Source: Halanaeroarchaeum sp. HSR-CO (lineage in GTDB: Archaea > Halobacteriota > Halobacteria > Halobacteriales > Halobacteriaceae). From it: a stretch of DNA of 64,000 nucleotides. Where the stretch lies: NCBI RefSeq assembly GCF_024972755.1, contig NZ_CP087724.1:1116001-1180000 (forward strand), given 5' to 3'. This document shows, one piece after another, positions 1 to 64,000 of this stretch; the first letter of the stretch is position 1; each line of letters opens with the position of its first letter. The translations under genes were made by a program, and so were the position numbers. The notes under the pieces are model-generated. The model was not told the origin of the DNA, made no database searches, and saw only the letters and a list, made by a program, of their open reading frames with translations.

Positions 1-397
1 GGCTTCGGTAGAAATTTTCGAGAGCTTGCTTGACCGTCGATTGCTCAACGGCGCTCTTCCGGAGCCGAATCGAATCCTCGTCTACCTCGTGCTTTCGGCG
101 GGATTCTATGACGAGTTCTCGGTCTTGCCCGAGGAACGGGAAGCACGCACCCGCCTCGAAAGTTCGGTCGGGGACTTGCTCGCGGTAAGTGTCGTACTTT
201 CGTTGCTGGTCTACTACCCACGCCGCGTTTTCTTTCAGCAACCTCATCGGACGAACATCCTCGGACTCAGGAACGACAACCGTCACGCCGTGAATATCTA
301 CGTCAATTCGGGCTTCGGTGGCGTCGTAGCTGTGGCGTACCTCGTACTCGATTGGGTTCCCCAACAGGTCGATTTTCCGAGGTTGTGTTTTAGCCAT
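1..397 (-). CDS. YgjP-like (DUF45) zinc metallopeptidase, partial
   Basis: Minus-strand frame with ATG at 397, open for 132 codons to the window edge, so the C-terminus is missing. The N-terminal third (EYEVRHSYDATEARIDVDI, then a VVVPES turn and an AAWV segment) matches the start of the YgjP/SprT-like family, which is often encoded in type I restriction operons. The HExxH zinc site expected in the C-terminal half would lie left of the window, so it cannot be checked. The start overlaps the hsdR stop by 8 nt, implying translational coupling and membership of the hsd operon. The family assignment comes from sequence pattern plus context; its role in the restriction system is unknown. Confidence 0.7.
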   Translation of the reverse strand, partial: MAKTQPRKIDLLGNPIEYEVRHSYDATEARIDVDIHGVTVVVPESEDVRPMRLLKENAAWVVDQQRKYDTYREQVPDRTFEAGACFPFLGQDRELVIESRRKHEVDEDSIRLRKSAVEQSTVKQALENFYRS

Positions 398-3365
398 TGT
401 TCGCAATGAGGTAGTTCCGAATCGCGTCTACGAAGTCTTCGTCGTCCTTAATCAAGTGCCCGATGTCGTACTGTTTGACCAGCACGTCCAGCAGGATTCG
501 CTCGATTTCTGCGATGGCCTCTTGGTTCGTCTTCCACCCGTGATATCCTCGGTCAACGCGGTCGCGGAACTGTGAGACGATTTCTTTGGCCACTTCTTCG
601 GCCTGTTCTTTGGAGTTGATTGCCTCGGTCGTCTCTTCGGTCAGATGGGTGTAAATAGCGAACTCGGCGGCTTCCATCCCCTTCTCGTCGGCCTCGGCTT
701 CCACCTCCAGAATCTCTTCCTCGACGGCTTTGAGGGCTTCAACTGCCTCGGGGTCGCCTATTCCGTCTCCCTGCCAGCGTTCCACTATGTCCGTCACGCG
801 CTCGCTCAAACGCCTGTAGCGGGGGTTCTGGTTCTCCCGAGGGTGTAGGTGTTCACGGGTTGCGTGCGCAATCTGTGACGCCTTCACGCCGGGGTTGTCC
901 AGCCCTTCCACGTCTTCGAGGTATTCTTCACCGAGTTTGTACGTCGGAAAGTCTCGCTTGATTTCCCCGATTTCGACGTTCTCGCTGATTATCTCACGGG
1001 TCTTTTCCTGCATGTTTTCTTCGGGGTCATCGTCCCCGGACGTGGTTCGTTTGAACGCGACGTGAACCCGACTCAACCACTTGTATTCGTCTTCGATACC
1101 ATCCTGAATGAGCCGTTTGTCGGGCGCGACAGCCTCGTACAGCGATTGGAGTCGCCGGAAGCCCTGTTTGAACTGGCGGCGTTCGGGGTGGGTACTGACG
1201 CGTTCCACAGCCTCGTAGGCGGCTTCTTGGGTGTCGTTCTTCGGTATTCCCTCGAAAATTCCCATGACCGTTCCCAACTGGTCTTTTAGGTCGTCGTAGA
1301 GTTCGCTCTTGTCGCGGGCGGCATAGGATTTCGTCTCGTCGTCATAGTCCAGTGCCTCGTCAATGTTTTCGAAAACGCCTTGGAAATCTACTATCTCGCC
1401 GTTCTTCTTGCCCTCGTCAGGCCGATTTGTCCGGGCGATAGCCTGCATGAGGGTGTGGTTCTTGAGGTTCCGGTCGAGGTAGATGGTCTTCAGAATCGGG
1501 GCGTCGAAGCCGGTCAACAGCATGTTGTGGACGACCAGTAGTTTCGGGTTCTCGTCCTCTTTGAACGACTTGATGATACTGTCGCGCTCGTCAGGGTCGG
1601 TATGGAACTGTTGAATCAGCTCGGGGTCGTCGTTGGTCGTGGTGTAGAGAACTTCCACCTCGTCTTCGCCGCGACGGTCGATTAGTCGCTCGCCGTACAT
1701 AGCCCCTGACCGACGACTCGGTGTGACGACCATTCCCTTCCAGCCGTTCGGGGAAACGTGGTCGGTATAGTGCTGGTCGATTTCCTCGACTGTCCTGTCC
1801 ACACGGGGTTCGATTTCTGCGAGGGTCGTCGTGTTGACGGCTTCGCGGATGAACTCGCGCTTCTCGTCTTTGGTGAAGCTCCGAAACTCTTGGTCGAACT
1901 CCTCGTCAAGTCCGGCCTCGTCTATACGCCATTCCATCTCGTGCCGGAGCGTGAAGTAGACGGGCAGAATCAGGCCGTCCTCGATACCTTCCTTGACCGT
2001 GTACTGGTGTAGGTATCGTTCGCCTGTTCGGTAGTCTTCGCCGTCGGGCGAGAACTCGCGAAAGGTGTTTCGGGCCTTCTGTGTCTCACCTTCCCTGACG
2101 GGGGTACCGGTGAATCCGAAGTGATGGCAGTCCGGAAGCGCGTTGTCGAGACGACTCCCTAGGTCGGCTTCCATGAACCGGTGGGCCTCGTCGCTCATGA
2201 CGATTACCTCGTCGTTGCCCTGTTCGTCCGGCTCTACATCTTGGAATTTCTGAATTGTCGTAAGAACGAGTTCGCTCTGGCCCTCTTCAATGAGTTGCTC
2301 AAGGTGGTCGATAGAGCCGGCTTCCGTCCAGCGTTCGAGGGAAAGATTCGCCAACTGGTCGCGCATTTGGGAGTTCAGTTTGTCCGTGTCCACTATAATG
2401 AAGACCTGCGGGTTGTCGGCCATATGGCGGGCCAGCAGGTTCTCGGCGGCGTAGAGCATGGTGAAGGACTTGCCCGACCCCTGCGTGTGCCAAACAAGGC
2501 CAGTCTTGTCCTCGCCCTTGCCCACGCGGTCGAGAATCGCGTTCACGGCGTAATACTGCATGTATCGAGGAACAATCTTCGCGTCCCCTCCGGCTCGCCG
2601 CTCGTAGAAGACGAAGTTCTTCAGCAGGTCGAGAAGGGTGCCAGGGTTGCACAGCGCCTTGACGGCCTGCCGCATTTCGTTGTCGTCCTCGAACTTCTCC
2701 GGGGCGTCGTTCCATGGCTCGTAGAACTCTCGGGGCGCACCGACCGCGCCGTAGCGCAGTTCCATCGTGTCGGCGGCGACGTTGAACAGACCGGGGGCGA
2801 ACAGCCGGGGAACGTCCACTTGATAGGCCAGCAGGTCGCTCACGGCGTCGTGCCAGTCGTTGTCCTGTGCCCGACTCTTGAGTTCCATCGTGACGAGCGG
2901 AATCCCGTTGACGAAGAGGTTCAGGTCCGGGCGGATGGTCGTCTCCCGTGATATCGAGAACTGATTCACGGCGTGGAAGGTGTTGTTCTCGGGATTCTCG
3001 TAGTCTATCAGGTCTACGTAGACCGTCTTCGTCACCCCATCCGGGCGTTGGACGGAGAAGGCCTTACCCTTCGTCAGCAGTTGGTAGAACGCTCGATTGC
3101 TGTCTATCAGGTTCTCGCTGTCGAGGTCGCGCTTAAGGGATGAAATGAATTTCTCGACGTTTTCCTCGGTCACGTCCTTGTTCAGCGCCATGACCTGTTC
3201 GGCCAGTAAGTCCCAATAGACGACTTCGTGACTCTGACGGTCATACGCGGCGTCGAGGGCGCTGGCACCACGGTCGCCGTCCTCTCCATAGGTGTCCCAC
3301 CCGACGGTATTGAGCCACGACAGAAGCGAGTGTTCAACGCCCTCTTCGGATGCCGCTCTAGTCAT
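390..3365 (-). CDS. hsdR: Type I restriction enzyme R (helicase-nuclease) subunit
   Basis: 991 aa, normal length for HsdR. It is the ATP-driven translocase and nuclease of a type I restriction-modification complex. Visible motifs in order: PD-(D/E)xK nuclease with D147 and E161-L-K163; Walker A TQGSGKS at about 295-301; DEAH box at 393-396; TGTP at 419-422; then LLTGFDAP and QAIARTNR helicase motifs; and a helical C-terminal region that would bind the methylase core. Its ATG overlaps by one base (TAATG) the stop of the small membrane gene upstream and its stop is inside the downstream metallopeptidase start, so the operon is tightly coupled. All key residues are present, so it is probably active. 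Confidence 0.95.
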   Translation of the reverse strand: MTRAASEEGVEHSLLSWLNTVGWDTYGEDGDRGASALDAAYDRQSHEVVYWDLLAEQVMALNKDVTEENVEKFISSLKRDLDSENLIDSNRAFYQLLTKGKAFSVQRPDGVTKTVYVDLIDYENPENNTFHAVNQFSISRETTIRPDLNLFVNGIPLVTMELKSRAQDNDWHDAVSDLLAYQVDVPRLFAPGLFNVAADTMELRYGAVGAPREFYEPWNDAPEKFEDDNEMRQAVKALCNPGTLLDLLKNFVFYERRAGGDAKIVPRYMQYYAVNAILDRVGKGEDKTGLVWHTQGSGKSFTMLYAAENLLARHMADNPQVFIIVDTDKLNSQMRDQLANLSLERWTEAGSIDHLEQLIEEGQSELVLTTIQKFQDVEPDEQGNDEVIVMSDEAHRFMEADLGSRLDNALPDCHHFGFTGTPVREGETQKARNTFREFSPDGEDYRTGERYLHQYTVKEGIEDGLILPVYFTLRHEMEWRIDEAGLDEEFDQEFRSFTKDEKREFIREAVNTTTLAEIEPRVDRTVEEIDQHYTDHVSPNGWKGMVVTPSRRSGAMYGERLIDRRGEDEVEVLYTTTNDDPELIQQFHTDPDERDSIIKSFKEDENPKLLVVHNMLLTGFDAPILKTIYLDRNLKNHTLMQAIARTNRPDEGKKNGEIVDFQGVFENIDEALDYDDETKSYAARDKSELYDDLKDQLGTVMGIFEGIPKNDTQEAAYEAVERVSTHPERRQFKQGFRRLQSLYEAVAPDKRLIQDGIEDEYKWLSRVHVAFKRTTSGDDDPEENMQEKTREIISENVEIGEIKRDFPTYKLGEEYLEDVEGLDNPGVKASQIAHATREHLHPRENQNPRYRRLSERVTDIVERWQGDGIGDPEAVEALKAVEEEILEVEAEADEKGMEAAEFAIYTHLTEETTEAINSKEQAEEVAKEIVSQFRDRVDRGYHGWKTNQEAIAEIERILLDVLVKQYDIGHLIKDDEDFVDAIRNYLIANNG

Positions 3366-3700
3366 TAGAAGCCTCCCGTGGCCGCTTCATACTTTACAGT
3401 CCACACAGACAGGCCAACGAATACGTACACAATTACCGTCAGTACGGCCTTAATCGGCCTGTCCATCGCCCACGCGACTATCGGTAACATCGCATTGACC
3501 AGTTCCAGTATGAATACCCCGAGCGCGTCGGCCATTTTAGAAGTTGAGCCAGAGTAGAGTGGTGGGAGGATATTCAGATACGCAAGTGAGACATTGACGA
3601 TGAAAGCGACGGACGCGCCAGTAGAGTACATGTTACGCCACTGACTTGGCCCGGCGAGAAGATTCCCAACAGCGTAGTTCAGTCCCCTATCACTAACCAT
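3365..3700 (-). CDS. Small membrane protein embedded in the hsd operon
   Basis: 111 aa, not recognised. It shows about three hydrophobic helices (roughly residues 27-47, 60-80 and 84-105) separated by short loops, and no catalytic motif. It overlaps hsdS by 8 nt at its start and hsdR by 1 nt at its end, so it is co-translated between the specificity and restriction subunits. That position is unusual because type I subunits are soluble. Inference: it may anchor the complex at the membrane, act as a companion defence effector, or control restriction. The frame has normal haloarchaeal composition and no competing frame explains the gap, so it is likely a real gene. Confidence 0.7.
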   Translation of the reverse strand: MVSDRGLNYAVGNLLAGPSQWRNMYSTGASVAFIVNVSLAYLNILPPLYSGSTSKMADALGVFILELVNAMLPIVAWAMDRPIKAVLTVIVYVFVGLSVWTVKYEAATGGF

Positions 3701-4988
3701 GCTGTGCGATTTCTTTCGGCACCTCTATGTTTGTGTCGGTTGTTCGGACTGTTCCCGATAGCAGGTCTTGCATGAGGCCCTGCTTGAAGTAGTTATACTG
3801 CTCTGCCTCATTTCGGAGTGCTTTCACCTGTTCATCGAAATCCCATAGAATCGAAGCAATCTTATTCTGTTCTTCGATAGAGGGAAGAGCGACTTTCAAA
3901 TCAAGTAAGTCGCTAGTCGCAATCCCCGATATGCTGGTTTCCGTGACAATTCGTTCAATAGAGTTAGAGCCAACTGGCCCCTCAAAGTATTGTACATAGA
4001 ACTTCGGGTTCACGTCTTCAGTGAGCCTCACACGAATTAATGAAGACTCAAACACCGTGAGTTCGTCAAGTTTGGGGACATAACAGCAGTCCCCTGCCGC
4101 AGACACCTCTTGCGCTCGGCGGGCAAATATTAGGTCGTCCTTCTGCAATCCGTACTTTTCTCCTTCATTCTCTGTCAGTTCAAGCCTATCGGCAGAGGAC
4201 ATATCCAGAACACGGTTTTCGAGGGCATTGCCCATCTTGGCAATCGGATAACCCTCTCCGTAGGCGTCTTCAGACTTGTACAGCCCGTTCCGATTAGATT
4301 CCACAATTTCCGAGAACTGAATCACATCCCACGATTTGGGGATTTTACCCGGCCAAGTCTGTTTTGTGATTTCTTCGTCAACACCATAGTGGAAGAGATT
4401 TTGAGCGACTCCTTTCTTCAGCCGTTTTGTTTTCTCTATAATTTCCTCGGTCTTCTGAATCGCTTGGTCAACATCGTCAAGTACGGTAGCGATTCGTCGT
4501 TGTTCTTCAAGCGGTGGAAGGTCAAACCCAAAGTTGCTGAAGAGGTTCCACGAGGTGCGTGGCATACGGGTACCAGCAGAAGTACGTCGGGCGTAGTCGT
4601 AGGCTGATTTTGAACTCAATCGGTACAGCAAGTACTTTGAATTAATGCCCTCTTCCGCAATGATTGGGAATATGTCGGTCGATGCGACCCCCTCAAAGCC
4701 TGGTTGGGCGGATTTCTCAAGGTTGGGGCGGAGTTTTGCGAACAGAATATCTCCGGCCTCGAAACGTCGTTTAGTACTTGATAGGCTGTCAACCGGTTCC
4801 CATTCCGGGTACGGTGTGTTGGGGTCAATATGTTCGAGTCCGACATGTCTATCCAAGTTAAACTCCTGCGGGTCAACGTTCTCCGACCGCTTTCGGGACA
4901 CATCTTCAAGCCGTACCTCTCGCCACTTCTGGCCCTGTTCGCCCTCTATATTGTCCTGAAACTCGTCCAGTCCGACTTCCTCACTCAT
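3693..4988 (-). CDS. hsdS: Type I restriction-modification specificity subunit
   Basis: 431 aa with the usual two-half layout: target recognition domain 1 (about 20-155), a conserved helical spacer starting LPPLEEQRRIATVLDD, a second recognition domain (about 215-355), and a second conserved helix starting LPSIEEQNKIASILWD. The two spacers form the coiled coil that sets the distance between the half-sites of a bipartite target. The target sequence cannot be predicted from this. The start overlaps the hsdM stop by 8 nt and the 3' end overlaps the small membrane gene by 8 nt. No second or inverted hsdS copy is visible, so recombinational switching is not supported here. Confidence 0.93.
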   Translation of the reverse strand: MSEEVGLDEFQDNIEGEQGQKWREVRLEDVSRKRSENVDPQEFNLDRHVGLEHIDPNTPYPEWEPVDSLSSTKRRFEAGDILFAKLRPNLEKSAQPGFEGVASTDIFPIIAEEGINSKYLLYRLSSKSAYDYARRTSAGTRMPRTSWNLFSNFGFDLPPLEEQRRIATVLDDVDQAIQKTEEIIEKTKRLKKGVAQNLFHYGVDEEITKQTWPGKIPKSWDVIQFSEIVESNRNGLYKSEDAYGEGYPIAKMGNALENRVLDMSSADRLELTENEGEKYGLQKDDLIFARRAQEVSAAGDCCYVPKLDELTVFESSLIRVRLTEDVNPKFYVQYFEGPVGSNSIERIVTETSISGIATSDLLDLKVALPSIEEQNKIASILWDFDEQVKALRNEAEQYNYFKQGLMQDLLSGTVRTTDTNIEVPKEIAQHG

Positions 4989-6486
4989 AATTCAGCGCCC
5001 CCATGTGGCTATCCACTCGCGCTTCTATCTCGTCGCGCTCAGCCTGTAAATCGCGTAGTTTCCCGAGTTCTTCCTGTACGTCTATGTTCTCTTCTGGCTC
5101 GGTAGTATCGACGTAGAGCGCGATATTCAGATTGTAATCGTTCTCCCGAATCTCGTCCAGCGACACCGTTCGACTGACCCGCTCTTCAGTCGTCCAGCTG
5201 CGGAAGTTCCCGATGATGTGGTCAAGACCATCATTCGTGAGTTCGTTCTGATTCGAGAGTTCGCGGTAGAAGTCTTCGTCGGCGGCGTGGACGAATTGTA
5301 CCTCGTTCGCCCGTTCGTCAGGCTTGTCGGTGTTCAGCACGAGAATCGCGCTCGGAATTGCGTTATTCTGAAAGAGGTTCTCGGGAAGTCCGACGATTGC
5401 TTCTACAAGGTCGTCTTCGAGCATTGGCTTGCGGAATTTGCTCTCATGTTTTCGGAACAACACACCGTGGGGAATGACTATGGCCGCTTTTCCACCCGAG
5501 TCGTCGCCCCGCTCGGGGTCTTTCAGTTGCTCGGCCATGTGCATAATGAAGGCGTAGTCCCCTCGGTCTGCGCGAGGGAGTTTCTCGGCCCAATCGAAGC
5601 GAGTATATGGGTCGTCCTGAAGCCCGTCCTTGTCCCAATCAACAGAGAACGGGAAGTTCGCCAGCACCCGGTCGAAGCGCGTGAGTTCGGTGGCGTCCTC
5701 GTTAGTAAACGCCGGACTCGACAGCGAGTCCTCACGCTCGATAGTGCCATTCAAGCCGTGAATCGAGAGGTTCATCTTCGCAATCGCCGCTATGTCCGGA
5801 TTGATTTCCTGCCCGGAGAAGGTCAGTTTTGACGGGTCGCCACCCTGTTCCTCGCGGTAGTAACGGGCGGCCTCAATGAGCATGCCACCGGAGCCGACCG
5901 TCGGGTCGTGGAACGTGTGGCCGTCCTCGAACTCGTCCACGAGGCGAACGCAGAGATTGACGATGTGGGGCGGGGTGAAGAACTGGCCGCCGGATTTGCC
6001 TTCCTCTTCCGCGAAATGGCGAACCAAGTCCATGTACGCCTCCCCAAGCATGTCCGGCGGGATACTGTCCCGGTCGAGGTCGTACTTCGAGAGGTGTTCA
6101 ACGAGTTTCCCGAGCCGGTCGTCGTCCAGCGCGTCGGCGTCGATGTAATCAGCCCGGAAGAGGCCCTGAAGTTCCGGGTTCTCTTTAGTTAGCGCGTCGA
6201 ACGCTTCGTTCAGCTCCTTGTCCACGTTGTCCGAAACCGACCGAAGGTCTTCCCACAGGTAGCCTTCGGGGACAACCGGAATGTCGTACAGGTTTTCCCG
6301 GCGGGCGAAGTCCTCACCATACTCTTCGAGGTTCTGCTGGTACTGCTTCTCGAACTCGTCGGAAATCGACTTGTAGTAGACGAGGGGCAGGATGTATTCC
6401 TTGTAGTCGGTCGGGTCTACAGCGTCACGAATTATGTCGGCACATTTGAAGAGATGTGAGTCCAGTTCTTCCAAGGAGAGGGTCAT
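4981..6486 (-). CDS. hsdM: Type I restriction-modification DNA methyltransferase subunit
   Basis: 501 aa, first gene of the hsd operon. It has an N-terminal HsdM helical domain, QFFTP at 168-172, the SAM-binding motif I DPTVGSGG at 194-201 and the catalytic motif IV NFPF at 277-280 (N6-adenine methyltransferase type). Together with HsdS it would methylate adenine in both half-sites to protect the host genome. The ATG at 6486 is the first in frame. A TATA-like element about 70 nt upstream could drive the operon. Confidence 0.95.
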   Translation of the reverse strand: MTLSLEELDSHLFKCADIIRDAVDPTDYKEYILPLVYYKSISDEFEKQYQQNLEEYGEDFARRENLYDIPVVPEGYLWEDLRSVSDNVDKELNEAFDALTKENPELQGLFRADYIDADALDDDRLGKLVEHLSKYDLDRDSIPPDMLGEAYMDLVRHFAEEEGKSGGQFFTPPHIVNLCVRLVDEFEDGHTFHDPTVGSGGMLIEAARYYREEQGGDPSKLTFSGQEINPDIAAIAKMNLSIHGLNGTIEREDSLSSPAFTNEDATELTRFDRVLANFPFSVDWDKDGLQDDPYTRFDWAEKLPRADRGDYAFIMHMAEQLKDPERGDDSGGKAAIVIPHGVLFRKHESKFRKPMLEDDLVEAIVGLPENLFQNNAIPSAILVLNTDKPDERANEVQFVHAADEDFYRELSNQNELTNDGLDHIIGNFRSWTTEERVSRTVSLDEIRENDYNLNIALYVDTTEPEENIDVQEELGKLRDLQAERDEIEARVDSHMGALNYE

Positions 6487-6552
6487 ACCCGAACTGTTCT
6501 ATGCAACCATGATAGGTTCTACGGTGCGAATTCGGTGTGTCCACGACAACAT

Positions 6553-6562
6553 TCATATATAC
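6553..6562 (-). promoter_or_regulatory. Possible TATA box of the hsd operon
   Basis: On the minus strand the stretch reads TGTATATATGAAT and lies 67-76 nt before the hsdM ATG, which would give a short untranslated leader of about 40 nt. It is the only good TATA-like run in the upstream gap. Confidence 0.35.
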
Positions 6563-6642
6563 ACCCCTCGGCTTCAACGGTCTATCGGATGAGCCAGATG
6601 AGAAAATAATTTACCAAGATGTAGCAGATGAACACAACGGGT

Positions 6643-6828
6643 TCATGAGTCTCCAGTCGAAGGTGTTGGAGAAGCTTCCCGGATAACATCCACGAGAGCC
6701 CCTTCTCGACCGTGGTATTGGTCAAAATCAGGGTCATCCATATTAGGATATAAATCCGCACCCTGGCCCATTAGAGATTTTTTTGCGGATTGTTTCTTAG
6801 GATGGAATAGGGAATTAGATGGTACCAT
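6643..6828 (-). pseudogene. Decayed copy of a small haloarchaeal protein
   Basis: The open frame encodes 61 aa whose middle (MDDPDFDQYHGREGALVDVI) has the pattern D-P-D-x-D-x-[FY]-H-G-x-x-G-x-V-x-x of a small haloarchaeal protein family of about 65 aa that normally starts with a VRIDIP-like strand and ends with FRWRDLRP. Here the VRI-Y-I strand is in a different frame just upstream (one base missing near 6747), and the end stops early at TGDS instead of continuing. This suggests a frameshifted, truncated remnant and not a functional gene. The family link is recalled from memory and unverified. The rest of the 6487-6856 gap holds nothing else recognisable. Confidence 0.4.
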
Positions 6829-6856
6829 TTTTACCTTAACTTGTGTCGGTCAACGT

Positions 6857-7219
6857 ATGATTGATATCATCGTCGAGGTGTTGGTCGTCAGCATCTCAGT
6901 CCTTCTCATGGGCTGGCTGACGGTCAAAATCACCCTATGGGGCGGACTTGCCAGCATCATCGTCTACCTGATGTACGCCATCATCCCGGAGTTTTCCGCG
7001 CAGGATGTGTCGGAAGCGATGTGGCCTGCGTTTATCGACCTCTGGCTTCTTGTCCCTGATTTGTTTATGTCGATGGTCTCCGGTGCCGCTGCCGATGGGC
7101 TTTTAGGTCAGGCGATTAGTGGCGGTCTGGTTATTGCCATCTCGATTCCGTATCTCGTCGGGTTGTGTATCGCCTTTGTTACGTATCCCGAGCTAATTTT
7201 CGTTCGAATGTTGTTCTGA
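6857..7219 (+). CDS. Small multi-pass membrane protein, unknown function
   Basis: 120 aa, almost entirely hydrophobic with about four membrane segments (near 3-22, 26-46, 60-80, 88-115) and few charged residues. No motif is recognised. It is transcribed away from the hsd operon. A T-rich run TTTTTACC about 28-20 nt before the ATG would fit a leaderless promoter. It lies at the head of a group of short element-specific genes; its role is unknown. Confidence 0.6.
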   Translation: MIDIIVEVLVVSISVLLMGWLTVKITLWGGLASIIVYLMYAIIPEFSAQDVSEAMWPAFIDLWLLVPDLFMSMVSGAAADGLLGQAISGGLVIAISIPYLVGLCIAFVTYPELIFVRMLF

Positions 7220-7232
7220 ATTTCATAAACCA

Positions 7233-7239
7233 TTTATAC
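7233..7239 (+). promoter_or_regulatory. TATA box for the 54-aa zinc protein
   Basis: TTTATAC lies 28-22 nt before the ATG at 7261, the spacing of a leaderless haloarchaeal transcript. It supports the small gene that follows. Confidence 0.5.
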
Positions 7240-7260
7240 CAATAAATAAATGTGTTTGAT

Positions 7261-7425
7261 ATGAAGTGTGGGGTTTGTAATACCGATTTGTATTTGAAGA
7301 TAACCCAGGTGAGAGACGTTGAGAACGGGGTTGACGAGAGTTACAAGTGTACGAGTTGTTGTGGTTTTGGACGGTATATTTCTGATGGGCTGAACCACGA
7401 TTGTCGGGGAGTTCTAATCTCGTAA
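7261..7425 (+). CDS. 54-aa zinc-ribbon protein
   Basis: A short frame starting ATG 7261 and stopping TAA 7423-7425. It has CGVC at residues 3-6 and CTSCC at 30-34, followed by C48, so it has the two knuckles of a zinc ribbon. Haloarchaea encode many such very small zinc proteins. A TATA-like box stands at leaderless spacing. The opposite strand is also open here (7223-7516) but its product has no recognisable features. Function unknown; it may bind nucleic acid or a partner protein. Confidence 0.6.
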   Translation: MKCGVCNTDLYLKITQVRDVENGVDESYKCTSCCGFGRYISDGLNHDCRGVLIS

Positions 7426-7473
7426 CCCCCCCATCGGGAAACACCCTTGCCTTTAGTTTGAGATATTTGGAAT

Positions 7474-7614
7474 ATGGCGACAATTTCGGCCTATAGTTGT
7501 GGAGATTGTGATGCATTGCTACTCAGACATATCGGCGGGTCCTATACCTGTCCAGAATGCGGTGCTCGATACGTAGATGACCTTGGGCTGGTTACGGCAG
7601 GTGATTCGCGATGA
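7474..7614 (+). CDS. 46-aa zinc-ribbon protein
   Basis: Frame ATG 7474 to TGA 7612-7614 with CGDC at residues 9-12 and CPEC at 26-29, a compact zinc ribbon. Its TGA overlaps the ATG of the next gene (ATGA, 7611-7614), a coupling that supports translation of both. It forms the first gene of a three-gene run with the membrane protein at 7611 and the DUF433 gene at 7931. Function unknown. Confidence 0.6.
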   Translation: MATISAYSCGDCDALLLRHIGGSYTCPECGARYVDDLGLVTAGDSR

Positions 7615-7934
7615 TTCCTCGTCTCGAAATTTTGTTCAACAAGCAGAAGGAATTAGAAGGTTGTTATCGTAGGTTTGGGCAACAGATGGGAGGTGATGAA
7701 ATCTTTGACCAAATAATCGACATTGGGTGGACGTTCATCGTGATACTCGTTATGTTGATGTCTATTGGGGCAATCGTCTCATCTCCCGCTGCCTTGGAAC
7801 CGAATAATCCACTCTATGATGCGTGGAATACTGTAACAACGCTTGGAGTGGCGGCTTTGGTACTTGCAATTCCCACGGGAATAGGTGTTCTCCGGTGGTC
7901 CATGTCCGGAATTAGCGGCGGTCGGGGAAGATGA
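7611..7934 (+). CDS. Membrane protein with two helices, unknown function
   Basis: 107 aa: a charged N-terminal 35 residues, two hydrophobic helices (about 38-58 and 76-96), and a short basic tail ending SGGRGR. It overlaps the preceding zinc-ribbon gene by ATGA and the following DUF433 gene by ATGA, so three genes appear to be translated as a unit. No family is recognised. Confidence 0.6.
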   Translation: MIPRLEILFNKQKELEGCYRRFGQQMGGDEIFDQIIDIGWTFIVILVMLMSIGAIVSSPAALEPNNPLYDAWNTVTTLGVAALVLAIPTGIGVLRWSMSGISGGRGR

Positions 7935-8122
7935 CCATCGTACAAGACGAGAAGATGGCGGGTGAACCCCGTATAGAAGGCAGAAGAATCACTGTTTTTC
8001 ACGTCGTGACCGCGGTCGAAGATTTTGGAGGCGTAGGGGAAGCTGCAGAACAGCTTAGAATCACCGAGGAGGAGATTGAGGAGGCACTCCAGTACGCCAA
8101 CGAACATTCCGACGAGGGCTGA
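7931..8122 (+). CDS. DUF433-family protein (antitoxin-like)
   Basis: 63 aa. It carries the DUF433 signature: a short acidic start, then RIEGRRITVFHVV and a helical part ending TEEEIEEALQYA. DUF433 proteins are usually antitoxins (VapB45-like) paired with a PIN-like DUF5615 toxin. No such toxin follows here: the next 179 nt are non-coding and the next gene is a membrane protein. It may be an orphan antitoxin, or may work with the membrane protein it is coupled to. A small CTGAC/GTCAG stem at 8121-8135 closes the gene. Confidence 0.75.
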   Translation: MTIVQDEKMAGEPRIEGRRITVFHVVTAVEDFGGVGEAAEQLRITEEEIEEALQYANEHSDEG

Positions 8123-8301
8123 CTTGTAGTCAGGTCGAGGGGGAATCCCATGTCGCATTCTGCAACATTACTCTTAGTCTGAAATAGGTTTTCCCGCCGC
8201 AATGAACGCTCAAGGGTAAGTCAGCGTACTCTGAAAATCCCCCTAATGGATGCTGTATTGGAAGTCTTAAGGAGGTAGTTTCGTCAAGTAAACATGCAGA
8301 A

Positions 8302-9036
8302 ATGTGGAAACGAATTCTGGAACTCCTCCTCCCATGGGAAGTCTATAGGGAAATCCGGGCTGATATGGTGAATATCTACATTGCGGCATATCGGCAAACC
8401 CGCACTGCCCAGAAGAAGTTTTCCCCACTTTCGAATTCAGAACTGAAAGAAATCGCTGCGAAATATGCAGTTCAAGCGCCAAATTACGACCCACATGTAG
8501 AGCTCAATCAGGCCAGAGAATATATTGGTGGTCTCTGGCGGTTGGTGAGATTTTTCCTTTTTCTCGGAATTGGGTTTGGAGTTCTAACTAGGGGAACGTT
8601 CCTCTTGGCAGAGTCTCGCGGTTTATTAAGTTTGCTCAGTTCTCCATCAAGTCGTGTTATTGAGGTTATTCTAACTGGACCAACGATAATTGCTGGACTA
8701 TTGGCACTCGTATTTGTGTACGCTGAATCAATGGCTGGGAGCACATCCGTTATTCAAACTCTGAATGAACACCTGAGGTTCGGCCCCATAAACTACGAGA
8801 CGAGGAACAAAGACCAATTAGTCGGAATCACTCTCTGGAATTCTTCGCTTAATGGAGGTGCTGCAATCAAACTACTTGCCGTGTTTTCTGTACTCTGGCT
8901 ACTTTCTCGAACCCCGTATTGGGACCCGTACTCTGCAATTCAGAAGTATTCGGAGGAACAAATTGGGGCAATGGAGGACTCTGAGGGCTACCTCGACGCA
9001 ATCAAACATGTGTATCGACAACTCAGACTACGATAG
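8302..9036 (+). CDS. Membrane protein, unknown function
   Basis: 244 aa, not recognised. It has a soluble N-terminal helical stretch (1-75), two hydrophobic helices near 80-100 and 120-145, a third at about 190-205, and a charged C-terminal tail. Its codon use is AT-richer than the core genes right of 13365, as in the other genes of the element. The gap before it (8123-8301) has a GGAGGT run at 8270 that is too far from this ATG to serve as its ribosome site. Confidence 0.6.
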   Translation: MWKRILELLLPWEVYREIRADMVNIYIAAYRQTRTAQKKFSPLSNSELKEIAAKYAVQAPNYDPHVELNQAREYIGGLWRLVRFFLFLGIGFGVLTRGTFLLAESRGLLSLLSSPSSRVIEVILTGPTIIAGLLALVFVYAESMAGSTSVIQTLNEHLRFGPINYETRNKDQLVGITLWNSSLNGGAAIKLLAVFSVLWLLSRTPYWDPYSAIQKYSEEQIGAMEDSEGYLDAIKHVYRQLRLR

Positions 9037-9074
9037 TCCGTAACTCCCCTCTCTCAGGCATTTAGTTTGATTTC

Positions 9075-9102
9075 TGTTTCAGGTATCCCGATACCTGAAA
9101 CA
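9075..9102. repeat. Perfect 28-bp palindrome, 13-bp arms
   Basis: Left arm TGTTTCAGGTATC (9075-9087), 2-nt centre CC, right arm GATACCTGAAACA (9090-9102), with no mismatch. It lies about 50-75 nt before the AbrB-like gene that is coupled to the serine recombinase. It could be an operator bound by a dimeric regulator, or the crossover/binding site of the recombinase. Confidence 0.85.
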
Positions 9103-9130
9103 CATGTTAGTAAAGCTAATAGTAGTGCAA

Positions 9131-9143
9131 TTAGTAGTACTAA
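9131..9143. promoter_or_regulatory. Short palindrome at the abrB-like promoter
   Basis: TTAGTA-G-TACTAA lies 20-8 nt before the ATG at 9151 within a run of related TTAGTA/AATAGTA words. The position, overlapping the expected transcription start of a leaderless gene, suits an autoregulatory operator for the AbrB-like product. Confidence 0.4.
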
Positions 9144-9150
9144 TTACACT

Positions 9151-9351
9151 ATGGCGAAATCTACGGTAACTGAGACCTCGTATGAAGTTGAAAACGAAGA
9201 AGGCTCTTCCCGAGAAGTGACCCAGTACCGAACGACCGTCCCGAAGGCCCTCGTAGAAGCAATGAATCTCTCCGGGGCAAAAATAAATTGGGAGGTGAGA
9301 AGTGCAGATAGTCTGAAAGTGAGCGTAGTCGCTCGTGAAGACGGTGAGTAA
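9151..9351 (+). CDS. AbrB/SpoVT-like DNA-binding regulator
   Basis: 66 aa from the ATG at 9151. An upstream in-frame ATG at 9067 is less likely because it would translate the palindromes. Residues 26-60 (YRTTVPKALVEAMNLSGAK, then WEVRSADSLKVSV) form the swapped-hairpin AbrB fold, typical of antitoxins and small transcription regulators. The stop overlaps the start region of the serine recombinase, so the two are coupled. Two palindromes directly upstream suggest autoregulation and possibly control of the recombinase. Confidence 0.75.
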   Translation: MAKSTVTETSYEVENEEGSSREVTQYRTTVPKALVEAMNLSGAKINWEVRSADSLKVSVVAREDGE

Positions 9352-10045
9352 GGAGGCACGTGGATACGTCAGGCTTTCCCAGAAATCCGAGTCCTCAATC
9401 CGGAACCAGATAGATGACATTGAAAACTACTGTGAACAGCACGTAGACCTAGAACTGGACTACATATACAACGAGGGACAGAACGCATCCGGATGGGACG
9501 CATCACGTAAATGGTACCAGCAGATGCTGGACGACGCTAAAGCAGGTAAATTCGATGTGCTCGTCGTCGCTCATGGTTCTCGCCTTGGCCGGGACAAACT
9601 GGAGCGACTGGACAGATTCACGGACCTCGCGAACAAGTGGGGAGTGGAGTTTCACACGGTCAAGAGGGGCTATGTAGACCCAAATCTTCCCCAAGACATC
9701 CTGATGGAGGTTTTCCACTCATTGAGTGATGATGAGGGGAAAGGTGCTGAGGTGGAACGTCTCACCAAAGCTATCGAGAAAAAAGTCGAGAATGGAGATT
9801 ACCACGGTGCACCAAAATTTGGAACGAAATATTCTGAAGACAAAACTTCGCTCGTTCGTGAGAGTGAGTTTGAAACGGCTATTGAGGTTCTTCACCTTCG
9901 CGAAACCGGGAAAACATATCGCGAAATCGAGTCAGAGACGGGCTGTAACCTCGCTCTAATTAAGCGCATTCTTGACAACGAAAATGTATACAGAACCATC
10001 GAAGCAAGAGATTCGTGGCGTCCAAAGGATAGTACTGCTACATGA
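9335..10045 (+). CDS. Serine recombinase (resolvase/invertase type)
   Basis: 236 aa. The N-terminal catalytic domain contains the nucleophile S15 in YVRLSQKS and the arginine cluster GSRLGRD (R83, R86). Residues 170-220 make a C-terminal helix-turn-helix (TGKTYREIESETGCNLALIKRIL). This is the small resolvase/invertase size class, not a large serine integrase. The start is GTG at 9335 or GTG at 9344; the latter overlaps the upstream stop by 8 nt. Inference: it may resolve dimers of the element or its circular form. The perfect palindrome at 9075 is a possible site. Confidence 0.85.
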   Translation: MKTVSKEARGYVRLSQKSESSIRNQIDDIENYCEQHVDLELDYIYNEGQNASGWDASRKWYQQMLDDAKAGKFDVLVVAHGSRLGRDKLERLDRFTDLANKWGVEFHTVKRGYVDPNLPQDILMEVFHSLSDDEGKGAEVERLTKAIEKKVENGDYHGAPKFGTKYSEDKTSLVRESEFETAIEVLHLRETGKTYREIESETGCNLALIKRILDNENVYRTIEARDSWRPKDSTAT

Positions 10046-10169
10046 CGGTCGGTGCCGACCTAATGTGGCGGTCATCGGGCAAACTGTCATTCTATCCAGG
10101 GGAATGTAATCACATTGCAATGATTTCTAAAGACGCCACACAATTTGTAGTAAAACTAATAGGCCTTCT

Positions 10170-10178
10170 TTTATATTA
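10170..10178 (+). promoter_or_regulatory. TATA box that decides the start of the HTH gene
   Basis: TTTTATATT lies 33-25 nt before the ATG at 10203 but only 15-7 nt before the ATG at 10185. Leaderless haloarchaeal spacing favours 10203. Confidence 0.45.
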
Positions 10179-10202
10179 TAAATTATGGACCAATCGGAAA
10201 CA

Positions 10203-10433
10203 ATGCTGTCCGATAGAGAGCAAGAAGTCCTCGATAATCTACAACGGACGCTGAATACCCGGTCAATCGCAACTGAGATGAATATCCGGATTAGCACGGT
10301 ACATACGTACCTTCAGCGAATTGATGAAAAGCAGCGAAAGGCCGCAAGTACACTGACCGCCCTAGATAACATCGATTACGACGAGCGCCGCGCTCGTATG
10401 ACCCGTGACAACCGCGAAGGTATTGAGAGATGA
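10203..10433 (+). CDS. Small helix-turn-helix protein
   Basis: 76 aa from the preferred ATG (82 aa if started at 10185). Residues 2-44 (LSDREQEVLDNL, then TRSIATEMNIRISTVHTYL) look like a LuxR or sigma-region-4 type HTH; the tail is charged. Its stop overlaps the ATG of the next gene (ATGA at 10430), so it is co-translated with the RHH/coiled-coil protein. This pair follows the recombinase and resembles regulatory gene pairs of haloarchaeal plasmids and proviruses. Confidence 0.7.
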   Translation: MLSDREQEVLDNLQRTLNTRSIATEMNIRISTVHTYLQRIDEKQRKAASTLTALDNIDYDERRARMTRDNREGIER

Positions 10434-11029
10434 GCAATAACCGACGAAATGTCTACCTTCCTGACGAACTCGCAGAGTATGTAGATGAATATGAAATCCC
10501 TCTCTCAAAACTACTTCAAGAAAAAGTTGAAGATTATCAACTCCGCCATACCGGCAACAGAGAGCGTCTACAACGTCAGATTAGGGAAAACGAGTTAGCC
10601 ATTACAGAGAAAAAAGCAGAAATCGATGAGTTACGCTCCGAGAACGAAGAACTTCGGGAACGGCTAAATCAAATTGAGGAAGCGAGTGAGAATCGGTACG
10701 AGTCTGTTCGTAACCTCTTGGATAAACTCGTCTCGGTCTCTCCGGAAAGGCGAGAAAAGTTTGTAATGAAGTCAGACATTCAGATTCCCACGGTCAAAGT
10801 GATGGATATTGTTGATGCCGTCAATCTCCACTACTGCAGTAGTAATGGAGAGAGACGGGAGGAAGACTATGAGAGGATGATTGATGCGGTGGATGAAGCA
10901 GGACTCGAATACAAAATATCACCATTTTACGATGAGTCCTGCAAGGAGTGGTTGAGTAGTCAAATGCTCCCTGATGAAAAATCGAAATTCGAAGAAGAAT
11001 GGGGTAAGCGTTTTGTTGACAACCAGTAA
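10430..11029 (+). CDS. Ribbon-helix-helix-like protein with a coiled coil
   Basis: 199 aa. Residues 6-35 (NVYLPDELAEYVDEYEIPLS) look like a ribbon-helix-helix DNA-binding strand and helix. Residues 45-95 form a strongly charged coiled coil with heptads, followed by a globular acidic C-terminal part. This architecture fits a DNA-binding partition or copy-control protein, or a repressor dimerised by the coil. It is coupled by ATGA to the HTH gene. No family name can be given with confidence. Confidence 0.6.
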   Translation: MSNNRRNVYLPDELAEYVDEYEIPLSKLLQEKVEDYQLRHTGNRERLQRQIRENELAITEKKAEIDELRSENEELRERLNQIEEASENRYESVRNLLDKLVSVSPERREKFVMKSDIQIPTVKVMDIVDAVNLHYCSSNGERREEDYERMIDAVDEAGLEYKISPFYDESCKEWLSSQMLPDEKSKFEEEWGKRFVDNQ

Positions 11030-11330
11030 CATTGTATATCGGTATACCACATATCTTGTAGCACTCCTATCTAATCTCTAGAACGTTTACTATACACATA
11101 CACACCAAACATACACACTACACACGTCAAATCACACACCCACTCTGATTAAATCGGCAAATATTGTAGCAAATATATTCCTTCCATGTGTATACACACT
11201 CCCATATACACATACACATCGCACTACTTACTCACTTGCTCAGTTTTCAATCGCCGTATCTTGTAGCAAAAAATTGCGACCAATCACCATTTTGATTATT
11301 TGTTGCGCCACTTGATACAGAATATTATCT
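11030..11330. repeat. AT-rich spacer with three TTGTAGCA repeats
   Basis: This 300-nt gap has no gene. It holds TTGTAGCA three times (11056-11063, 11164-11171, 11261-11268); the first and third share the longer word TATCTTGTAGCA. The copies are spaced 108 and 97 nt apart and are interspersed with CACATACACA-type low-complexity runs. The arrangement of iterated words in an AT-rich tract next to DNA-binding and recombinase genes is compatible with an origin, partition site or regulatory region of the element. No function can be assigned from sequence alone. Confidence 0.6.
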
Positions 11331-11543
11331 CTACGGAACATCGACCATCTCCTTATCGACGACGGTGACCTTATCCGAAAAATACTGATACATCCGAGCC
11401 TGACGAATGTGCTTACATTCTCTGTCCACCGGAGCCATCGCCTGGTTGCCGTAATCAGTACACTCGCACGAGGCCTCGGTCCACTCCCCGTTTTCGTACG
11501 AACTCACCTCGACGGTAAACGGACCAACCTTGAAAATAGTCAT
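11331..11543 (-). CDS. SWIM-type zinc-finger protein
   Basis: 70 aa from the ATG at 11543, chosen because GATTTAATAG lies 24-33 nt upstream on the minus strand at leaderless spacing; an upstream in-frame ATG at 11633 would run through this box. The core ASCECTDYGNQAMAP followed by CKHIRQARMY is the CxC-x(n)-CxH pattern of the SWIM domain, a small zinc module that binds DNA or protein. Small stand-alone SWIM proteins are common on haloarchaeal plasmids and proviruses. Confidence 0.75.
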   Translation of the reverse strand: MTIFKVGPFTVEVSSYENGEWTEASCECTDYGNQAMAPVDRECKHIRQARMYQYFSDKVTVVDKEMVDVP

Positions 11544-11643
11544 TGGTTGATTTGACGGCTGATACTCTATTAAATCAATAATTATCTTACCCACTCCCCC
11601 TCTGTGAACAAAACCTTTGCACTCCCATCTCACTTTCTACATT

Positions 11644-11808
11644 ATGTCAAATATACAATTTTATTGGGAGCCGTCTAATTACAACCAACACCCAAATAAG
11701 GACGACCCAGCGGCCCATATCTGCCAGTTTTGCGGCGCAGAAGTCTATTACAGCAATAAAAATAAAATTGAGGCCCTTCGGCACCGAGAACAATGTGAAC
11801 TGCGTTAG
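11644..11808 (+). CDS. 54-aa zinc-finger protein
   Basis: Starts at ATG 11644 (an in-frame ATG at 11617 is also possible). It contains CQFC at residues 27-30 and an H...C pair near 47-51, a single C2HC-type finger with a basic region between. Its 3' end overlaps the integrase 3' end by 4 nt, so the two genes are convergent. Possibly a transcription or excision accessory factor; function unproven. Confidence 0.55.
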   Translation: MSNIQFYWEPSNYNQHPNKDDPAAHICQFCGAEVYYSNKNKIEALRHREQCELR

Positions 11809-13238
11809 TCCTCGTGACGGAACATCGGGTCGTCTTTCATGTGATTGATTTCTTCATCGGCGAGATTGTCTGATATCACATCATCACGCTGGAACTCATT
11901 TGGGATATCAATGCCTTCCTCACCGCATATGTTTGCGACACGCTCTGAAATCCGAATTCTGGTTTCTTCTTCAATTTTGAAAAAATCGTCATATAATTCG
12001 TGCGGATTACGGAGGAATTGGCGGTAAATTGGGTCATCTTGGTCGTCGTCTACCAGCTCCATATATGTCTCGAACCATTCTGGTTCCCGATGTAGTTTTA
12101 ATTGGGCTTGACACCGAGGGCATTGTGTCCAGTTGAGCCAATCATCGATACTGTAGTTACATCGTGGACACTCATCGAGCATCGGCGTCCGAATATCCGC
12201 ATCCTCTACATTGAGGCCCATTTTTTCCGCCATCTCTGCATGGCGGTCTTCGTCTTCTGTGTGGTCGTAGAGGTCTAACTGGTTGCTGTTGGGACCCCAG
12301 TTCATGTGGTCACTAATCTGGCGGTCTGTATATCCCTCAAGGCGCATTTGGGTAACTCGTGAGTGCCTGAATGAGTGGGGGTTGACCTTCTCTTCAGGGA
12401 TATCTGAATCTTTCACGAGGCGTCGCATACGTCGGCGGAAGAACGAAGGAATGAGACTGTTATCTTTGTCTTCCTCGTAGTGGTCTTTGGTCACCGCGAA
12501 GAATGGGGCGTCGGGGTTTTCGGGGTCAGGGTGCTCTCTCGATATGTAATTCTCCAAATACACTTCGGATGGTTTGACGATTACAGAGTGCCCACCTGCG
12601 CCCTTGAGACCCTTGGCTTCCTCGGGAAACTGAACAAGGGTGGAGTTCCCAGGTCCTTCTCCGAACTGCACGTCGCTAATTCGCAATGAGAGGATAGCGG
12701 ACAGTCGAGCGCCTGTCTCGTACATGAGGTATATCATCGCTCGGTCGCGGTCCATCCGTGCGCATTCGGTCAGCAATTTCTTGATATCCTCAGCAGAGAG
12801 TGTGTCCTCCTTTTTGATTTCATTTTGCTCAGCCTCTGTAAATTCGATTTCTTCGGCCTCATCTTGGAACCCGTGATGGGCGAGGAACACGCGGGCAGAT
12901 TTTTCATAATTACGTTGGGTTCCGTCACTCCACCCACGCTTTTTTGACACATTAATAATCAGTTCGTCCAATTCTACCCCGTTGTGTTCGAGTAAGGGCT
13001 TCTCTGCATTCTGGGATAGTATACGGAGACAGGATACGTGATTGATGATGGTACTGGTTTCTTTGTTCTTGTCTCGATTTATGTAATCCTCGATGGCGTC
13101 GATGTCACTCTCACTATCGAGTTTTTTAACTTCCTTTCGCTGACTTCGAAGTTGAGCACGGAAGTTCTGAGGGTCATCTAAGGGCATCTGCTTATCAAAC
13201 TCTAACCATCTATTTAATGTATTGGGATTCGATACCAC
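11805..13238 (-). CDS. int: Tyrosine recombinase (integrase) with C-terminal zinc ribbon
   Basis: 477 aa. It has a SAM-like core-binding domain (about 25-125) and a catalytic domain with R178 (ETGARLSAI), H288-x-x-R291 (NPHSFRHSR), H311 and nucleophile Y324 (LDLYDH). After the catalytic domain C357, C360, C373 and C376 form a zinc ribbon, then an acidic helical tail. All catalytic residues are present. The start is GTG 13238, or ATG 13187 (residue 18), which would keep the coding region clear of the inverted repeat at 13225-13251. It sits at the junction between AT-richer element DNA and GC-rich core DNA, next to a tRNA-3'-end-like sequence, and is the probable integrase of the element to its left. 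Confidence 0.92.
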   Translation of the reverse strand: MVSNPNTLNRWLEFDKQMPLDDPQNFRAQLRSQRKEVKKLDSESDIDAIEDYINRDKNKETSTIINHVSCLRILSQNAEKPLLEHNGVELDELIINVSKKRGWSDGTQRNYEKSARVFLAHHGFQDEAEEIEFTEAEQNEIKKEDTLSAEDIKKLLTECARMDRDRAMIYLMYETGARLSAILSLRISDVQFGEGPGNSTLVQFPEEAKGLKGAGGHSVIVKPSEVYLENYISREHPDPENPDAPFFAVTKDHYEEDKDNSLIPSFFRRRMRRLVKDSDIPEEKVNPHSFRHSRVTQMRLEGYTDRQISDHMNWGPNSNQLDLYDHTEDEDRHAEMAEKMGLNVEDADIRTPMLDECPRCNYSIDDWLNWTQCPRCQAQLKLHREPEWFETYMELVDDDQDDPIYRQFLRNPHELYDDFFKIEEETRIRISERVANICGEEGIDIPNEFQRDDVISDNLADEEINHMKDDPMFRHED

Positions 13239-13262
13239 CGATATCGAATCCGCCCGGGACTA
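13225..13262. other. Probable attR: tRNA-3'-end-like sequence in an inverted repeat
   Basis: GGATTCGATA (13225-13234) and TATCGAATCC (13242-13251) are perfect 10-bp inverted arms around CCACCGA. Reading on, TCGAATCCGCCCGGGACTA (13244-13262) fits positions T55 to A73 of a tRNA: T loop, T-stem 3' side CCGCC, acceptor 3' side CGGGACT and discriminator A. An acceptor starting AGTCCCG is what I remember for haloarchaeal tRNA-Gln. An intact tRNA would be expected left of the window. Confidence 0.5.
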
Positions 13263-13364
13263 TTTTGCGGCGAACCGTTCCGTGAGCGTCGCATCGTCTC
13301 GCGGTTCGAGTAAAGCGAACGAGTGAAAAGTAGTGGATACCCGCTACGATCGTCGACGAACCGG

Positions 13365-14069
13365 CTACCCGCCGAGGTACAACTTCCCTACTTCGGGATT
13401 CTCCAGTAGTTCGTCCGCGTCGTCTTCGAATTCGACGGTTCCCTGATCGAGGACGTAGCCCCGATCCGAAATCGATAGGCCCTGTCGGGCGTTTTGCTCG
13501 ACCATCAGAATCGAGGTCCCCAGTTCGTTGACGGCCTCTACGTGATCGAAAACTTCCTGGGCGGTGTTCGGCGCCAGTCCCGCGCTGGGCTCGTCGATCA
13601 ACAGCACATCCGGTTCCATGACGAGCGCCCGGGCGAACGCGAGGACTTGCTGTTGACCGCCGGAGAGTGAGCCCGCGGTACTTCCCTTCTTGTTTCGAAG
13701 GATTTCGAATCGATCGTAGAGACTCTCGATGATTGGGTCGATGTCGTCCGTACGCGCGACGCCACCCATTCGAAGGTTTTCGTCGACCGACAGCGATCCG
13801 AAGACGTTCTGGATCTGGGGAACGTATCCGATCCCTTCTCTGACGACGTCTTCGGGTTCCATTCCGGTTATTTCGCCGCCCTGGAAGCGGACGGTTCCGC
13901 TCCAGGGTTTGATGAGGCCGAAGATTGCTCGCAGTACAGTGCTTTTGCCAGCCCCGTTCGGACCGATCAGACAGACGACTTCTCCATCGTCGAGGTGCAT
14001 CGATACGTCTTCGAGTACTTTCACTTCTCCGTACCCGCCTTCGACGTCGACCAGTTCGAGGACGCTCAT
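13365..14069 (-). CDS. livF: Branched-chain amino acid ABC transporter ATP-binding protein LivF
   Basis: 234 aa, LivF length. Walker A GPNGAGKS near 37-44, ABC signature LSGGQQQ near 134-140 and Walker B VLLIDEP. It is the smaller of the two ATPases that energise the importer with LivG. It overlaps livG by ATGA (14066-14069) and is the last gene of the operon. Liv-type systems also carry urea, amides or other amino acids, so the substrate is inferred only at class level. Confidence 0.93.
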   Translation of the reverse strand: MSVLELVDVEGGYGEVKVLEDVSMHLDDGEVVCLIGPNGAGKSTVLRAIFGLIKPWSGTVRFQGGEITGMEPEDVVREGIGYVPQIQNVFGSLSVDENLRMGGVARTDDIDPIIESLYDRFEILRNKKGSTAGSLSGGQQQVLAFARALVMEPDVLLIDEPSAGLAPNTAQEVFDHVEAVNELGTSILMVEQNARQGLSISDRGYVLDQGTVEFEDDADELLENPEVGKLYLGG

Positions 14070-14881
14070 TGGTCTGCCCCTCCGAGATAGGCGTCGAGGA
14101 CGCGTTCGTCGTTGCGCACGGCGTCGGGCGGTCCCTCGGTGAGGACCGCCCCCTGGTCGAGGACGATAATCGGATCGGCGATGTCCATGAGGAATGTGAG
14201 GTCGTGTTCGATGATCAGGAACGTTATCCCTTCGTCGTTGAGGTCGGTGATGAACGACGAGAGTTTGTTCGCGAGCGTGGGGTTGACCCCGGCCACCGGT
14301 TCGTCGAGCAACAGGATGTCGGGCTCGGCCAACATCGCTCTGGCCAGCTCGACGAGCTTGAGTTGGCCGCCCGAAATTTCGGTCGCGGGCGATGTGGCGA
14401 GGTCACCGATTTCGAAGCGTTCGAGCATCGCCTCGGCCGCTTCGAGATTTCGTCGTTCCTGCCCGCTGACGGTTTCCGGCGAGGTGAACAGCGCTGTGAT
14501 CGACTCGCCGAGTTGGTTCTGTGGACCCAACATCATGGCTTCACGGACCGTCATTCCCTCCAGTTTCCGTGGCGTCTGGAAGGTACGAATGAGCCCCTCG
14601 CCGGCGATTTCGTGGGGGTCCATATCCGTGACGTCCGTATCGTTGACGTAGACAGACCCCGCGTCTTCCTCGTAGAAGCCGCTGATGATGTTGAACAACG
14701 TCGACTTGCCGGCCCCGTTGGGACCGATGAGCCCGGTGATCGAATCGCGTTCGACCTCGAGGCTGACGTCGTCATTTGCGAGCAGCCCACCGAAGGATTT
14801 CGAAATTCCTTCGGTCCTGAGAACGACGTCCCCCTTTCCGGTGGTAGCTCCCGATCCGAGTTGGCCGATTGGTTCATTCAT
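14066..14881 (-). CDS. livG: Branched-chain amino acid ABC transporter ATP-binding protein LivG
   Basis: 271 aa from the ATG at 14881, which overlaps the livM stop by 8 nt; an ATG at 14890 is also in frame. It has Walker A GPNGAGKS, signature ISGGQLK and Walker B ILLLDEP, and the BCA-type C-terminal tail ending VLDAYLGG typical of LivG. It pairs with LivF on the cytoplasmic face. Confidence 0.93.
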   Translation of the reverse strand: MNEPIGQLGSGATTGKGDVVLRTEGISKSFGGLLANDDVSLEVERDSITGLIGPNGAGKSTLFNIISGFYEEDAGSVYVNDTDVTDMDPHEIAGEGLIRTFQTPRKLEGMTVREAMMLGPQNQLGESITALFTSPETVSGQERRNLEAAEAMLERFEIGDLATSPATEISGGQLKLVELARAMLAEPDILLLDEPVAGVNPTLANKLSSFITDLNDEGITFLIIEHDLTFLMDIADPIIVLDQGAVLTEGPPDAVRNDERVLDAYLGGADQ

Positions 14882-15992
14882 CACCATCACCCTTCATTGC
14901 AGACGGAACGATCAGTTCGTTCTGTGGCGGCAGGATTCCCTGCGGCCGGAATTTCATAATCAGCACGATCAGGAGGCCGATGAGGAAGAGTCTGAACGGC
15001 GCGATATCGAATGGGATCAATCCGATTCCGTTGACGAACCTGGTGCCCTCGATGATGAACACGATGACGAACCCGCCGAGCAGAGCGCCACGATTCGATC
15101 CGCTGCCGCCGAGGATGACCGCCACCCACACGTAGAACGTTCGGATGGGGTTCAGGTCGCCTGGGGCGATGAAGAGATTGAGGTGGGCGTAGTAGGCCCC
15201 GGCGATAGCCATAATGACACTCCCGAGAATGAACGACTGCATTTTGAAGCTGTACGTATCCTTACCGAGTGCCTCTGCAAGGTCCTCTTCGGCCCGAATC
15301 GTTCGCTGAACGCGTCCCCATGGGGAGCGGTGGAGCCGTTTCAGGACCCAGTACACGAGGACGATCAGTACGATGATCAGGAGGAAGTTGGCGAACGCCG
15401 TTTGCAGCGGATTCAACGACGTCACGAAGAGTCCATCCAGGGATGCAGGGGCCCACCCTGGCGCTGATCCCGAGAAGAATGGATACCAGAACCGCGGCAT
15501 CTCGGAGATACCCTGGCTGCCGGCGGTCCACTGGCGCTCGTTGAGGATGAGCAATCGCACCACCTCTGCGAGACCGAGCGATGCAATAGCCAGATAGTCG
15601 GCCCGTAATCGCAAGGTCGGGATCGCGATGAGTATGGCAAGTACCACGGCCCCGAGCATTCCGATTACGAGGCCGAATATGGGAGGATAGAGCCCCGGGA
15701 CCAGAGGGGACGCATTCGATGTCAGCAACGCCGTGCCGTAGGCACCGATGCCGAAGAAGGCAGCGACGCTGAAGTTGATCAACCCGGTGTACCCCCAGTG
15801 GACGTTCAGGCCCATCGACAGGAGGAGGTACATCCCGGCCAGTGAGAGCAAGAACAGCAGATAGGTTGGCTCGATAACCCCTGCGAGCACGGCGCCGCCG
15901 AGGAGTCCGATGACGGCGAGGACGCCGTACGCGACCAACCGCTCCACCCGGTTCAACGACCCGAACCCGGGGAGCATACTGTCCGCTGTCAT
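14874..15992 (-). CDS. livM: Branched-chain amino acid ABC transporter permease LivM
   Basis: 372 aa from ATG 15992, which overlaps the livH stop as ATGA; the frame is open to an ATG at 16028, but the coupled start is preferred. About ten membrane helices with the LivM core (GLNVHWGYTGLINFSVAAFF and LRLRADYLAIASLGLAEVVR) that contacts the ATPases. Permease partner of LivH. Confidence 0.93.
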   Translation of the reverse strand: MTADSMLPGFGSLNRVERLVAYGVLAVIGLLGGAVLAGVIEPTYLLFLLSLAGMYLLLSMGLNVHWGYTGLINFSVAAFFGIGAYGTALLTSNASPLVPGLYPPIFGLVIGMLGAVVLAILIAIPTLRLRADYLAIASLGLAEVVRLLILNERQWTAGSQGISEMPRFWYPFFSGSAPGWAPASLDGLFVTSLNPLQTAFANFLLIIVLIVLVYWVLKRLHRSPWGRVQRTIRAEEDLAEALGKDTYSFKMQSFILGSVIMAIAGAYYAHLNLFIAPGDLNPIRTFYVWVAVILGGSGSNRGALLGGFVIVFIIEGTRFVNGIGLIPFDIAPFRLFLIGLLIVLIMKFRPQGILPPQNELIVPSAMKGDGDE

Positions 15993-16918
15993 GAGCCGAT
16001 ACCTCCCAGTATCCCACTGGGTCGCCACAGGAGAATGGCGACCATCAGAAGGAATGCCAGCGCCGGGGCGTATTCAGTCCCGATCGGAATCCCCATTCGT
16101 GCCTGTAAGAGCGGGGTGAGTTCGTGGATCATCCCGATCACGAACCCGCCGAGCATCGCGCCATAGACCGACCCGATGCCGCCCAGGATAACCGCTGCGA
16201 ACACGAGGAGGAGGATGTCGAAGCCCATTCGCGGATACACGTTGGCGTTGAGTCCGATGAAGACGCCACCTGCGGCGGCAAGTGCGGCGCCGATGACCCA
16301 CATCGAGATCAACACCCGGTCCGTTCGAATGCCGCTGACGCGGGCCAGGGATCGATTGTCGGCTGTCGCCCGCATCTTCCGGCCCAGGGTCGTGTACTGC
16401 AATAGGAAGTGAAGTCCGATCACGAGGACCAGCGATACGGTGACGATCAGGAGGTCCCGACGCGTCACGGCGACGCCAAGCGCGTCCTGAAGCACGGGAA
16501 TCGGTCCGAACCGTGGTACGCCAAAGGACTGTGAAATCGGACCGAAGCCGATCTGGATTACCGATCGGTAGATGAACGCGATCCCGATGCTAGTGATCAG
16601 CATACCGATGGAGCCGACGTCCATCCGTTCGTAGACGACCTTGTGGGTCAGAACTGCCACGAGCGCGGCGATGGCCATGCCGACGACCAGTGCGATAAAG
16701 AAGCCGATAGGAAACCCCCAGATGGTCGCGGTCAGGCCCACGGAACCGAACACCCCTACCATCGCGAGGGCACCATAGGCCCCAACGGCCATCGTATCGC
16801 CGTGGGCGAAGTTCGCGAAATCGCCGATGCTGTAGACCAACGAGAGGCCGACGCTCGCGAGAACGATGATTCCACTGTACACGATACCGTTCGCAACGAG
16901 CTGAAGGAGTAGGGACAT
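15989..16918 (-). CDS. livH: Branched-chain amino acid ABC transporter permease LivH
   Basis: 309 aa, about eight membrane segments, with the LivH signatures GLSLVYSIGDFANFAHGD near the N-terminus and LGGIGSVYGAMLGGFVIG in the C-terminal half. It is 20 nt downstream of livK and overlaps livM by ATGA. Confidence 0.93.
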   Translation of the reverse strand: MSLLLQLVANGIVYSGIIVLASVGLSLVYSIGDFANFAHGDTMAVGAYGALAMVGVFGSVGLTATIWGFPIGFFIALVVGMAIAALVAVLTHKVVYERMDVGSIGMLITSIGIAFIYRSVIQIGFGPISQSFGVPRFGPIPVLQDALGVAVTRRDLLIVTVSLVLVIGLHFLLQYTTLGRKMRATADNRSLARVSGIRTDRVLISMWVIGAALAAAGGVFIGLNANVYPRMGFDILLLVFAAVILGGIGSVYGAMLGGFVIGMIHELTPLLQARMGIPIGTEYAPALAFLLMVAILLWRPSGILGGIGS

Positions 16919-16938
16919 GAGTGGCGTTCGAGTTCGGG

Positions 16939-18255
16939 TTAGGCCGTCTCGAACGAACTCCTGACGTATTCGTGATTCTCCACGGTGATGATCTGGAGGA
17001 GGGCCTTCGGGTCACCGTTCTCGTCGAGATCGATGGGGCCACTCACGCCCTGGTAATCGACGTCAGATGGGGATCCGCCGTCTTCGAGAATTGCCTTGGC
17101 GTCCGCGTAGGTGGTCACCTGTTCGCCTTCGGGCCGGGTCACGTCCCGGACGACCTCGCCGAGAGCGGCCCCAGTGAACTCGTCGGCCGCCTCGATAGCG
17201 AGTGCCGCCGTCACGATGGCGTCGTACGTATACGTCGACCAGGACGTTGGCTGGTCGCCGTATTCCTCTTCGAATCGGGTCGCGAACTCCTGATAGTTGT
17301 CCTGTTCGACCGGCGCGCTCGGCTCCACGGCTTTCATCCCGTCGATGGCACCCTCTGGAACCTGCTCCAGGACGGTGTTTCCCCTGACGCTGTCGGCGCC
17401 ATACCAAGTTTCCGCGTTGAGGACACCCAGGTCGAAGGCTTCCTGGGCCATTTGCGCGAACTCCGGCTGGTAGGTCACGAACAACCACGCATCGGCACCC
17501 GCATCGTTCATCGACGTGATCACGTTACTGTACGAGGACTGTCCCTGATCGTGTGGGTCATTGTACACGACCTCGCCTTCGTAGAGGTCTGCCACTGCGT
17601 CTGCGATGCCCTGCCCGTAGTCGTTGTTGACCCAGGCGATGGCGAGCGACTCGTGCCCGTCCCCGGAAATCGTATCGGCGATGACCTGCGCCTGCCCGCC
17701 ACCTGGCGGGCAGATCCTGAGCAGATCCGGGTACTCCGTTAGCTTGGGGCTCGTGCTGTTTTGACTGATCTGCACCACGTCGGTGCCCTGGATGACACTG
17801 GTGTGAATCGCCGTACTCACGCCACTGCCGACGGCACCGACCATGAGTGGCACTTCGTTCTGGTTGACGAGTTTCTGCGCCGCGGAGACCCCTTGCTGGG
17901 ATTCGCTCTGGGTGTCCTCGACGATGATGTCCAATTCACCGCCTTTCACCCCGGCATCGTTGACGTCGGCGAGAGCGAGTTCCATGCCCCGCTGGTTCCG
18001 TTCGCCGAACGCCGAGAGCGACCCGGTCAACGCATCGGCCATGCCGATGGTGTAGTCCGATTCGTCCTCCGACGTCTCGGGTGCTGGATCGGTACCGTCT
18101 TCACCGTCACCGCCGTCGCCCCCGTCTCCACCATCGCCGCCGTCGCCGCCATCGCCGCCATCATCGCCGGCGCACCCGGCCAAGCCGGCGAGGACCGAGA
18201 GACTAGTTGCCTGTAAAAATCGGCGTCTGTCGAGGAATTGGCTTTCTTTTGCCAT
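16939..18255 (-). CDS. livK: Branched-chain amino acid ABC transporter substrate-binding lipoprotein LivK
   Basis: 438 aa from ATG 18255, chosen because a strong TATA box is 22-33 nt upstream; the frame is open to 18513 but that extension is non-coding. The N-terminus has a Tat signal DRRRFLQATS and lipobox LAGLAGC, so the protein is exported folded and anchored to the membrane by a lipid. A Gly/Asp repeat linker (GGD units, about residues 33-55) follows, then a type I periplasmic-binding fold starting YTIGMADALTGSL. It captures the solute for LivHM-GF. The repeat linker is encoded by a GGCGAC-like microsatellite and may vary in length between strains. Confidence 0.92.
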   Translation of the reverse strand: MAKESQFLDRRRFLQATSLSVLAGLAGCAGDDGGDGGDGGDGGDGGDGGDGEDGTDPAPETSEDESDYTIGMADALTGSLSAFGERNQRGMELALADVNDAGVKGGELDIIVEDTQSESQQGVSAAQKLVNQNEVPLMVGAVGSGVSTAIHTSVIQGTDVVQISQNSTSPKLTEYPDLLRICPPGGGQAQVIADTISGDGHESLAIAWVNNDYGQGIADAVADLYEGEVVYNDPHDQGQSSYSNVITSMNDAGADAWLFVTYQPEFAQMAQEAFDLGVLNAETWYGADSVRGNTVLEQVPEGAIDGMKAVEPSAPVEQDNYQEFATRFEEEYGDQPTSWSTYTYDAIVTAALAIEAADEFTGAALGEVVRDVTRPEGEQVTTYADAKAILEDGGSPSDVDYQGVSGPIDLDENGDPKALLQIITVENHEYVRSSFETA

Positions 18256-18276
18256 AGGTCCATCATAGTTTTTGGT

Positions 18277-18288
18277 CTTATATATATT
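18277..18288 (-). promoter_or_regulatory. TATA box of the liv operon
   Basis: Minus-strand AATATATATAAG is centred 28 nt before the livK ATG at 18255, indicating a leaderless transcript. The rest of 18289-18500 upstream shows no gene. Confidence 0.65.
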
Positions 18289-18513
18289 TTGGATAGTCAC
18301 TCGTGGCAACCACTCTCGACAGTATAGCACGACATCACTGCGGTCGTCGGGCGGGGACGCACTGGGCCATCGTTCTCGGACAGTGAAATCGTCAGAGTAA
18401 TCGGGCCGATCGAAGAGTGGGAACAGGCAAAGTGGCACCTGCGGGCTGCACCCGACAGCGCAAGACGTGAGTCGATGCGTACGTTGGCGACTGATTGACG
18501 ACCGATAGCGCAT

Positions 18514-18535
18514 ACCTCCGTCTTCAGGCGGAGGT
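18514..18535 (+). repeat. IS left-end hairpin
   Basis: ACCTCCG (18514-18520), loop TCTTCAGG, CGGAGGT (18529-18535). This is the subterminal imperfect palindrome that the Y1 transposase recognises in single-stranded form. The gap 18536-18640 up to tnpA has no gene. Confidence 0.65.
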
Positions 18536-18640
18536 CAAGCGGTAGGCATAGTGCGTCAATCCACGAATCCCGCTATTACTGGGTTTCCCACGCTTCACCG
18601 AAGGTATTAACACACCGACGAACCATAGTGTGCAACACGG

Positions 18641-19081
18641 ATGAAGACCACACGGCATGCGACCTACAACCTCAACTACCACATAGTGTGGTTGCCGAAG
18701 TCTCGCAGAACCGATGGTTCTGCGGACATCGCGGAACAGGGTTCCGCTCAGTACCGTCAGTCGGTACTCGTCAACGAGGTCGCCGACCGTGTGCGAACCA
18801 TCCTCCACGAAATCGCCGACGAAAAGGGCTTGGAAATTATCGACCTTACCGTTCAGCCCGACCATATCCACCTGTTCGTCAGTAGTCCACCAAAGCACGC
18901 ACCGTCACTTCTCGCCAACTGGTTCAAGGGTATTTCCTCGCGGAAATACAACCATCGCTATGCCGACAACGAGGGCGAGAAGATTCGATGGGCGCGGGGC
19001 TACTACGCAGGAACGGCGGGTCACGTTTCCAGCGAGACGGTACAAGACTACATCCAACGTCACGAGGAGGCCGACACATGA
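18641..19081 (+). CDS. tnpA: IS200/IS605 HUH transposase TnpA with an in-frame insert
   Basis: 146 aa Y1 transposase. HIH at 75-77 (PDHIHLFVS) is the HUH metal site and Y137 (DYIQRH) the nucleophile for single-strand cutting and joining. Residues 21-37 (SRRTDGSADIAEQGSAQ) interrupt what in homologs reads LPK-YRxSVL, and correspond to a 51-nt double-hairpin insert (18701-18751) that keeps the frame. The insert lies between the first strand and the first helix, so activity may survive. The stop overlaps the tnpB start as ATGA. Confidence 0.9.
   Translation: MKTTRHATYNLNYHIVWLPKSRRTDGSADIAEQGSAQYRQSVLVNEVADRVRTILHEIADEKGLEIIDLTVQPDHIHLFVSSPPKHAPSLLANWFKGISSRKYNHRYADNEGEKIRWARGYYAGTAGHVSSETVQDYIQRHEEADT
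18701..18751 (+). repeat. Double-hairpin insert A inside tnpA (51 nt, in frame)
   Basis: Hairpin 1: CGCAGAACC (18704-18712), loop GAT, GGTTCTGCG (18716-18724). Hairpin 2: GCGGAAC (18731-18737), loop AGG, GTTCCGC (18741-18747). Both stems are perfect. A third perfect stem AGTACCG/CGGTACT (18750-18768) begins at the insert edge within codons that look native to tnpA. Confidence 0.8.
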
Positions 19082-19647
19082 CGGAACTCACCAAGACGCT
19101 GGAACTGAAACTGGTAGACCCGAACGCACACAAAAGGCGAAAACCCGGTGAGACGCGGGACGCCTACCAGCAGGCCCTTCGAGATGCGTTCGACGCTGGT
19201 TGCACCACGCAGACCGAAGCGAATGAGGTGGTGGTCAACTATGACCTGAGCGGATACGCGAAAAACGCCCTCAAAAAGTACGTCCCGCAGTTGACGACGA
19301 CGTACAACGCGGGCGACCTTCAGGACGACCACCCTGTTCGGTTCACGAATGAGGGGCTACGCCTCGACCACAAGCCCGAGAACGCAATCGAGTGGTACGT
19401 CAAAATCCCGCACCACGATGACTACCATCTCTGGATGCCAGCACAGCCGAACCCCGACCAGCGGGACTGGTTGGAAGCGTTGAAGGCTGGTGACGCGGAG
19501 ATGGGTGAGAGTCGGCTGTTCCAGCGGGACGGGACGTGGTATCTTCACGTCACCGCCACCCGCGACGTGGAGGATTGTTCCGAGGCGTCCGAAGATGAAC
19601 GGACGGCTATCGGAGTGGACATCGGAGAAGCGTCACTCGTCACGGTG

Positions 19648-19702
19648 TCTCGGAAATCGGAGATTTCCGATGAGTCGTCGAAAACGTGAAGTGTTTTCGA
19701 GA
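19648..19702 (+). repeat. Double-hairpin insert B inside tnpB (55 nt, frameshifting)
   Basis: Hairpin 1: TCGGAAATC (19650-19658), loop GGA, GATTTCCGA (19662-19670). Hairpin 2: TCGAAAAC (19678-19685), loop GTGAAGT, GTTTTCGA (19693-19700). Both stems are perfect. The length of 55 nt is not a multiple of three and explains the shift between the two tnpB frames. Confidence 0.85.
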
Positions 19703-20325
19703 TGTCACCGCGACGACCACGGTTCTCCGACTCGGCCCGAACTATGGGCTGACGAAGGCAAAATCGTTCGTCGGCTCCGCAAGACCTACTTCACCGCTAC
19801 GCGCCGGCTTCAAGAACGCGGAAGTGACCGTATCGCCGAGTCGTTCGGTGACGACCTGTGGAACCAGATAGACGATGTGTTTCACCGTGTCACCCGCGAA
19901 GTCGTGGAGTACGCCGAATCCGTCGAGAACCCCGTGCTGGTTCTGGAAGACTTGACGTACATTCGGGAGTCGATGGACTACGGCGAGTATATGAATCGCC
20001 GTCTCCACGGGTGGGGATTCGCTAAACTCCACGCGCAGATACGGTACAAGGCCGTCGAGAAGGGGATTCCCGTCGAGACGGTGAATCCGCGAAACACCTC
20101 GAAGGAGTGCCATGCGTGCGGTGAAGTTGGGTATCGCCCGAAGCAGGCGACGTTCAAATGCACGAACGACGACTGTTGGATGGGCGAGTACCAAGCGGAC
20201 GTGAACGGGGCGATAAACATCGCAGACCGCTACCTCAGCGGAGAGAGTCGTTCCAGAGAACACGAGGACGACGATGACTCGGCTGAGGATGGGGCGCATT
20301 TGACCGCGCCACAAGACAGCCAAGC

Positions 20326-20382
20326 CGTTCGAAAATCGTCAGGCGATTTTCGAGCCAATCAGAACTCTCCGAGTTCTGATGA
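20326..20382 (+). repeat. Double-hairpin insert C near the tnpB 3' end (about 57 nt, in frame)
   Basis: Hairpin 1: TCGAAAATCG (20329-20338), loop TCAGG, CGATTTTCGA (20344-20353). Hairpin 2: ATCAGAACT (20358-20366), loop CTCCG, AGTTCTGAT (20372-20380). It encodes about 19 residues (VRKSSGDFRANQNSPSSDD) in the variable acidic tail just before the usual LGTYAS end. The boundaries are approximate. Confidence 0.8.
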
Positions 20383-20459
20383 CGATGCTGAAATCCAGCA
20401 GTTGACGCTTGGAACGTATGCGTCTTGAAACCGTTGGGTCGGGCAAACGCTCGGCCTGA

Positions 20460-20496
20460 AATCCCGTGGCGGGATTCCCGCGTCTTCAAGCGCGGG
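20460..20496 (+). repeat. IS right-end tandem hairpins
   Basis: Two adjacent perfect stems: AATCCCG/CGGGATT with a 3-nt loop, and CCCGCG/CGCGGG with loop TCTTCAAG. The second loop matches the left-end loop TCTTCAGG at seven of eight positions. They mark the transposase binding site and the 3' scaffold of the guide RNA. Confidence 0.65.
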
Positions 20497-20555
20497 AGGA
20501 GGTCAATCGGATGACGTCCCAGCAACTTGTCCGGTCAGGAGTCAGTAACCCGGTA

Positions 20556-20565
20556 GCATATTAGG
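20556..20565 (+). promoter_or_regulatory. TATA box of the antiporter gene
   Basis: GCATATTAGG is 34-25 nt before the GTG start at 20590, leaderless spacing. It lies just outside the right end of the insertion sequence. Confidence 0.45.
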
Positions 20566-20589
20566 CATCCAATCGTTTTCGCGAACACT

Positions 20590-22446
20590 GTGGCGGCGAC
20601 GCTCCTCCCGGCCGTGGCGATCATCCTCGTCTCCGGGCTCGTGGTGCAACTGCTGGCCCAGCGGATTCGAGTGCCGAGTGTGGTATTCTTCCTGGCGATC
20701 GGGCTCGTGCTGGGACCGGAGGGTCTCGGTCTCGTGACCATCGACACGTTCGGCGACGGGCTGGAGACTATCGTCGGACTTAGCGTCGCGATCATCGTCT
20801 TCGACGGGGCCTTCCAGTTACGTCTCGATCGGATTCGCGAGGCGTCGACGACCTCGCTGCGCCTCGTGACCGTCGGGGCCGTCGTGATGTTCGTCGGGAC
20901 CGCGGTCGCTGTCCGGTTTCTGGAGGGCGTGACCTGGGAACTCTCCCTCCTGGTGGGGGCCCTGTTGGTGGCGACCGGGCCGACGGTCATCACGCCGATC
21001 CTCGAGGTGGTCCGCGTGAGAGAGCACGTCTCCTCGGCTCTGGAGACGGAAGGTATCGTCAACGACGTGACCGCCGCCATCGCCGCCGTCGTCATCTTCG
21101 AAGTCCTGTTGCTCGACGACCTGGGCGTCCCGGCGACGGTCGCGTCGTTCATGCAGCGCCTGGGTATCGGTGTCGCCGCCGGTCTTCTGGCGACGGCTCT
21201 CATCTATCTGCTGCTACGGTACGAGATCGCACCGGAGGAGGGGCCGCAGGCTGCCCGGTTCCTATTATTGAGTGCTGCAATCGGCTCGTTCGCGGTCGCC
21301 GAGGTGTTCGCTGCCGAAGCCGGTATCGCCGCCGCGGCGACCGCGGGCATTGCCGTGGGCAATCTGGATCTCTCCTACCGCGAGACGATGGAGCAGTTCG
21401 GTCGGGATGCGACGCTGATAGCCCTCGGGTTCGTGTTCATCTCGCTCGCGGCGCTCATCGATCTCCGCGCGGTCGTGGGCCTCGGCGTCGGCGGTCTGTT
21501 GCTGGTCGTCGCTATCATGGTGGTCATTCGGCCTGCCGTGGCGCTGGTCTCGACCATCGGTGTGGAGAAGTTTACGCTGCGCGAACGGCTGTTCTTGGCC
21601 GCCATGGGTCCACGCGGGATCATCCCCGCGAGCGTGGCGACGTTGTTCGCCATCGAACTGGAACTGGCCGGAAACGATACGGCAGCACAGACCCTGCTCG
21701 GCACGGTGTTCGTCGTCATCCTGGCGACCGACGTGATCGAGGCTGGATTCGCACGACAGATCGGCGACCGACTCGGAGTGACACCTATGCGAACGATAAT
21801 CGTCGGTGGGGGCCGCGTCGGGCGGGCCCTCGCCAGTAGACTGGAGAACAGTGGAGAGTTCGTCGTCATCGTCGAGGGTGACGAAGAACGGAAGATCAAA
21901 GCGGAGGAACTGGGATTCACCGTGGTCCTGGGCGATGGAACCGAAGGCGACGTGCTTCGGGACGCGGGCATCGAGGACGCGAAGGTCGTCGTCGCGGCGA
22001 CCGGCGAGGACGACGTGAACCTCCTCGTCGCGCAGATCGCGAAGACGAAGTTCGGTATCGACGACCTGTACGCGAAGGTCAACGACCCCGAGAACGACGA
22101 CGCCTTCGAGTCGCTTTCGGTCACGGCCGTCAACGCACCGGACGCGACCGCGTTCGCCATCGAGAACGAGATCGAACGATCGGAACTCGCCCACTGGATG
22201 TACGACCCGGGCGACGGCCACGACGTCCAGGAGGTGACGGTGACCTCCAACGCGGTGGTGGGGACGTCGATACGCGACCTCAACGAGGCGATCCCTGGGG
22301 GGTGTCTGATCGCCGAGGTCGGCGAGGGGCCCGACGCTCATGTCCCCGACCCGGGCGAGGTGCTCGAGTACGGCGACAAGGTGACGTTCCTGGGTGACGC
22401 CGTCGCCGTCGAGCGAGCTGTTAAGCGGTTTCACCCCCACGAGTGA
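20590..22446 (+). CDS. CPA-type cation/proton antiporter with TrkA-N and TrkA-C domains
   Basis: 618 aa starting GTG 20590. Residues 1-395 form about twelve membrane helices of the NhaP/KefB superfamily, with ATGPTVITP and the EGIVNDVTAA ion-site motif followed later by MGPRGIIPASVA. Residues 398-530 are a Rossmann RCK/TrkA-N domain (IIVGGGRVGRALA) and about 535-618 a TrkA-C domain. It would exchange Na+ or K+ for protons under nucleotide-ligand control, useful in a salt-in halophile. A single transcription unit downstream of the IS. Confidence 0.9.
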   Translation: MAATLLPAVAIILVSGLVVQLLAQRIRVPSVVFFLAIGLVLGPEGLGLVTIDTFGDGLETIVGLSVAIIVFDGAFQLRLDRIREASTTSLRLVTVGAVVMFVGTAVAVRFLEGVTWELSLLVGALLVATGPTVITPILEVVRVREHVSSALETEGIVNDVTAAIAAVVIFEVLLLDDLGVPATVASFMQRLGIGVAAGLLATALIYLLLRYEIAPEEGPQAARFLLLSAAIGSFAVAEVFAAEAGIAAAATAGIAVGNLDLSYRETMEQFGRDATLIALGFVFISLAALIDLRAVVGLGVGGLLLVVAIMVVIRPAVALVSTIGVEKFTLRERLFLAAMGPRGIIPASVATLFAIELELAGNDTAAQTLLGTVFVVILATDVIEAGFARQIGDRLGVTPMRTIIVGGGRVGRALASRLENSGEFVVIVEGDEERKIKAEELGFTVVLGDGTEGDVLRDAGIEDAKVVVAATGEDDVNLLVAQIAKTKFGIDDLYAKVNDPENDDAFESLSVTAVNAPDATAFAIENEIERSELAHWMYDPGDGHDVQEVTVTSNAVVGTSIRDLNEAIPGGCLIAEVGEGPDAHVPDPGEVLEYGDKVTFLGDAVAVERAVKRFHPHE

Positions 22447-22500
22447 CCGACTGGCTGGTGCGCCGCGGTCCCCTGGAGCTCTCGTCGGTCGTTACTGGTG

Positions 22501-23679
22501 TCAGTAACCGAGAGCCAGGACCCGGTTGGCGACGAGTGCGACGAACGTGACCGCCAGCAGCGCGGCGAGAAACCCGAACGATGCCGTCCAGCCGAAGCCG
22601 TCGGCGAGCGAACCGACTGCGACGGATCCCAGCGATGCGACGACCATGTAGATCGTTCGAACTAGTCCGAAGCCAGCGTTTCGCTCTTCGGCGGTGAACT
22701 CCCGGAGGAATCTGGGCATGAGGGCGGCCCCGAAACTCATGCCCACGCCGACTAGAGAGACGCCGACGACGACGGAGAGAGGCCCAGATACTTCGATCAG
22801 CGTGGCGAATCCTGCCACGCCGGCGAGCATGCACCCGGCCAGTGCCGGGTCCCGGCCGAAGCGGTCCGAGGCCGCGCCGACGCCGATCTGCGCGACGCCC
22901 TGGGCGACGAAGTACAGCGAGAAGAGGCCGCCAGCGACCGTCGTGGAATACTGGTGGTGGGCGATGAGGAACGTCGGGAGAAAGGACGCCGCACCCTGCC
23001 ACGCGAACTCGCCGACGATGGCCACGGCGAGCGTGAAAACGATCGGGGGTCGGGAGAGCAACTTGCGGAGCACGTCGAGACGGATGCTCTTCCGGAGGGG
23101 TCGGTCTGGCCGTCGTGGGGCAGTCGATCGAATCTTCCAGGCGAAGACCACGGTCGCAGGGAGGCCGACCAGAGCGACGACGGCAATGGCGATGCGCCAC
23201 CCGAAGTGGACCGCGATCCAGGCCACACTGACTGGGGCGAGGAGACCGGCGATGGTGGCACCCGTGTTGTGAACGCCGATGGCCGTTCCCACGTTGTCGT
23301 ACGTTCGCGAGAGCAGGGTCGTGGCGACGCTGTAGTGGAGGCCGGCGACGGCGCCCAGTACCACCGTCGAAAGGAAAAACACCGCGAAGATGGGGGTGGT
23401 GGAGACGATCACCGCGGCGATCGTCGTGCCTCCCACGGCGACGAGGATGATCCACCGCTCTCCGTACCGATCGGCGAGGACCCCGCTGGGATACTGTGCG
23501 AGACCATAGGCCAACCACATCCCGGATAGTGCCAGTCCCACGAGCCCGTTCGAGACCTCGAAGGTCCTCACGACGTCGGGAATGACTGGACTGATCGCCA
23601 GGCGACCCACCATCGTGACGAAGAAGGCGACCGTGACCAGCGAGAGGACCGTCTCCTGATATCGCCATCGAGTCGTCAC
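22501..23679 (-). CDS. Major facilitator superfamily transporter
   Basis: 392 aa with twelve predicted helices in two halves joined by a basic loop (about 187-205, RRPDRPLRKS). The MFS loop-2/3 motif appears as PSGVLADRYGERWI and, in the second half, GAASDRFGRDPA. The substrate cannot be told. The 3' end is convergent with the antiporter. Confidence 0.88.
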   Translation of the reverse strand: MTTRWRYQETVLSLVTVAFFVTMVGRLAISPVIPDVVRTFEVSNGLVGLALSGMWLAYGLAQYPSGVLADRYGERWIILVAVGGTTIAAVIVSTTPIFAVFFLSTVVLGAVAGLHYSVATTLLSRTYDNVGTAIGVHNTGATIAGLLAPVSVAWIAVHFGWRIAIAVVALVGLPATVVFAWKIRSTAPRRPDRPLRKSIRLDVLRKLLSRPPIVFTLAVAIVGEFAWQGAASFLPTFLIAHHQYSTTVAGGLFSLYFVAQGVAQIGVGAASDRFGRDPALAGCMLAGVAGFATLIEVSGPLSVVVGVSLVGVGMSFGAALMPRFLREFTAEERNAGFGLVRTIYMVVASLGSVAVGSLADGFGWTASFGFLAALLAVTFVALVANRVLALGY

Positions 23680-23838
23680 CGTTGGTTCTCACCTCCGAAG
23701 TGGTCCAGGCACGTACTTATCGGGTCCGGTTGCCTCGGAGAGTACGCCCGTTCTCAATCAGCGGCGCGTGGAGAAATCGGTCGTACCTGCCCGTTATTGG
23801 TACGTAACTTTATCCATCTGGGTCGTATTCTGGTATCT

Positions 23839-25395
23839 ATGTCTGAATATTCTGCAATGTTCGGTCGTGGTGGGCTCAATGCCCAACTCGACGTCGGCTC
23901 ATTGCTGGACGACATCGGACTCGACGCCGAAGAGATCGCGTGGCGAAAGGATTTCATCAACTTTGGTCAGGATGACGTCGAACGGCTCACCCGGTACCAG
24001 GGGCTCTTCGAAGAACACGGCGAGGACGTCGCCGATATGTTCTACGAGAACCTCACCCAGTACACGGAAACGACAGAGGTCATATCGCGGTCTCCGAAGG
24101 GTGTCGACCAGCTGAAACAGACCCAGGAGGCATACCTCGTCACGCTCGCCGAGGGCGAATACGGCGCGGACTACTTCCGGAATCGCGCCCGGGTCGGGAA
24201 GCTCCACGACATGCTCGAAATGCCGATGAAACAGTACATCGGCCAGTACGGGGTCTACTACGACCTGCTCGTCCCGCTAATCACCGAGCGCGTCCAGGAG
24301 CAAGTATCAGACGCCATCGCGGCGGCGGACCAGGACGCGGCCGCGGATGGCGGCGTTACCGTCGAACCCGAAGGACAGAACGCTGGTGGACCCCAGATCG
24401 ACATCGAGCAGGCGGCCCACGATGCCATCGCCGAGGGATTCGAGGAGTTCCATTCCATCCTGAAGATCATCAATCTGGACATGCAGGTGGTCGCCGACAC
24501 GTACATCCACTCGTACACCCAGGAGATCGAGGAGACGCTCGAACAGCAACAGCGGATCGCCTCCCAACTCAAGACCTCGGTGAGCGAGCTCTCGGCGGCC
24601 TCCGAGAACGTCGCGGGGAGTTCTTCGGAGATCAGCGACCTGGCTCGCGAACAGCACGAGAGCATGGACCAGGTGGCAAACGAGGTGTCGAACCTCTCGG
24701 CGACGATCGAGGAGGTGGCCTCGTCGGCCAACGAGGTCGAACGGCAGAGCAACCAGACCCGCGACCTCGCCGAAGACGGGATGACGGCCGCAGAGGAAGC
24801 GGCAACGGAGATGGACGAACTCGACGGTGCCCGCGTGGTCATCGAGAACCGGGTCGACGAACTCGAGTCCCAGGTCGAGGAGATCAACGACGTCATCGAC
24901 GTCATCAACGACATCGCGGACCAGACCAATCTGTTGGCCCTCAACGCGAACATCGAGGCTGCTCGCGCGGGCGAGTCCGGCAAGGGGTTCGCGGTCGTTG
25001 CCGACGAGATCAAGTCCCTCGCCGAGGACACACAGGATCACGCCGACGACATCGAGGCGATGATCGAAGAGGTCCGGAACGCCGCGTCCGAGACGATCAA
25101 CACGCTGGGTCGCATCGAGGACGGCATCGAAGAGAGCTCCGAAGACGTGCAGAAGACCGAGGAGTTACTCCAGGGCATCGTGGGTGAGGTCGACGAGACC
25201 GTCGCCGGTGTGGCCCAGATATCGGATGCGACCGACGAACAGGCCGCCAGCGCCGAAGAGATCGCAGCGATGGTCGACGAGGCGAGAGATCAATCGCGGG
25301 AGGTCGCCGACGAGATCGAAGACGTCGCGGCGAGCACCGAGGAACAGGCCGCCAGCATCGGTCAGATCGAGGAATCCGCCGAACGGCTACAGTAA
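23839..25395 (+). CDS. hemAT: HemAT globin-coupled aerotaxis transducer
   Basis: 518 aa from ATG 23839, with ACTTTATCC 34-26 nt upstream. Residues 20-190 are a protoglobin-type sensor with the proximal haem ligand H123 (VGKLHDML), the same number as in the characterised HemAT proteins. Residues about 230-518 are a soluble methyl-accepting chemotaxis signalling hairpin, with tip QTNLLALNANIEAARAGESG and adaptation-site heptads. No membrane segment is present, so it senses oxygen in the cytoplasm and drives CheA. No che genes are nearby. Confidence 0.95.
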   Translation: MSEYSAMFGRGGLNAQLDVGSLLDDIGLDAEEIAWRKDFINFGQDDVERLTRYQGLFEEHGEDVADMFYENLTQYTETTEVISRSPKGVDQLKQTQEAYLVTLAEGEYGADYFRNRARVGKLHDMLEMPMKQYIGQYGVYYDLLVPLITERVQEQVSDAIAAADQDAAADGGVTVEPEGQNAGGPQIDIEQAAHDAIAEGFEEFHSILKIINLDMQVVADTYIHSYTQEIEETLEQQQRIASQLKTSVSELSAASENVAGSSSEISDLAREQHESMDQVANEVSNLSATIEEVASSANEVERQSNQTRDLAEDGMTAAEEAATEMDELDGARVVIENRVDELESQVEEINDVIDVINDIADQTNLLALNANIEAARAGESGKGFAVVADEIKSLAEDTQDHADDIEAMIEEVRNAASETINTLGRIEDGIEESSEDVQKTEELLQGIVGEVDETVAGVAQISDATDEQAASAEEIAAMVDEARDQSREVADEIEDVAASTEEQAASIGQIEESAERLQ

Positions 25396-25475
25396 GCGCA
25401 CGGTAATTTTCTATCGGATCGAGACGTCTGCACGGCTCCGCGCCGTGATCTGGGAGTCGTTCTGGATGGGTCGCC

Positions 25476-25589
25476 TCAGGCGGTCACCGTCGACTCGCAG
25501 GTCGCGCAGACGGCGTGGCGGCGATACATCGTGGTGCGATCGAGTGTGCTGCCACACTCCTGGCAGGTGTCGTATGGTTCGACGTACAT
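25476..25589 (-). CDS. 37-aa zinc-ribbon protein
   Basis: ATG 25589 to the stop at 25476. Two knuckles, CQEC (residues 9-12) and CATC (30-33), with TMYRRHAV between. A GAAGGAGA ribosome-binding run ends 2 nt before the ATG, and a TTTTAGG-type TATA-like element lies about 60 nt upstream, so this tiny gene seems to have its own signals. Function unknown. The 3' side is convergent with hemAT. Confidence 0.6.
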   Translation of the reverse strand: MYVEPYDTCQECGSTLDRTTMYRRHAVCATCESTVTA

Positions 25590-25843
25590 GCGTTCTCCTT
25601 CGTCGGCGTTCTTCCGGGAACACCGATCGAGTGAGGGTTGGTGGCACAATCTTTTAGGCTTACCGAAAAGTGGCCCGTCTCGCCGGGAATCGAGGGTGTG
25701 TCCGTTGCCGTTCTCGCGGCCTGCGGTGGTGGCCGGCGTTGCTGGAGGAGGCCTCTCCGTCGGGGGTAACTCCGTCTGCGTGCGCTGCCCCGACGGCAAA
25801 GGAGTATTTTTATTCGATGGCTCGACGTACTGTGAAATGTACC

Positions 25844-26065
25844 ATGGACGCAAGCGACCTCGAAGCGATGCTCGCAGAGTACGGTGAACTGATGGTCACG
25901 GTGAGCGAGTTCGACCAGCCACTCGAACTGCACCTCCACGACACTGAGATCGACGAGGAATTCGTCCGACTGGAACTGACCGACGGCGTCCTGAAATTCG
26001 ACGTCGACGAGGTCACGGGCGCGTGGCAGCACACCCATTCGCTCGCGGACCTCGGCCTCGAGTGA
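25844..26065 (+). CDS. Conserved small haloarchaeal protein, unknown function
   Basis: 73 aa from ATG 25844. TATTTTTATT lies about 30-40 nt upstream, which favours this start over the ATG at 25817. Acidic beta-rich protein (ELHLHDTEIDEEFVRLEL, then FDVDEVTGAW) with no catalytic motif. The divergent gap 25590-25843 before it holds only promoter-like sequence. Confidence 0.65.
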   Translation: MDASDLEAMLAEYGELMVTVSEFDQPLELHLHDTEIDEEFVRLELTDGVLKFDVDEVTGAWQHTHSLADLGLE

Positions 26066-26134
26066 TCCACACCCCGTAAACGAGCGGAGCGATTAAGTGG
26101 TCTCGGAACGAATCGACGAATGGAGTTACTGTAA

Positions 26135-26329
26135 ATGGCAACCGGTACGGTCGCATTCTTCAACGAGCGGAAGGGGTACGGATTCATCGAGACAGAAGAC
26201 GCTGACGACGACGTGTTCTTCCACATGGAAGACGTCGGTGGTCCGGACCTCGAAGAGGGACAGGAAGTCGAATTCGAAATCGAAGAAGCAGATAAGGGCC
26301 CGCGAGCGACGAACCTCACGCGCCTGTAA
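26135..26329 (+). CDS. cspA: Cold-shock domain protein CspA
   Basis: 64 aa, a single OB-fold. RNP1 appears as KGYGFIE and RNP2 as VFFHM. It binds single-stranded nucleic acid and acts as an RNA chaperone. It is followed by a good stem-loop/T-run terminator. Stand-alone gene. Confidence 0.95.
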   Translation: MATGTVAFFNERKGYGFIETEDADDDVFFHMEDVGGPDLEEGQEVEFEIEEADKGPRATNLTRL

Positions 26330-26331
26330 AC

Positions 26332-26367
26332 TGCCCCGTTCCGCTCGTTAGCGGCACGGCATTTTTT
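26332..26367 (+). terminator. Terminator after cspA
   Basis: A GC-rich stem (core CCGCT-CGTT-AGCGG, extended by TGCC/GGCA) followed by six T residues at 26362-26367. Confidence 0.55.
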
Positions 26368-26428
26368 CGGAACGACGACCAGACGGACACGACAAGGGCT
26401 ATCCCCACCGAGCCACTGTCTCCGGTCG

Positions 26429-26734
26429 ATGCGTACCCTCTCCTCGCTGCCAGACCGCCCCGTCACGCAAGCGGAGGTGACCGCGCTCAACGATTCCGAG
26501 CGACTCGCGATGGCCGTTCCGGTGACCCAGGAGGACGCCGTGCGGACGGACGACCGCGAGCAGGTCACCATCACCGACCAACTCATCCTGGCGACCGACA
26601 CGTGGGTGGCCGGACTCGTCTACGAAGACCGGTGGATCGAGGTGGAACGCGTCGATATCGAGGGTCCCGGGTCGGAGCGGTTTGCCGCGCTCCAGACCTG
26701 TGAGGACGCGATCGAGGCGCATACCGAGGCGTAA
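26429..26734 (+). CDS. Conserved haloarchaeal protein, unknown function
   Basis: 101 aa, acidic, predicted alpha/beta with no recognised motif. It opens MRTLSSLPDRPVTQ and ends LQTCEDAIEAHTEA. The codon bias matches the neighbouring core genes and no other frame is as good, so it is likely real. No functional clue from neighbours. Confidence 0.6.
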   Translation: MRTLSSLPDRPVTQAEVTALNDSERLAMAVPVTQEDAVRTDDREQVTITDQLILATDTWVAGLVYEDRWIEVERVDIEGPGSERFAALQTCEDAIEAHTEA

Positions 26735-26818
26735 GCGAGAGACCGGTTCGTCGGACGGATCCGGGCCGACGGGCCTGCAAAAGGCTAAAGAGCGAAACCG
26801 ACTTTCAGTAACACAACA

Positions 26819-26872
26819 ATGACACAGAACGAGTTCCCGGAAACGGAGGTGATACCGTGGGAGTCGAAGTAG
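26819..26872 (+). CDS. 17-codon leader frame overlapping the HD gene start
   Basis: ATG 26819 to TAG 26870-26872. It contains the 9-nt run GGAGGTGAT (26845-26853), complementary to the archaeal 16S 3' end, and overlaps the GTG start of the HD gene by 16 nt. It may serve only to bring ribosomes to the downstream start. Confidence 0.35.
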   Translation: MTQNEFPETEVIPWESK

Positions 26873-27546
26873 CCGAACCGTCGGTCTCGGACGCCGAACT
26901 GGACGCGATGGCCACGTTCGTCTTCGATTACCTCGACGCGAGCGTCGAGAACGAGGAGAACGGCGGCCGGATGCGGTGGTACCCCTGGCACTCGGCCGAA
27001 TACCGGTTCAACCACATCATGAACGTGGTCGAACTGGCCGCCGAGATCGCCGAACGCGAGGGGGCGGACGTCGAAGTCGTCACCGTCGCGGCGCTCTTCC
27101 ACGACATCGCCAAACTCGAGGCCGAACAGGACGCCCACGCCGAGGAGGGCGCGCGGATCGCGCGCAAGTACCTCGAGACCCACGGCGACTACCCCCCGTC
27201 GTTCATCGACCGCGTGAGTCGGTCGATCGAACAGCACTCCCATCAGGGCGAACTGAGCGAGTTGCCCCTCGAGGCACAGTGTCTCGTGGAGGCGGACATG
27301 CTCGATAAGATCGGGGCGAACGGGACGGCGTTGATGCTCCTTCGAATGGGGTACGAAGCGCGCACGCACATGGACGCGGGGGAGATGGTTCAGCGTGTCC
27401 TAACACGGGGGCGAGAGGCAAAGCGTCGAATCGAGAGCGACGCCGCCGAAAGCATCGCCCACCAGCGTCTCAAACGCGTGAAGTGGTTCCAGGAGTGGCT
27501 CGAAGGCGAGATCGCGGAGTTGGACGTCGACGACGAGCGACCCTAA
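26857..27546 (+). CDS. HD-domain phosphohydrolase
   Basis: 229 aa starting GTG 26857, three nt after a full-length Shine-Dalgarno sequence, which is rare in haloarchaea. HD superfamily residues: H53 (FNHIMNV), H82-D83 (LFHDIAK) and the aspartate in VEADMLDKIG. Members hydrolyse nucleotides or cyclic nucleotides with divalent metal; the substrate here is unknown. The 3' end overlaps the LysE-family gene on the opposite strand by 4 nt. Confidence 0.85.
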   Translation: MGVEVAEPSVSDAELDAMATFVFDYLDASVENEENGGRMRWYPWHSAEYRFNHIMNVVELAAEIAEREGADVEVVTVAALFHDIAKLEAEQDAHAEEGARIARKYLETHGDYPPSFIDRVSRSIEQHSHQGELSELPLEAQCLVEADMLDKIGANGTALMLLRMGYEARTHMDAGEMVQRVLTRGREAKRRIESDAAESIAHQRLKRVKWFQEWLEGEIAELDVDDERP

Positions 27547-28187
27547 ACCAGTCCGAGCGTCCCCGCCGCATCGAGGGTGAATACGCCGGCGAACCACACC
27601 AGCACCAACGCGCTCACGTAGGCGATACCCGTCCCGAGTTCGTCGACCCGCTCGCCGGCCGCCCGGAGCGCTGCCGGAAAACTCGTTATCCACAGGAAGA
27701 TCCCGAGGAAGAACCCGCCGATGGTCAAGAGGCCACTCCCCGCGGACAGCGAGATTCCGAAGGCCTCGATCCGTCCGGGGTTCAACAGTCCGATGCCGGC
27801 GGTCAGCCACCAGGTGATCTGGTACGGATTCGTGAGTGCGAGCGCGAAGGCCTTCCCGAACCCGGCCGCGTCGCTCCCTTCGCTGTCGGAGAACGACCCA
27901 GCATTCTTGACTGCACCGTAGGCGAAATAGAGCATCAAGAGGCCACCGATACCGACCATGACGCCCCTGAGGGTGGGTGCTTGTTCGACGAAGGTCACCA
28001 GACCGGCCAGAGCAAAGACGAAGAAGAGCCCATCGGCCGACATCGCACCGAGTCCGGCAGCGAACCCGGCACGCCAGCTGCGGTTGACGCTCTCTTCGGC
28101 GATGACTGCATTCATCGGCCCCGGGGGCGCTGCGAGTGAGAGCCCCAGCAGAAGTCCGGCGACGACGGATACCAGGGCGGTGAGCAT
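27543..28187 (-). CDS. LysE/RhtB-family amino-acid exporter
   Basis: 214 aa with six hydrophobic helices and the family motif AAPPGPMNAV near residues 19-28. Members export amino acids such as lysine, homoserine or threonine. It lies 53 nt downstream of the threonine-synthase-like gene on the same strand, so a threonine or homoserine link is possible but only by context. Confidence 0.85.
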   Translation of the reverse strand: MLTALVSVVAGLLLGLSLAAPPGPMNAVIAEESVNRSWRAGFAAGLGAMSADGLFFVFALAGLVTFVEQAPTLRGVMVGIGGLLMLYFAYGAVKNAGSFSDSEGSDAAGFGKAFALALTNPYQITWWLTAGIGLLNPGRIEAFGISLSAGSGLLTIGGFFLGIFLWITSFPAALRAAGERVDELGTGIAYVSALVLVWFAGVFTLDAAGTLGLV

Positions 28188-28240
28188 CTGCGTATCAATA
28201 GCAGGTCAGCGCGAGAAAAGTGCGTCGTTGTTCACAATCC

Positions 28241-29434
28241 TCAGATACCCTTCCGCATGAGGTGACTCCGGAGGACGTCCGACTCCTTGTTCCCGGCGGC
28301 GGTGTTGACGAGGACGACGGTGTCGCCCTCGTCGAATGCCCCGCGCTCGGCGAGTTCCAGTGCCCCGCTCACGCTGGCCGCTGCCGACGGCGACAGTTCC
28401 AGGCCGACGGATTGAGCGATCTCGATCCCGGCATCGAGGATGGCCTCGTCGTCGGTCGACACGGCACCGCCGTCGGTCTCACGGATGGCTTCGAGAAGCC
28501 ACTCGCCCGCACGCGGGTCGGGGATCTCGATCCCACCACAGATCGTGTCCGGCTGTTGCCACGGCTCGGGGATCGATCTGTTCTCCTCGATGGCCCGGAC
28601 GATGGGTGCACAGCCCTCCGCCTGGGCCGCGTACAGTGCTGGGACGTCGTCGGTGAGACCCAGATCGTGGAGCTCCGAGGCTCCTTTGTACGCGCCGACG
28701 AGGGCGGCACCCTCACCGGTCGGGTAGACGACCGCGTCGGGCACGGTCCAGCCGAGTTGTTCGACGATCTCGTAGAGCAGCGTCTTCTTCCCTTCGTGTC
28801 GATAGGGGGTCTGGAACGGACGGGCTGGGTACCACTCCTCGTTCCGGCCGTATTCGTCCTCGAAATTCGCGATTGCGTCACCGATGCGCCCCTCGACCAC
28901 CGACATCTCTCCGCCGTGCACGTTGATCATCGCCTTGTTCGTGAAGCCGGTCCGTGAGGGCACGAAGACCTCCGAGTCGAGGCCGGCGACGCTCGCGTAC
29001 GCGCTCGCGGACTGACCACTGTTCCCGGTCGTCGCGAGTGCGATCGTCTCGGCTCCGTGTTGGCTTGCGGCCGTGACCGCGACTGACAACCCCCGGTCGG
29101 CGACAGTACCGGTCGGGTTGCGACCCTCGTCTTTGATCAGCACGTGACCGACACCCATCGTCTCCGCAAGCGAGGGGGCCGCGACGAGCTGGGTTGCCCC
29201 CTCTCCGGCCGTCACAGCGGCGTCGCCGTCGAATGGCAACAGTTCCTCGTATCGCCACATCGACTCGAATCGGCGGTCGCCGAACGTCTCGCGGGCGAGA
29301 TTCAGCCTCTCGTAGTCGTACGTGGGGTCGAGGGCGCCGCCGCACTCGGGACAGCGATGCGCCCCTGTCTCGGCGTCGACGCTCGCACCGCAGTCCCTGC
29401 AGGTGAGTCCGACGAACGCCTCGGTCGTGTTCAT
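28241..29434 (-). CDS. Threonine-synthase-like PLP-fold protein lacking the PLP lysine
   Basis: 397 aa from ATG 29434. It has an N-terminal zinc ribbon (C12, C15, C28, C31) and the fold-type II core. The signature that in threonine synthases reads NPTG-[ST]-FKDRG is here NPTGTVADRG: the Schiff-base lysine position is A113. The nucleotides (ACT GTC GCC GAC) show no ambiguity. The phosphate-binding loop PTGEGAALVG and the TTGNSGQSA loop are kept. It may therefore be a catalytically altered paralog and not the main threonine synthase. Sequence-based annotation would call it thrC; that should be treated with caution. Confidence 0.8.
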   Translation of the reverse strand: MNTTEAFVGLTCRDCGASVDAETGAHRCPECGGALDPTYDYERLNLARETFGDRRFESMWRYEELLPFDGDAAVTAGEGATQLVAAPSLAETMGVGHVLIKDEGRNPTGTVADRGLSVAVTAASQHGAETIALATTGNSGQSASAYASVAGLDSEVFVPSRTGFTNKAMINVHGGEMSVVEGRIGDAIANFEDEYGRNEEWYPARPFQTPYRHEGKKTLLYEIVEQLGWTVPDAVVYPTGEGAALVGAYKGASELHDLGLTDDVPALYAAQAEGCAPIVRAIEENRSIPEPWQQPDTICGGIEIPDPRAGEWLLEAIRETDGGAVSTDDEAILDAGIEIAQSVGLELSPSAAASVSGALELAERGAFDEGDTVVLVNTAAGNKESDVLRSHLMRKGI

Positions 29435-29540
29435 GCCCGGGCAGACGACCGGTGGATGAAAAACCGTGTCGATGTGTGCGGTAGTCTCCCACGTGACCCA
29501 ACAATTTTTGCCGGATGTCGCCGTCGGTCGACATGTACTC

Positions 29541-30881
29541 ATGCCACGACGAACCGTCATCATGGGCGCGGCTGGTCGGGACTTCCACGACTTCGTCTCA
29601 ACGTTCCGCGGTGAGAGCGGATACGAGGTCGTCGCGTTCACCCAGAGTTTCGCACAGAACATCGGCGAACTCGAGGAGATGCCCGAACGAACCTTCCCCG
29701 CGTCCATCGCGGGTGAGGGCTATCCGGACGGTATCCCCATCCTCCCGGAGGCCGAACTCGAGACGATCATCCAGGAACGCGACGTCGACGAGGTCGTCCT
29801 CTCGTACTCCGACCTCTCACACGAGTACGTGATGCATCAGGCATCGCGGGCGCTCTCGTCCGGGGCCGACTTCCGGCTCATCGGGACGGAGATGATGCTC
29901 GAGTCGGAGACCCCGGTGGTCGCCGTGGACGCGGTTCGAACCGGGTGTGGGAAATCACAAGCCTCGCGGAAACTGGCCGGCGCCATCGGCGATCGCGGTG
30001 TCGACGTCGTGGTCGTCCGCGAACCGATGCCCTACGGCGACCTGGAAGCACAGCGAGTCCAGCGTTTCGAGTCAGTCGAGGACCTCGCGGCCGCGGGCGT
30101 GACCATCGAAGAACGCGAAGAGTACGAACACCACATCGAACAGGGACACGTCGTCTACGCTGGCGTGGATTACGAGGCCATCCTGGCCGAGGTCGAAGAC
30201 GAGGCGGACGTCATCCTCTGGGACGGGGGGAACAACGAACTGCCCTTCTTCGACCCCGACGTCCACTTCGTCCTCGCTGACCCACACCGCCCCGGGCACG
30301 AACTGACCTACCATCCGGGGGAGACGAACCTCAGGATCGCCGACTACGTCGTCATCAACAAGGAGAACACGGCCGAGGGGGACGACATCCAGACCGTCGT
30401 GGACAACGTCGCCGAGGCGAACCCCGAGTCCGAGATCATTCACGCGGATTCGGTTGTGACGGTCGACGATCCGGACGCCATCGAGGGGAAACGCGTCCTC
30501 GCCGTCGAAGACGGCCCCACGTTGACCCACGGTGGGACCGCGACCGGTGCGGCCAGCATCGCTGCCGAGAAGTACGGGGCGGCAGAAGTGGTCGACCCGC
30601 GTGACGGGGCCGTCGGCTCCATCGCGGAGGTCTTCGCGGACTATCCCCATCTGGGGAACGTCATCCCCGCGATGGGGTACAGCGACGCCCAGATCGCCGA
30701 ACTCGAGGCGTCGATCAACAACGTGGACTGCGACGTCGTGCTCGCCGGCACTCCCATCGACCTGACGAAGGTCGTCGACGTCGAGAAACCGGTCGTCCGG
30801 GTCCGGTACGACATCGAGGAACGCGGCTCCCCGACCTTCGAGGACGTCCTCGACGAACACGCCGACGTCCTCGGCCTCTAA
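29541..30881 (+). CDS. Cyclic-2,3-diphosphoglycerate-synthetase-like P-loop protein
   Basis: 446 aa from ATG 29541. An N-terminal Rossmann-like part (MPRRTVIMGAAGRDFHDF), then a P-loop RTGCGKS at 133-139 and a conserved core with DGGNNELPFF. It resembles the COG2403 group of predicted P-loop enzymes annotated as cPGS-related or GTPase. The 3' end overlaps argF (opposite strand) by 4 nt. Its position next to ornithine carbamoyltransferase and carbamate kinase suggests a role in carbamoyl phosphate or arginine metabolism; this is inference. Confidence 0.8.
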   Translation: MPRRTVIMGAAGRDFHDFVSTFRGESGYEVVAFTQSFAQNIGELEEMPERTFPASIAGEGYPDGIPILPEAELETIIQERDVDEVVLSYSDLSHEYVMHQASRALSSGADFRLIGTEMMLESETPVVAVDAVRTGCGKSQASRKLAGAIGDRGVDVVVVREPMPYGDLEAQRVQRFESVEDLAAAGVTIEEREEYEHHIEQGHVVYAGVDYEAILAEVEDEADVILWDGGNNELPFFDPDVHFVLADPHRPGHELTYHPGETNLRIADYVVINKENTAEGDDIQTVVDNVAEANPESEIIHADSVVTVDDPDAIEGKRVLAVEDGPTLTHGGTATGAASIAAEKYGAAEVVDPRDGAVGSIAEVFADYPHLGNVIPAMGYSDAQIAELEASINNVDCDVVLAGTPIDLTKVVDVEKPVVRVRYDIEERGSPTFEDVLDEHADVLGL

Positions 30882-31756
30882 ACGGTGAGCAGGCTGTAGA
30901 GGATGGCCTTCTGGACGTGTTGTCGGTTCTCGGCCTGATCGTAGACGATGGAGTTCGGACCGTCCATCACCGCTGTGGCGACCTCTTCGCCACGGTGGGC
31001 CGGCAGGCAGTGCATGAACTTCGCGTCGTCGCCGTGGGCCATCAACTCGGGCGTGACCTGGTATCCGTCGAAGGCCGCCTTCTTCTCCGCGGATTCGCCC
31101 ATGCTGACGAAGACGTCCGTGTAGACGGCCCTCGCCCCGTCGACCGCCTCGGCCGGGTCGTTGGTGATCGTCACGTCCGCGCCGGCGACGCGGTCGGTGA
31201 TGGTCGTGTCGGGTTCGTAGCCCTCGGGTGTCGCGATGCGACACGGAATGTCCAGCGTCGCACAGATCTGCATCAGCGAGTGGGCGACGTTGTTGCCGTC
31301 GCCGACGAAGGCAAGGGGGCCGTCCTCGATGCCGTATTCCCGCATCGTGAACACGTCGGAGAGCGCCTGACAGGGGTGAAGGAGGTCCGTGAGGCCGTTG
31401 ATCACTGGGACGTCGGCGTGCTCGGCCAACTCGATCATGGTCTCGTGTTCGAAGAGCCGTGCCATGATGACGTCCGTGTACCGCGAGAGGACCTTCGCGG
31501 TGTCCGCGAGCGACTCGCCCCGGGATAGCTGGGATTGCTCCTCGGAGAAGTAGATAGCGTGGCCGCCGAGATGGGTCATCCCCGCCTCGAAGGAGACGCG
31601 CGTCCGCGTCGACGGTTTCGCGAAGAACATCAACAGTGTCCGGTTGGAGAGCGCGTCGTGGTATGCCGGCTGATCAGCCTTCATCTCCTCTGTCAGTGCA
31701 TAGATGTCCAGAATCTCCTGTTCGGTGAGGTCGTGGATGTCGATTACGTCCTGCAT
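30878..31756 (-). CDS. argF: Ornithine carbamoyltransferase
   Basis: 292 aa. Carbamoyl-phosphate site STRTR at 49-53 and HPCQ at 127-130; ornithine site with SMG loop at 218-220 and HCLP at 249-252. It interconverts ornithine plus carbamoyl phosphate and citrulline. It directly follows carbamate kinase (1-nt gap), which favours the catabolic direction: citrulline phosphorolysis, with ATP then made from carbamoyl phosphate. Confidence 0.95.
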   Translation of the reverse strand: MQDVIDIHDLTEQEILDIYALTEEMKADQPAYHDALSNRTLLMFFAKPSTRTRVSFEAGMTHLGGHAIYFSEEQSQLSRGESLADTAKVLSRYTDVIMARLFEHETMIELAEHADVPVINGLTDLLHPCQALSDVFTMREYGIEDGPLAFVGDGNNVAHSLMQICATLDIPCRIATPEGYEPDTTITDRVAGADVTITNDPAEAVDGARAVYTDVFVSMGESAEKKAAFDGYQVTPELMAHGDDAKFMHCLPAHRGEEVATAVMDGPNSIVYDQAENRQHVQKAILYSLLTV

Positions 31757-31757
31757 C

Positions 31758-32672
31758 TTATGGTAGTACCTGTGTGCCGGCCTCGCCGGCGAGTGCTTCG
31801 TCCACCCTCTCGGCGGACGTGATTATCGCTTTTTCCCCCTGTGATTCCGCGAACTCGATTGCGGCCTCGACCTTCGGTCGCATACTTCCTTCGGCGAACT
31901 GGCCGTCGGCGAGCAATTCGCGCAGCTCAGCGACGGTGGCCTCGCGGATCGGCTCCTGGTCGGGGGTACCGAAGTCGGTGTAGGCCGCCTCGACGTCCGT
32001 CAGGATCAGGAAGGTCGTCGCACCGATGTCCTCGGCGACGAGGGCCGTCGTTCGATCCTTGTCGATGACGGCCTCGACGCCGTGGAGGACGCCGTTCTCG
32101 CGCACGACCGGAATGCCGCCGCCCCCGGCACAGATGACTGTCTGCCCGTCCTCGAGGAGCGTCTCGATGCGATCGGCTTCGACCACCTCGACGGGATCGG
32201 GTGACGGGACGACCCGACGGTACATCGTTCGGCCGTCTGCCTTCGTCACCTGTCGGGTCTGGAACGCCTTCGAGAGCGCTTCGGCCTCAGAGTAGTGGGG
32301 TCCGACGGGTTTGGTCGGACGCTCGAAGGCCTCGTCGTGTTCGTCCACCCGGACCTGCGTGACCACGGTCGCAACCGTCTCCTCGAGGACGTTCCCGAGT
32401 TCCTGCTGGAGGATGTAGCCGAGCTGTGCCTGGGTCTCGGCCACGAGAACGTCGAGTGGAAATCGGGGGCCCGCGTCCGATTGTTCCTGTTGGAGCATCA
32501 GGTTTCCAACCTGCGGGCCATTGCCGTGTGTCAACACGAGGTCGGTCTCCTCGTCTGCGATCTGGGCGATGTTCTCGGCCGCTTCGCTGACGCGCTCTCG
32601 CATCCCCTCCATCGTCTCGTCGTCCATCGGAAGGAGGGTGTTCCCACCCAGGGCGACGATGATTCGGCCCAT
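31758..32672 (-). CDS. arcC: Carbamate kinase
   Basis: 304 aa from ATG 32672; the much longer open frame upstream is antisense to the transporter gene and not coding. Amino-acid-kinase fold with VALGGNTLLP at the N-terminus, THGNGPQVGN, CAGGGGIPV and GSMRPKVEAA. It transfers phosphate from carbamoyl phosphate to ADP, giving ATP, ammonia and CO2. First gene of a two-gene unit with argF, divergent from an amino-acid ABC importer. Confidence 0.95.
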   Translation of the reverse strand: MGRIIVALGGNTLLPMDDETMEGMRERVSEAAENIAQIADEETDLVLTHGNGPQVGNLMLQQEQSDAGPRFPLDVLVAETQAQLGYILQQELGNVLEETVATVVTQVRVDEHDEAFERPTKPVGPHYSEAEALSKAFQTRQVTKADGRTMYRRVVPSPDPVEVVEADRIETLLEDGQTVICAGGGGIPVVRENGVLHGVEAVIDKDRTTALVAEDIGATTFLILTDVEAAYTDFGTPDQEPIREATVAELRELLADGQFAEGSMRPKVEAAIEFAESQGEKAIITSAERVDEALAGEAGTQVLP

Positions 32673-32738
32673 TGAACCTAACTGTTCACGGCCTCGGGTA
32701 AAAATCGTTGTGTCGTGTGCGGCTACTGTACGATAACC

Positions 32739-32745
32739 TTTATGC
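32739..32745 (+). promoter_or_regulatory. TATA box of the amino-acid ABC importer
   Basis: TTTATGC lies 30-24 nt before ATG 32769 and fixes this start over the in-frame ATGs at 32742 and 32790. The 96-nt divergent gap to arcC would allow shared control. Confidence 0.5.
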
Positions 32746-32768
32746 GTAATATTCGCGATAGTTTGACC

Positions 32769-33560
32769 ATGGAACGATATCGCACTTCGATGGACCGGCG
32801 CGCGTATCTGAAGACCGTCGGCGCAACTGGCGCCGTCGCACTCTCTGCCACCGCAGGCTGTCTGGGTGGCGGTGACGAGACGACGTTGACGCCAGCGACG
32901 GCGCCCGGGTTTCCACCGTTCGAGATGAAAGAAGGAGGTGAACTCGTTGGCTTCGATATCGACCTTCTCGAAGCCGTCGTCGCCGAGACCGATTACGAAC
33001 TCGGCGAGTGGGAGGAGTTCGAATTCGACTCGCTCATCCCGGCGTTGACGAACGATAACATCGACGTCATCGCAGCAGCGATGACCATCACCGATGACCG
33101 GGACGAGACCATCGACTTCTCGGATCCGTATTACTCGGCCGACCAGGCCATCCTCGTGGCCGACGACGCGGACTTCTCGCCCGGAAGTCTGGAGGACCTC
33201 GCCGACCGGCCCCTCGGTGCCCAGGGTGGGACGACCGGCGAGGGGGTCGTCGAGGACGAACTCATCGCGAACGACATCATCGCAGAGGGTCAGTACAACA
33301 GCTACGGGAACTACGTGCTGGCGGTCGAGGACCTCGTCAACGGCAACATCGACGCGGTGGTCCTCGATACGCCGGTTGCACAGACCTTCGCCGCGGACAG
33401 ACCGGTCACTATCGCCTTCGAGTACGAGACCGGCGAGAACTACGGATTCGGCATCCGCGATGGCGAGTCGGATCTGCAGTCGGCACTCAACGACGGCCTC
33501 CAGACCGTCCGCGACGACGGTACGTACCAGGATATCACCGCGACGTGGTTCGCCGAATAA
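32769..33560 (+). CDS. Amino-acid ABC transporter substrate-binding lipoprotein (family 3)
   Basis: 263 aa. Tat signal DRRAYLKTVG and lipobox ATAGC at about residues 28-32, then a family-3 solute-binding domain (FPPFEMKEGGELVGFDIDLL) typical of polar amino acid binders. Divergent from arcC-argF, so arginine, ornithine or citrulline are candidate ligands by context. Confidence 0.9.
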   Translation: MERYRTSMDRRAYLKTVGATGAVALSATAGCLGGGDETTLTPATAPGFPPFEMKEGGELVGFDIDLLEAVVAETDYELGEWEEFEFDSLIPALTNDNIDVIAAAMTITDDRDETIDFSDPYYSADQAILVADDADFSPGSLEDLADRPLGAQGGTTGEGVVEDELIANDIIAEGQYNSYGNYVLAVEDLVNGNIDAVVLDTPVAQTFAADRPVTIAFEYETGENYGFGIRDGESDLQSALNDGLQTVRDDGTYQDITATWFAE

Positions 33561-33569
33561 TCGACGGCA

Positions 33570-34259
33570 ATGCAAGGGATTCTCGGGGTCCTCGCACAGG
33601 CGCCGGTGGGTGACTGGGGGTTCGTCTTCCAGAACGCGGACTATCTCGCGGGCGGCCTCTGGTTGACGATTCAGTTGACGGTCGCGAGCATCCTGGTGGG
33701 CTTCCTGGCGGGCTTTCCAGCGGGCGTCATCGAGGTGTACGGCGGCCGGTACAGCGCCACGCCCGTCAAGGTAGTGGGGACCGTTCTCCGAGGGACGCCA
33801 CTGCTCGTCATCCTCATCTTCGCGTACTTCGTCTTTCCCATCGGATCCGCCTTCATCGCCGCGGTCCTCGGGCTGGGCCTGCGGAGTGCAGCCTACCAGA
33901 GTCAGATCTTCAAGGGTGCGCTGAAGAGCATCGGGGAAGGACAGATGGAGGCCGCACGTGCCATCGGGATGACGAAACTCGAAGCTATCTATCACGTCAT
34001 CGTCCCGCAGGCGCTTCGACGGAGCATCCCTTCCTTCCAGAACGAGTTCACCATCGTCCTGAAGGACACCTCCATCGCGTTCGCGATCGGATTCGCCGAA
34101 CTCCTCACCCGAAGCTACGACCTGTTCGTCCAGCGGACGACGGCCGTACTGGAGGTCATTCTGTTCGTAAGCGCCATCTACTTCGTCGTCACGTTCACCA
34201 CGAACCGCGCGCTGGACTACGTCGCAGAAATTTTCAAGATTCCAACCGGTGAGTCATAG
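33570..34259 (+). CDS. Amino-acid ABC transporter permease (HisM/GlnP type)
   Basis: 229 aa with five helices and the cytoplasmic coupling loop GEGQMEAARAIGMTKLEA-type EAA motif near residues 130-150. It starts 9 nt after the binding-protein gene and abuts the ATPase start. One of two permeases in this operon. Confidence 0.9.
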   Translation: MQGILGVLAQAPVGDWGFVFQNADYLAGGLWLTIQLTVASILVGFLAGFPAGVIEVYGGRYSATPVKVVGTVLRGTPLLVILIFAYFVFPIGSAFIAAVLGLGLRSAAYQSQIFKGALKSIGEGQMEAARAIGMTKLEAIYHVIVPQALRRSIPSFQNEFTIVLKDTSIAFAIGFAELLTRSYDLFVQRTTAVLEVILFVSAIYFVVTFTTNRALDYVAEIFKIPTGES

Positions 34260-35018
34260 ATGACCGAACCATTACTCGAGGTCGAACATCTCAAGAAGAG
34301 TTTCGGTGACGAGGAGGTCCTGGCCGACGTCTCCTTCCAGATGCAGGAAACGGATGCCAATGTCATCATCGGACCGAGTGGCAGTGGGAAGTCGACCCTG
34401 CTGCGGTGTATCAACCGACTGACGTCGATCGACGGCGGGGACATCTATCTCGACGGTGAGTTGACGTCCGCACCCGATTACGACGTCAACAAACTTCGGC
34501 GGAACGTTGGTATGGTGTTCCAGGACATCAACCTGTTCGCCCACCTCACGGCGCTCGAGAACGTCACGCTCGGTCTCAAACGCGTCCTCGATATGGATGC
34601 CGATGCCGCCGAGGCGAAGGCGCTGGCCCAACTGGAGCAGGTCGGGCTGGGGGACAAGACCGAATCGTACCCGGCAGAGCTCTCTGGGGGGCAACAACAG
34701 CGAGTCGGCATCGCCCGGGCACTCGCGATGGACCCGAAGCTCATGCTCTTCGACGAGCCGACCAGTTCGCTCGATCCTGAACTGACCGGTGAGGTCGTCG
34801 AGGTGATGCGAGAGCTGGCCGAGGAGGGTATGACGATGCTCGTGGTCACCCACGAGATGGGATTTGCCCGGTCCACGGCGAGCAACGTCATGTTCCTCGA
34901 TGGTGGCCGCTTCGTCGAGATCGGACCGCCGGACGAGTTATTCACGGATCCGAAAGAACGGCGGACGAGGGAGTTTCTGGGACGGCTCACGGAAGCCGAG
35001 GCGGAGGGCTCACTGTAA
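34260..35018 (+). CDS. Amino-acid ABC transporter ATP-binding protein (GlnQ type)
   Basis: 252 aa. Walker A GPSGSGKST at 39-47, Q-loop VFQDINLF, signature LSGGQQQRV, Walker B LMLFDEPTSSLDPE and H-loop VVTHEMGFA. It starts on the base after the preceding stop. Energises polar amino acid uptake. Confidence 0.93.
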   Translation: MTEPLLEVEHLKKSFGDEEVLADVSFQMQETDANVIIGPSGSGKSTLLRCINRLTSIDGGDIYLDGELTSAPDYDVNKLRRNVGMVFQDINLFAHLTALENVTLGLKRVLDMDADAAEAKALAQLEQVGLGDKTESYPAELSGGQQQRVGIARALAMDPKLMLFDEPTSSLDPELTGEVVEVMRELAEEGMTMLVVTHEMGFARSTASNVMFLDGGRFVEIGPPDELFTDPKERRTREFLGRLTEAEAEGSL

Positions 35019-35021
35019 CCG

Positions 35022-35918
35022 ATGGTCTCCTCGCGGGACGTCCAGGACCCGGGCATCTCGGTCTCCACCAGCGGCTGGGCCTGGCGGGCGTTCTACGTCG
35101 TCTTCTGGGGGTGGCTGCTGGCCCGGTGGCTCAACGATTGGTTTTTCACGTCGGTGACCGGCATCGGGGACCGACAGCCGTTCGTCGAGCCGGCGCTAAT
35201 CGAACCGGTCTCGGAATCGCTCGCGTTTGCGTTGACCTACCTTCCGGCTCTCGCGAAGGGTGCGTGGATGACCATCGTGTTGACCGTGGTGGCCATCGTG
35301 TTGGGCTTCGTCATCGCGGTTCCGCTCAGCGTCGCCAGGGTGTACGGTCGCTACTCGAAGTGGCTCGCGCTGACCTTCACGGAGCTCATCCGGGGGACGC
35401 CGCTTCTAGCTCAGCTATTCGTCCTGTACTACGGCCTGGGCCTATCCAGCTGGATCAGGGAACTCCCGCTCGTTGGCGTGGGCCCGATCCCCGGACAGGC
35501 GTTCTGGGTAGCGATCATCGGCTTCACGATCAACAGCGCCGCGTACCAGGCCGAGTACATCAGGTCGGCGCTACTCTCCGTCGATAGGGGACAGTTGACT
35601 GCCGCTCGTGCAATCGGATTGAACCAGCTGGAGGGGATTCGATACGTCGTGTTGCCCCAGGGGCTTAGATACGCCATCCCTGCCTGGTCCAACGAACTGA
35701 TCTACCTGATCAAGTACTCCTCGTTGGCGGCGTTCATCACCGTCCCGGAGCTGTTCAAGGTCGCCCAACGCATCGCGTCCGCTAACTTCAGGTACACCGC
35801 CATCTTCACGCTGGTAGCCATCCTCTACCTGGGAATCATCATCACGGCGTCCAATCTGATGGACTACGTCAACGACCGTGTGGCGATACCCGGCCTCGGC
35901 CAGCAGCGTACACGGTGA
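35022..35918 (+). CDS. Amino-acid ABC transporter permease, second subunit
   Basis: 298 aa; an N-terminal cytoplasmic and first-helix extension (1-70), then a PAAT-type permease core with EAA loop RGQLTAARAIGLNQLEG. It is 3 nt after the ATPase gene. With the 33570 gene it forms a heterodimeric channel. Confidence 0.9.
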   Translation: MVSSRDVQDPGISVSTSGWAWRAFYVVFWGWLLARWLNDWFFTSVTGIGDRQPFVEPALIEPVSESLAFALTYLPALAKGAWMTIVLTVVAIVLGFVIAVPLSVARVYGRYSKWLALTFTELIRGTPLLAQLFVLYYGLGLSSWIRELPLVGVGPIPGQAFWVAIIGFTINSAAYQAEYIRSALLSVDRGQLTAARAIGLNQLEGIRYVVLPQGLRYAIPAWSNELIYLIKYSSLAAFITVPELFKVAQRIASANFRYTAIFTLVAILYLGIIITASNLMDYVNDRVAIPGLGQQRTR

Positions 35919-35958
35919 GGAAGGTGGACCTTTTGGGATCGGTCCCGTATCGTGAGAC

Positions 35959-37233
35959 ATGAACCACTCCACCGTCGTCGTCGCTGGCGGCGGCATCGCC
36001 GGCCTCCGGACGGCCGAACGACTCGCTGCGGCCGACTTTCAGGTTACTCTGTACGAACGAGAACCGACCCTCGGGGGTCGCGTCAGGTCCGTGCGCGAGG
36101 GCCCCTATCGATTCGACCGGGGATTCCAGGTCTTGCTGACGGCGTATCCAGCAGTGCAAAACGTCCTCGACCTTGACGCACTGGACCTCCGACGATTTCC
36201 GCCCGGGGCGACACTCTGTCGGCCCAACCATCGTGTGACGGTCGCAGATCCCGTTCGGGCTCCGCGGACGTTCTTCGAGACGGCGTTCGCGAGCGATCTG
36301 ACCGTCGGCGACAAAGTCAGGATCGTCTCGCTCCGCCGGGAACTCCGTGGCCGGTCCGTCGACGACATGTTCACCGGACCGGACCAGTCGATTCTCGATT
36401 ACCTCCGCGATCGTGGCTTCTCGGATCGGTTCGTCCGTCGCTTTGCGGCACCGTTCTACGGTGGTATCACCCTCGACCGGTCGCTGGCCACGTCGAAGCG
36501 CATCTTCGAGTACACCTTCAAGATGCTCTCTGAGGGGTATGCTGCGGTCCCGGCGGATGGAATGGGTGCCATCACCGCGCAACTCGCCGATGCAGCACGG
36601 GAGGCGGGCGTCAGTATCGAAACCCGAACACCAGTGCAAGGAGTCGAGTCCACAGGAGATGGTGTGTCTGTGACCGTCGATGGACGGACGGTCGAGGCGG
36701 ATGCGGCGGTCGTCGCCACCGACCCGCCGACGAGTGCCGAACTGACGGATATCGAGTCGATACCCACCACGGGGAAGGGGTGTGTCACCCAGTATCTCAG
36801 CCTTCCCAGTGGCAATCCCATCGAATCGCAGCGGTTCATCATGGTGAACAGTGTCGGCGAGGTCCCGAACCAGATCGCTCCGATCGGGGTCGTCGCACCG
36901 GAATACGCCCCCGACGACGAGATACTCCTGAGTGCGACCTCGCTCGGAGACCCACAGTACACCCCCGACGAACTCTTCGAGCAGACCCGATCGACCCTCG
37001 CCAGCTGGTATCCCGAGGCATCGTTCACATCCCTCTCGCTGAAGAAGACGATCCGGTGTCCGTTCGCCCAGTTCTCACAACCGCCGGGCGTGCACGAGTC
37101 GCTGCCGAACGTGACCGATCCGGATGGTTCGGTGTACCTCGCTGGTGATTACACCCACGATTCGTCGATCAACGGCGCGATCGAGAGTGCCACCACGGCA
37201 GCCCGCGCCGTCGTCCGAGACCTAGAGGAGTGA
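35959..37233 (+). CDS. FAD-dependent amine-oxidase-like oxidoreductase
   Basis: 424 aa. Dinucleotide site VVVAGGGIAGLRTAERL (GxGxxG) at the N-terminus, followed by the acidic ribose-binding YERE and LGGRVRS arginine loop of the amine oxidase / protoporphyrinogen oxidase / phytoene desaturase superfamily. The C-terminus carries the second FAD motif VYLAGDYTHDSSINGAIES. Substrate unknown. The 3' end overlaps the convergent phosphoesterase gene by 12 nt. Confidence 0.88.
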   Translation: MNHSTVVVAGGGIAGLRTAERLAAADFQVTLYEREPTLGGRVRSVREGPYRFDRGFQVLLTAYPAVQNVLDLDALDLRRFPPGATLCRPNHRVTVADPVRAPRTFFETAFASDLTVGDKVRIVSLRRELRGRSVDDMFTGPDQSILDYLRDRGFSDRFVRRFAAPFYGGITLDRSLATSKRIFEYTFKMLSEGYAAVPADGMGAITAQLADAAREAGVSIETRTPVQGVESTGDGVSVTVDGRTVEADAAVVATDPPTSAELTDIESIPTTGKGCVTQYLSLPSGNPIESQRFIMVNSVGEVPNQIAPIGVVAPEYAPDDEILLSATSLGDPQYTPDELFEQTRSTLASWYPEASFTSLSLKKTIRCPFAQFSQPPGVHESLPNVTDPDGSVYLAGDYTHDSSINGAIESATTAARAVVRDLEE

Positions 37234-37914
37234 TCTGAACTCGGTGAGTGGGGGAAACTCGAGTGGCTCGTCGTCGAGACTGACGATTGGCCGACACTCC
37301 CCGAGGTCAGTGAGGAGCGGCGACAGACTCTCCCCAGCGTCGAGATCGTTGACGAGCGTTCCTCTGGCGAGTCGGGTGTACGCCGGCAGGACGAAGACGT
37401 CGTTTCCGGCCTGCTGGTTCGAGCAATCGAGTGCACAGGGATACCGACGCCCCTCGATCCGGATCGCCGGATGTTCGTGGCCGACGACGAATCTATCCGC
37501 GGTCTCGATCGGCTCGCGATGGCCGTGGACGACGACCGTCCCGTCGGCCAATCGGTGCGCGGACTGGATTGGTGCCTCCACGAGGGTCGACAACATCGTG
37601 TCGTGATTCCCCTCGAGGACCACCAGGTCGGCAGGAGATCGGTCGACGACTCGACGGATGTCGCCGAGTGTCTCGGAGACTCCCGTTGGCACCCGATCGA
37701 ACGAGTGCAGGAGGTCGCCGGCCAGCACCACCGTCGCCGGTTCGACGTCCTGGAGGGTCGTTTCGAGCCGGCCGAGGATGTCATCGTGTTCCCCGACCGG
37801 GAGTTCGACGGCGGAGCTCCGGTCCTGGCCCAGGTGGAGGTCCGCGACGATCAGCGCGTCCGCTGCCGTCACGTACGCAGCTCGGTCGACGATCCGGACG
37901 CCGCCAGTTGACAC
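37222..37914 (-). CDS. Metallophosphoesterase
   Basis: 230 aa from GTG 37914. The frame extends to 38067 but would overlap the divergent HTH gene. Calcineurin-like motifs in order: VADLHLG (DxH), AGDLLHSF (GDxxH), GNHD, VVHGH and VGHEHP. It hydrolyses phosphoesters with two metal ions; the substrate is not known. It is divergent from the HTH regulator with an 81-nt gap. Confidence 0.88.
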   Translation of the reverse strand: MSTGGVRIVDRAAYVTAADALIVADLHLGQDRSSAVELPVGEHDDILGRLETTLQDVEPATVVLAGDLLHSFDRVPTGVSETLGDIRRVVDRSPADLVVLEGNHDTMLSTLVEAPIQSAHRLADGTVVVHGHREPIETADRFVVGHEHPAIRIEGRRYPCALDCSNQQAGNDVFVLPAYTRLARGTLVNDLDAGESLSPLLTDLGECRPIVSLDDEPLEFPPLTEFRSLL

Positions 37915-37995
37915 GGTCGAGGCCAGGCGGTCGAGGTCAAAAGCGGTGTCGGACGACCGATGGGGTTTTTGCCCGTCCCGGGCCTTCCCGAAGAT

Positions 37996-38778
37996 ATGAC
38001 CGAGGTCCTGGAGGATAAACGGACCGCCACACGATTTCGCATCCTGGTCGAGATAGCCGACCGGCAACCGGCCGTCAGTCAGGGCGAGATCGCCGACGCC
38101 GTGGGCGTCACGAGCCAGGCCGTCTCGGAGTACATCCGCGACCTCGTCGACGAAGAGTTCGTCGAGAAGGAGGGACGGTCTCGCTATCGGGTGACCAACG
38201 AGGGGGTCGACTGGCTGCTACGCACGGCGAGCGACGTTCGTCGGTTCGCCGATCGCGTAACGGACGACGTTCTGGGCGGTGTTTACGAGGATGCAGCCGT
38301 CGCGACTGCCGATATCGATGCTGGCGATGTCGTCAGCCTCTCGATGAACGAGGGGCTCTTACACGCGTCACCCGGCGACGCCGGACCGGCGACCGGGGTA
38401 GCGACCACCGACGCCGTGGCAGGTGAGGACGTCGGCGTCAGCGGCTTCGAGGGCATCATCGACTTCAGCCCCGGGTCGGTAACTCTCTACCAAGTCCCAC
38501 CGGCCCGATCCGGTGGGAGCGCCGCGGTAGAGACGGACGCGATCACTGCGGCGTGCGAGGACGCGTCACTCGTGCTCGCCGAAGGAGTGGAAGCAGTGGT
38601 TGCGCTTCGAAAGGCGGAGATCGAGCCTCAGTCGACCTTTGCCGCCGGCGCGGTGGCTGCAGCAGCCGCTCAGCGAGGCGTGGCGGTCGTCGTGGTCGTT
38701 ACTGCGGACGACGTCGGGCGAGTGACTGACCCCCTCAGAGATGCCGGGACTTCGTACGAGGTCTCGGACTGGCCGTAG
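37996..38778 (+). CDS. Winged-helix transcriptional regulator with C-terminal sensor domain
   Basis: 260 aa from ATG 37996. Residues 10-75 form a MarR-like winged helix (SQGEIADAVGVTSQAVSEYIRDL). Residues 90-260 form an alpha/beta domain with several Gly/Ala-rich strands (LVLAEGVEAVVALRKAEI, VAVVVVVTADDVG) that could bind a small ligand. Divergent from the phosphoesterase, so it may control it. Confidence 0.75.
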   Translation: MTEVLEDKRTATRFRILVEIADRQPAVSQGEIADAVGVTSQAVSEYIRDLVDEEFVEKEGRSRYRVTNEGVDWLLRTASDVRRFADRVTDDVLGGVYEDAAVATADIDAGDVVSLSMNEGLLHASPGDAGPATGVATTDAVAGEDVGVSGFEGIIDFSPGSVTLYQVPPARSGGSAAVETDAITAACEDASLVLAEGVEAVVALRKAEIEPQSTFAAGAVAAAAAQRGVAVVVVVTADDVGRVTDPLRDAGTSYEVSDWP

Positions 38779-38810
38779 AATAGCCGTCGGGAGAGATTCG
38801 GCCGTACTGC

Positions 38811-39566
38811 TCAACCGATGTACCGGAGGTCGTCTTCGGTACCGGGGCTCGGCCCTTCTTCCATCTCCTTGAGCCGTCCCAGCACCTCCTCCATCTCCTC
38901 TGCCCGGTCGTCGAGGGCGTCGTAATCGATTTCGAAGTCGAGGAACTCCTGGAGGACCTCGAGGACGGCACGAGCGCTCATCGGGTCCACGACGTAGCCA
39001 CTCGTCTCCCCCATCAGACAGGCCGCCTCGAACTCACGACGACCGCCCATGCCCAGGAGGAGCCCACTCGTTCCGACGATGCCACCCGCGGGCTCTTCGG
39101 CACGGAATTCGACGCCGGCGTCCTCCAACTCGGCCTTTTGGTCCTCGTCGGAGACTGCCCCGATAACCGCGTACTCCTCGATGAGTTCTCCCGTGGGGAC
39201 ACCGCCGAGCGCAAACACCTCCGCCGCGCCGAAGAATTCGGCGACGTCCAGGAAGACGTCGGTGAGCCTGTAGTGTCCGGGAACGTCGTTCGCCTGGTGG
39301 TTTCCGGTCAGGACGAGCATATCCCGTCCCGCCGTCTCGATAGCATAGAACTCCGCATTGGCCAGGGTGCCGACCCCATCGTTGTCGATACCCACCTGTG
39401 GGGGGAAGTGCTCGGAGTATATTCGTCGCACGAGAACGCTTTCCATCTCTTCGACGAGGTGTTCGGCGACCAGTTTGCCGACGTGGCCGACGCCCGGCAA
39501 TCCCTCGACGAAGACGGGGTCGTCGAGTTCTACCTCGGCGACCTGCTCGACCTCGATTTCGTCCAT
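38811..39566 (-). CDS. PAC2-family (proteasome assembly chaperone-like) protein
   Basis: 251 aa from ATG 39566. PAC2 motifs: VFVEGLPGVGHVGKLVAEHL at the N-terminus and FALGGVPTGE in the middle, with a charged helical tail. Archaeal PAC2 members are related to proteasome-assembly chaperones, but their role is not proven. Last gene of the rpl44e operon, 4 nt after nop10. Confidence 0.88.
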   Translation of the reverse strand: MDEIEVEQVAEVELDDPVFVEGLPGVGHVGKLVAEHLVEEMESVLVRRIYSEHFPPQVGIDNDGVGTLANAEFYAIETAGRDMLVLTGNHQANDVPGHYRLTDVFLDVAEFFGAAEVFALGGVPTGELIEEYAVIGAVSDEDQKAELEDAGVEFRAEEPAGGIVGTSGLLLGMGGRREFEAACLMGETSGYVVDPMSARAVLEVLQEFLDFEIDYDALDDRAEEMEEVLGRLKEMEEGPSPGTEDDLRYIG

Positions 39567-39570
39567 ACGG

Positions 39571-39753
39571 CTACTCCCGAACGCGGCGCTTAAGAGCACG
39601 TCGGTACTCGCCGTACGGATCGGCTGGATCGAACGGGGCTGGGGCGCTGTTGACGGCCGCGGCGCCACAATCGGGACACTGCGAGGAGAGCGTGTACACC
39701 GGGCGTTCGTGTTCGGTCTCCCACGACGAACAGACCCGGATGTCCGACTTCAT
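39571..39753 (-). CDS. nop10: Nop10, H/ACA ribonucleoprotein subunit
   Basis: 60 aa, classic Nop10: [11 protein letters not shown], the zinc pair in [11 protein letters not shown], and [17 protein letters not shown]. It supports Cbf5 in H/ACA guide RNPs for rRNA pseudouridylation. One cysteine pair is visible (C23, C26), with C8 as a possible third ligand. It overlaps aIF2-alpha by ATGA. Confidence 0.95.
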
Positions 39754-40550
39754 TCGTTCTCGGTCTGGCGCTCGCGATGGAAGGCACCATCGCCGCCGGC
39801 GTCGTCGATGGACGTGATGGCGCGCTCCGCTGCCGCCTCGAGTTCGTCTTCTGCGGTCTTGTAGTTCGGTGCCTGGACGCGGATTCGGTACTCGGGCGAT
39901 CCGACGTACGTGACCTTGAGATCGATCTCATCCGGTATCTCCCCGTCTCCCTCGGCGGCTTCGAGTGCCCGGCGAATGTCGTCGACGCCGTCGGGGTTCG
40001 GCGATTCGAGGTGGACGTATCCCGTCACCGTGACGTAGGGGACGGAGACGTTCTCGCGGGCGGTCTCCACGATTCGTTCCCGTTCTTCGTCGTTGAGATC
40101 GACCGATTCGAGCACCTCGTGACCGTGGATGGCAGCCTGTTCGAATCCATCGTAGAGGCTGCCGAACTCGGCGAGGAGGGCGTTCGCCACCCGTCTGAAC
40201 GTCTCGTCGTCCATGTCCTCGCCGAAGGCCAGCGAGAGCCACTTGTCCGCCTTCTGTTCGTTTTTCCACTCCTGGATCTTATCGGAGCGCTGGTGGTCGT
40301 TGACGTCCTTGATGGAGAGATCGATCTGCTGGGAGGACTCGTCGACGTCGAGGACCTTCGCCACGACGGTCTGCCCTTCGTTAACGTGGTCGCGGACGTT
40401 CTTGATCCACCCGGAAGCGACTTCGCTGACGTGGGACAGCCCGCGTTTTCCCTCGTACTCTTCGAGGTCGATGAAGACCCCGAAGTCCTCGATCTCGTCG
40501 ACCTTTCCGACGACCAATTCGCCCTCTTCGGGCCATCCCTCGTATTTCAT
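39750..40550 (-). CDS. eif2a: Translation initiation factor aIF2 subunit alpha
   Basis: 266 aa. N-terminal S1 domain ([20 protein letters not shown]), a helical middle domain (about 90-170), and a C-terminal alpha/beta domain that binds the gamma subunit. It takes part in delivering Met-tRNAi to the small subunit. Overlaps rps27e by ATGA and nop10 by ATGA. Confidence 0.96.
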
Positions 40551-40720
40551 CGCGCTTCGACGACCTCGGTGACTTCGGCGTCGATATCGGCCAGGCCACC
40601 GGTCGGGCGGGCGAGCGTGTTGCCACAGACGGCACAGGCGACCTCGGTCGACGCCTTCTCGAAGAGCGTCTGTTCGTTCTCACAATCCGGACACTGAACG
40701 GTGATGAACCTTCCTGCCAT
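40547..40720 (-). CDS. rps27e: Ribosomal protein S27e
   Basis: 57 aa. ATG 40720, stop 40547-40549. Zinc ribbon CPDC (10-13) and CAVC (29-32), then [10 protein letters not shown] as in S27e. It lies 2 nt after rpl44e and overlaps aIF2-alpha by ATGA. Confidence 0.95.
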
Positions 40721-40722
40721 TG

Positions 40723-41004
40723 TTATTCCTGGAACTCGACCTTACCGGCGCGCCATCCCTCGCGGAGATGTGCTTTGCCGCATTCGCTACATCGGTACTT
40801 GAAGTTCGTCTTCTTCGTGGGCTTATCGCCACCTGGAACCTTCGAGAACTTGCCGGCGTTCCCGATGGTCGACTTGCCGCGCCGCTCCTGGCGAGCGGCC
40901 CATTTCATCCCGGTCTGGCGACCGCGACGGACCTTCTCTATCTCTATCTCCGTGTGCGCGTCGCAATTCGGACAGTAGCTTTTGATGCGTCGTGGAATCT
41001 GCAT
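40723..41004 (-). CDS. rpl44e: Ribosomal protein L44e
   Basis: 93 aa from ATG 41004. CPNC near residues 11-14 and CSEC near 71-74 form the zinc site; [10 protein letters not shown] is the conserved start and KKTNFKYRC is conserved. First gene of the L44e-S27e-aIF2a-Nop10-PAC2 operon, an arrangement shared by many archaea. TTTTAAGC about 40 nt upstream is the likely TATA box. Confidence 0.96.
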
Positions 41005-41193
41005 AGCGAACCAACCTGTTAGCACTCGCTTTGGGAGGGGTGCTTAAAATCCGTTTGGTTCCGGCCCGGCATAACGCTGTCCTTCTGCGGTCTCGTCGGC
41101 CGCCGACGGCACCGACCCACGGGCCCCAGCCCCGATTTCACCTCCGCGAGGCCGTCCGAAACGTTTACTCCCATTTACGCTGAAGGACGGTGT

Positions 41194-41460
41194 ATGAAGC
41201 GGCTCATCATCCACGGCGATCCGGACGTGCGGAAGGAAGGCGTCGTCGAGGTCGATGGCGAGGAGTACACGTTGTTCCAGGTGACCCGTAACGGCGACTG
41301 GCACGGCCCGGATCGGGTCCAACTCTGGTGTATCGCCGGGCAGCCGGAAGAGTGGGACGACTTCGACCGACGGAACTACGTCCCTCAGTTCCTGGAGGTC
41401 GAGACCGTCGACGCCGACGACGTCACGGTGAAAAAACGGGCTGGCGACCTCGCAATCTGA
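41194..41460 (+). CDS. HAH_0734-type conserved haloarchaeal protein
   Basis: 88 aa starting MKRLIIHGDPDVRKEG, with conserved LFQVTRNGDWHGPDRV and WCIAGQPEEW. TTTACT lies 30-25 nt upstream. Found across haloarchaea; function unknown. Divergent from the ribosomal protein operon. Confidence 0.75.
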   Translation: MKRLIIHGDPDVRKEGVVEVDGEEYTLFQVTRNGDWHGPDRVQLWCIAGQPEEWDDFDRRNYVPQFLEVETVDADDVTVKKRAGDLAI

Positions 41461-41491
41461 TCGGCGAGTCCCCACTTTCGGGTGGCGACGT

Positions 41492-43828
41492 CTACCCGAG
41501 CAGTTCGCTGTCGTTGACGCGATATATCGTCACTGCCTCGTCCTCGTAGGCCACCGAGATTCCCTGTTCCTCGTCGTACGCCCTGACGTCGTAGCGATCC
41601 CGCTCGACCGGACCGACGTAGATGTACTCGACGTGGTAGCGGTCTAGCAGTGCCGACCGCGTCTGGGGATCTACCGTCTCGAAGATGGCGTCCACGTCTC
41701 TGACTCGGGAGCGGTAGTCGTCAGCGCCCCGGTAACCGATCTCGTGTCTCCACCCGGCAACCGTCGGAACACCCGTCATGCTCGACGGGGCGTTCACCCA
41801 TTGGTAGATGTCCGTTCCAGGTGCCGAAACCATCGTGGGCTGCCCCTCCAGATCGTTTACCCACTCGATCGCTCCTGCCTCCTCTGGGTGGTCGTCCTCG
41901 ATGTACTGGTGTGCATCGAGGGTCGGTGTTCCGGACTGGGCTCCGGCGGTCGACGCGACGGCGAACCCGCCGTAGATGGACGTCGACGCGAGGAGCACGA
42001 CGAGCAGAACCGCACCGATGGATCCCATGGTACTGATCGTCTTTTCCTCGGCATCGTCCGACGTTTTGTCGTCATTTCCCGACGGTCGACCCCGCGGCAA
42101 CCCACGGCGAACCTCGCGACCGATCCGTTCGACGCTCGCGCGTAGTGGTGGTAGATGAGCCGTCATCGCACCGGCCGCGACCGCCCACAGCGCCCAGACC
42201 TGCGAGTATATCTTGAAGACGGTGTTGAACCGTCCGGGGCCGGCTTCTTCGACCAGGAAGACGAATTCGACGAGCACGAGCAACCCCATGGCGCCGACGA
42301 GGAGGACCGCCTCGAAGTCCACCCCAGAATCGGTCCGGAGGCGGTACCACGCTCCGAGGAGCAGTGGGACGAACAGACCGACCGCGGGCGCGGTGAGGAC
42401 CGCCGTGATCGCAATTGCCGCCACTCCGAGCAGGCCGACCAGTGCGACGGTATCACGAGACCATCTCCGAAGCAAGTATGGCACCGTGACGGCGAGGAAC
42501 GCGCCGTGCACCACGAGCAGATCGGGGAGTCGGCTCGTGGGTTCCGAGAAGAACCCGATCGAACGCCCACTCGTGGTCCCGGAGAGGAACGAGGCCACCG
42601 AGATGGCCCCGATGAGGGCGACGGCGACCGCGAGAACTGTCGCGACGACGATTCGGGCACCTTCGGTTCGAACTGCCCGCCCGTCGGTCGCACGGTCGAT
42701 CATCGTTTCCAGACGAGCGGGGAACAGACTCCAGGGTGGGCCGGGCGCGAAGAGGAGCGTCAACCAGGTAACTCCGACGAGGGCCGGGGCACTCCAGGTA
42801 TTGACGACGATCAGTACCCCGACGGCGGCTGGGATGAACGCGAAGATCAGGACCGCACGGCGCACTAGCGCCTCAGGGGGTGTGCGCCAGTAAGTGTAGG
42901 CCAGACCGACACCCACCAACAGGAAGATCGGACTCATCATGTGGGCGTGGAGGTCTCCATTGAGGAAGGCGAAGAAGGGGAACTCGGTGGCGAGGTTGTA
43001 CGTCGACTCGCCCCGTGGTCCGGCGTCGATGACCCGGCTCGCATGCCAGTAGTGAAACGAATCGACGCCCGTCGCGAGGCCTTTCATCTCGATATTCGCG
43101 ACGGCAGCGAGTGTTTCGCCGGCACCCTCTGGGAGCGTCCAGACGAGTAGCCGGATCGGTGTCGAGAGGTTGCTGGCTATCCCGACGAAGAACGCGGCGA
43201 CGACCCCACCCCGACGATAGGATCGTCCCGAGCCAGCACTTATCACCGCGCCGATACCCCAGGCCGCGGTCACGAATGCCGCGTAGTAGCCGGCGAGTGC
43301 GAGGTTGTAGGCGTATCGAGCTGCGGTGTCGGTTAGCTGGGCGAACATCGCGGCGAGCATGTGGCCGCCGTAGTAGTACTGGACTGGTTCGTTGGCGAAC
43401 CACATGTCATCGGGTGGGAGACTCCCCGCGCGAAGAAGTGACGCGAGCAACCCCATGTCCAGGAACTTCTCTCCACCGCCTGGGTGGGCACCCGGATCCA
43501 GTGCCCTGATGCCCACGAAAAACAGGAAGGCGAGCGCGAATACGAGGACCGCATCACGGTACCGGTTCCAGCGCATCGCAACGCCCCACCGGACGGCGAG
43601 CGCCGACACGACCGCCAGCACAAGGACGGCCGCAACGGCGGTTCCCGTTCCGAAGGTCACCTGGCCGAGTCGGTAGCCGACGACGGTGAGCACCACGAAG
43701 GCGAACGGGATCGCCAGTCCCGCCCCGCGATCCGGGAGCGTCGCAAACACCAGGCTACTCGCCGGGAGCGCGAGGGCTCCGAGACCAACGAAGAGGCCGA
43801 GCCAGATGACGACGAGTCCGTATTCCAC
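41492..43828 (-). CDS. DUF2298 / Chlor_Arch_YYY large membrane protein
   Basis: 778 aa from GTG 43828, with GAGTATATCG 24-31 nt upstream. Many membrane helices with the family hallmark PVQYYYGGHMLAAMF (three tyrosines) near residue 170 and a large C-terminal extracytoplasmic domain (about 660-778). The family is thought to be glycosyltransferase-like in topology. Next to a dolichol-phosphate-type glycosyltransferase and GtrA, so a role in cell-surface glycan or lipid-linked sugar transfer is plausible but unproven. Confidence 0.85.
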   Translation of the reverse strand: MEYGLVVIWLGLFVGLGALALPASSLVFATLPDRGAGLAIPFAFVVLTVVGYRLGQVTFGTGTAVAAVLVLAVVSALAVRWGVAMRWNRYRDAVLVFALAFLFFVGIRALDPGAHPGGGEKFLDMGLLASLLRAGSLPPDDMWFANEPVQYYYGGHMLAAMFAQLTDTAARYAYNLALAGYYAAFVTAAWGIGAVISAGSGRSYRRGGVVAAFFVGIASNLSTPIRLLVWTLPEGAGETLAAVANIEMKGLATGVDSFHYWHASRVIDAGPRGESTYNLATEFPFFAFLNGDLHAHMMSPIFLLVGVGLAYTYWRTPPEALVRRAVLIFAFIPAAVGVLIVVNTWSAPALVGVTWLTLLFAPGPPWSLFPARLETMIDRATDGRAVRTEGARIVVATVLAVAVALIGAISVASFLSGTTSGRSIGFFSEPTSRLPDLLVVHGAFLAVTVPYLLRRWSRDTVALVGLLGVAAIAITAVLTAPAVGLFVPLLLGAWYRLRTDSGVDFEAVLLVGAMGLLVLVEFVFLVEEAGPGRFNTVFKIYSQVWALWAVAAGAMTAHLPPLRASVERIGREVRRGLPRGRPSGNDDKTSDDAEEKTISTMGSIGAVLLVVLLASTSIYGGFAVASTAGAQSGTPTLDAHQYIEDDHPEEAGAIEWVNDLEGQPTMVSAPGTDIYQWVNAPSSMTGVPTVAGWRHEIGYRGADDYRSRVRDVDAIFETVDPQTRSALLDRYHVEYIYVGPVERDRYDVRAYDEEQGISVAYEDEAVTIYRVNDSELLG

Positions 43829-43851
43829 ACCCGGGTCTACCCCGCCGTACC

Positions 43852-43859
43852 GATATACT
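43852..43859 (-). promoter_or_regulatory. TATA box of the DUF2298 gene
   Basis: Minus-strand AGTATATC is 24-31 nt before GTG 43828 and selects this start over the in-frame ATG at 43924. Confidence 0.5.
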
Positions 43860-43923
43860 CCTTGTGGAGTTTTGCGACGCGATTCGAATGGCTTTACCCG
43901 ATGGACCCCCCGAGTCGTATCCA

Positions 43924-44697
43924 ATGAGGTCGAGTGTGGGCGTCGTGATCCCGGCCTACCGACCGGACCTCCACGCCCTCGAGCGGTACCTCGACACTCT
44001 CCAGACCGTCGTCGATCCCGAGGTGATCAGGGTGGAACTCGACGATCCGACGCCCGACACGGTGAGGGCCCTCTCGGACGGGCCGGCCGAGGTGCACACC
44101 GTCGAAACGCGTCGAGGGAAGGGGGCCGCGATAACGGCGGGATTCGAACGTCTCGACACCGACGTGCTCGCGTTCGCCGACGCAGACGGGAGTACCCCAG
44201 CCGAGTCTATCGACGACGTCATCGACCCGGTTCGAACCGGGGCAGCGGCCCTCGCGGTCGGATCCCGTCGGCACCCAGACGCGGACGTTCAATCCCATCA
44301 GTCGTTTTTCCGCCGCCGACTCGGGGACGCCTTCGCCTGGCTCGCCCGACGGTCACTGGACGTCTCCCTGTACGACTATCAGTGCGGTGCGAAGGCACTG
44401 TCTGCCGAGACCTGGCGATCGATCCGTACCCACCTCTACGAACCCGGCTTCGCCTGGGACCTGGAGGTCGTCTCGATGACACACGCAACCGGCAACCGAA
44501 TCCAGGAGGTGCCAGTCACCTGGGTAGACCATCCGGAGAGTACGGTCTCCACGGGATCGGCTGTCGTGGAGATGCTCGGTGGCCTGCTCGCTGCCCGCCA
44601 CCGTGCCAGATTGATCGCCGAAGATCCGTTCTACGAGGTTATCGATTCGTACCGCGACCGAACCGCTCCACTCGTCTCCCGAACCGACGAGAAATGA
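43924..44697 (+). CDS. Family 2 glycosyltransferase (dolichyl-phosphate sugar synthase-like)
   Basis: 257 aa from ATG 43924. GT2 core with VVIPAYRPD, RRGKGAAITAGF and the metal-binding AFADADGS, then the DYQCGAKA motif seen in dolichol-phosphate mannosyltransferase-like enzymes. No C-terminal membrane anchor; the co-translated GtrA protein may provide it. It would load a sugar on a polyprenyl phosphate. Confidence 0.88.
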   Translation: MRSSVGVVIPAYRPDLHALERYLDTLQTVVDPEVIRVELDDPTPDTVRALSDGPAEVHTVETRRGKGAAITAGFERLDTDVLAFADADGSTPAESIDDVIDPVRTGAAALAVGSRRHPDADVQSHQSFFRRRLGDAFAWLARRSLDVSLYDYQCGAKALSAETWRSIRTHLYEPGFAWDLEVVSMTHATGNRIQEVPVTWVDHPESTVSTGSAVVEMLGGLLAARHRARLIAEDPFYEVIDSYRDRTAPLVSRTDEK

Positions 44698-45173
44698 CGG
44701 GTTCGGACTCGTGGGTGTCGGTCATCCAGCGCCGTCTTCGCCCGCTGGCCAGAATCGATCGTATCGGTCAATTCGTGTCCGTCGGTGTCGCCGGAGCGTC
44801 CCTGGAGACGGTCATCGTCTTCATCCTTACCGGCCTCTGGACCGTCGCCCCCCTTCCGGCGAAAGCCGTCGGCGCGGAGGCGTCGATTTCTCTCATGTTC
44901 CTCCTCAACGACCGCTGGACCTTCGCCGAAGTGGGCAAATCCGGCCTGTCCGCGGTCGTCCGACGGTACCTGAAGTCCCACGCCGTCCGACTCGGTGGGC
45001 TGACCGTCGCGTTCACGACCCTCTACGTCCTCACCGCGTGGACCGACGTTCGACTCGTGCTGGCAGGCGCGGACTTCTGGCCTACCGTCGCCAACGTCAT
45101 CGGCATCGGGGTCGGGATGACGATCAACTATCTGGCCGAGAGCATCGTCACCTGGCGGGTCCTCTCGAACTAG
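44694..45173 (+). CDS. GtrA-family membrane protein
   Basis: 159 aa with four helices; FVSVGVAGASLETVIVFIL and a NDRWTF motif (LLNDRWTFAE) plus a C-terminal NYLAESIVTWRV typical of GtrA. ATGA overlap with the glycosyltransferase. Likely helps flip or anchor lipid-linked sugar made by that enzyme. Confidence 0.88.
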   Translation: MTGSDSWVSVIQRRLRPLARIDRIGQFVSVGVAGASLETVIVFILTGLWTVAPLPAKAVGAEASISLMFLLNDRWTFAEVGKSGLSAVVRRYLKSHAVRLGGLTVAFTTLYVLTAWTDVRLVLAGADFWPTVANVIGIGVGMTINYLAESIVTWRVLSN

Positions 45174-45194
45174 TTCTTCGTCTCGATTCCGCCG

Positions 45195-46361
45195 TCAGGC
45201 GAGGGTGAGAAATCGGAACGTGACGTAGGAGAGAAGGGTTGCGACGGATGGGCCGATGATCCAGAACGCGACGAATCGGGCGACCGTCGATGGGTCGAAT
45301 AGCTGTTTCACGTCCTCGATGGAATCCGGATCCTCCTCGCCGATTCGGGGCACCTCGTCTTCGGGCTCTGTGGTGAGCGACCCCATCGTCACTTTCGTCT
45401 CCGATTCCCCTCGCACGAGTTCGGCGACGGTCGCCGGGCGGGTAGCCCGTCCCCATCCCAGACCCACGATGGTCATAACCGTCGACAGCGCGAGACTGAT
45501 CGGGATCCCCAGCCACGACGCGACGGTCGTGATCGTGGCACCGACGACCATCACGACCATCGCGGCCAGCAGTGGCAGGTCCGTCAGGTCGTTCCCGACC
45601 GATTCCATCGTTCGCCGGGCGATCGTGAACGCACCGAGACCGATGGCGAGCGAGCCGAGGACTATCCCCCGTTCCGTAGCGACGATGCCGCCTCCGACGA
45701 GCGGAGCGACCGCGTTCGCGACGTTACTCGCACCGGCGCTAAAGGCCATGTAGCAGGCGATAACGAAGACCAGGACCGTACTTACTACCTCTCGTGCGGT
45801 CGTTTCGGGGCCCAGGGTCGGTCGGGGAAGTGTTTTCTCCGGATCGAGTGTAAGGAGCGGACCACTCGATCGCTCGATAGCGAACTCTCGTTCGAGGTAG
45901 GGATAGAGGTACCGACCGATGAACCCTCCGGCCCAGAAACCGAGGATCGGGGCGATGAGCCACCAGACCATGATCGAACCGACGACGGCGAAATCGAGTT
46001 GGTTGGTCGCCAGTCCGAGACCCGCGATCGCGCCGACGGCAGTCATCGACGTCGAGACGGGAACGCCGTAGAGATTCGCAAATAGCATCCCCAGTCCGAT
46101 AAAGACGAGCACCACGATACTCGCCTCGATGGTGAACGCGGTGGTGGGCACGAGTTCGCTGCCGAGCGTTTCGATCACGTTGCGACCGACCGTCCAGCCG
46201 CCGAGAAACACGAACAGCGTCATGAGCGCCGCTGCGGTGGTCTTGTCGACGACTCGAGCGCCGACGGCTGGTCCCCAGGCGACACCAGTGGACGATCCAC
46301 CGATGTTGAAGCCGACGAATATGGCAGCGAGGACGGAGAGGATACCGAACAATAAATCCAT
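45195..46361 (-). CDS. pitA: PiT-family inorganic phosphate transporter
   Basis: 388 aa from ATG 46361. Two PiT repeats: an N-terminal degenerate one GFNIGGSSTGVAWGPAVGA and a C-terminal canonical one SAGASNVANAVAPLVG. About ten helices with an acidic loop after the fifth. The first repeat lacks the usual GANDVAN, which may alter ion coupling. Neighbour of UspA, divergent. Confidence 0.85.
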   Translation of the reverse strand: MDLLFGILSVLAAIFVGFNIGGSSTGVAWGPAVGARVVDKTTAAALMTLFVFLGGWTVGRNVIETLGSELVPTTAFTIEASIVVLVFIGLGMLFANLYGVPVSTSMTAVGAIAGLGLATNQLDFAVVGSIMVWWLIAPILGFWAGGFIGRYLYPYLEREFAIERSSGPLLTLDPEKTLPRPTLGPETTAREVVSTVLVFVIACYMAFSAGASNVANAVAPLVGGGIVATERGIVLGSLAIGLGAFTIARRTMESVGNDLTDLPLLAAMVVMVVGATITTVASWLGIPISLALSTVMTIVGLGWGRATRPATVAELVRGESETKVTMGSLTTEPEDEVPRIGEEDPDSIEDVKQLFDPSTVARFVAFWIIGPSVATLLSYVTFRFLTLA

Positions 46362-46472
46362 TCTATATCTTCCGTAGTGGTCCGAGGTATGGATTACGGG
46401 TAGTCCGAGGCGTCCGACTGTATGCTTCGGTCCCACTTATCATTTATCAGAGTCGCTCACGAATGGTTCCGT

Positions 46473-46892
46473 ATGCCCACACGCGTTCTCGTTCCGATGG
46501 ACGGTTCAGAGATGGCCGAGGCCGCCCTCGAGTATGCCCTCGACCTCTTTCCCGACGGCGACATTACGGTCTTCGTCGTCGTTGGAGAGCCCTCCGCGAT
46601 GATGGGTGGTGCCGTCAGTCTCGCTCTCGAAGAGGACATCGAGGAAGCTGCCGAAGAATTGGCCGCTGATATTCTCGACCGCGCACGACAGATCGCGCAG
46701 TCCCACGACATCGAGATATCGACGGCGTTCTCCTGGGGGAGCCCGGCAAAAGAAATCGTCTCCCGCGCCGAAGACTTCGACACCGTGGTCATCGGCAGTC
46801 ACGGCGGATCCGTGTCCGATAATTTGTTCGTCGGAAACGTTGCGAAGAAGGTCTTTCGCCGGTCCCCAGTGCCTGTTACCGTCGTTCGGTGA
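46473..46892 (+). CDS. Universal stress protein (UspA family)
   Basis: 139 aa from ATG 46473 with TTTATCA 30-24 nt upstream. RVLVPMDGSEMAEAALEYAL at the start and the ATP-binding tail GSHGGSVSDNLFVGNVAKKV. An ATP-binding stress protein, possibly tied to the divergent phosphate permease. Confidence 0.92.
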   Translation: MPTRVLVPMDGSEMAEAALEYALDLFPDGDITVFVVVGEPSAMMGGAVSLALEEDIEEAAEELAADILDRARQIAQSHDIEISTAFSWGSPAKEIVSRAEDFDTVVIGSHGGSVSDNLFVGNVAKKVFRRSPVPVTVVR

Positions 46893-46912
46893 CACTGCAT
46901 TCGTTCGTTTTC

Positions 46913-47385
46913 TCGGCTCCTCGACGGATTGACGCTCGAGAAAATAGCGGGCGGTAGATTTGAACCGGATCCAGACGGTCGCTCACTCCGTTCGCGCTGC
47001 ATCTGGCAGGGTTCAAATCTTCTCGACATATCCCTTCGCTCCGCACAACCTCGCAGCCTGACGGCTGCTCGGTGGCGAGTCGCGAAGGAATATAGCGGGA
47101 GGTAGATTTGAACTACGCCCGAGAACCTGCGCAGAGCGCAGAACCTCGGTCTACTTCAAATCTCCCTTGCATACGTTTTGCTCGCTCCGGACGTCTCGGA
47201 GCCTGACGGCTCCTCGACGGATTGACGCTCGCAAAAGATAGCGGGAGGTAGATTTGAACTACGTCAGGACGTGCTCGCTCCGCTGCGCGCGCCCTGCCTT
47301 ATTCAAATCTCCCTTGCATACGTTTTGCTCGCACCGGACGTCTGGGAGCCTGACGGCTCCTCGACGGATTGACGCTCGCAAAAGA
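46913..47385 (-). repeat. Tandem ~147-bp array of tRNA-Met 3'-end copies with hairpins
   Basis: This gene-free stretch has three partial copies of the initiator tRNA 3' end at 46945-46966, 47093-47116 and 47239-47262, spaced 148, 146 and 147 bp from each other and from the real gene at 47386. Each unit also has an inverted copy of the T-arm word (TTCAAATC at 47012, 47155 and 47302) and, in the three complete units, a hairpin: GCAGCC-TGAC-GGCTGC (47053-47068), GGAGCC-TGAC-GGCTCC (47198-47213 and 47345-47360). The A:T to C:G changes in the stem are paired. The units differ in the middle. The left start is near 46913. Confidence 0.85.
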
Positions 47386-47460
47386 TAGCGGGAGGTAGAT
47401 TTGAACTACCGATCTCCGGGTTATGAGCCCGGCGGAATCTCCTGGCTATCCCATCCCGCT
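47386..47460 (-). tRNA. Initiator tRNA-Met (CAT)
   Basis: 75 nt. The acceptor stem AGCGGGA pairs with TCCCGCT plus discriminator A. Anticodon loop CTCATAA sits on a stem with three G:C pairs (GGG/CCC) next to the loop, and the first pair is A1:U72; these are initiator marks. TTCAAATC T loop; CCA not encoded. 3' end faces the repeat array. Confidence 0.93.
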
Positions 47461-47596
47461 ACCATCGCTTACCCCATATCCGCAGTTAAGAATTGTGATT
47501 CGGACGCCGGCTGTGAGATTCGACGCAGGTCCCCTATCGAACGGTACGCTCTTCGAACTCCACGTGACCACTCTCCACCAAACCCCGCGAACCAGG

Positions 47597-48163
47597 CTAT
47601 CCGTCGCCGTGTTCGTCCGTGATGATGACTTCGCCGTCCTCGACGGTCACGTTGATGAGCGTCTTGACGTTGTAATCGGTGTCGTCGAGCTCGTTCGGCC
47701 CCGCTTTCTTGATGACGGCCACGATGTCCCGGATGTCGGCGTCGATGGAATCGAGCGCCTCGGCGATCGCGCGGAGAGTCCCGCCCGTCGAGAGGACGTC
47801 GTCGAGGACGAGCACCTTGTCTCCCGGATCCACGTCGTTGATGAACATCTCGCTCTCGGAATAGCCGGTCTCCTGGGCGAGCGCGACCTCGCCGTCGAGT
47901 CCGTACTGGCGCTTTCGGATGACGACGAGGGGGATGTCGGTCATCAACGAGACGGCGGTGGAGATGTGGATGCCCATCGCGGCGGGCGTGACGATCTTGT
48001 CGACGTCATCGATCTCGGCTTTTCTGATGATGCCGATGACGATCTCGCGGAGCAGCCCGGGCTCGAGCATCGGGACCCCGTCGCTGATCGGGTGGACGAA
48101 GTACTGATAATCGCCTTTCTGGATGATCGGCGCGTCGAGAAGGGACTGCTTCAACCTGTCCAT
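47597..48163 (-). CDS. hpt: Hypoxanthine/guanine phosphoribosyltransferase
   Basis: 188 aa from ATG 48163; minus-strand CTTTATGC about 25 nt upstream gives leaderless spacing. PRPP loop [12 protein letters not shown] in a type I PRTase fold, with the archaeal Hpt start ([23 protein letters not shown] in the N-terminal hood, here positions 1-23). Purine base salvage. The 47461-47596 gap to the tRNA has no gene. Confidence 0.92.
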
Positions 48164-48422
48164 GGAGACCGTATCCGCGGTTCTGCATAAAGTGTGGCGA
48201 TTCTTCGAGTCCCTGTGCACGATACGCACCTGTCGTGAATGGACATGGCAATACGGCCCAGGCAGTGGGGATGCTAAATATCCGCCGTTCGACGTATCTG
48301 TGGCCGTGCAGTCGATCGATAGCGGAAAGCGTTTTGTCTCCCACTCGTAAGGGACCCATAGTACTTATGCGAACGACCAGTTGGTCAGGCAATCCCGGCG
48401 GGTCCACGTCTGGAGGTGGCTG

Positions 48423-49505
48423 ATGTCCGAGAAGAGTGCTCGGATACTGGTCCCCGTCGGACCATCGCCGACGTATCGGAACACGGTCGCGTACGCGGTC
48501 CGAGAGGCACTCGATGCGGCGAAATCGTCTGACGTCCGTGGCGCGGTCCACTTCGTCTATCCCGCCCAGTGGCGACGGTTCACCGATCGTGGGCAGGCGG
48601 CGGCCGACGACGTCGAGGACCTGCTCGAACGGACCATCGTCTGGGTGACCGAGGACCTGGATTTCGATGACGAGGATCCCGACCTCGGAGACCTTCCTAT
48701 CGACATCGAGACGGCCATCGCCGGCGAGGATCGATACCTGTTCGCGCCGGGCGATTACGCCTCCTCGTTGTCCGACTACGCTCGCAAACACGACCTGGAC
48801 CGGTTCGTCATCGACCCGGAGTTCCAGCCAGGCGGGAACGCACCGATGCTCCAGCCACTGGAACTGGAGCTACAAAGGGAGGGCTTCGAGGTCGAAGAAG
48901 CGCCGGTCGAGCGGACCGTCCAGCGCAGTCGGCTCCCCTCTCGAACGACGCTCTCGAAGGTCTTCGTCACGTTCGCCAGCACCTACGGATTCTATCTGCT
49001 CATCGGTGGGACCCTCGGGACCTTCGACCTCGCCACGGGCTTGGTGGTCGCGACGCTCGCCACCGCACTGTTCTCGCGAATCGCGTTCGTCAGCTCTCCG
49101 TCGTTCTCGAAGACGCTCCGCCGGTCGGCTCGCGGGGCGCTCTACGTCCCGTATCTGCTCTGGGAGATAGCCAAGGCGAACATCGCCGTCGCCTACATCA
49201 TCCTCCACCCGAGGATGCCGATCGACCCCGGGATGCGTCGATTTCGCGCGGCGGTCTGGGGTGATCTCCCGGTCACCACGCTCGCGAACAGCATCACCCT
49301 CACACCGGGAACGCTCACCGTCGACGTGCGGGATAGTCTCTACATCCACACGCTGACCGAGCAGGCCCGCGTGGATCTGGCGGGTGGTGCGCTCGAGCGT
49401 GCTGTCCGGTTCGTGTTCTACGGCAGGGACGCCGCGGATATCCCGACGCCGATCGACCGGGACGCCATCGACGACGAGGTCGTCTATCCGGAGGAGGATT
49501 CCTGA
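48423..49505 (+). CDS. mnhE: Na+/H+ antiporter subunit MnhE with N-terminal UspA-like domain
   Basis: 360 aa from ATG 48423. Residues 1-170 look like a UspA-type domain (ARILVPVGPSPTYRNTVAYA, and RFVIDPEFQPGGNAP). Residues 180-345 form the MrpE/MnhE part with LLWEIAKANIAVAYIIL and ANSITLTPGTLTVDV. Ordinary MrpE proteins are about 160-170 aa without this head. First gene of the Mrp-type operon; a TGATG overlap leads into mnhF. The 48164-48422 gap is non-coding. Confidence 0.9.
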   Translation: MSEKSARILVPVGPSPTYRNTVAYAVREALDAAKSSDVRGAVHFVYPAQWRRFTDRGQAAADDVEDLLERTIVWVTEDLDFDDEDPDLGDLPIDIETAIAGEDRYLFAPGDYASSLSDYARKHDLDRFVIDPEFQPGGNAPMLQPLELELQREGFEVEEAPVERTVQRSRLPSRTTLSKVFVTFASTYGFYLLIGGTLGTFDLATGLVVATLATALFSRIAFVSSPSFSKTLRRSARGALYVPYLLWEIAKANIAVAYIILHPRMPIDPGMRRFRAAVWGDLPVTTLANSITLTPGTLTVDVRDSLYIHTLTEQARVDLAGGALERAVRFVFYGRDAADIPTPIDRDAIDDEVVYPEEDS

Positions 49506-49795
49506 TGTCGGTCGCCGAAGTCGGTACTCTCGAACTAGTCCTGCTCGGGGCGGGAACGATCATCGTCGTGTTCACCATCGGCCTCCTCTATCGGGTCGTC
49601 CAGGGCCCGACGATGGAGGACCGGGTCATCGCGATCAACGCCATCGGGACCTCGACAGTGGTGGTCCTGTCGCTCGTGGCGGCGGCGCTCGGCCAACCGG
49701 GCTATCTCGATATCGCGCTCGTGTACGCGCTGCTCAACTTCCTGGCGAGCATCGCCATCTCGAAGTTCATCGTCGAACGCGGAGGTGTCCTGTAG
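49505..49795 (+). CDS. mnhF: Na+/H+ antiporter subunit MnhF
   Basis: 96 aa, three helices, motif RVVQGPTMEDRVIAINAIG typical of MrpF. It overlaps mnhE by one base and abuts mnhG. Confidence 0.93.
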   Translation: MSVAEVGTLELVLLGAGTIIVVFTIGLLYRVVQGPTMEDRVIAINAIGTSTVVVLSLVAAALGQPGYLDIALVYALLNFLASIAISKFIVERGGVL

Positions 49796-50113
49796 ATGAC
49801 ACCGCTCGAGTACGCCATCGTGGCGCTCGCCGCCGGTGGCGTCTTCTTCACCCTGGTGGCTGTCGTCGGTATCATCCGTCTTCCCGACCTGTATACGCGA
49901 GCACACGCCACTTCGAAGAGCGATACCCTCGGTACCGTGCTGTCGCTCGGTGCCGTCATCCTCGCGTTCGGGGTCGACGTCGCTGCCGCGAAGACCGCAC
50001 TCCTGTTGGTATTCATGTTGCTCACGAATCCGACCGCCGCGCACGCCATCACCCGTGCGGCCTACGATCAGGGAATCGAACCGTGGACGGTAGACGAGGA
50101 GGGTGGTGACTGA
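49796..50113 (+). CDS. mnhG: Na+/H+ antiporter subunit MnhG
   Basis: 105 aa, three helices, with IRLPDLYTRAHATSKSDTLG, the MrpG signature. It starts on the base after the mnhF stop. Confidence 0.93.
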   Translation: MTPLEYAIVALAAGGVFFTLVAVVGIIRLPDLYTRAHATSKSDTLGTVLSLGAVILAFGVDVAAAKTALLLVFMLLTNPTAAHAITRAAYDQGIEPWTVDEEGGD

Positions 50114-50114
50114 G

Positions 50115-50651
50115 ATGGAACTCGCCCTCTACGCCGCGTTGCTCGCATTCGTCGTCGCGACTGCCATCGCGGCTGTCATGCTCCGAGACATTCTTAGCGC
50201 CATCATCGCGTTCGCCGGTTTCAGTTTCGGCGTCGCGATAATCTACGTCCTTCTCGCTGCGCCCGACGTCGCACTCACCGAAGCGGCTGTCGGGGCGGGC
50301 GTGACGACCGTGTTGTTCTTGCTCACCATCGTCAGGACCGTCCGGCCGGGCGGTGACCGCGTCTTCGAACACGTCCGGTGGCGCGCGGTGGCACTGGTCG
50401 GCGTCCTCACCGGTATCCTCCTGAGCACGGTTCGGTCGCTCCCGCGGGTCGGCGACCCAGAATCGATGGTCGCGACCTCGCGTATCACCCGGTACTACCT
50501 CGAGAACGCCTATCCGGAGACCGGCGTCGAGAACGCGGTTACGGCGGTCCTGGCCGCCTACCGTGGGTTCGACACGCTCGGCGAGGCGGTCGTCGTTTTG
50601 GCGGCCGGCGTCGCCGTGGTGCTCGTCCTCAGACAGGAGGCCTACGTATGA
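50115..50651 (+). CDS. DUF4040 (MbhD/MrpA C-terminal-like) antiporter subunit
   Basis: 178 aa from ATG 50115 (a GTG at 50103 is also in frame). Residues 1-80 are a DUF4040/MbhD-type segment (YVLLAAPDVALTEAAVGAG), and residues 90-178 resemble MbhE. In bacterial Mrp these parts are the C-terminus of MrpA; here they are a separate subunit as in archaeal Mbh/Mrp complexes. Confidence 0.88.
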   Translation: MELALYAALLAFVVATAIAAVMLRDILSAIIAFAGFSFGVAIIYVLLAAPDVALTEAAVGAGVTTVLFLLTIVRTVRPGGDRVFEHVRWRAVALVGVLTGILLSTVRSLPRVGDPESMVATSRITRYYLENAYPETGVENAVTAVLAAYRGFDTLGEAVVVLAAGVAVVLVLRQEAYV

Positions 50652-51115
50652 GCGCGGACCTTCCACCGCGGACGTACGTCGAGAGCACCATCATCATGAC
50701 GACCGTTCGGATAATCAGCCCGTTCGTGTTCACCTTCGGGCTGTTCGTCATGCTCCACGGTGCCGAGTCGGCCGGCGGCGGGTTCCAGGGTGGCGTCATC
50801 CTGGCCTCGAGTATCATCATGATCGCTTTCGCCTTCGGCATCGAACCGACGCGAGATTGGCTCAGTGACTCCCTGATCCGGGGTGCCATGGGCGGTGGCG
50901 TCGGCCTGTTCGCGCTCATCGGCCTCGGTGCGCTCGCGTTCCAGGGCCGGTTCCTCGAGTACATCGCGTACGGCATCGACCACGGCGTGAAGTACGGTAT
51001 CGAACTCGTCGAACTCGGTATCGGGGCCGTCGTCTCCGGCGTCATCATCTCGTTGTTCATGAGTCTCGCGGCCGGGTTCGATAGCGACGACGAACAGGGA
51101 GGTGAGTCGGCGTGA
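50648..51115 (+). CDS. mnhB: Na+/H+ antiporter subunit MnhB
   Basis: 155 aa from ATG 50648, ATGA overlap with the previous gene. Four helices and the MrpB motif HGAESAGGGFQGGVILAS. Membrane subunit. Confidence 0.92.
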   Translation: MSADLPPRTYVESTIIMTTVRIISPFVFTFGLFVMLHGAESAGGGFQGGVILASSIIMIAFAFGIEPTRDWLSDSLIRGAMGGGVGLFALIGLGALAFQGRFLEYIAYGIDHGVKYGIELVELGIGAVVSGVIISLFMSLAAGFDSDDEQGGESA

Positions 51116-51471
51116 TCGACCTGCTCGCGACACACCACGTCTATCTGGCTGCGATTTTGCTCGTCGGCATCGGGTTGTACGTCGTGGTCGGCAGTCCGAA
51201 CCTCGTAAAGAAGGTCATCGGAATGAACGTCTTCCAGGTCGGCATCTTCCTCTTTTTCGTCACGTCGGGGTACGTCGACGGCGCGGGACCGCCGGTCGTC
51301 GGCCACGGTTCTGGTCCTCTGTCCAGTCCGTTGCCGCACGTACTCATCCTGACGGCCATCGTCGTCGGTGTCAGTCTGACGGCTGTCGCTCTGGCACTCA
51401 TCGTCCGGATCTACGACGGCTACGGATCACTCGACGAAGACGTCATCAAGGAGGTGCGGGTCAATGATTGA
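51112..51471 (+). CDS. mnhC: Na+/H+ antiporter subunit MnhC
   Basis: 119 aa, three helices, NuoK-like, starting GTG 51112 (ATGA-like overlap region) and overlapping mnhD by 8 nt. GMNVFQVGIFLFFV and PLPHVLILTAIVVGVS are MrpC signatures. Confidence 0.93.
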   Translation: MIDLLATHHVYLAAILLVGIGLYVVVGSPNLVKKVIGMNVFQVGIFLFFVTSGYVDGAGPPVVGHGSGPLSSPLPHVLILTAIVVGVSLTAVALALIVRIYDGYGSLDEDVIKEVRVND

Positions 51472-52966
51472 GCCCATCGCCACCCTGCAGGAGAATGCTA
51501 TCGTCCTGCTGGTGGCGTTTCCGATCGTCGCTGCACTGGTGCCGATCGTCCTCGGCCTGCTGTCCGATCGAACGGGCTGGATCGTCGCGGCGATCATCTC
51601 GCTCGTCCAGGTGGCTCTCGCGCTCACGGTGTTCCGTCAGGTCCAGGCGACAGGTCCGTTCTCGTACGAGGTCGGTGGATTCGCGCCCCCGTTCGGCATC
51701 GAACTGATCGCCGATGGGGTCTCGGCCCCACTGCTCGTGCTCATCGCCGTGACGACCGTCGGCGTGGTCGCCTACGCGCACCGGATCGGCCCCCACGGGA
51801 ACGAGTTCTACAGCGAACTCATGTTACTGATGACCGGGCTCTCCGGCGTCGTCGCCACGGGCGACGTGTTCAACCTCTACGTGTTCCTCGAGATCACCGG
51901 GCTCGCGACCTACGCGCTCGTCGCCAGTGGTAGGTCTCCCGAGGCGGCCCTCGCCAGTCTCAAGTACCTGCTCATCGGGACCATCGGCGCGTCCCTGTAT
52001 CTGTTCGGCGTGGGGTATCTCTACCTCGCCACCGGGACGCTCAACATGGCCGACCTCTCGTCCTCGCTTCCGTCGGTCGGCTACGCAACGCCACTCGTCC
52101 TGACCGGATTCGGGCTCATCGTCGTCGGGTTATCCGTCAAGGTGGCGCTGTTCCCGTTGCACACCTGGCAGCCGGATGCGTACGCCGAATCGCCGCACGC
52201 CGTTAGCGCGTACATCTCCGCGCTCGTCTCGACGGCGGCCGCGTACGCACTGTTCCGTCTCCTCTACGCGGTGTTCACCGTGGACTTCTTCGCGGCCGTG
52301 CCGTTCGCACAGGACATGCTGGTCCTGCTCGCGTCGGTGAGTGTCGTGGTCGGGGCGGTCCTCGCGGTCATGCAGTCTGACCTGAAGCGGATGCTTGCGT
52401 ACTCGTCGGTCTCGCAGTTCGGCATCGTCGTCGCCGCGCTGGCCATCGCGAACGAGACGGCCATTCTCGGGAGTCTCGTCCACCTGGTCGGGCACGCCGT
52501 GATGAAAGCCGGTCTGTTCCTCGCGGTCGGGGTCCTCGCCACGTCGCTGGGGGCCCGCACCGTCGAGGAGTACGCTGGCATCGGGTATCGAGCCCCGGTC
52601 ACCAGTGGGGCCTTGGCCGTTCTCGCGTTCTCCTTGGTCGGCGTCCCGCCGGCCATCGGGTTCGCCGGGAAGTGGACCATCCTCCTCGGCGCCGTCGAGG
52701 CGGGTGCGTGGGCGCTGACCGCTGTCATCGTGACGAGTACGCTGCTGACGCTGGCGTACTTCGGTCGGCTCGTCGAGAAGATGTACTTCACCGAACCGGC
52801 CGACGCCGCGGAATCGGTTGCGACCGACGGAGGTGTCGCACCCGACGTCTCGTTCGCGATGCGGGCCATCGTCGTTCTCGTCGCCGTCACCGCCGTCGCC
52901 CTCGGAATCGTGGCGACCGACCTCATCGCCACGTTCGAACCCGTCGTGGAGGTGTATTTTGCATGA
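51464..52966 (+). CDS. mnhD: Antiporter-like subunit MnhD, first copy
   Basis: 500 aa, about fourteen helices of the NuoL/M/N-MrpA/D family. The functional Glu (FLEITGLATYAL), the Lys of GLSVKVALFPLHTW and the HAVMKAG lysine are present, but the usual lysine in the LLTKVGVYALxR helix is replaced (ALVSTAAAYALFR). Proton or sodium channel subunit. Confidence 0.93.
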   Translation: MIEPIATLQENAIVLLVAFPIVAALVPIVLGLLSDRTGWIVAAIISLVQVALALTVFRQVQATGPFSYEVGGFAPPFGIELIADGVSAPLLVLIAVTTVGVVAYAHRIGPHGNEFYSELMLLMTGLSGVVATGDVFNLYVFLEITGLATYALVASGRSPEAALASLKYLLIGTIGASLYLFGVGYLYLATGTLNMADLSSSLPSVGYATPLVLTGFGLIVVGLSVKVALFPLHTWQPDAYAESPHAVSAYISALVSTAAAYALFRLLYAVFTVDFFAAVPFAQDMLVLLASVSVVVGAVLAVMQSDLKRMLAYSSVSQFGIVVAALAIANETAILGSLVHLVGHAVMKAGLFLAVGVLATSLGARTVEEYAGIGYRAPVTSGALAVLAFSLVGVPPAIGFAGKWTILLGAVEAGAWALTAVIVTSTLLTLAYFGRLVEKMYFTEPADAAESVATDGGVAPDVSFAMRAIVVLVAVTAVALGIVATDLIATFEPVVEVYFA

Positions 52967-54705
52967 GTGAAATCCTGTCGCTGAGACCGCTGGGTGCGGT
53001 CGCGGTTCCCGCTCTCGGCATCATCGCCATCCTCGCATCGCATCGTCGACCGGACATTCGGGAAGGGTTCACCATCGCGACGGCCGTCGGGACCCTCGCC
53101 GTCGTCGCGAGCATGGTTCCGGGAGCCGTCCAGGGCGACGCCTACGTGACCGATCTCGGGACCTTCGTGCCGGGCATCGAGTTCGTGCTCCGGGCCGATC
53201 CGCTCGGGATGATCTTTGGGTTGCTCGCGAGTTTCCTCTGGCTGATCACCAGTTTCTACAGCATCGGGTACATGCGCGGCCTCGACGAGCACTCCCAGAC
53301 GCGCTATTTCGCCGCGTTCGCCGCGAGCATCAGTTCGGCGCTGGGCGTCGCGTTCGCGTCGAATCTGATCGTGCTGTACGTCTTCTACGAACTGCTGACC
53401 GTGGCGACCTACCCGCTCGTCGCACACGACGAGACGGAGGAGGCGCGAACGGCCGGCCGGAAGTACCTCCTCTACACGTTCGGTGGCGGGGTCAGCGTCC
53501 TGGCCGGGACCGCACTCGTCTTCTGGGCGACCGGGACCGTCGAGTTCGCGTCCGGCGGTATCGGAGCGCTCGCCACCGCCGACCCACTGATCGGCCGGGC
53601 GGCGTTCGCCCTGCTCATCGCTGGATTCGGCGTGAAAGCGGCACTGATGCCCATCCACTCGTGGCTTCCGGACGCGATGGTCGCGCCGACCCCGGTCTCC
53701 GGCCTCCTCCACGCGGTGGCGGTCGTCAAGAGCGGGGTGTTCGGCATCGCACGCGTCATCCTCGACGTGTTCGGTCCCGACCTCGTCGGCGACCTCGGGA
53801 TGGGGCTTCCCCTGGCGGCCGTGGCTGGATTCACCATCCTCGCCTCGAGTATCATCGCCCTCCGGCAGGATAACCTCAAACGGCGGTTGGCGTACTCGAC
53901 GGTGAGCCAGTTATCGTACATCGTCCTGGGGCTCGCAATCCTCTCGCCGGCAGCCATCGTGGGGGGACTGCTGCATATCCCCGCCCACGCGTTCATGAAG
54001 CTCACGCTGTTCTTCGCGGCCGGCGCCATCCACGTGGAGACCCACACCGACGACATCTCTCAGATGGCCGGCATCGGGAAGCGCATGCCGTTGACGATGA
54101 TCGCGTTCGGCATCGCGAGCGTCGGAATGGCAGGTCTCCCGCTGGTCGCCGGGTTCGTGAGCAAGTGGTACCTCCTCATCGGGAGCCTCGACGCCGGGAC
54201 GACCATCTTCGCCGTCGTCCTGTTCCTCTCCGGGCTGCTCAATATCGGGTACTTCTGGCCCATCGTCTACCGGGCCTTCTTCCAGTCCGCCGACGGCGCC
54301 GACCGGACGCCCCTGCTCGAGTGGCCCCTCGGGGGCCCGACTCCGCAGACGGACGGGGGGCGGCCCGAACCCGCCGACACCGTCGAGGGGACGTACGCCG
54401 TCGACCAGAACCCGAGTGACGTCGAGACGGCACACAACGGCGCCAACGACGAGGAAGGAGGCGGACAGAGCGACAACGACGACCACTCCCAGCACGACCA
54501 CGATGGGCACGACGACCACCACGGTGGACCACCGGTCGGTGGCTGGGACCAGCGTGGGTTCGGCGAGGAGAGCACGTGGTTCATGATCGGCCCCATCCTG
54601 ATCGCGGTCGGCGGTGCCGTCGCCCTCGGCATCGTCCCGTATAGCATGGTGTTCCTCGAACTCGTCCAGCAGGTCGTCGTCGACGTTCTGGGGGTGGCGC
54701 TATGA
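52963..54705 (+). CDS. Antiporter-like subunit (MnhD/NuoL type), second copy, with His-rich loop
   Basis: 580 aa from ATG 52963 (ATGA overlap). Core residues are kept: YELLTVATYP Glu, GFGVKAALMPIHSW Lys, AVAVVKSG Lys and HAFMKLT Lys. Between the last helices (about residues 450-530) is a long acidic loop with many His and Asp residues (SQHDHDGHDDHH), unusual for the family, possibly metal binding. Confidence 0.92.
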   Translation: MSEILSLRPLGAVAVPALGIIAILASHRRPDIREGFTIATAVGTLAVVASMVPGAVQGDAYVTDLGTFVPGIEFVLRADPLGMIFGLLASFLWLITSFYSIGYMRGLDEHSQTRYFAAFAASISSALGVAFASNLIVLYVFYELLTVATYPLVAHDETEEARTAGRKYLLYTFGGGVSVLAGTALVFWATGTVEFASGGIGALATADPLIGRAAFALLIAGFGVKAALMPIHSWLPDAMVAPTPVSGLLHAVAVVKSGVFGIARVILDVFGPDLVGDLGMGLPLAAVAGFTILASSIIALRQDNLKRRLAYSTVSQLSYIVLGLAILSPAAIVGGLLHIPAHAFMKLTLFFAAGAIHVETHTDDISQMAGIGKRMPLTMIAFGIASVGMAGLPLVAGFVSKWYLLIGSLDAGTTIFAVVLFLSGLLNIGYFWPIVYRAFFQSADGADRTPLLEWPLGGPTPQTDGGRPEPADTVEGTYAVDQNPSDVETAHNGANDEEGGGQSDNDDHSQHDHDGHDDHHGGPPVGGWDQRGFGEESTWFMIGPILIAVGGAVALGIVPYSMVFLELVQQVVVDVLGVAL

Positions 54706-56444
54706 CGGAGTCGCTCACACTCGTTCCGCCAGCGTTCGTCGTCCTCCTCGCGGCACTGCTACTGCCGTTCGCCTCGCGGCGCGTCGGCCACGGACTCGGT
54801 CTACTCGCGACGGCCGGCGTGTCGGTCTGGTCCTACCTGGTTCCCGCGGGCACACACCTGCCGGTACGGTTCCTCGGCTTCGAGGCCGTCCTGTTCAACG
54901 TCGACGAGTTCTCCCGGCTCATGGGGATCATCTTCGGGTTGATCGGGGCCGCCGCGGTGCTCTACTCGTACTCTTCGGCGGCCGAGAACCTGCAGACGGC
55001 CTTCGCGCTCGGCTACGTGGGGACCAGTCTGGGTGCCGTTTTCGCTGGCGACTGGTTGAGCATGATCTTCTTCTGGGAGCTCATGGCCGTCACCAGTACG
55101 CTGCTGGTCTGGCACCACGGTGGCCCGGCAGTCCGTGCGGGCTTCCGGTACGCCATCTTCCACGGCATCGGCGGGAGTCTGTTCATGGTAGCCATCGTCT
55201 GGCACTACGTCGAGGTCGGGTCCTTCCTGTTCTCGGCGACGGATGGCCTGGTGGCTGGAATCCCGGCAACGCTCGCGGCGCTGGGCATCGGCGTCAACGT
55301 CGGGTTCGTCGGCCTCCACACCTGGCTGCCGGACACGTACCCCCGTCCCCACGTCGCGGCCAGCGTCTTCCTCTCGGTGTACACGACCAAGACGGGCGTC
55401 TACGGCCTGTATCGTGTGTTCCCGGACGGCAGTATCGCTATCGCCTACATGGGCGCGGCGATGGCTGTGGTGGGGGTCACCTACGCGCTGTTGCAAAACG
55501 ACATGCGTCGGCTGCTCTCCTATCACATCCAGTCCCAGGTCGGCTACATGGTCGCCGGAGTGGGCATCGGCACGGCGCTGGCGACTGCTGGCGCGTTCGC
55601 CCACGTCTACAACCACATCCTCTACAAGGCGTTGCTGTTCATGACCGCGGGCGTCGTCATCTCCCGCACCGGCGAAGAGAACCTCAAATACCTGGGCGGG
55701 CTCCGCACGGGACTTCCGATCACCGCCATCGCCTTCACCGCCGCGGCCCTGGCCATCAGTGGGTTCCCCGGGTTCAACGGCTTCGTGAGCAAGGGGATGA
55801 TCACCGCTGCGGCACACTACGAGCACCTCACCGGGATCTACTATCTCCTTCTGGCGGCCGGCGTCGGGACGTTCATGTCGTTCATCAAGTTCGGCTACTA
55901 CGCGTTCTACCGGAACACCGACCGCGAGTTCTCGGTCTCGACGGCCAACCCGGGACAGGCAATCGCGATGCTCGGCGTCGCGGCACTGCTGGTGGTGTAC
56001 GGACTCGTCCCGGACCTGCTGTTCAGTATCCTCCCGGGCAGTACGGCCGACGCCCATCCGTTCACGACCAGCCACCTCCTCGAGGGCTTCGCGCTGGCGG
56101 GCCTCGGCCTGGTGGGTTTCGTCGTCCTCAAGAAACCGCTCTCGAAGGTCGGTGCGGTCCCCGACGTGGACGCGATACTGAACCCACTGGTCTTCTACGG
56201 GACCCGCACGGTCGTTCGTGGGCTGACGGAGACCTACGCCGCCGTCGACCGGGTCGTCGCCAGTGGCTCGTATGCCCTCGCCGGGACTATCGTGAATCCG
56301 TATCCGTTCCTCGAACGGGTCGCCCGGTCGCTGGACGAAGAAGACGTCTCGGTGCTCCCGGGTAGTCTCCAGGCGACGATCGGCACCAGCATCCTCCTGA
56401 TGGTCGTCATTCTGGGCGGCGTGCTGGTCGGCGTCCTGAACTGA
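54702..56444 (+). CDS. Antiporter-like subunit (MnhD/NuoL type), third copy
   Basis: 580 aa with ATGA overlap to the previous gene. FFWELMAVTSTL Glu and YTTKTGVYGLYR and HILYKALLF lysines are kept, but the lysine of the first half-channel is Asn (GIGVNVGFVGLHTW). C-terminal extension of about 80 residues ends in one more helix. The 3' end is convergent with coaBC. Confidence 0.92.
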   Translation: MTESLTLVPPAFVVLLAALLLPFASRRVGHGLGLLATAGVSVWSYLVPAGTHLPVRFLGFEAVLFNVDEFSRLMGIIFGLIGAAAVLYSYSSAAENLQTAFALGYVGTSLGAVFAGDWLSMIFFWELMAVTSTLLVWHHGGPAVRAGFRYAIFHGIGGSLFMVAIVWHYVEVGSFLFSATDGLVAGIPATLAALGIGVNVGFVGLHTWLPDTYPRPHVAASVFLSVYTTKTGVYGLYRVFPDGSIAIAYMGAAMAVVGVTYALLQNDMRRLLSYHIQSQVGYMVAGVGIGTALATAGAFAHVYNHILYKALLFMTAGVVISRTGEENLKYLGGLRTGLPITAIAFTAAALAISGFPGFNGFVSKGMITAAAHYEHLTGIYYLLLAAGVGTFMSFIKFGYYAFYRNTDREFSVSTANPGQAIAMLGVAALLVVYGLVPDLLFSILPGSTADAHPFTTSHLLEGFALAGLGLVGFVVLKKPLSKVGAVPDVDAILNPLVFYGTRTVVRGLTETYAAVDRVVASGSYALAGTIVNPYPFLERVARSLDEEDVSVLPGSLQATIGTSILLMVVILGGVLVGVLN

Positions 56445-56453
56445 TCTGCCGGG

Positions 56454-57605
56454 TCAGTCGAAACAGGCCGCCAGTTCGCTCGCGACGCGGCGTCCGAGTT
56501 CGGCCTTCGTTCCCTCGAAGGACTCCACGTCGTCAGCGTGGACGAACTGGACGCGCGTCTCGTCTTCCCCCATGACTGCGGCGTCGTTCGCGACGACGAA
56601 CTCCAGAGCCACTCGCTCGAGGAGCTCTCTCGCGACCTCGACGGTCGCCTCGTCGTCGTTCGCTTCGGCCTTGAACCCGACCATCGTGAGCGCCGGGTGG
56701 GCCTCCCGGATCGAATCGATGAGCTTCGGCGTCGGCTCGAGATCGAGCGTGATCTCCTGGCCCGACCGGATCTTCTCGGTCGCGGCGTCGACGGTGTAAT
56801 CGGAGATGGCCGCTGCCGAGACGAGGGCGTCAGCGCTCTCGACCGCGTCGGAGACCGCGTCGAGCATCTCCGCGGCGGTCCGAACCCGTCGAACATCGGC
56901 ATAGGGGACATCCGGCCCGTCGTGGACCAGGACGACGTCAGCCCCAAGGGCGTAGCAGGCCTTCGCGACAGCCCGCCCCGTCTTCCCCGACGCTCTGTTG
57001 GACAGCACCCGGACCGGGTCGATCGGCTCCGAGGTCGCACCGCTCGTGATGACGACCCGTCTGTCGGCCAGCGGTCGGTCGCCGAGGGCTCGCGCCGTCT
57101 CCAGGACGATGGCTTCCTCGGAAGCGATCTTCGCTTTGCCCTCTTCGAGACGAGGGTCGACGAAGTCGACCCCCCAGGACTCCACGCGGTCGATGGCGTC
57201 GAGGACGCCCGGGTGATCGTACATCGGCTCGTGCATCGCCGGTGCGATGACGACAGGGACGTCCGCCCCCAGCGCCGTGGTCGCCGTCGTCGTGACCGGA
57301 CTGTCGTCGATGGCTGCGGCGATCTTCCCGATGGTGTTCGCCGTGGCCGGGGCCACGAGGAAGACGTCGGCCCAGCCCTCCCGTCCACAGAGTTCGACGT
57401 GTTCGACGGCCCCGGTTATCTCCGTCGCCACCGGATTGTCGGTGGCGAACTCGACGGCCCACGGGTGGACGATGGAGCGGGCGCTGTCGGTCATCACCGC
57501 CCGTACGCTGGCCCCCTGGCGACGCAGTTCGTGGGCGAGTTCCACGGTCCGCACGGCGGCGACGCTCCCAGTGACCCCGAGCGCCACGTTCGTTCCCTCG
57601 AGCAT
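56454..57605 (-). CDS. coaBC: Bifunctional phosphopantothenoylcysteine decarboxylase / ligase CoaBC
   Basis: 383 aa. The N-terminal flavoprotein decarboxylase has GVTGSVAAVRTVEL, the catalytic-histidine region EHVELCGREGWAD, APATANTIGKIA and PAMHEPMY (canonical PxMNxxM with H for N). The C-terminal ligase has ITSGATSEPIDPVR and SNRASGKTG. Two steps of coenzyme A biosynthesis. Confidence 0.93.
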   Translation of the reverse strand: MLEGTNVALGVTGSVAAVRTVELAHELRRQGASVRAVMTDSARSIVHPWAVEFATDNPVATEITGAVEHVELCGREGWADVFLVAPATANTIGKIAAAIDDSPVTTTATTALGADVPVVIAPAMHEPMYDHPGVLDAIDRVESWGVDFVDPRLEEGKAKIASEEAIVLETARALGDRPLADRRVVITSGATSEPIDPVRVLSNRASGKTGRAVAKACYALGADVVLVHDGPDVPYADVRRVRTAAEMLDAVSDAVESADALVSAAAISDYTVDAATEKIRSGQEITLDLEPTPKLIDSIREAHPALTMVGFKAEANDDEATVEVARELLERVALEFVVANDAAVMGEDETRVQFVHADDVESFEGTKAELGRRVASELAACFD

Positions 57606-57693
57606 TCGCCTTGCACTTTGCCGCGACGTACTTTAAAGGTGAGTACCCGCCGCGGCCGATATCGCTTTGACCCGTCCGCAAAAATAGCGGACC

Positions 57694-58194
57694 GTGAAAA
57701 CCATCGAGGTTACTACGACCGTCGACCGCCCGCCCGAGGTGGTCTTTCCGTTCCTCCAGGATTTCACGGGGTATGCGAAGTACTCGAAGCACCTCCGCGG
57801 GGTGGTGGTCGACGGTGACGGCGGCGTGGGGACGCGGTATCGACTCCGATTCGGCTGGTGGAAGTTGACCTACGACGCGTACACGACGGTCACGGGCATC
57901 GAAGCACCGAACGTCCTCGAGTGGGAGGTCATCAGGGACCTCGACGCCAACGGTCGGTGGGTCGTCGAAGCGACGGACGACGGCGAGGGGTCGACGGTCT
58001 CCTTCGTCGTCACTTACGATCCCAGCTCTGTCTCGGCCGGGATGATCGACGTTCCGGCGCTGGTCCCGATGGACTGGGTCGTCGAGAAGGCGATCGGATT
58101 GATCGAGGCGGAGGGGCGTCGCGTCGTCAGACGCGTGGTCGCCGATCTGGAGGGCGAAGCGCGCCCCGTCGAACTCACCGTCGAATATCACTGA
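57694..58194 (+). CDS. SRPBCC (START-like) domain protein
   Basis: 166 aa from GTG 57694. TTVDRPPEVVFPFLQDFTGY at the N-terminus and VSFVVTYDPSS later give the helix-grip fold of polyketide cyclase/START-like proteins, which bind a hydrophobic ligand in a cavity. Ligand unknown. Divergent from coaBC. Confidence 0.8.
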   Translation: MKTIEVTTTVDRPPEVVFPFLQDFTGYAKYSKHLRGVVVDGDGGVGTRYRLRFGWWKLTYDAYTTVTGIEAPNVLEWEVIRDLDANGRWVVEATDDGEGSTVSFVVTYDPSSVSAGMIDVPALVPMDWVVEKAIGLIEAEGRRVVRRVVADLEGEARPVELTVEYH

Positions 58195-58205
58195 CGGCGA
58201 CGATA

Positions 58206-59258
58206 CTACAGCGTGTAGTCGTGCTCGCCGTCTTCCGAATCGAGCACCGCAGTGAGGAGGTCGACGACCGCGACGACGTCGTCCTCGTGGGCGACCTCGA
58301 CCGGCGTGTGGAGGTACCGCGTCGGGACGGAGATGGCGCCGACCGGTTTCGCTCCCGCGGTGGTCTGGAACCCAGCCGTGTCGGTGCCGCCGGCGGGGAG
58401 GATCTCGATCTGGTAGGGGATGTCCGCCGTCTCGGCGACCGATTGGATGCGTCTGTGGACCTTCGGATTGGTGATGACACTCGAGTCTTTGAGTTTGACT
58501 CCGGCGCCCTCGCCGAGGACCGTCACGTAGTCGGCCTCTTTCTCGATCTGTGGCACGTCGTTCGCGACCGTCGTATCCACGGCGATGGCGAGGTCCGGGT
58601 CGAGGTCGACGCCGAGGGCGGTCGCCCCCCGAAGACCGACCTCTTCCTGGACCGTCGCCGCGAAGTGGACGGTCACCGCGGGCGAGACCCGGTTGGCCGC
58701 CTGGAGCATCGCGTACAGGCTCACCCGGTTGTCGATGGACTTCCCGGTGAGGGTCGAACCAACTCGTTCGGTCCGCTGGGCCATGGTCACGAGGTCGCCC
58801 TTCGAGACCCGATCCTCGACCGCGGCTGCGCTCATCCCCAGATCGATGAAGACGTCCTCGACCGCATCGTCTTCGTCGAGGTCCTCCTCGTCGAGGGTGT
58901 GTGGGGGTGGCGACCCGATGACGCCCGGCAGGTCGCCCTCGTCCGCGTGGACGGTCACGCGCTGTGCGCGGAGGATGCGTGCGTCCCAGCCACCGAGCGC
59001 GTCGACCTGGAGGTAGCCATCGTCGGTGACGTGACGGACCATGAACCCGATCTCGTCCATGTGGGCCGCGACGACGACCTCGTACTCCGGTCGATCCGCT
59101 CCCTCGATAGTCCCGACGACGTTCCCCATCGTGTCGCTTCTGACCTCGTCGACGACGCCGTCAAACTCCCGTCGTACGATATCGCGGATCCGGTCTTCGT
59201 ACCCCGGCGCACCGCTCGTCTCCGTCAATTCACGGAAAAGGTCGACGTCGCGTACCAT
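58206..59258 (-). CDS. M42-family aminopeptidase (TET-like)
   Basis: 350 aa from ATG 59258. Co-catalytic metal motifs: VVAAHMDEIGF, SIDNRVS, VQEEVGLRGA (general base and ligand), AVDTT and the final histidine in RYLHTPVEVA. M42 enzymes form large tetrahedral particles that digest peptides from the proteasome. Downstream of the prenyl synthase by 49 nt. Confidence 0.92.
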   Translation of the reverse strand: MVRDVDLFRELTETSGAPGYEDRIRDIVRREFDGVVDEVRSDTMGNVVGTIEGADRPEYEVVVAAHMDEIGFMVRHVTDDGYLQVDALGGWDARILRAQRVTVHADEGDLPGVIGSPPPHTLDEEDLDEDDAVEDVFIDLGMSAAAVEDRVSKGDLVTMAQRTERVGSTLTGKSIDNRVSLYAMLQAANRVSPAVTVHFAATVQEEVGLRGATALGVDLDPDLAIAVDTTVANDVPQIEKEADYVTVLGEGAGVKLKDSSVITNPKVHRRIQSVAETADIPYQIEILPAGGTDTAGFQTTAGAKPVGAISVPTRYLHTPVEVAHEDDVVAVVDLLTAVLDSEDGEHDYTL

Positions 59259-59307
59259 GACCTCGTTTCGTGTCGCCACCGCTATCAAATCAGCGTTCCC
59301 GATCGGT

Positions 59308-60372
59308 TCACGTCTCCCGGTCGATGACGAACCGGGTGAACGCTCGCAGGTCGTCTTCGACACCGGATTCGAGGTCGAGGCCATCGAGATGGTCGCGCGC
59401 GTCGGCGGCCATCTCGAGGGCCCGGTCTCTCGCGTATTCGACACTGTCCGTCGCCTGCAAGATGTCGATCGCTTCGAGGATCTCGGCGTCGGAGACCGAA
59501 TCGGCAGTGAGGATCGCCTCTAGCCGGTCGGACTGCTGGTCGGTTCCCGCCTGGACCGCGTGAATGGTGAGGAGGGTCCGTTTCCCCTCGCGAATATCGT
59601 TTCCGAAGGCTTTACCGAACTCGCCGGCCTCGTCGAGGGAGTGTTTCACGTCGAGGATGTCGTCGCCGATCTGGAACGCGATCGACAGCGACTCGGCGTA
59701 ACCCGCCAGTGCCGTCTCGACCTCGTCGGACTGGTCGGTGACGAGTGCGGCCAGGCGACCGGCGATGCGTCCGAGACACCCCGTCTTGCACGCACTCATC
59801 TCCATGTACTCGTCTTCGGTGATGTCGATCGTACACCGGTTGTGCCAGACGATGTCAGTGCCCTGACCGAGATGGGTTCGGTTCAGTTCGTGGCTCAGCA
59901 TCTCGTAGACGGCCAGTTGGCGTTCGGGCGGAAGGTCGGCCGGGTTCCGGGCCACGATTTTCAGTGGGATGAAGTAGAGGGCGTTCCCGGCGTTGAGTGC
60001 GACGTCGGTTCCGTACCGCAAGTGGATGGCCTCCTCCCCACGGCGCAAGGTCGCACCGTCTTCGACGTCGTCGACGATGATCGTTCCCGTATGAAGGATC
60101 TCTGGGATGGTCGCGTAGGGAAGGTAGTCCTCGGGGTCCTCGCCGAGTCCCTCCACGAGTTTCACGAACAGCACCGGTCGCCAGCGCTTCCCACCGCGGT
60201 CCAGTAGATCCCAGGTCGGCTTCACGAGGCCTTCGTTCAACGCCTCCGTGTCGTAGGAAAACCGTGGCTCCCCGAACAGCCCCCCGAAATCTTCGGCGGT
60301 CATCTCACGGGAGAGTAGCCGCTCTATCTCCTCGTCGACGATCGGCCGCCACGTGGACAGCGCTTCCCGCAT
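59308..60372 (-). CDS. idsA: Trans-prenyl diphosphate synthase (geranylgeranyl type)
   Basis: 354 aa from ATG 60372. DDxxD motifs D101-D-V-E-D105 (first) and D237-D-I-L-D241 (second), with GGKRWRP and GNALYF. It condenses IPP with allylic diphosphates for archaeal lipids. TATA-like GTTTTTTACC about 29 nt upstream. Confidence 0.93.
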   Translation of the reverse strand: MREALSTWRPIVDEEIERLLSREMTAEDFGGLFGEPRFSYDTEALNEGLVKPTWDLLDRGGKRWRPVLFVKLVEGLGEDPEDYLPYATIPEILHTGTIIVDDVEDGATLRRGEEAIHLRYGTDVALNAGNALYFIPLKIVARNPADLPPERQLAVYEMLSHELNRTHLGQGTDIVWHNRCTIDITEDEYMEMSACKTGCLGRIAGRLAALVTDQSDEVETALAGYAESLSIAFQIGDDILDVKHSLDEAGEFGKAFGNDIREGKRTLLTIHAVQAGTDQQSDRLEAILTADSVSDAEILEAIDILQATDSVEYARDRALEMAADARDHLDGLDLESGVEDDLRAFTRFVIDRET

Positions 60373-60396
60373 ATGCCGGTGGAGACGCCTGCTGCG

Positions 60397-60408
60397 GGTA
60401 AAAAACTT
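60397..60408 (-). promoter_or_regulatory. TATA box of the prenyl synthase gene
   Basis: Minus-strand AAGTTTTTTACC centred about 29-30 nt before ATG 60372, leaderless spacing. Confidence 0.45.
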
Positions 60409-60466
60409 GCATTCTGGACCCGGAAGTTTCACAATACTTTTCGGTCGCCCAGTCGAGGGTGATAAT

Positions 60467-60721
60467 ATGTCCGTCAAAGACGACCTCCGCGAGCAGTTCA
60501 CCGAGGCGTTCGAAGGTGCCGACTACCCGGTAAACAACCAGATGGACCTCGTTCCGGCCCTGCCGGACGGTCCCTCGACGAAGTTCACGTCGGACGACGT
60601 CTCGTTGACTGCGATGGAACTGGCGACGAAACTGGGCAGCGAGGCGAACTTCCCCTACGAGGACGTCGACAGTCTGGTCGAGGACGTCATGAGCGCCCTC
60701 GAGGAAGAAGACATCGTCTGA
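60467..60721 (+). CDS. MTH865-family small protein
   Basis: 84 aa from ATG 60467, preceded by GAGGGTGAT. Helical EF-hand-like protein family named after MTH865: MSVKDDLREQFTEAFEGADYP then ATKLG and FPYEDVDSLVEDV. Function unknown. The 3' end is convergent with the NAD-kinase-like gene. Confidence 0.8.
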   Translation: MSVKDDLREQFTEAFEGADYPVNNQMDLVPALPDGPSTKFTSDDVSLTAMELATKLGSEANFPYEDVDSLVEDVMSALEEEDIV

Positions 60722-60728
60722 TTCCGGC

Positions 60729-61493
60729 TCAGTTCTCGCGATCGAACGTCGTCCGTGACACCGGTGTCCTGACGATATCGAGCGGCTTGCCCCACGCGAG
60801 TTCGATCGGTTCGTGTGCGGGGACCGGCCCGACCTCCTCGTCGTCGATCAGCAGCGAGACTCCCGTGTCGTCTCTCGCCACGGTCAGTGAGATCGGGGGT
60901 TCGAGTACCCACTGGGATTGTTCGATTCGGAACGGACCGATCGGAACGACCGCTACCCCAGACGTCTCGGGACCGAGAACGGGGCCCCCTGCGGCCGTTA
61001 CGTACCCCGGTGTCCCCACCGAGGTCGCCACGACGACCCCGTCCGCCCGAACCTGATCGACCGTCTGTGTTCCGCCGCGGAACCGGTTTCCGATGGCGAA
61101 CTCCGAGATCTTCGCTGGCTCTTCGGTGACGACCATGACGTCCATCAGCGCCGCATAGCTGTCGTCTTCGACGGTGACCACGAGCAGCGGCCGTTCTGTC
61201 GTCTGCAACGTGCCGGTCACGAGCGACCGGATCGCCTCGTCCAGATCCGCGGCGGCGACGTCCTCGACGCCGCTTCCGACCTCGACCGGAAGCACGGGAA
61301 CGTCGACGTCGGCTCTGACGAACGAGAGGAGTGCCGACTCGCCCGCCACGACCATCACGTCGACGGTGGCCGTCGGCGTCTCGACGACGGAACCCAGGCC
61401 ACCTGCCTCTCGCACGCTATCGACGATAGCCGCCGCGTCGTCGCCGACGACGCCGATCTCGGACTGTGGATCAGTCCGGCGCTCGCTGTTCAT
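60729..61493 (-). CDS. NAD-kinase-like protein with degenerate catalytic motifs
   Basis: 254 aa. The C-terminal half is NAD kinase-like: RADGVVVATSVGTPGYVTAAGG then GPVLGPET corresponds to the diagnostic DGxxxATxxGSTAYxxSAGGP segment. The N-terminal GGDGT motif, needed for ATP binding and catalysis, is here AGESA (VVAGESALLSF), and the NE/D motif is replaced by MD (ALMDVMVVTEEPAKI). It is therefore probably not a normal NAD kinase; it may bind NAD(P) for regulation. A full-length NAD kinase would be expected elsewhere in the genome. Confidence 0.78.
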   Translation of the reverse strand: MNSERRTDPQSEIGVVGDDAAAIVDSVREAGGLGSVVETPTATVDVMVVAGESALLSFVRADVDVPVLPVEVGSGVEDVAAADLDEAIRSLVTGTLQTTERPLLVVTVEDDSYAALMDVMVVTEEPAKISEFAIGNRFRGGTQTVDQVRADGVVVATSVGTPGYVTAAGGPVLGPETSGVAVVPIGPFRIEQSQWVLEPPISLTVARDDTGVSLLIDDEEVGPVPAHEPIELAWGKPLDIVRTPVSRTTFDREN

Positions 61494-61534
61494 CGTCTTC
61501 GGAAAGGAGACGGGTCACAAAAAGCCCGATGGGT

Positions 61535-62836
61535 TCAGTACGGCCAGTCGCCGGTGACTTTCATGCCCTCTGCCTTGTCCTCCGCCTCGAGAGCCGCGGC
61601 GATGTCGTCTGGGGAGGCGTGCGCGACGGTGAATCCGTCGTCGGCGAGTCGAATGGCCAGCGCCGTGAGCAGGATGGCCTGTTCGCGGAACGTGCGCCGT
61701 TCGAGTTTGTCCAGCGTATCGCCGTAGGTGTGCCCCCATCCCCGTCCCTCGTCGTCGGTCTTGCTGGTGACGTGGTAGCCGGGGACGCCCCATTTGACGT
61801 ACTGCCAGTGGTCGCTATGCGGGCCCTGTTCGGGCGTGGTATGTATCGGGTGTCCGAATTCGTCGGCGACGTCCTCAGCGACGGCGCGCAACGCGTCGAA
61901 CCCATGGGTATAGAACGAGAGGGTTCGCGCCTGGACGACACCGTCCAGGTTGAGTATCGCCGTGATTCGGTCCTGGTTTCTGTTCCTGGCGTCGTAGCCG
62001 GAACCGACTAACCCGACCTCTTCGGACCCGTACGCGATGAAGTGAACCGTTCTATCGAGTTCGTCTTCGCGGTCGGCGAGCGCCCGGGCGAGTTCGACCA
62101 CCATGGCCGTTCCGGCCCCGTTGTCCATCGCCCCCTCGGCGATGTCGTGGGCGTCCACGTGACTCGTCACGAGGACTTCCTCGTCGGTATCCGGTCCCAG
62201 TTCGGCGTGGACGTTCTGGCTGGTCGCGTCGGCGATGTCGGCCTCGACGGCGAGGTCGACCGTCTCTCCATCGAAGCGACGGCCCAATCGTTGCCCGACT
62301 TCTTTCGAGACGCCGACGGCCGGGATGCTGCCGATCGGATCGTCGTCGTTGCCGACGCTCCCGGTCGGTGGGAGACAGCCCTCGTAGTGGTTCTTGAAGA
62401 CGAACCCGACCGCGCCATCGCGGACTGCATAGTAGTACTTCTCTCGGCGGTGGACGAACCGGTCGTACCAGTCGGGGACGTCCGCGGAGACCATGACGAT
62501 GGCGCCCTCGACGTCGGTCTGTTCGAAGTCTCGTGGAAGCCCGTGGCCGAGGTCGACGAACCGACCAGATACTTCCTCAGCGGGACTCCGTGGGAGCGCG
62601 ATACACTCCTCTTCGCCGGCCGGTGTCTCGATGGTCGACGATCCGCGTTCCCATCCCTGGATGGGGAATTCGTCGAGACGCACATCTCGAGCGTACTCAG
62701 CGAGTGCGTCCCTTGTCGCCTCGGCCGCCTGGCGTTCGCCAGTCGTGCCGGCCATCCTCGATCCCCCGTCGACTAGCGTCTCGAGGTGATTCCAGCCCAC
62801 GTCGCTCCGGAAGAGGTCGCCGATCCACGCGGTCAT
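61535..62836 (-). CDS. M28-family metallopeptidase
   Basis: 433 aa from ATG 62836. M28 metal-site motifs: TSHVDAHD, AMDNGAG, GSEEVGLVGS, LNLDGV and GWGHTYGDTLDKL. A PA (protease-associated) insertion lies at about 90-190 (FVDLGHGLPRD to VGVSKE). No signal peptide, so probably cytoplasmic. Aminopeptidase activity is likely. Confidence 0.9.
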   Translation of the reverse strand: MTAWIGDLFRSDVGWNHLETLVDGGSRMAGTTGERQAAEATRDALAEYARDVRLDEFPIQGWERGSSTIETPAGEEECIALPRSPAEEVSGRFVDLGHGLPRDFEQTDVEGAIVMVSADVPDWYDRFVHRREKYYYAVRDGAVGFVFKNHYEGCLPPTGSVGNDDDPIGSIPAVGVSKEVGQRLGRRFDGETVDLAVEADIADATSQNVHAELGPDTDEEVLVTSHVDAHDIAEGAMDNGAGTAMVVELARALADREDELDRTVHFIAYGSEEVGLVGSGYDARNRNQDRITAILNLDGVVQARTLSFYTHGFDALRAVAEDVADEFGHPIHTTPEQGPHSDHWQYVKWGVPGYHVTSKTDDEGRGWGHTYGDTLDKLERRTFREQAILLTALAIRLADDGFTVAHASPDDIAAALEAEDKAEGMKVTGDWPY

Positions 62837-62906
62837 GCTCCAACGGTCTGTCAGCGCGGGCAAAGGTGTTGTGTTGGTCGGGAGTACGACGAGAATAGCG
62901 TGGCCG

Positions 62907-63593
62907 TCAGTTCCACGCCGTCCCGCTCGCCAGGTCGATCGGCTCGTCGACCTTCGAGGAGGGACAGACGTCGGCGAGCACGCAGTCCTCGCAGTCCGGA
63001 TTCCTGGCGGTACAGGTCGCCCGGCCGTGGGAGATGAGCCAGTGGGTCCACAGCTTCCAGTGTTCGCGGGGGACGACCTCCATGAGATCTTCTTCGATGG
63101 CCGCCGGGCGCTCCTCCTCGGTGATACCGAGCCGACGGGAGAGACGCTGGACGTGCGTGTCGACGACGACACCCTCGGTCAGGTCGTGGCCGTGCTGCAA
63201 GACGACGTTCGCGGTCTTGCGGCCGACGCCCGGGAGGTCAGTGAGGTCGCTCATCGTGTCTGGGACCGCTCCGTCGTGGTCTTCGACGAGCGTTTCGCCG
63301 ACGCCCTGGAGGTACTCCGCCTTGCTGTTCGGGTACGTGATGGAGGAGATGACCTCCCGGATCTCGTCCACGTCGGCCTCGGCGTAGGCCTCGGCGTCCG
63401 GGAACCGCTGGAACAGCGTCTCCGTCACGGCGTTGACCCGTTCGTCGGGGCACTGGGCGGAGAGGATGACCGCGACGAGCAGTTCGAGGCGGTTCGAGAA
63501 TTCGAGTGAGATCGTCGCATCAGGATACGCAGCGGAGAGGCGCTCTACGACCTCGGCGACCTGGGCTTCGCGAGTGTCGAGCGGCGTGGCCAT
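62907..63593 (-). CDS. nth: Endonuclease III (DNA glycosylase/AP lyase)
   Basis: 228 aa from ATG 63593. HhH-GPD motif LPGVGRKTANVVL with catalytic K126, acid D145 (VVVDTHVQRL), and the [4Fe-4S] cysteines C194, C201, C204 and C210 (C-x6-C-x2-C-x5-C). Removes oxidised pyrimidines and cleaves the abasic site. Confidence 0.96.
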   Translation of the reverse strand: MATPLDTREAQVAEVVERLSAAYPDATISLEFSNRLELLVAVILSAQCPDERVNAVTETLFQRFPDAEAYAEADVDEIREVISSITYPNSKAEYLQGVGETLVEDHDGAVPDTMSDLTDLPGVGRKTANVVLQHGHDLTEGVVVDTHVQRLSRRLGITEEERPAAIEEDLMEVVPREHWKLWTHWLISHGRATCTARNPDCEDCVLADVCPSSKVDEPIDLASGTAWN

Positions 63594-63655
63594 ACGCGTG
63601 GATGGTGTCTGTGTGGTTTCAACCCCTCGAAGCCGGCAGCCCCAAACCACGAACC

Positions 63656-63663
63656 GTTAAAGG
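63656..63663 (+). promoter_or_regulatory. TATA box of the ubiD-like gene
   Basis: GTTAAAGG lies 30-23 nt before ATG 63686, leaderless spacing. Confidence 0.4.
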
Positions 63664-63685
63664 ACACGGTCCCGGAGAGACTCGT

Positions 63686-64000
63686 ATGGGATTGCGACAG
63701 TTGTTGGCAGGCCGGGACGATACCACCGTCCTCACCGAATCGGTGGACCCGCGATTCGAACTCCCGGCGCTCGCGACCGCCGACGAGTCGGCGCCGATGG
63801 TCTTCGAGGACGTCGCGGGCTACCCCGAGGTCAGGGCGGTCTCGAACCTCGTCTCTTCGCGTGACTTGCTCGCCGACGCACTCGGCGTCGAGCGGGACGG
63901 CATCATCGAGGCGATGAGCACCGCGATGGACCACCCGCGAGCACTCGACGACCCGGTCGACCCGCGATTCGATCTGGTCGCGACGGATCCGGTGCTCGAC
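63686..64000 (+). CDS. UbiD-family decarboxylase, N-terminal part
   Basis: First 105 codons only; the frame runs off the window. MGLRQLLAGRDDTTVLTESV, FEDVAGYPEVRAVSNLV and LADALGVERDGI match the N-terminus of UbiD family prenylated-FMN decarboxylases. The catalytic region lies beyond the edge, so the substrate is unknown. Confidence 0.8.
   Translation, partial: MGLRQLLAGRDDTTVLTESVDPRFELPALATADESAPMVFEDVAGYPEVRAVSNLVSSRDLLADALGVERDGIIEAMSTAMDHPRALDDPVDPRFDLVATDPVLD

Follow-up and report, generated by a model that had tools for sequence, protein, structure and literature searches.

Why should a tRNA gene be followed by repeated copies of its own 3′ end? The question is raised by the gene for the initiator tRNA-Met (iMet) of Halanaeroarchaeum sp. 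HSR-CO, which lies in the window considered here, a stretch of 64,000 nucleotides (contig NZ_CP087724.1, positions 1,116,001 to 1,180,000 of the forward strand). The 3′ ends of tRNA genes are integration hot spots in prokaryotes. The original prediction for this array offered two origins: serial integration at the tRNA 3′ end, or a REP-like or structured repeat that had spread together with the tRNA end.

The array, together with its distal flank, occupies positions 46,905–47,460, and all of its features are read on the minus strand. It is anchored by the iMet gene (47386..47460; ARAGORN and Rfam RF00005), whose own tail, D1 (47386..47406), comprises tRNA positions 53–73, from the T-loop to the discriminator, and reads GTTCAAATCTACCTCCCGCTA. 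Each of the three units that follow consists of a trailer hairpin, an inverted copy of the tRNA tail, a core hairpin, and a direct tail copy. In unit 1, these are the trailer (47321..47385; TTTTGC..GCAAAA with a TGAC loop, fold z −3.8), the inverted copy I1 (47302..47320), a core of a type also found at the iMet gene of the genus mate (47260..47301), and the tail copy D2 (47239..47259). Unit 2 has its trailer at 47174..47238 (fold z −3.8), I2 at 47155..47173, a core of type C, which recurs at 26 haloarchaeal tRNA isoacceptors, at 47114..47154, and D3 at 47093..47113. In unit 3, a GCAGCC/GGCTGC version of the trailer (47031..47092; fold z −6.1) precedes a diverged inverted copy, I3 (47012..47030), a core of type A (46966..47011), and the most distal tail copy, D4 (46945..46965). 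The flank past D4 (46905..46944) resembles the start of trailers 1 and 2 (GCGTCAATCCGTCGAGGAGCC). Tail copies, I2, I3, and the flank were read from the sequence and I1 from sequence and fold; the cores were defined by sequence comparison and fold (units 1 and 3) or by fold and genome scan (unit 2).

The expected three tail copies at intervals of about 147 bp are indeed present: successive copies from D1 to D4 are spaced by 147, 146, and 148 bp, with D2 and D3 identical to D1 and D4 carrying one change. I1 and I2 are identical (both TATGCAAGGGAGATTTGAA), I3 is a weaker match, and each precedes a tail copy with which, as had been proposed, it can pair. The stretches from inverted copy through core to direct copy fold at −34.4, −39.2, and −30.3 kcal/mol in units 1, 2, and 3 (z −3.7, −5.5, and −3.3), and none of 200 shuffles folds as well. 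For all six hairpins of the three units, trailers included, z ranges from −3.3 to −6.1 against shuffles. The reported double change in the TGAC-loop stem was also found again, in the trailers (GGAGCC/GGCTCC versus GCAGCC/GGCTGC). Trailers 1 and 2 are nearly the same, and the cores differ among all three units. An origin by chance or as an assembly artefact is ruled out by the shuffles, by the controls given below, and by the occurrence of the hairpin pattern in 52 of 59 separately assembled genomes. As an aside, two initiator-like tRNA-Met genes about 25 kb apart occur both in this genome, hereafter G000 (G000:C1:1189602, L051), and in the genus mate, G001 (G001:C1:787375 and 810883), and a further genome (G088) has six matches to the initiator tRNA gene.

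G000 and G001 were searched with the iMet array, and all of their tRNA loci were then compared. The order of parts seen at iMet (tRNA tail, trailer hairpin, inverted tail, core hairpin, tail copy) is the general one, and the core hairpins fall into several recurring types. Units are mostly 70–140 bp long and gene-free; among inserts of up to 180 bp, to which the length set was restricted, lengths range from 69 to 171 bp with a median of about 100. A common plan underlies the 64 distinct hairpins of G000 and G001: an inverted T-arm is followed by an asymmetric internal loop, an inner stem with a GNA-type tip, and a direct T-arm copy; as read from the sequences, the tip appears often to be flanked by tandem G-A. 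Insert ends have no clear shared terminal repeats, and their base composition reveals only a T-rich start and a final G. A cmscan of the window region and four further loci returned only tRNAs, plus hits to unrelated families far below threshold, so a known RNA family was rejected as an identity for the units, which have no Rfam match beyond tRNA. At the Leu-CAA loci (L160–L188), an additional hairpin is conserved in most species (GGAAGAC..GTCTTCCCTCGCA). Its 3′ arm copies no more than about 10 nt at the very end of the tRNA, and it may be an old or abbreviated version of the unit.

The tail copies have sharp edges at tRNA positions 53 and 73. Over 50 type C loci, identity of the copy to the tRNA tail is 0.94–1.0 for positions 53–64, 0.8–0.9 up to 73, and about 0.3 beyond; before 53 it is low, at 0.06 for position 51 and 0.70 for position 52, where both sides often have G. 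In 11 of 61 tail copies, the T-loop motif is interrupted by one extra base, in most cases C. Such copies (GTTCACAATC; type C loci, e.g., L212, L227, L232, and L265) make up about one in six and come from unrelated species and tRNAs. CCA follows the copy in none of 81 cases, and reverse transcriptase PF00078 is found in none of nine genomes tested, observations on which reverse transcription of mature tRNA was rejected as a source. The inverted copy also fits the local tRNA. At type C loci, a first test for pairing of the acceptor strand with the stretch before the T-loop complement was negative. In a gapped comparison of 117 units from four genomes, however, the inverted copy fits the tail of its own tRNA, with a small interruption, better than the tails of other tRNAs (p 9e-11), so the inverted copy is whole but interrupted in many units.

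Units of this kind clearly do occur at tRNA genes in relatives; their absence from all relatives, which would have refuted the original prediction, is not what is observed. In the four genomes compared most closely (G000, G001, and two species of one genus, G003 and G009), units carrying the tail of the adjoining tRNA occur at 19–23 of 42–45 tRNA genes per genome. Counted as own-tail copies, 137 lie downstream and 2 upstream, with about 1.5 expected from the tails of other tRNAs. T-loop-like copies downstream of tRNA genes are own-specific in 126 cases, with 13 exceptions, 10 of which sit behind tRNA-Asn and belong to an adjoining tRNA-Met gene and its own copies. The general hairpin pattern found in 52 of the 59 relatives has a count of zero in the reversed control. 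In a phylum-wide draw, 17 of the 19 genomes from the order contain it; among 101 genomes from elsewhere in the phylum, 3 do, with single hits, one of which is a tRNA gene itself.

A scan of 84,980 species genomes with the type C core returned 81 stretches, all haloarchaeal, containing 84 occurrences. Three were left out of the tRNA-linkage count because the match was at the edge of the available stretch. All 81 assessable copies have a tRNA gene 35–500 nt ahead of them and share its orientation; they represent 26 isoacceptors, and the arm past the core follows the host tRNA's own tail, decayed in some copies. Carriers of type C units include Haladaptatus and Haloferax elongans/larsenii. Three seemingly tRNA-less hairpins (L017, L018, and L339) lie behind genes read as intron-bearing tRNA-Trp, missed by ARAGORN. 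A match in G000 at 453050 (L341) has no tRNA nearby and is probably due to chance.

One might take the units for relics of ordinary viruses or plasmids that integrated serially at the gene and then decayed. tRNA tails are classical attachment sites, and partial tRNA copies are known beside haloarchaeal proviruses (PMC3119063). Tyrosine recombinase elements that integrate into tRNA genes also duplicate the tail and may insert in tandem (PMC8371274, PMC3119063), whereas the haloarchaeal units are small, repeat positions 53–73 at all tRNAs, and have an inverted copy and cores common to several tRNAs. At about 20 tRNAs per genome, the units are uniformly small and alike in architecture; they have hairpins in common and no room for gene remnants. 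A scan of IMG/VR found no hits for types A and C and two for type B, one a provirus edge at tRNA-Glu (L189) and the other a bacterial sequence hit by chance (L190). When the window array was compared with plasmids, most matches were roughly as long as the initiator tRNA gene; matches to phages measured about 50 bp. Viral carriage of the units was rejected on this evidence, and the arrays are, as far as tested, not a virus or plasmid feature.

What is apparently an ordinary integrated element can be seen at tRNA-Arg(TCG) of G009, where a 55-kb stretch (G009:C1:1166485-1221500; L286, L340) splits the tRNA gene from its former hairpin array. The two edges of this stretch have 14 nt in common (CCTGCAACGCCCAT), with a tyrosine recombinase gene at the inner one. 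The array at L340 seems to lack a tRNA because the 55-kb stretch cut it off from tRNA-Arg. (The Cas1 gene of G009 also lies inside this stretch.) Only about 14 nt of tail is repeated at the edges of this element, compared with the 53–73 repeat of the hairpin units at every tRNA. Overall, we find descent from decayed viruses or plasmids scarcely credible. Of the serial integration first envisaged, one part stands, in that units are gained or lost precisely at a tail copy; the ordinary tRNA-integrating elements are not their source.

That precision is evident from comparison of close relatives. At orthologous iMet and Leu-CAA genes, in about 30 species each, there are 0–3 units with differing cores. 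For most tRNA genes, the preceding 60 nt are about 97% identical between G003 and G009, yet the two species differ in unit number at about 20 of 41 tRNAs. Glu-CTC provides a clean filled/empty pair: G009 has no unit, and G003 has a 102-bp unit between the tail and a flank that is 92% identical to that of G009. The extra unit adjoins the tRNA at Val-GAC and Tyr-GTA and is distal at Leu-TAA. Between G000 and G001, about 10 unit pairs keep the core at 81–96% identity (mostly >90%) while downstream flanks are at 54–62%, and other pairs have wholly different cores. Units come and go quickly between related species.

Inserts are also shared between different tRNAs. In G009, the inserts at Lys-TTT, Arg-CCG, and Arg-TCT have trailers and cores that are 84–100% alike and differ mainly in the complement of the local tail (GGCCAGGAG, GGACGGG, and GGCACACGA, respectively), which stands before GATTTGAA. 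The Lys and Arg tails differ past the T-loop, and each of these near-identical inserts is flanked by local tails. Similarly, inserts at Leu-TAG (G009) and Val-CAC (G003) are 89–91% alike, each with its own tail.

Could recombination account for all of this? Haloarchaeal cells are polyploid, and homologous or repeat-mediated recombination between 21-nt tails, both inside such a genome and across species, might lengthen, shorten, and disseminate arrays without any dedicated mobility. The unit-precise differences between G003 and G009, the repeated blocks of units at Ser-TGA, and the near-identical units at Gly-TCC all agree with this, and there is a precedent in Haloquadratum, in which repeat-mediated deletion occurs between repeats of 4–20 bp (PMC3119063). 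Exchange between equal tails does explain changes in copy number; it cannot carry an insert across from a Lys to an Arg tRNA, and near-identical whole inserts with local tails are found at both. As the full account of the arrays, we therefore regard recombination as unlikely.

Our preferred reading, to which we give a little less than an even chance (a probability of roughly 0.45), is that a family of non-coding hairpin elements inserts at haloarchaeal tRNA 3′ ends with a 21-nt target duplication. The element would target the 3′ end of the tRNA gene, and nt 53–73 would come to be duplicated on both sides of the insert, as by a staggered cut and fill-in, so that the tRNA would stay intact. The insert would bring the trailer hairpin, the inverted tail, and one of the several kinds of core hairpin, with the duplicated tail completing the hairpin; repeated insertion at one tRNA would give an array. 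Such insertion would explain in one step the local tails on both sides, the edges at 53 and 73, the inserts shared by unrelated tRNAs, and the unit-precise presence and absence.

Base pairing is possible between the GATTTGAA segment of the insert and the universal T-loop, TTCAAATC, and may guide the element to tRNA genes; the remainder of the inverted copy, which is tRNA-specific, would be copied anew from the target at hand. The fit of the inverted copy to its local tRNA goes beyond what insertion alone provides and needs local copying or later correction. We tentatively suggest, as a possible rather than a probable extension, that this represents a new mechanism of mobility, in which the GATTTGAA arm pairs with the T-loop and insertion writes direct and inverted copies of the local tail, giving the same core new arms at each tRNA. 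It should be noted that an empty site looks alike after insertion and after loss by recombination between tail copies, so that the direction of change, gain rather than loss, is something we infer, and that extra units are not all next to the tRNA, as the distal one at Leu-TAA illustrates.

If the units are instead maintained for what they do as RNA, they may be structured 3′ trailers of tRNA transcripts under selection (e.g., for 3′ maturation, termination, or small RNAs), with tails perhaps homogenised by gene conversion and modules swapped at the T-loop motif. Several patterns in the sequences are consistent with this. The orientation to the tRNA is constant in the 81 type C cases; in G000 and G001, the outer stem has 52 G·U and 0 A·C oppositions, and for 57 of 64 hairpins the fold of the tRNA-sense strand is the better one. 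Orthologous tRNAs often have cores that are 91–96% alike, compared with 54–62% for downstream flanks, with paired changes at Lys-CTT and Val-GAC. In an alignment of 49 type C units (whose core conservation is partly by construction, because the search pattern fixed the core sequence and not the arms), there are 82 both-side changes, nearly all in the outer helix, whereas shuffles give 30.5 and slid versions no more than 36.

However, covariation of the arms can also come from copying of the tRNA tail. At the tRNA-specific positions 62–65 of type C, G·U and A·C are about equal (26 and 27), and wobbles are mostly at a few signature positions. Many tRNAs are unit-less in one of two close species, so the unit is dispensable at any one tRNA. 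With the sense-strand bias present in G000 and G001, yet confined to signature positions across type C, the case for an RNA function is real, although not closed; we consider it doubtful as the primary explanation.

If insertion is the correct reading, the enzyme would presumably act in trans, and inserts of 69–171 bp are too short for an integrase of their own or for other genes. Cas1 (PF01867) is absent from the array-rich genomes G000, G003, and G028, and a resident Cas1 or casposase was rejected as the general agent on these grounds. Each of the nine genomes tested has both tyrosine recombinases and Y1 transposases, in numbers unrelated to those of arrays, and these enzymes are candidates without specific support. 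No enzyme among these four groups (Cas1, PF00078, tyrosine recombinases, and Y1 transposases) is tied to the units, a point that counts against insertion. Examples of the last two groups are encoded in the window: a tyrosine recombinase domain (PF00589) in a 484-aa frame at 12252–12800 on the minus strand, with no adjoining tRNA gene, and an IS200/IS605-type Y1 transposase domain (PF01797) in a 150-aa frame at 18746–19060 on the plus strand, one of four in the genome.

A specific role for a tyrosine recombinase can be imagined by analogy with integrons, in which attC sites are folded hairpins at unit boundaries, with GTT at the boundary and a core box GTTRRRY, and the array lies beside an anchor site. 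The haloarchaeal hairpins likewise sit at unit boundaries with GTT, in an array beside a tRNA anchor. Cassettes might then be moved as folded single strands, with a hairpin ending in AAC..GTT, a boundary at G53/T54, and new cassettes joining at the tRNA end. The asymmetric internal loop, the variable tip, the boundary at GTT, some extra units at the tRNA end, and recombinases in 9 of 9 genomes would all agree with this. Such a site, however, would take cassettes with any tail, and nearly all tails, those of distal units included, match the local tRNA; the number of recombinases is unrelated to the arrays; the haloarchaeal box, GTTCRAA, departs from the integron box at GTTC; and the inserts are too short for genes. 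We know of no integrase linked to the haloarchaeal units, and we consider an attC-like process very unlikely.

Other known systems resemble the units in part. Nearest in anatomy are the 178-bp repeats of Escherichia coli tyrT (RtT RNA), tandem units behind a tRNA gene that each repeat about 19 bp of its 3′ end. To our knowledge, these are confined to one enterobacterial tRNA locus and have no inverted tail copy and no cores common across tRNAs. The haloarchaeal units are also tandem and carry the tRNA 3′ end behind the gene, but they have the inverted tail, cores spread across many tRNAs, and no match to RtT in Rfam. REP/BIME and MITE-like elements are short, non-coding, palindromic, and dispersed, with few core types, whereas the haloarchaeal units are confined to tRNA 3′ ends in fixed orientation and end in the host tRNA tail rather than in a constant sequence. 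Structured inserts that recur at dozens of tRNA genes bear out one half of the original idea of a repeat spread with the tRNA end; the REP-like label is unsuitable because the arms are specific to the host tRNA.

Insertion targeted to tRNA 3′ ends does exist in archaea: the casposase of A. boonei acts at the 3′ end of tRNA-Pro, where it requires the motif TCAAATC, and the 14–15 bp that it duplicates lie 8 bp past this motif (PMC6614799). Like casposons, the haloarchaeal units duplicate a fixed target segment, as judged from the sharp 53–73 copy and the empty and filled sites at Glu-CTC. They differ in that the duplication is of 21 nt from the T-loop, the inserts lack both terminal repeats and genes, and array-rich genomes are without Cas1. 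A further likeness is to CRISPR arrays, which grow beside the leader, with spacer insertion by Cas1 integrases.

We found no earlier description of haloarchaeal tRNA-tail arrays in the open-access literature on archaeal tRNA-associated repeats, the scope of our search. The units look like an undescribed kind of tRNA-homing DNA element, and it seems that a gene-less element family present at about half of a genome's tRNA genes, and through most of an archaeal order, has gone undescribed. For annotators, the practical consequence is that tail copies of this kind should not be taken for integration relics. The flanks of haloarchaeal tRNA genes can also serve as fast-changing markers. More broadly, with about 45 sites per genome that act as natural replicas, variation between close species, and culturable hosts, the haloarchaea offer a system for studying how an element may remodel its termini to suit each target, or what use may be made of structured tRNA trailers.
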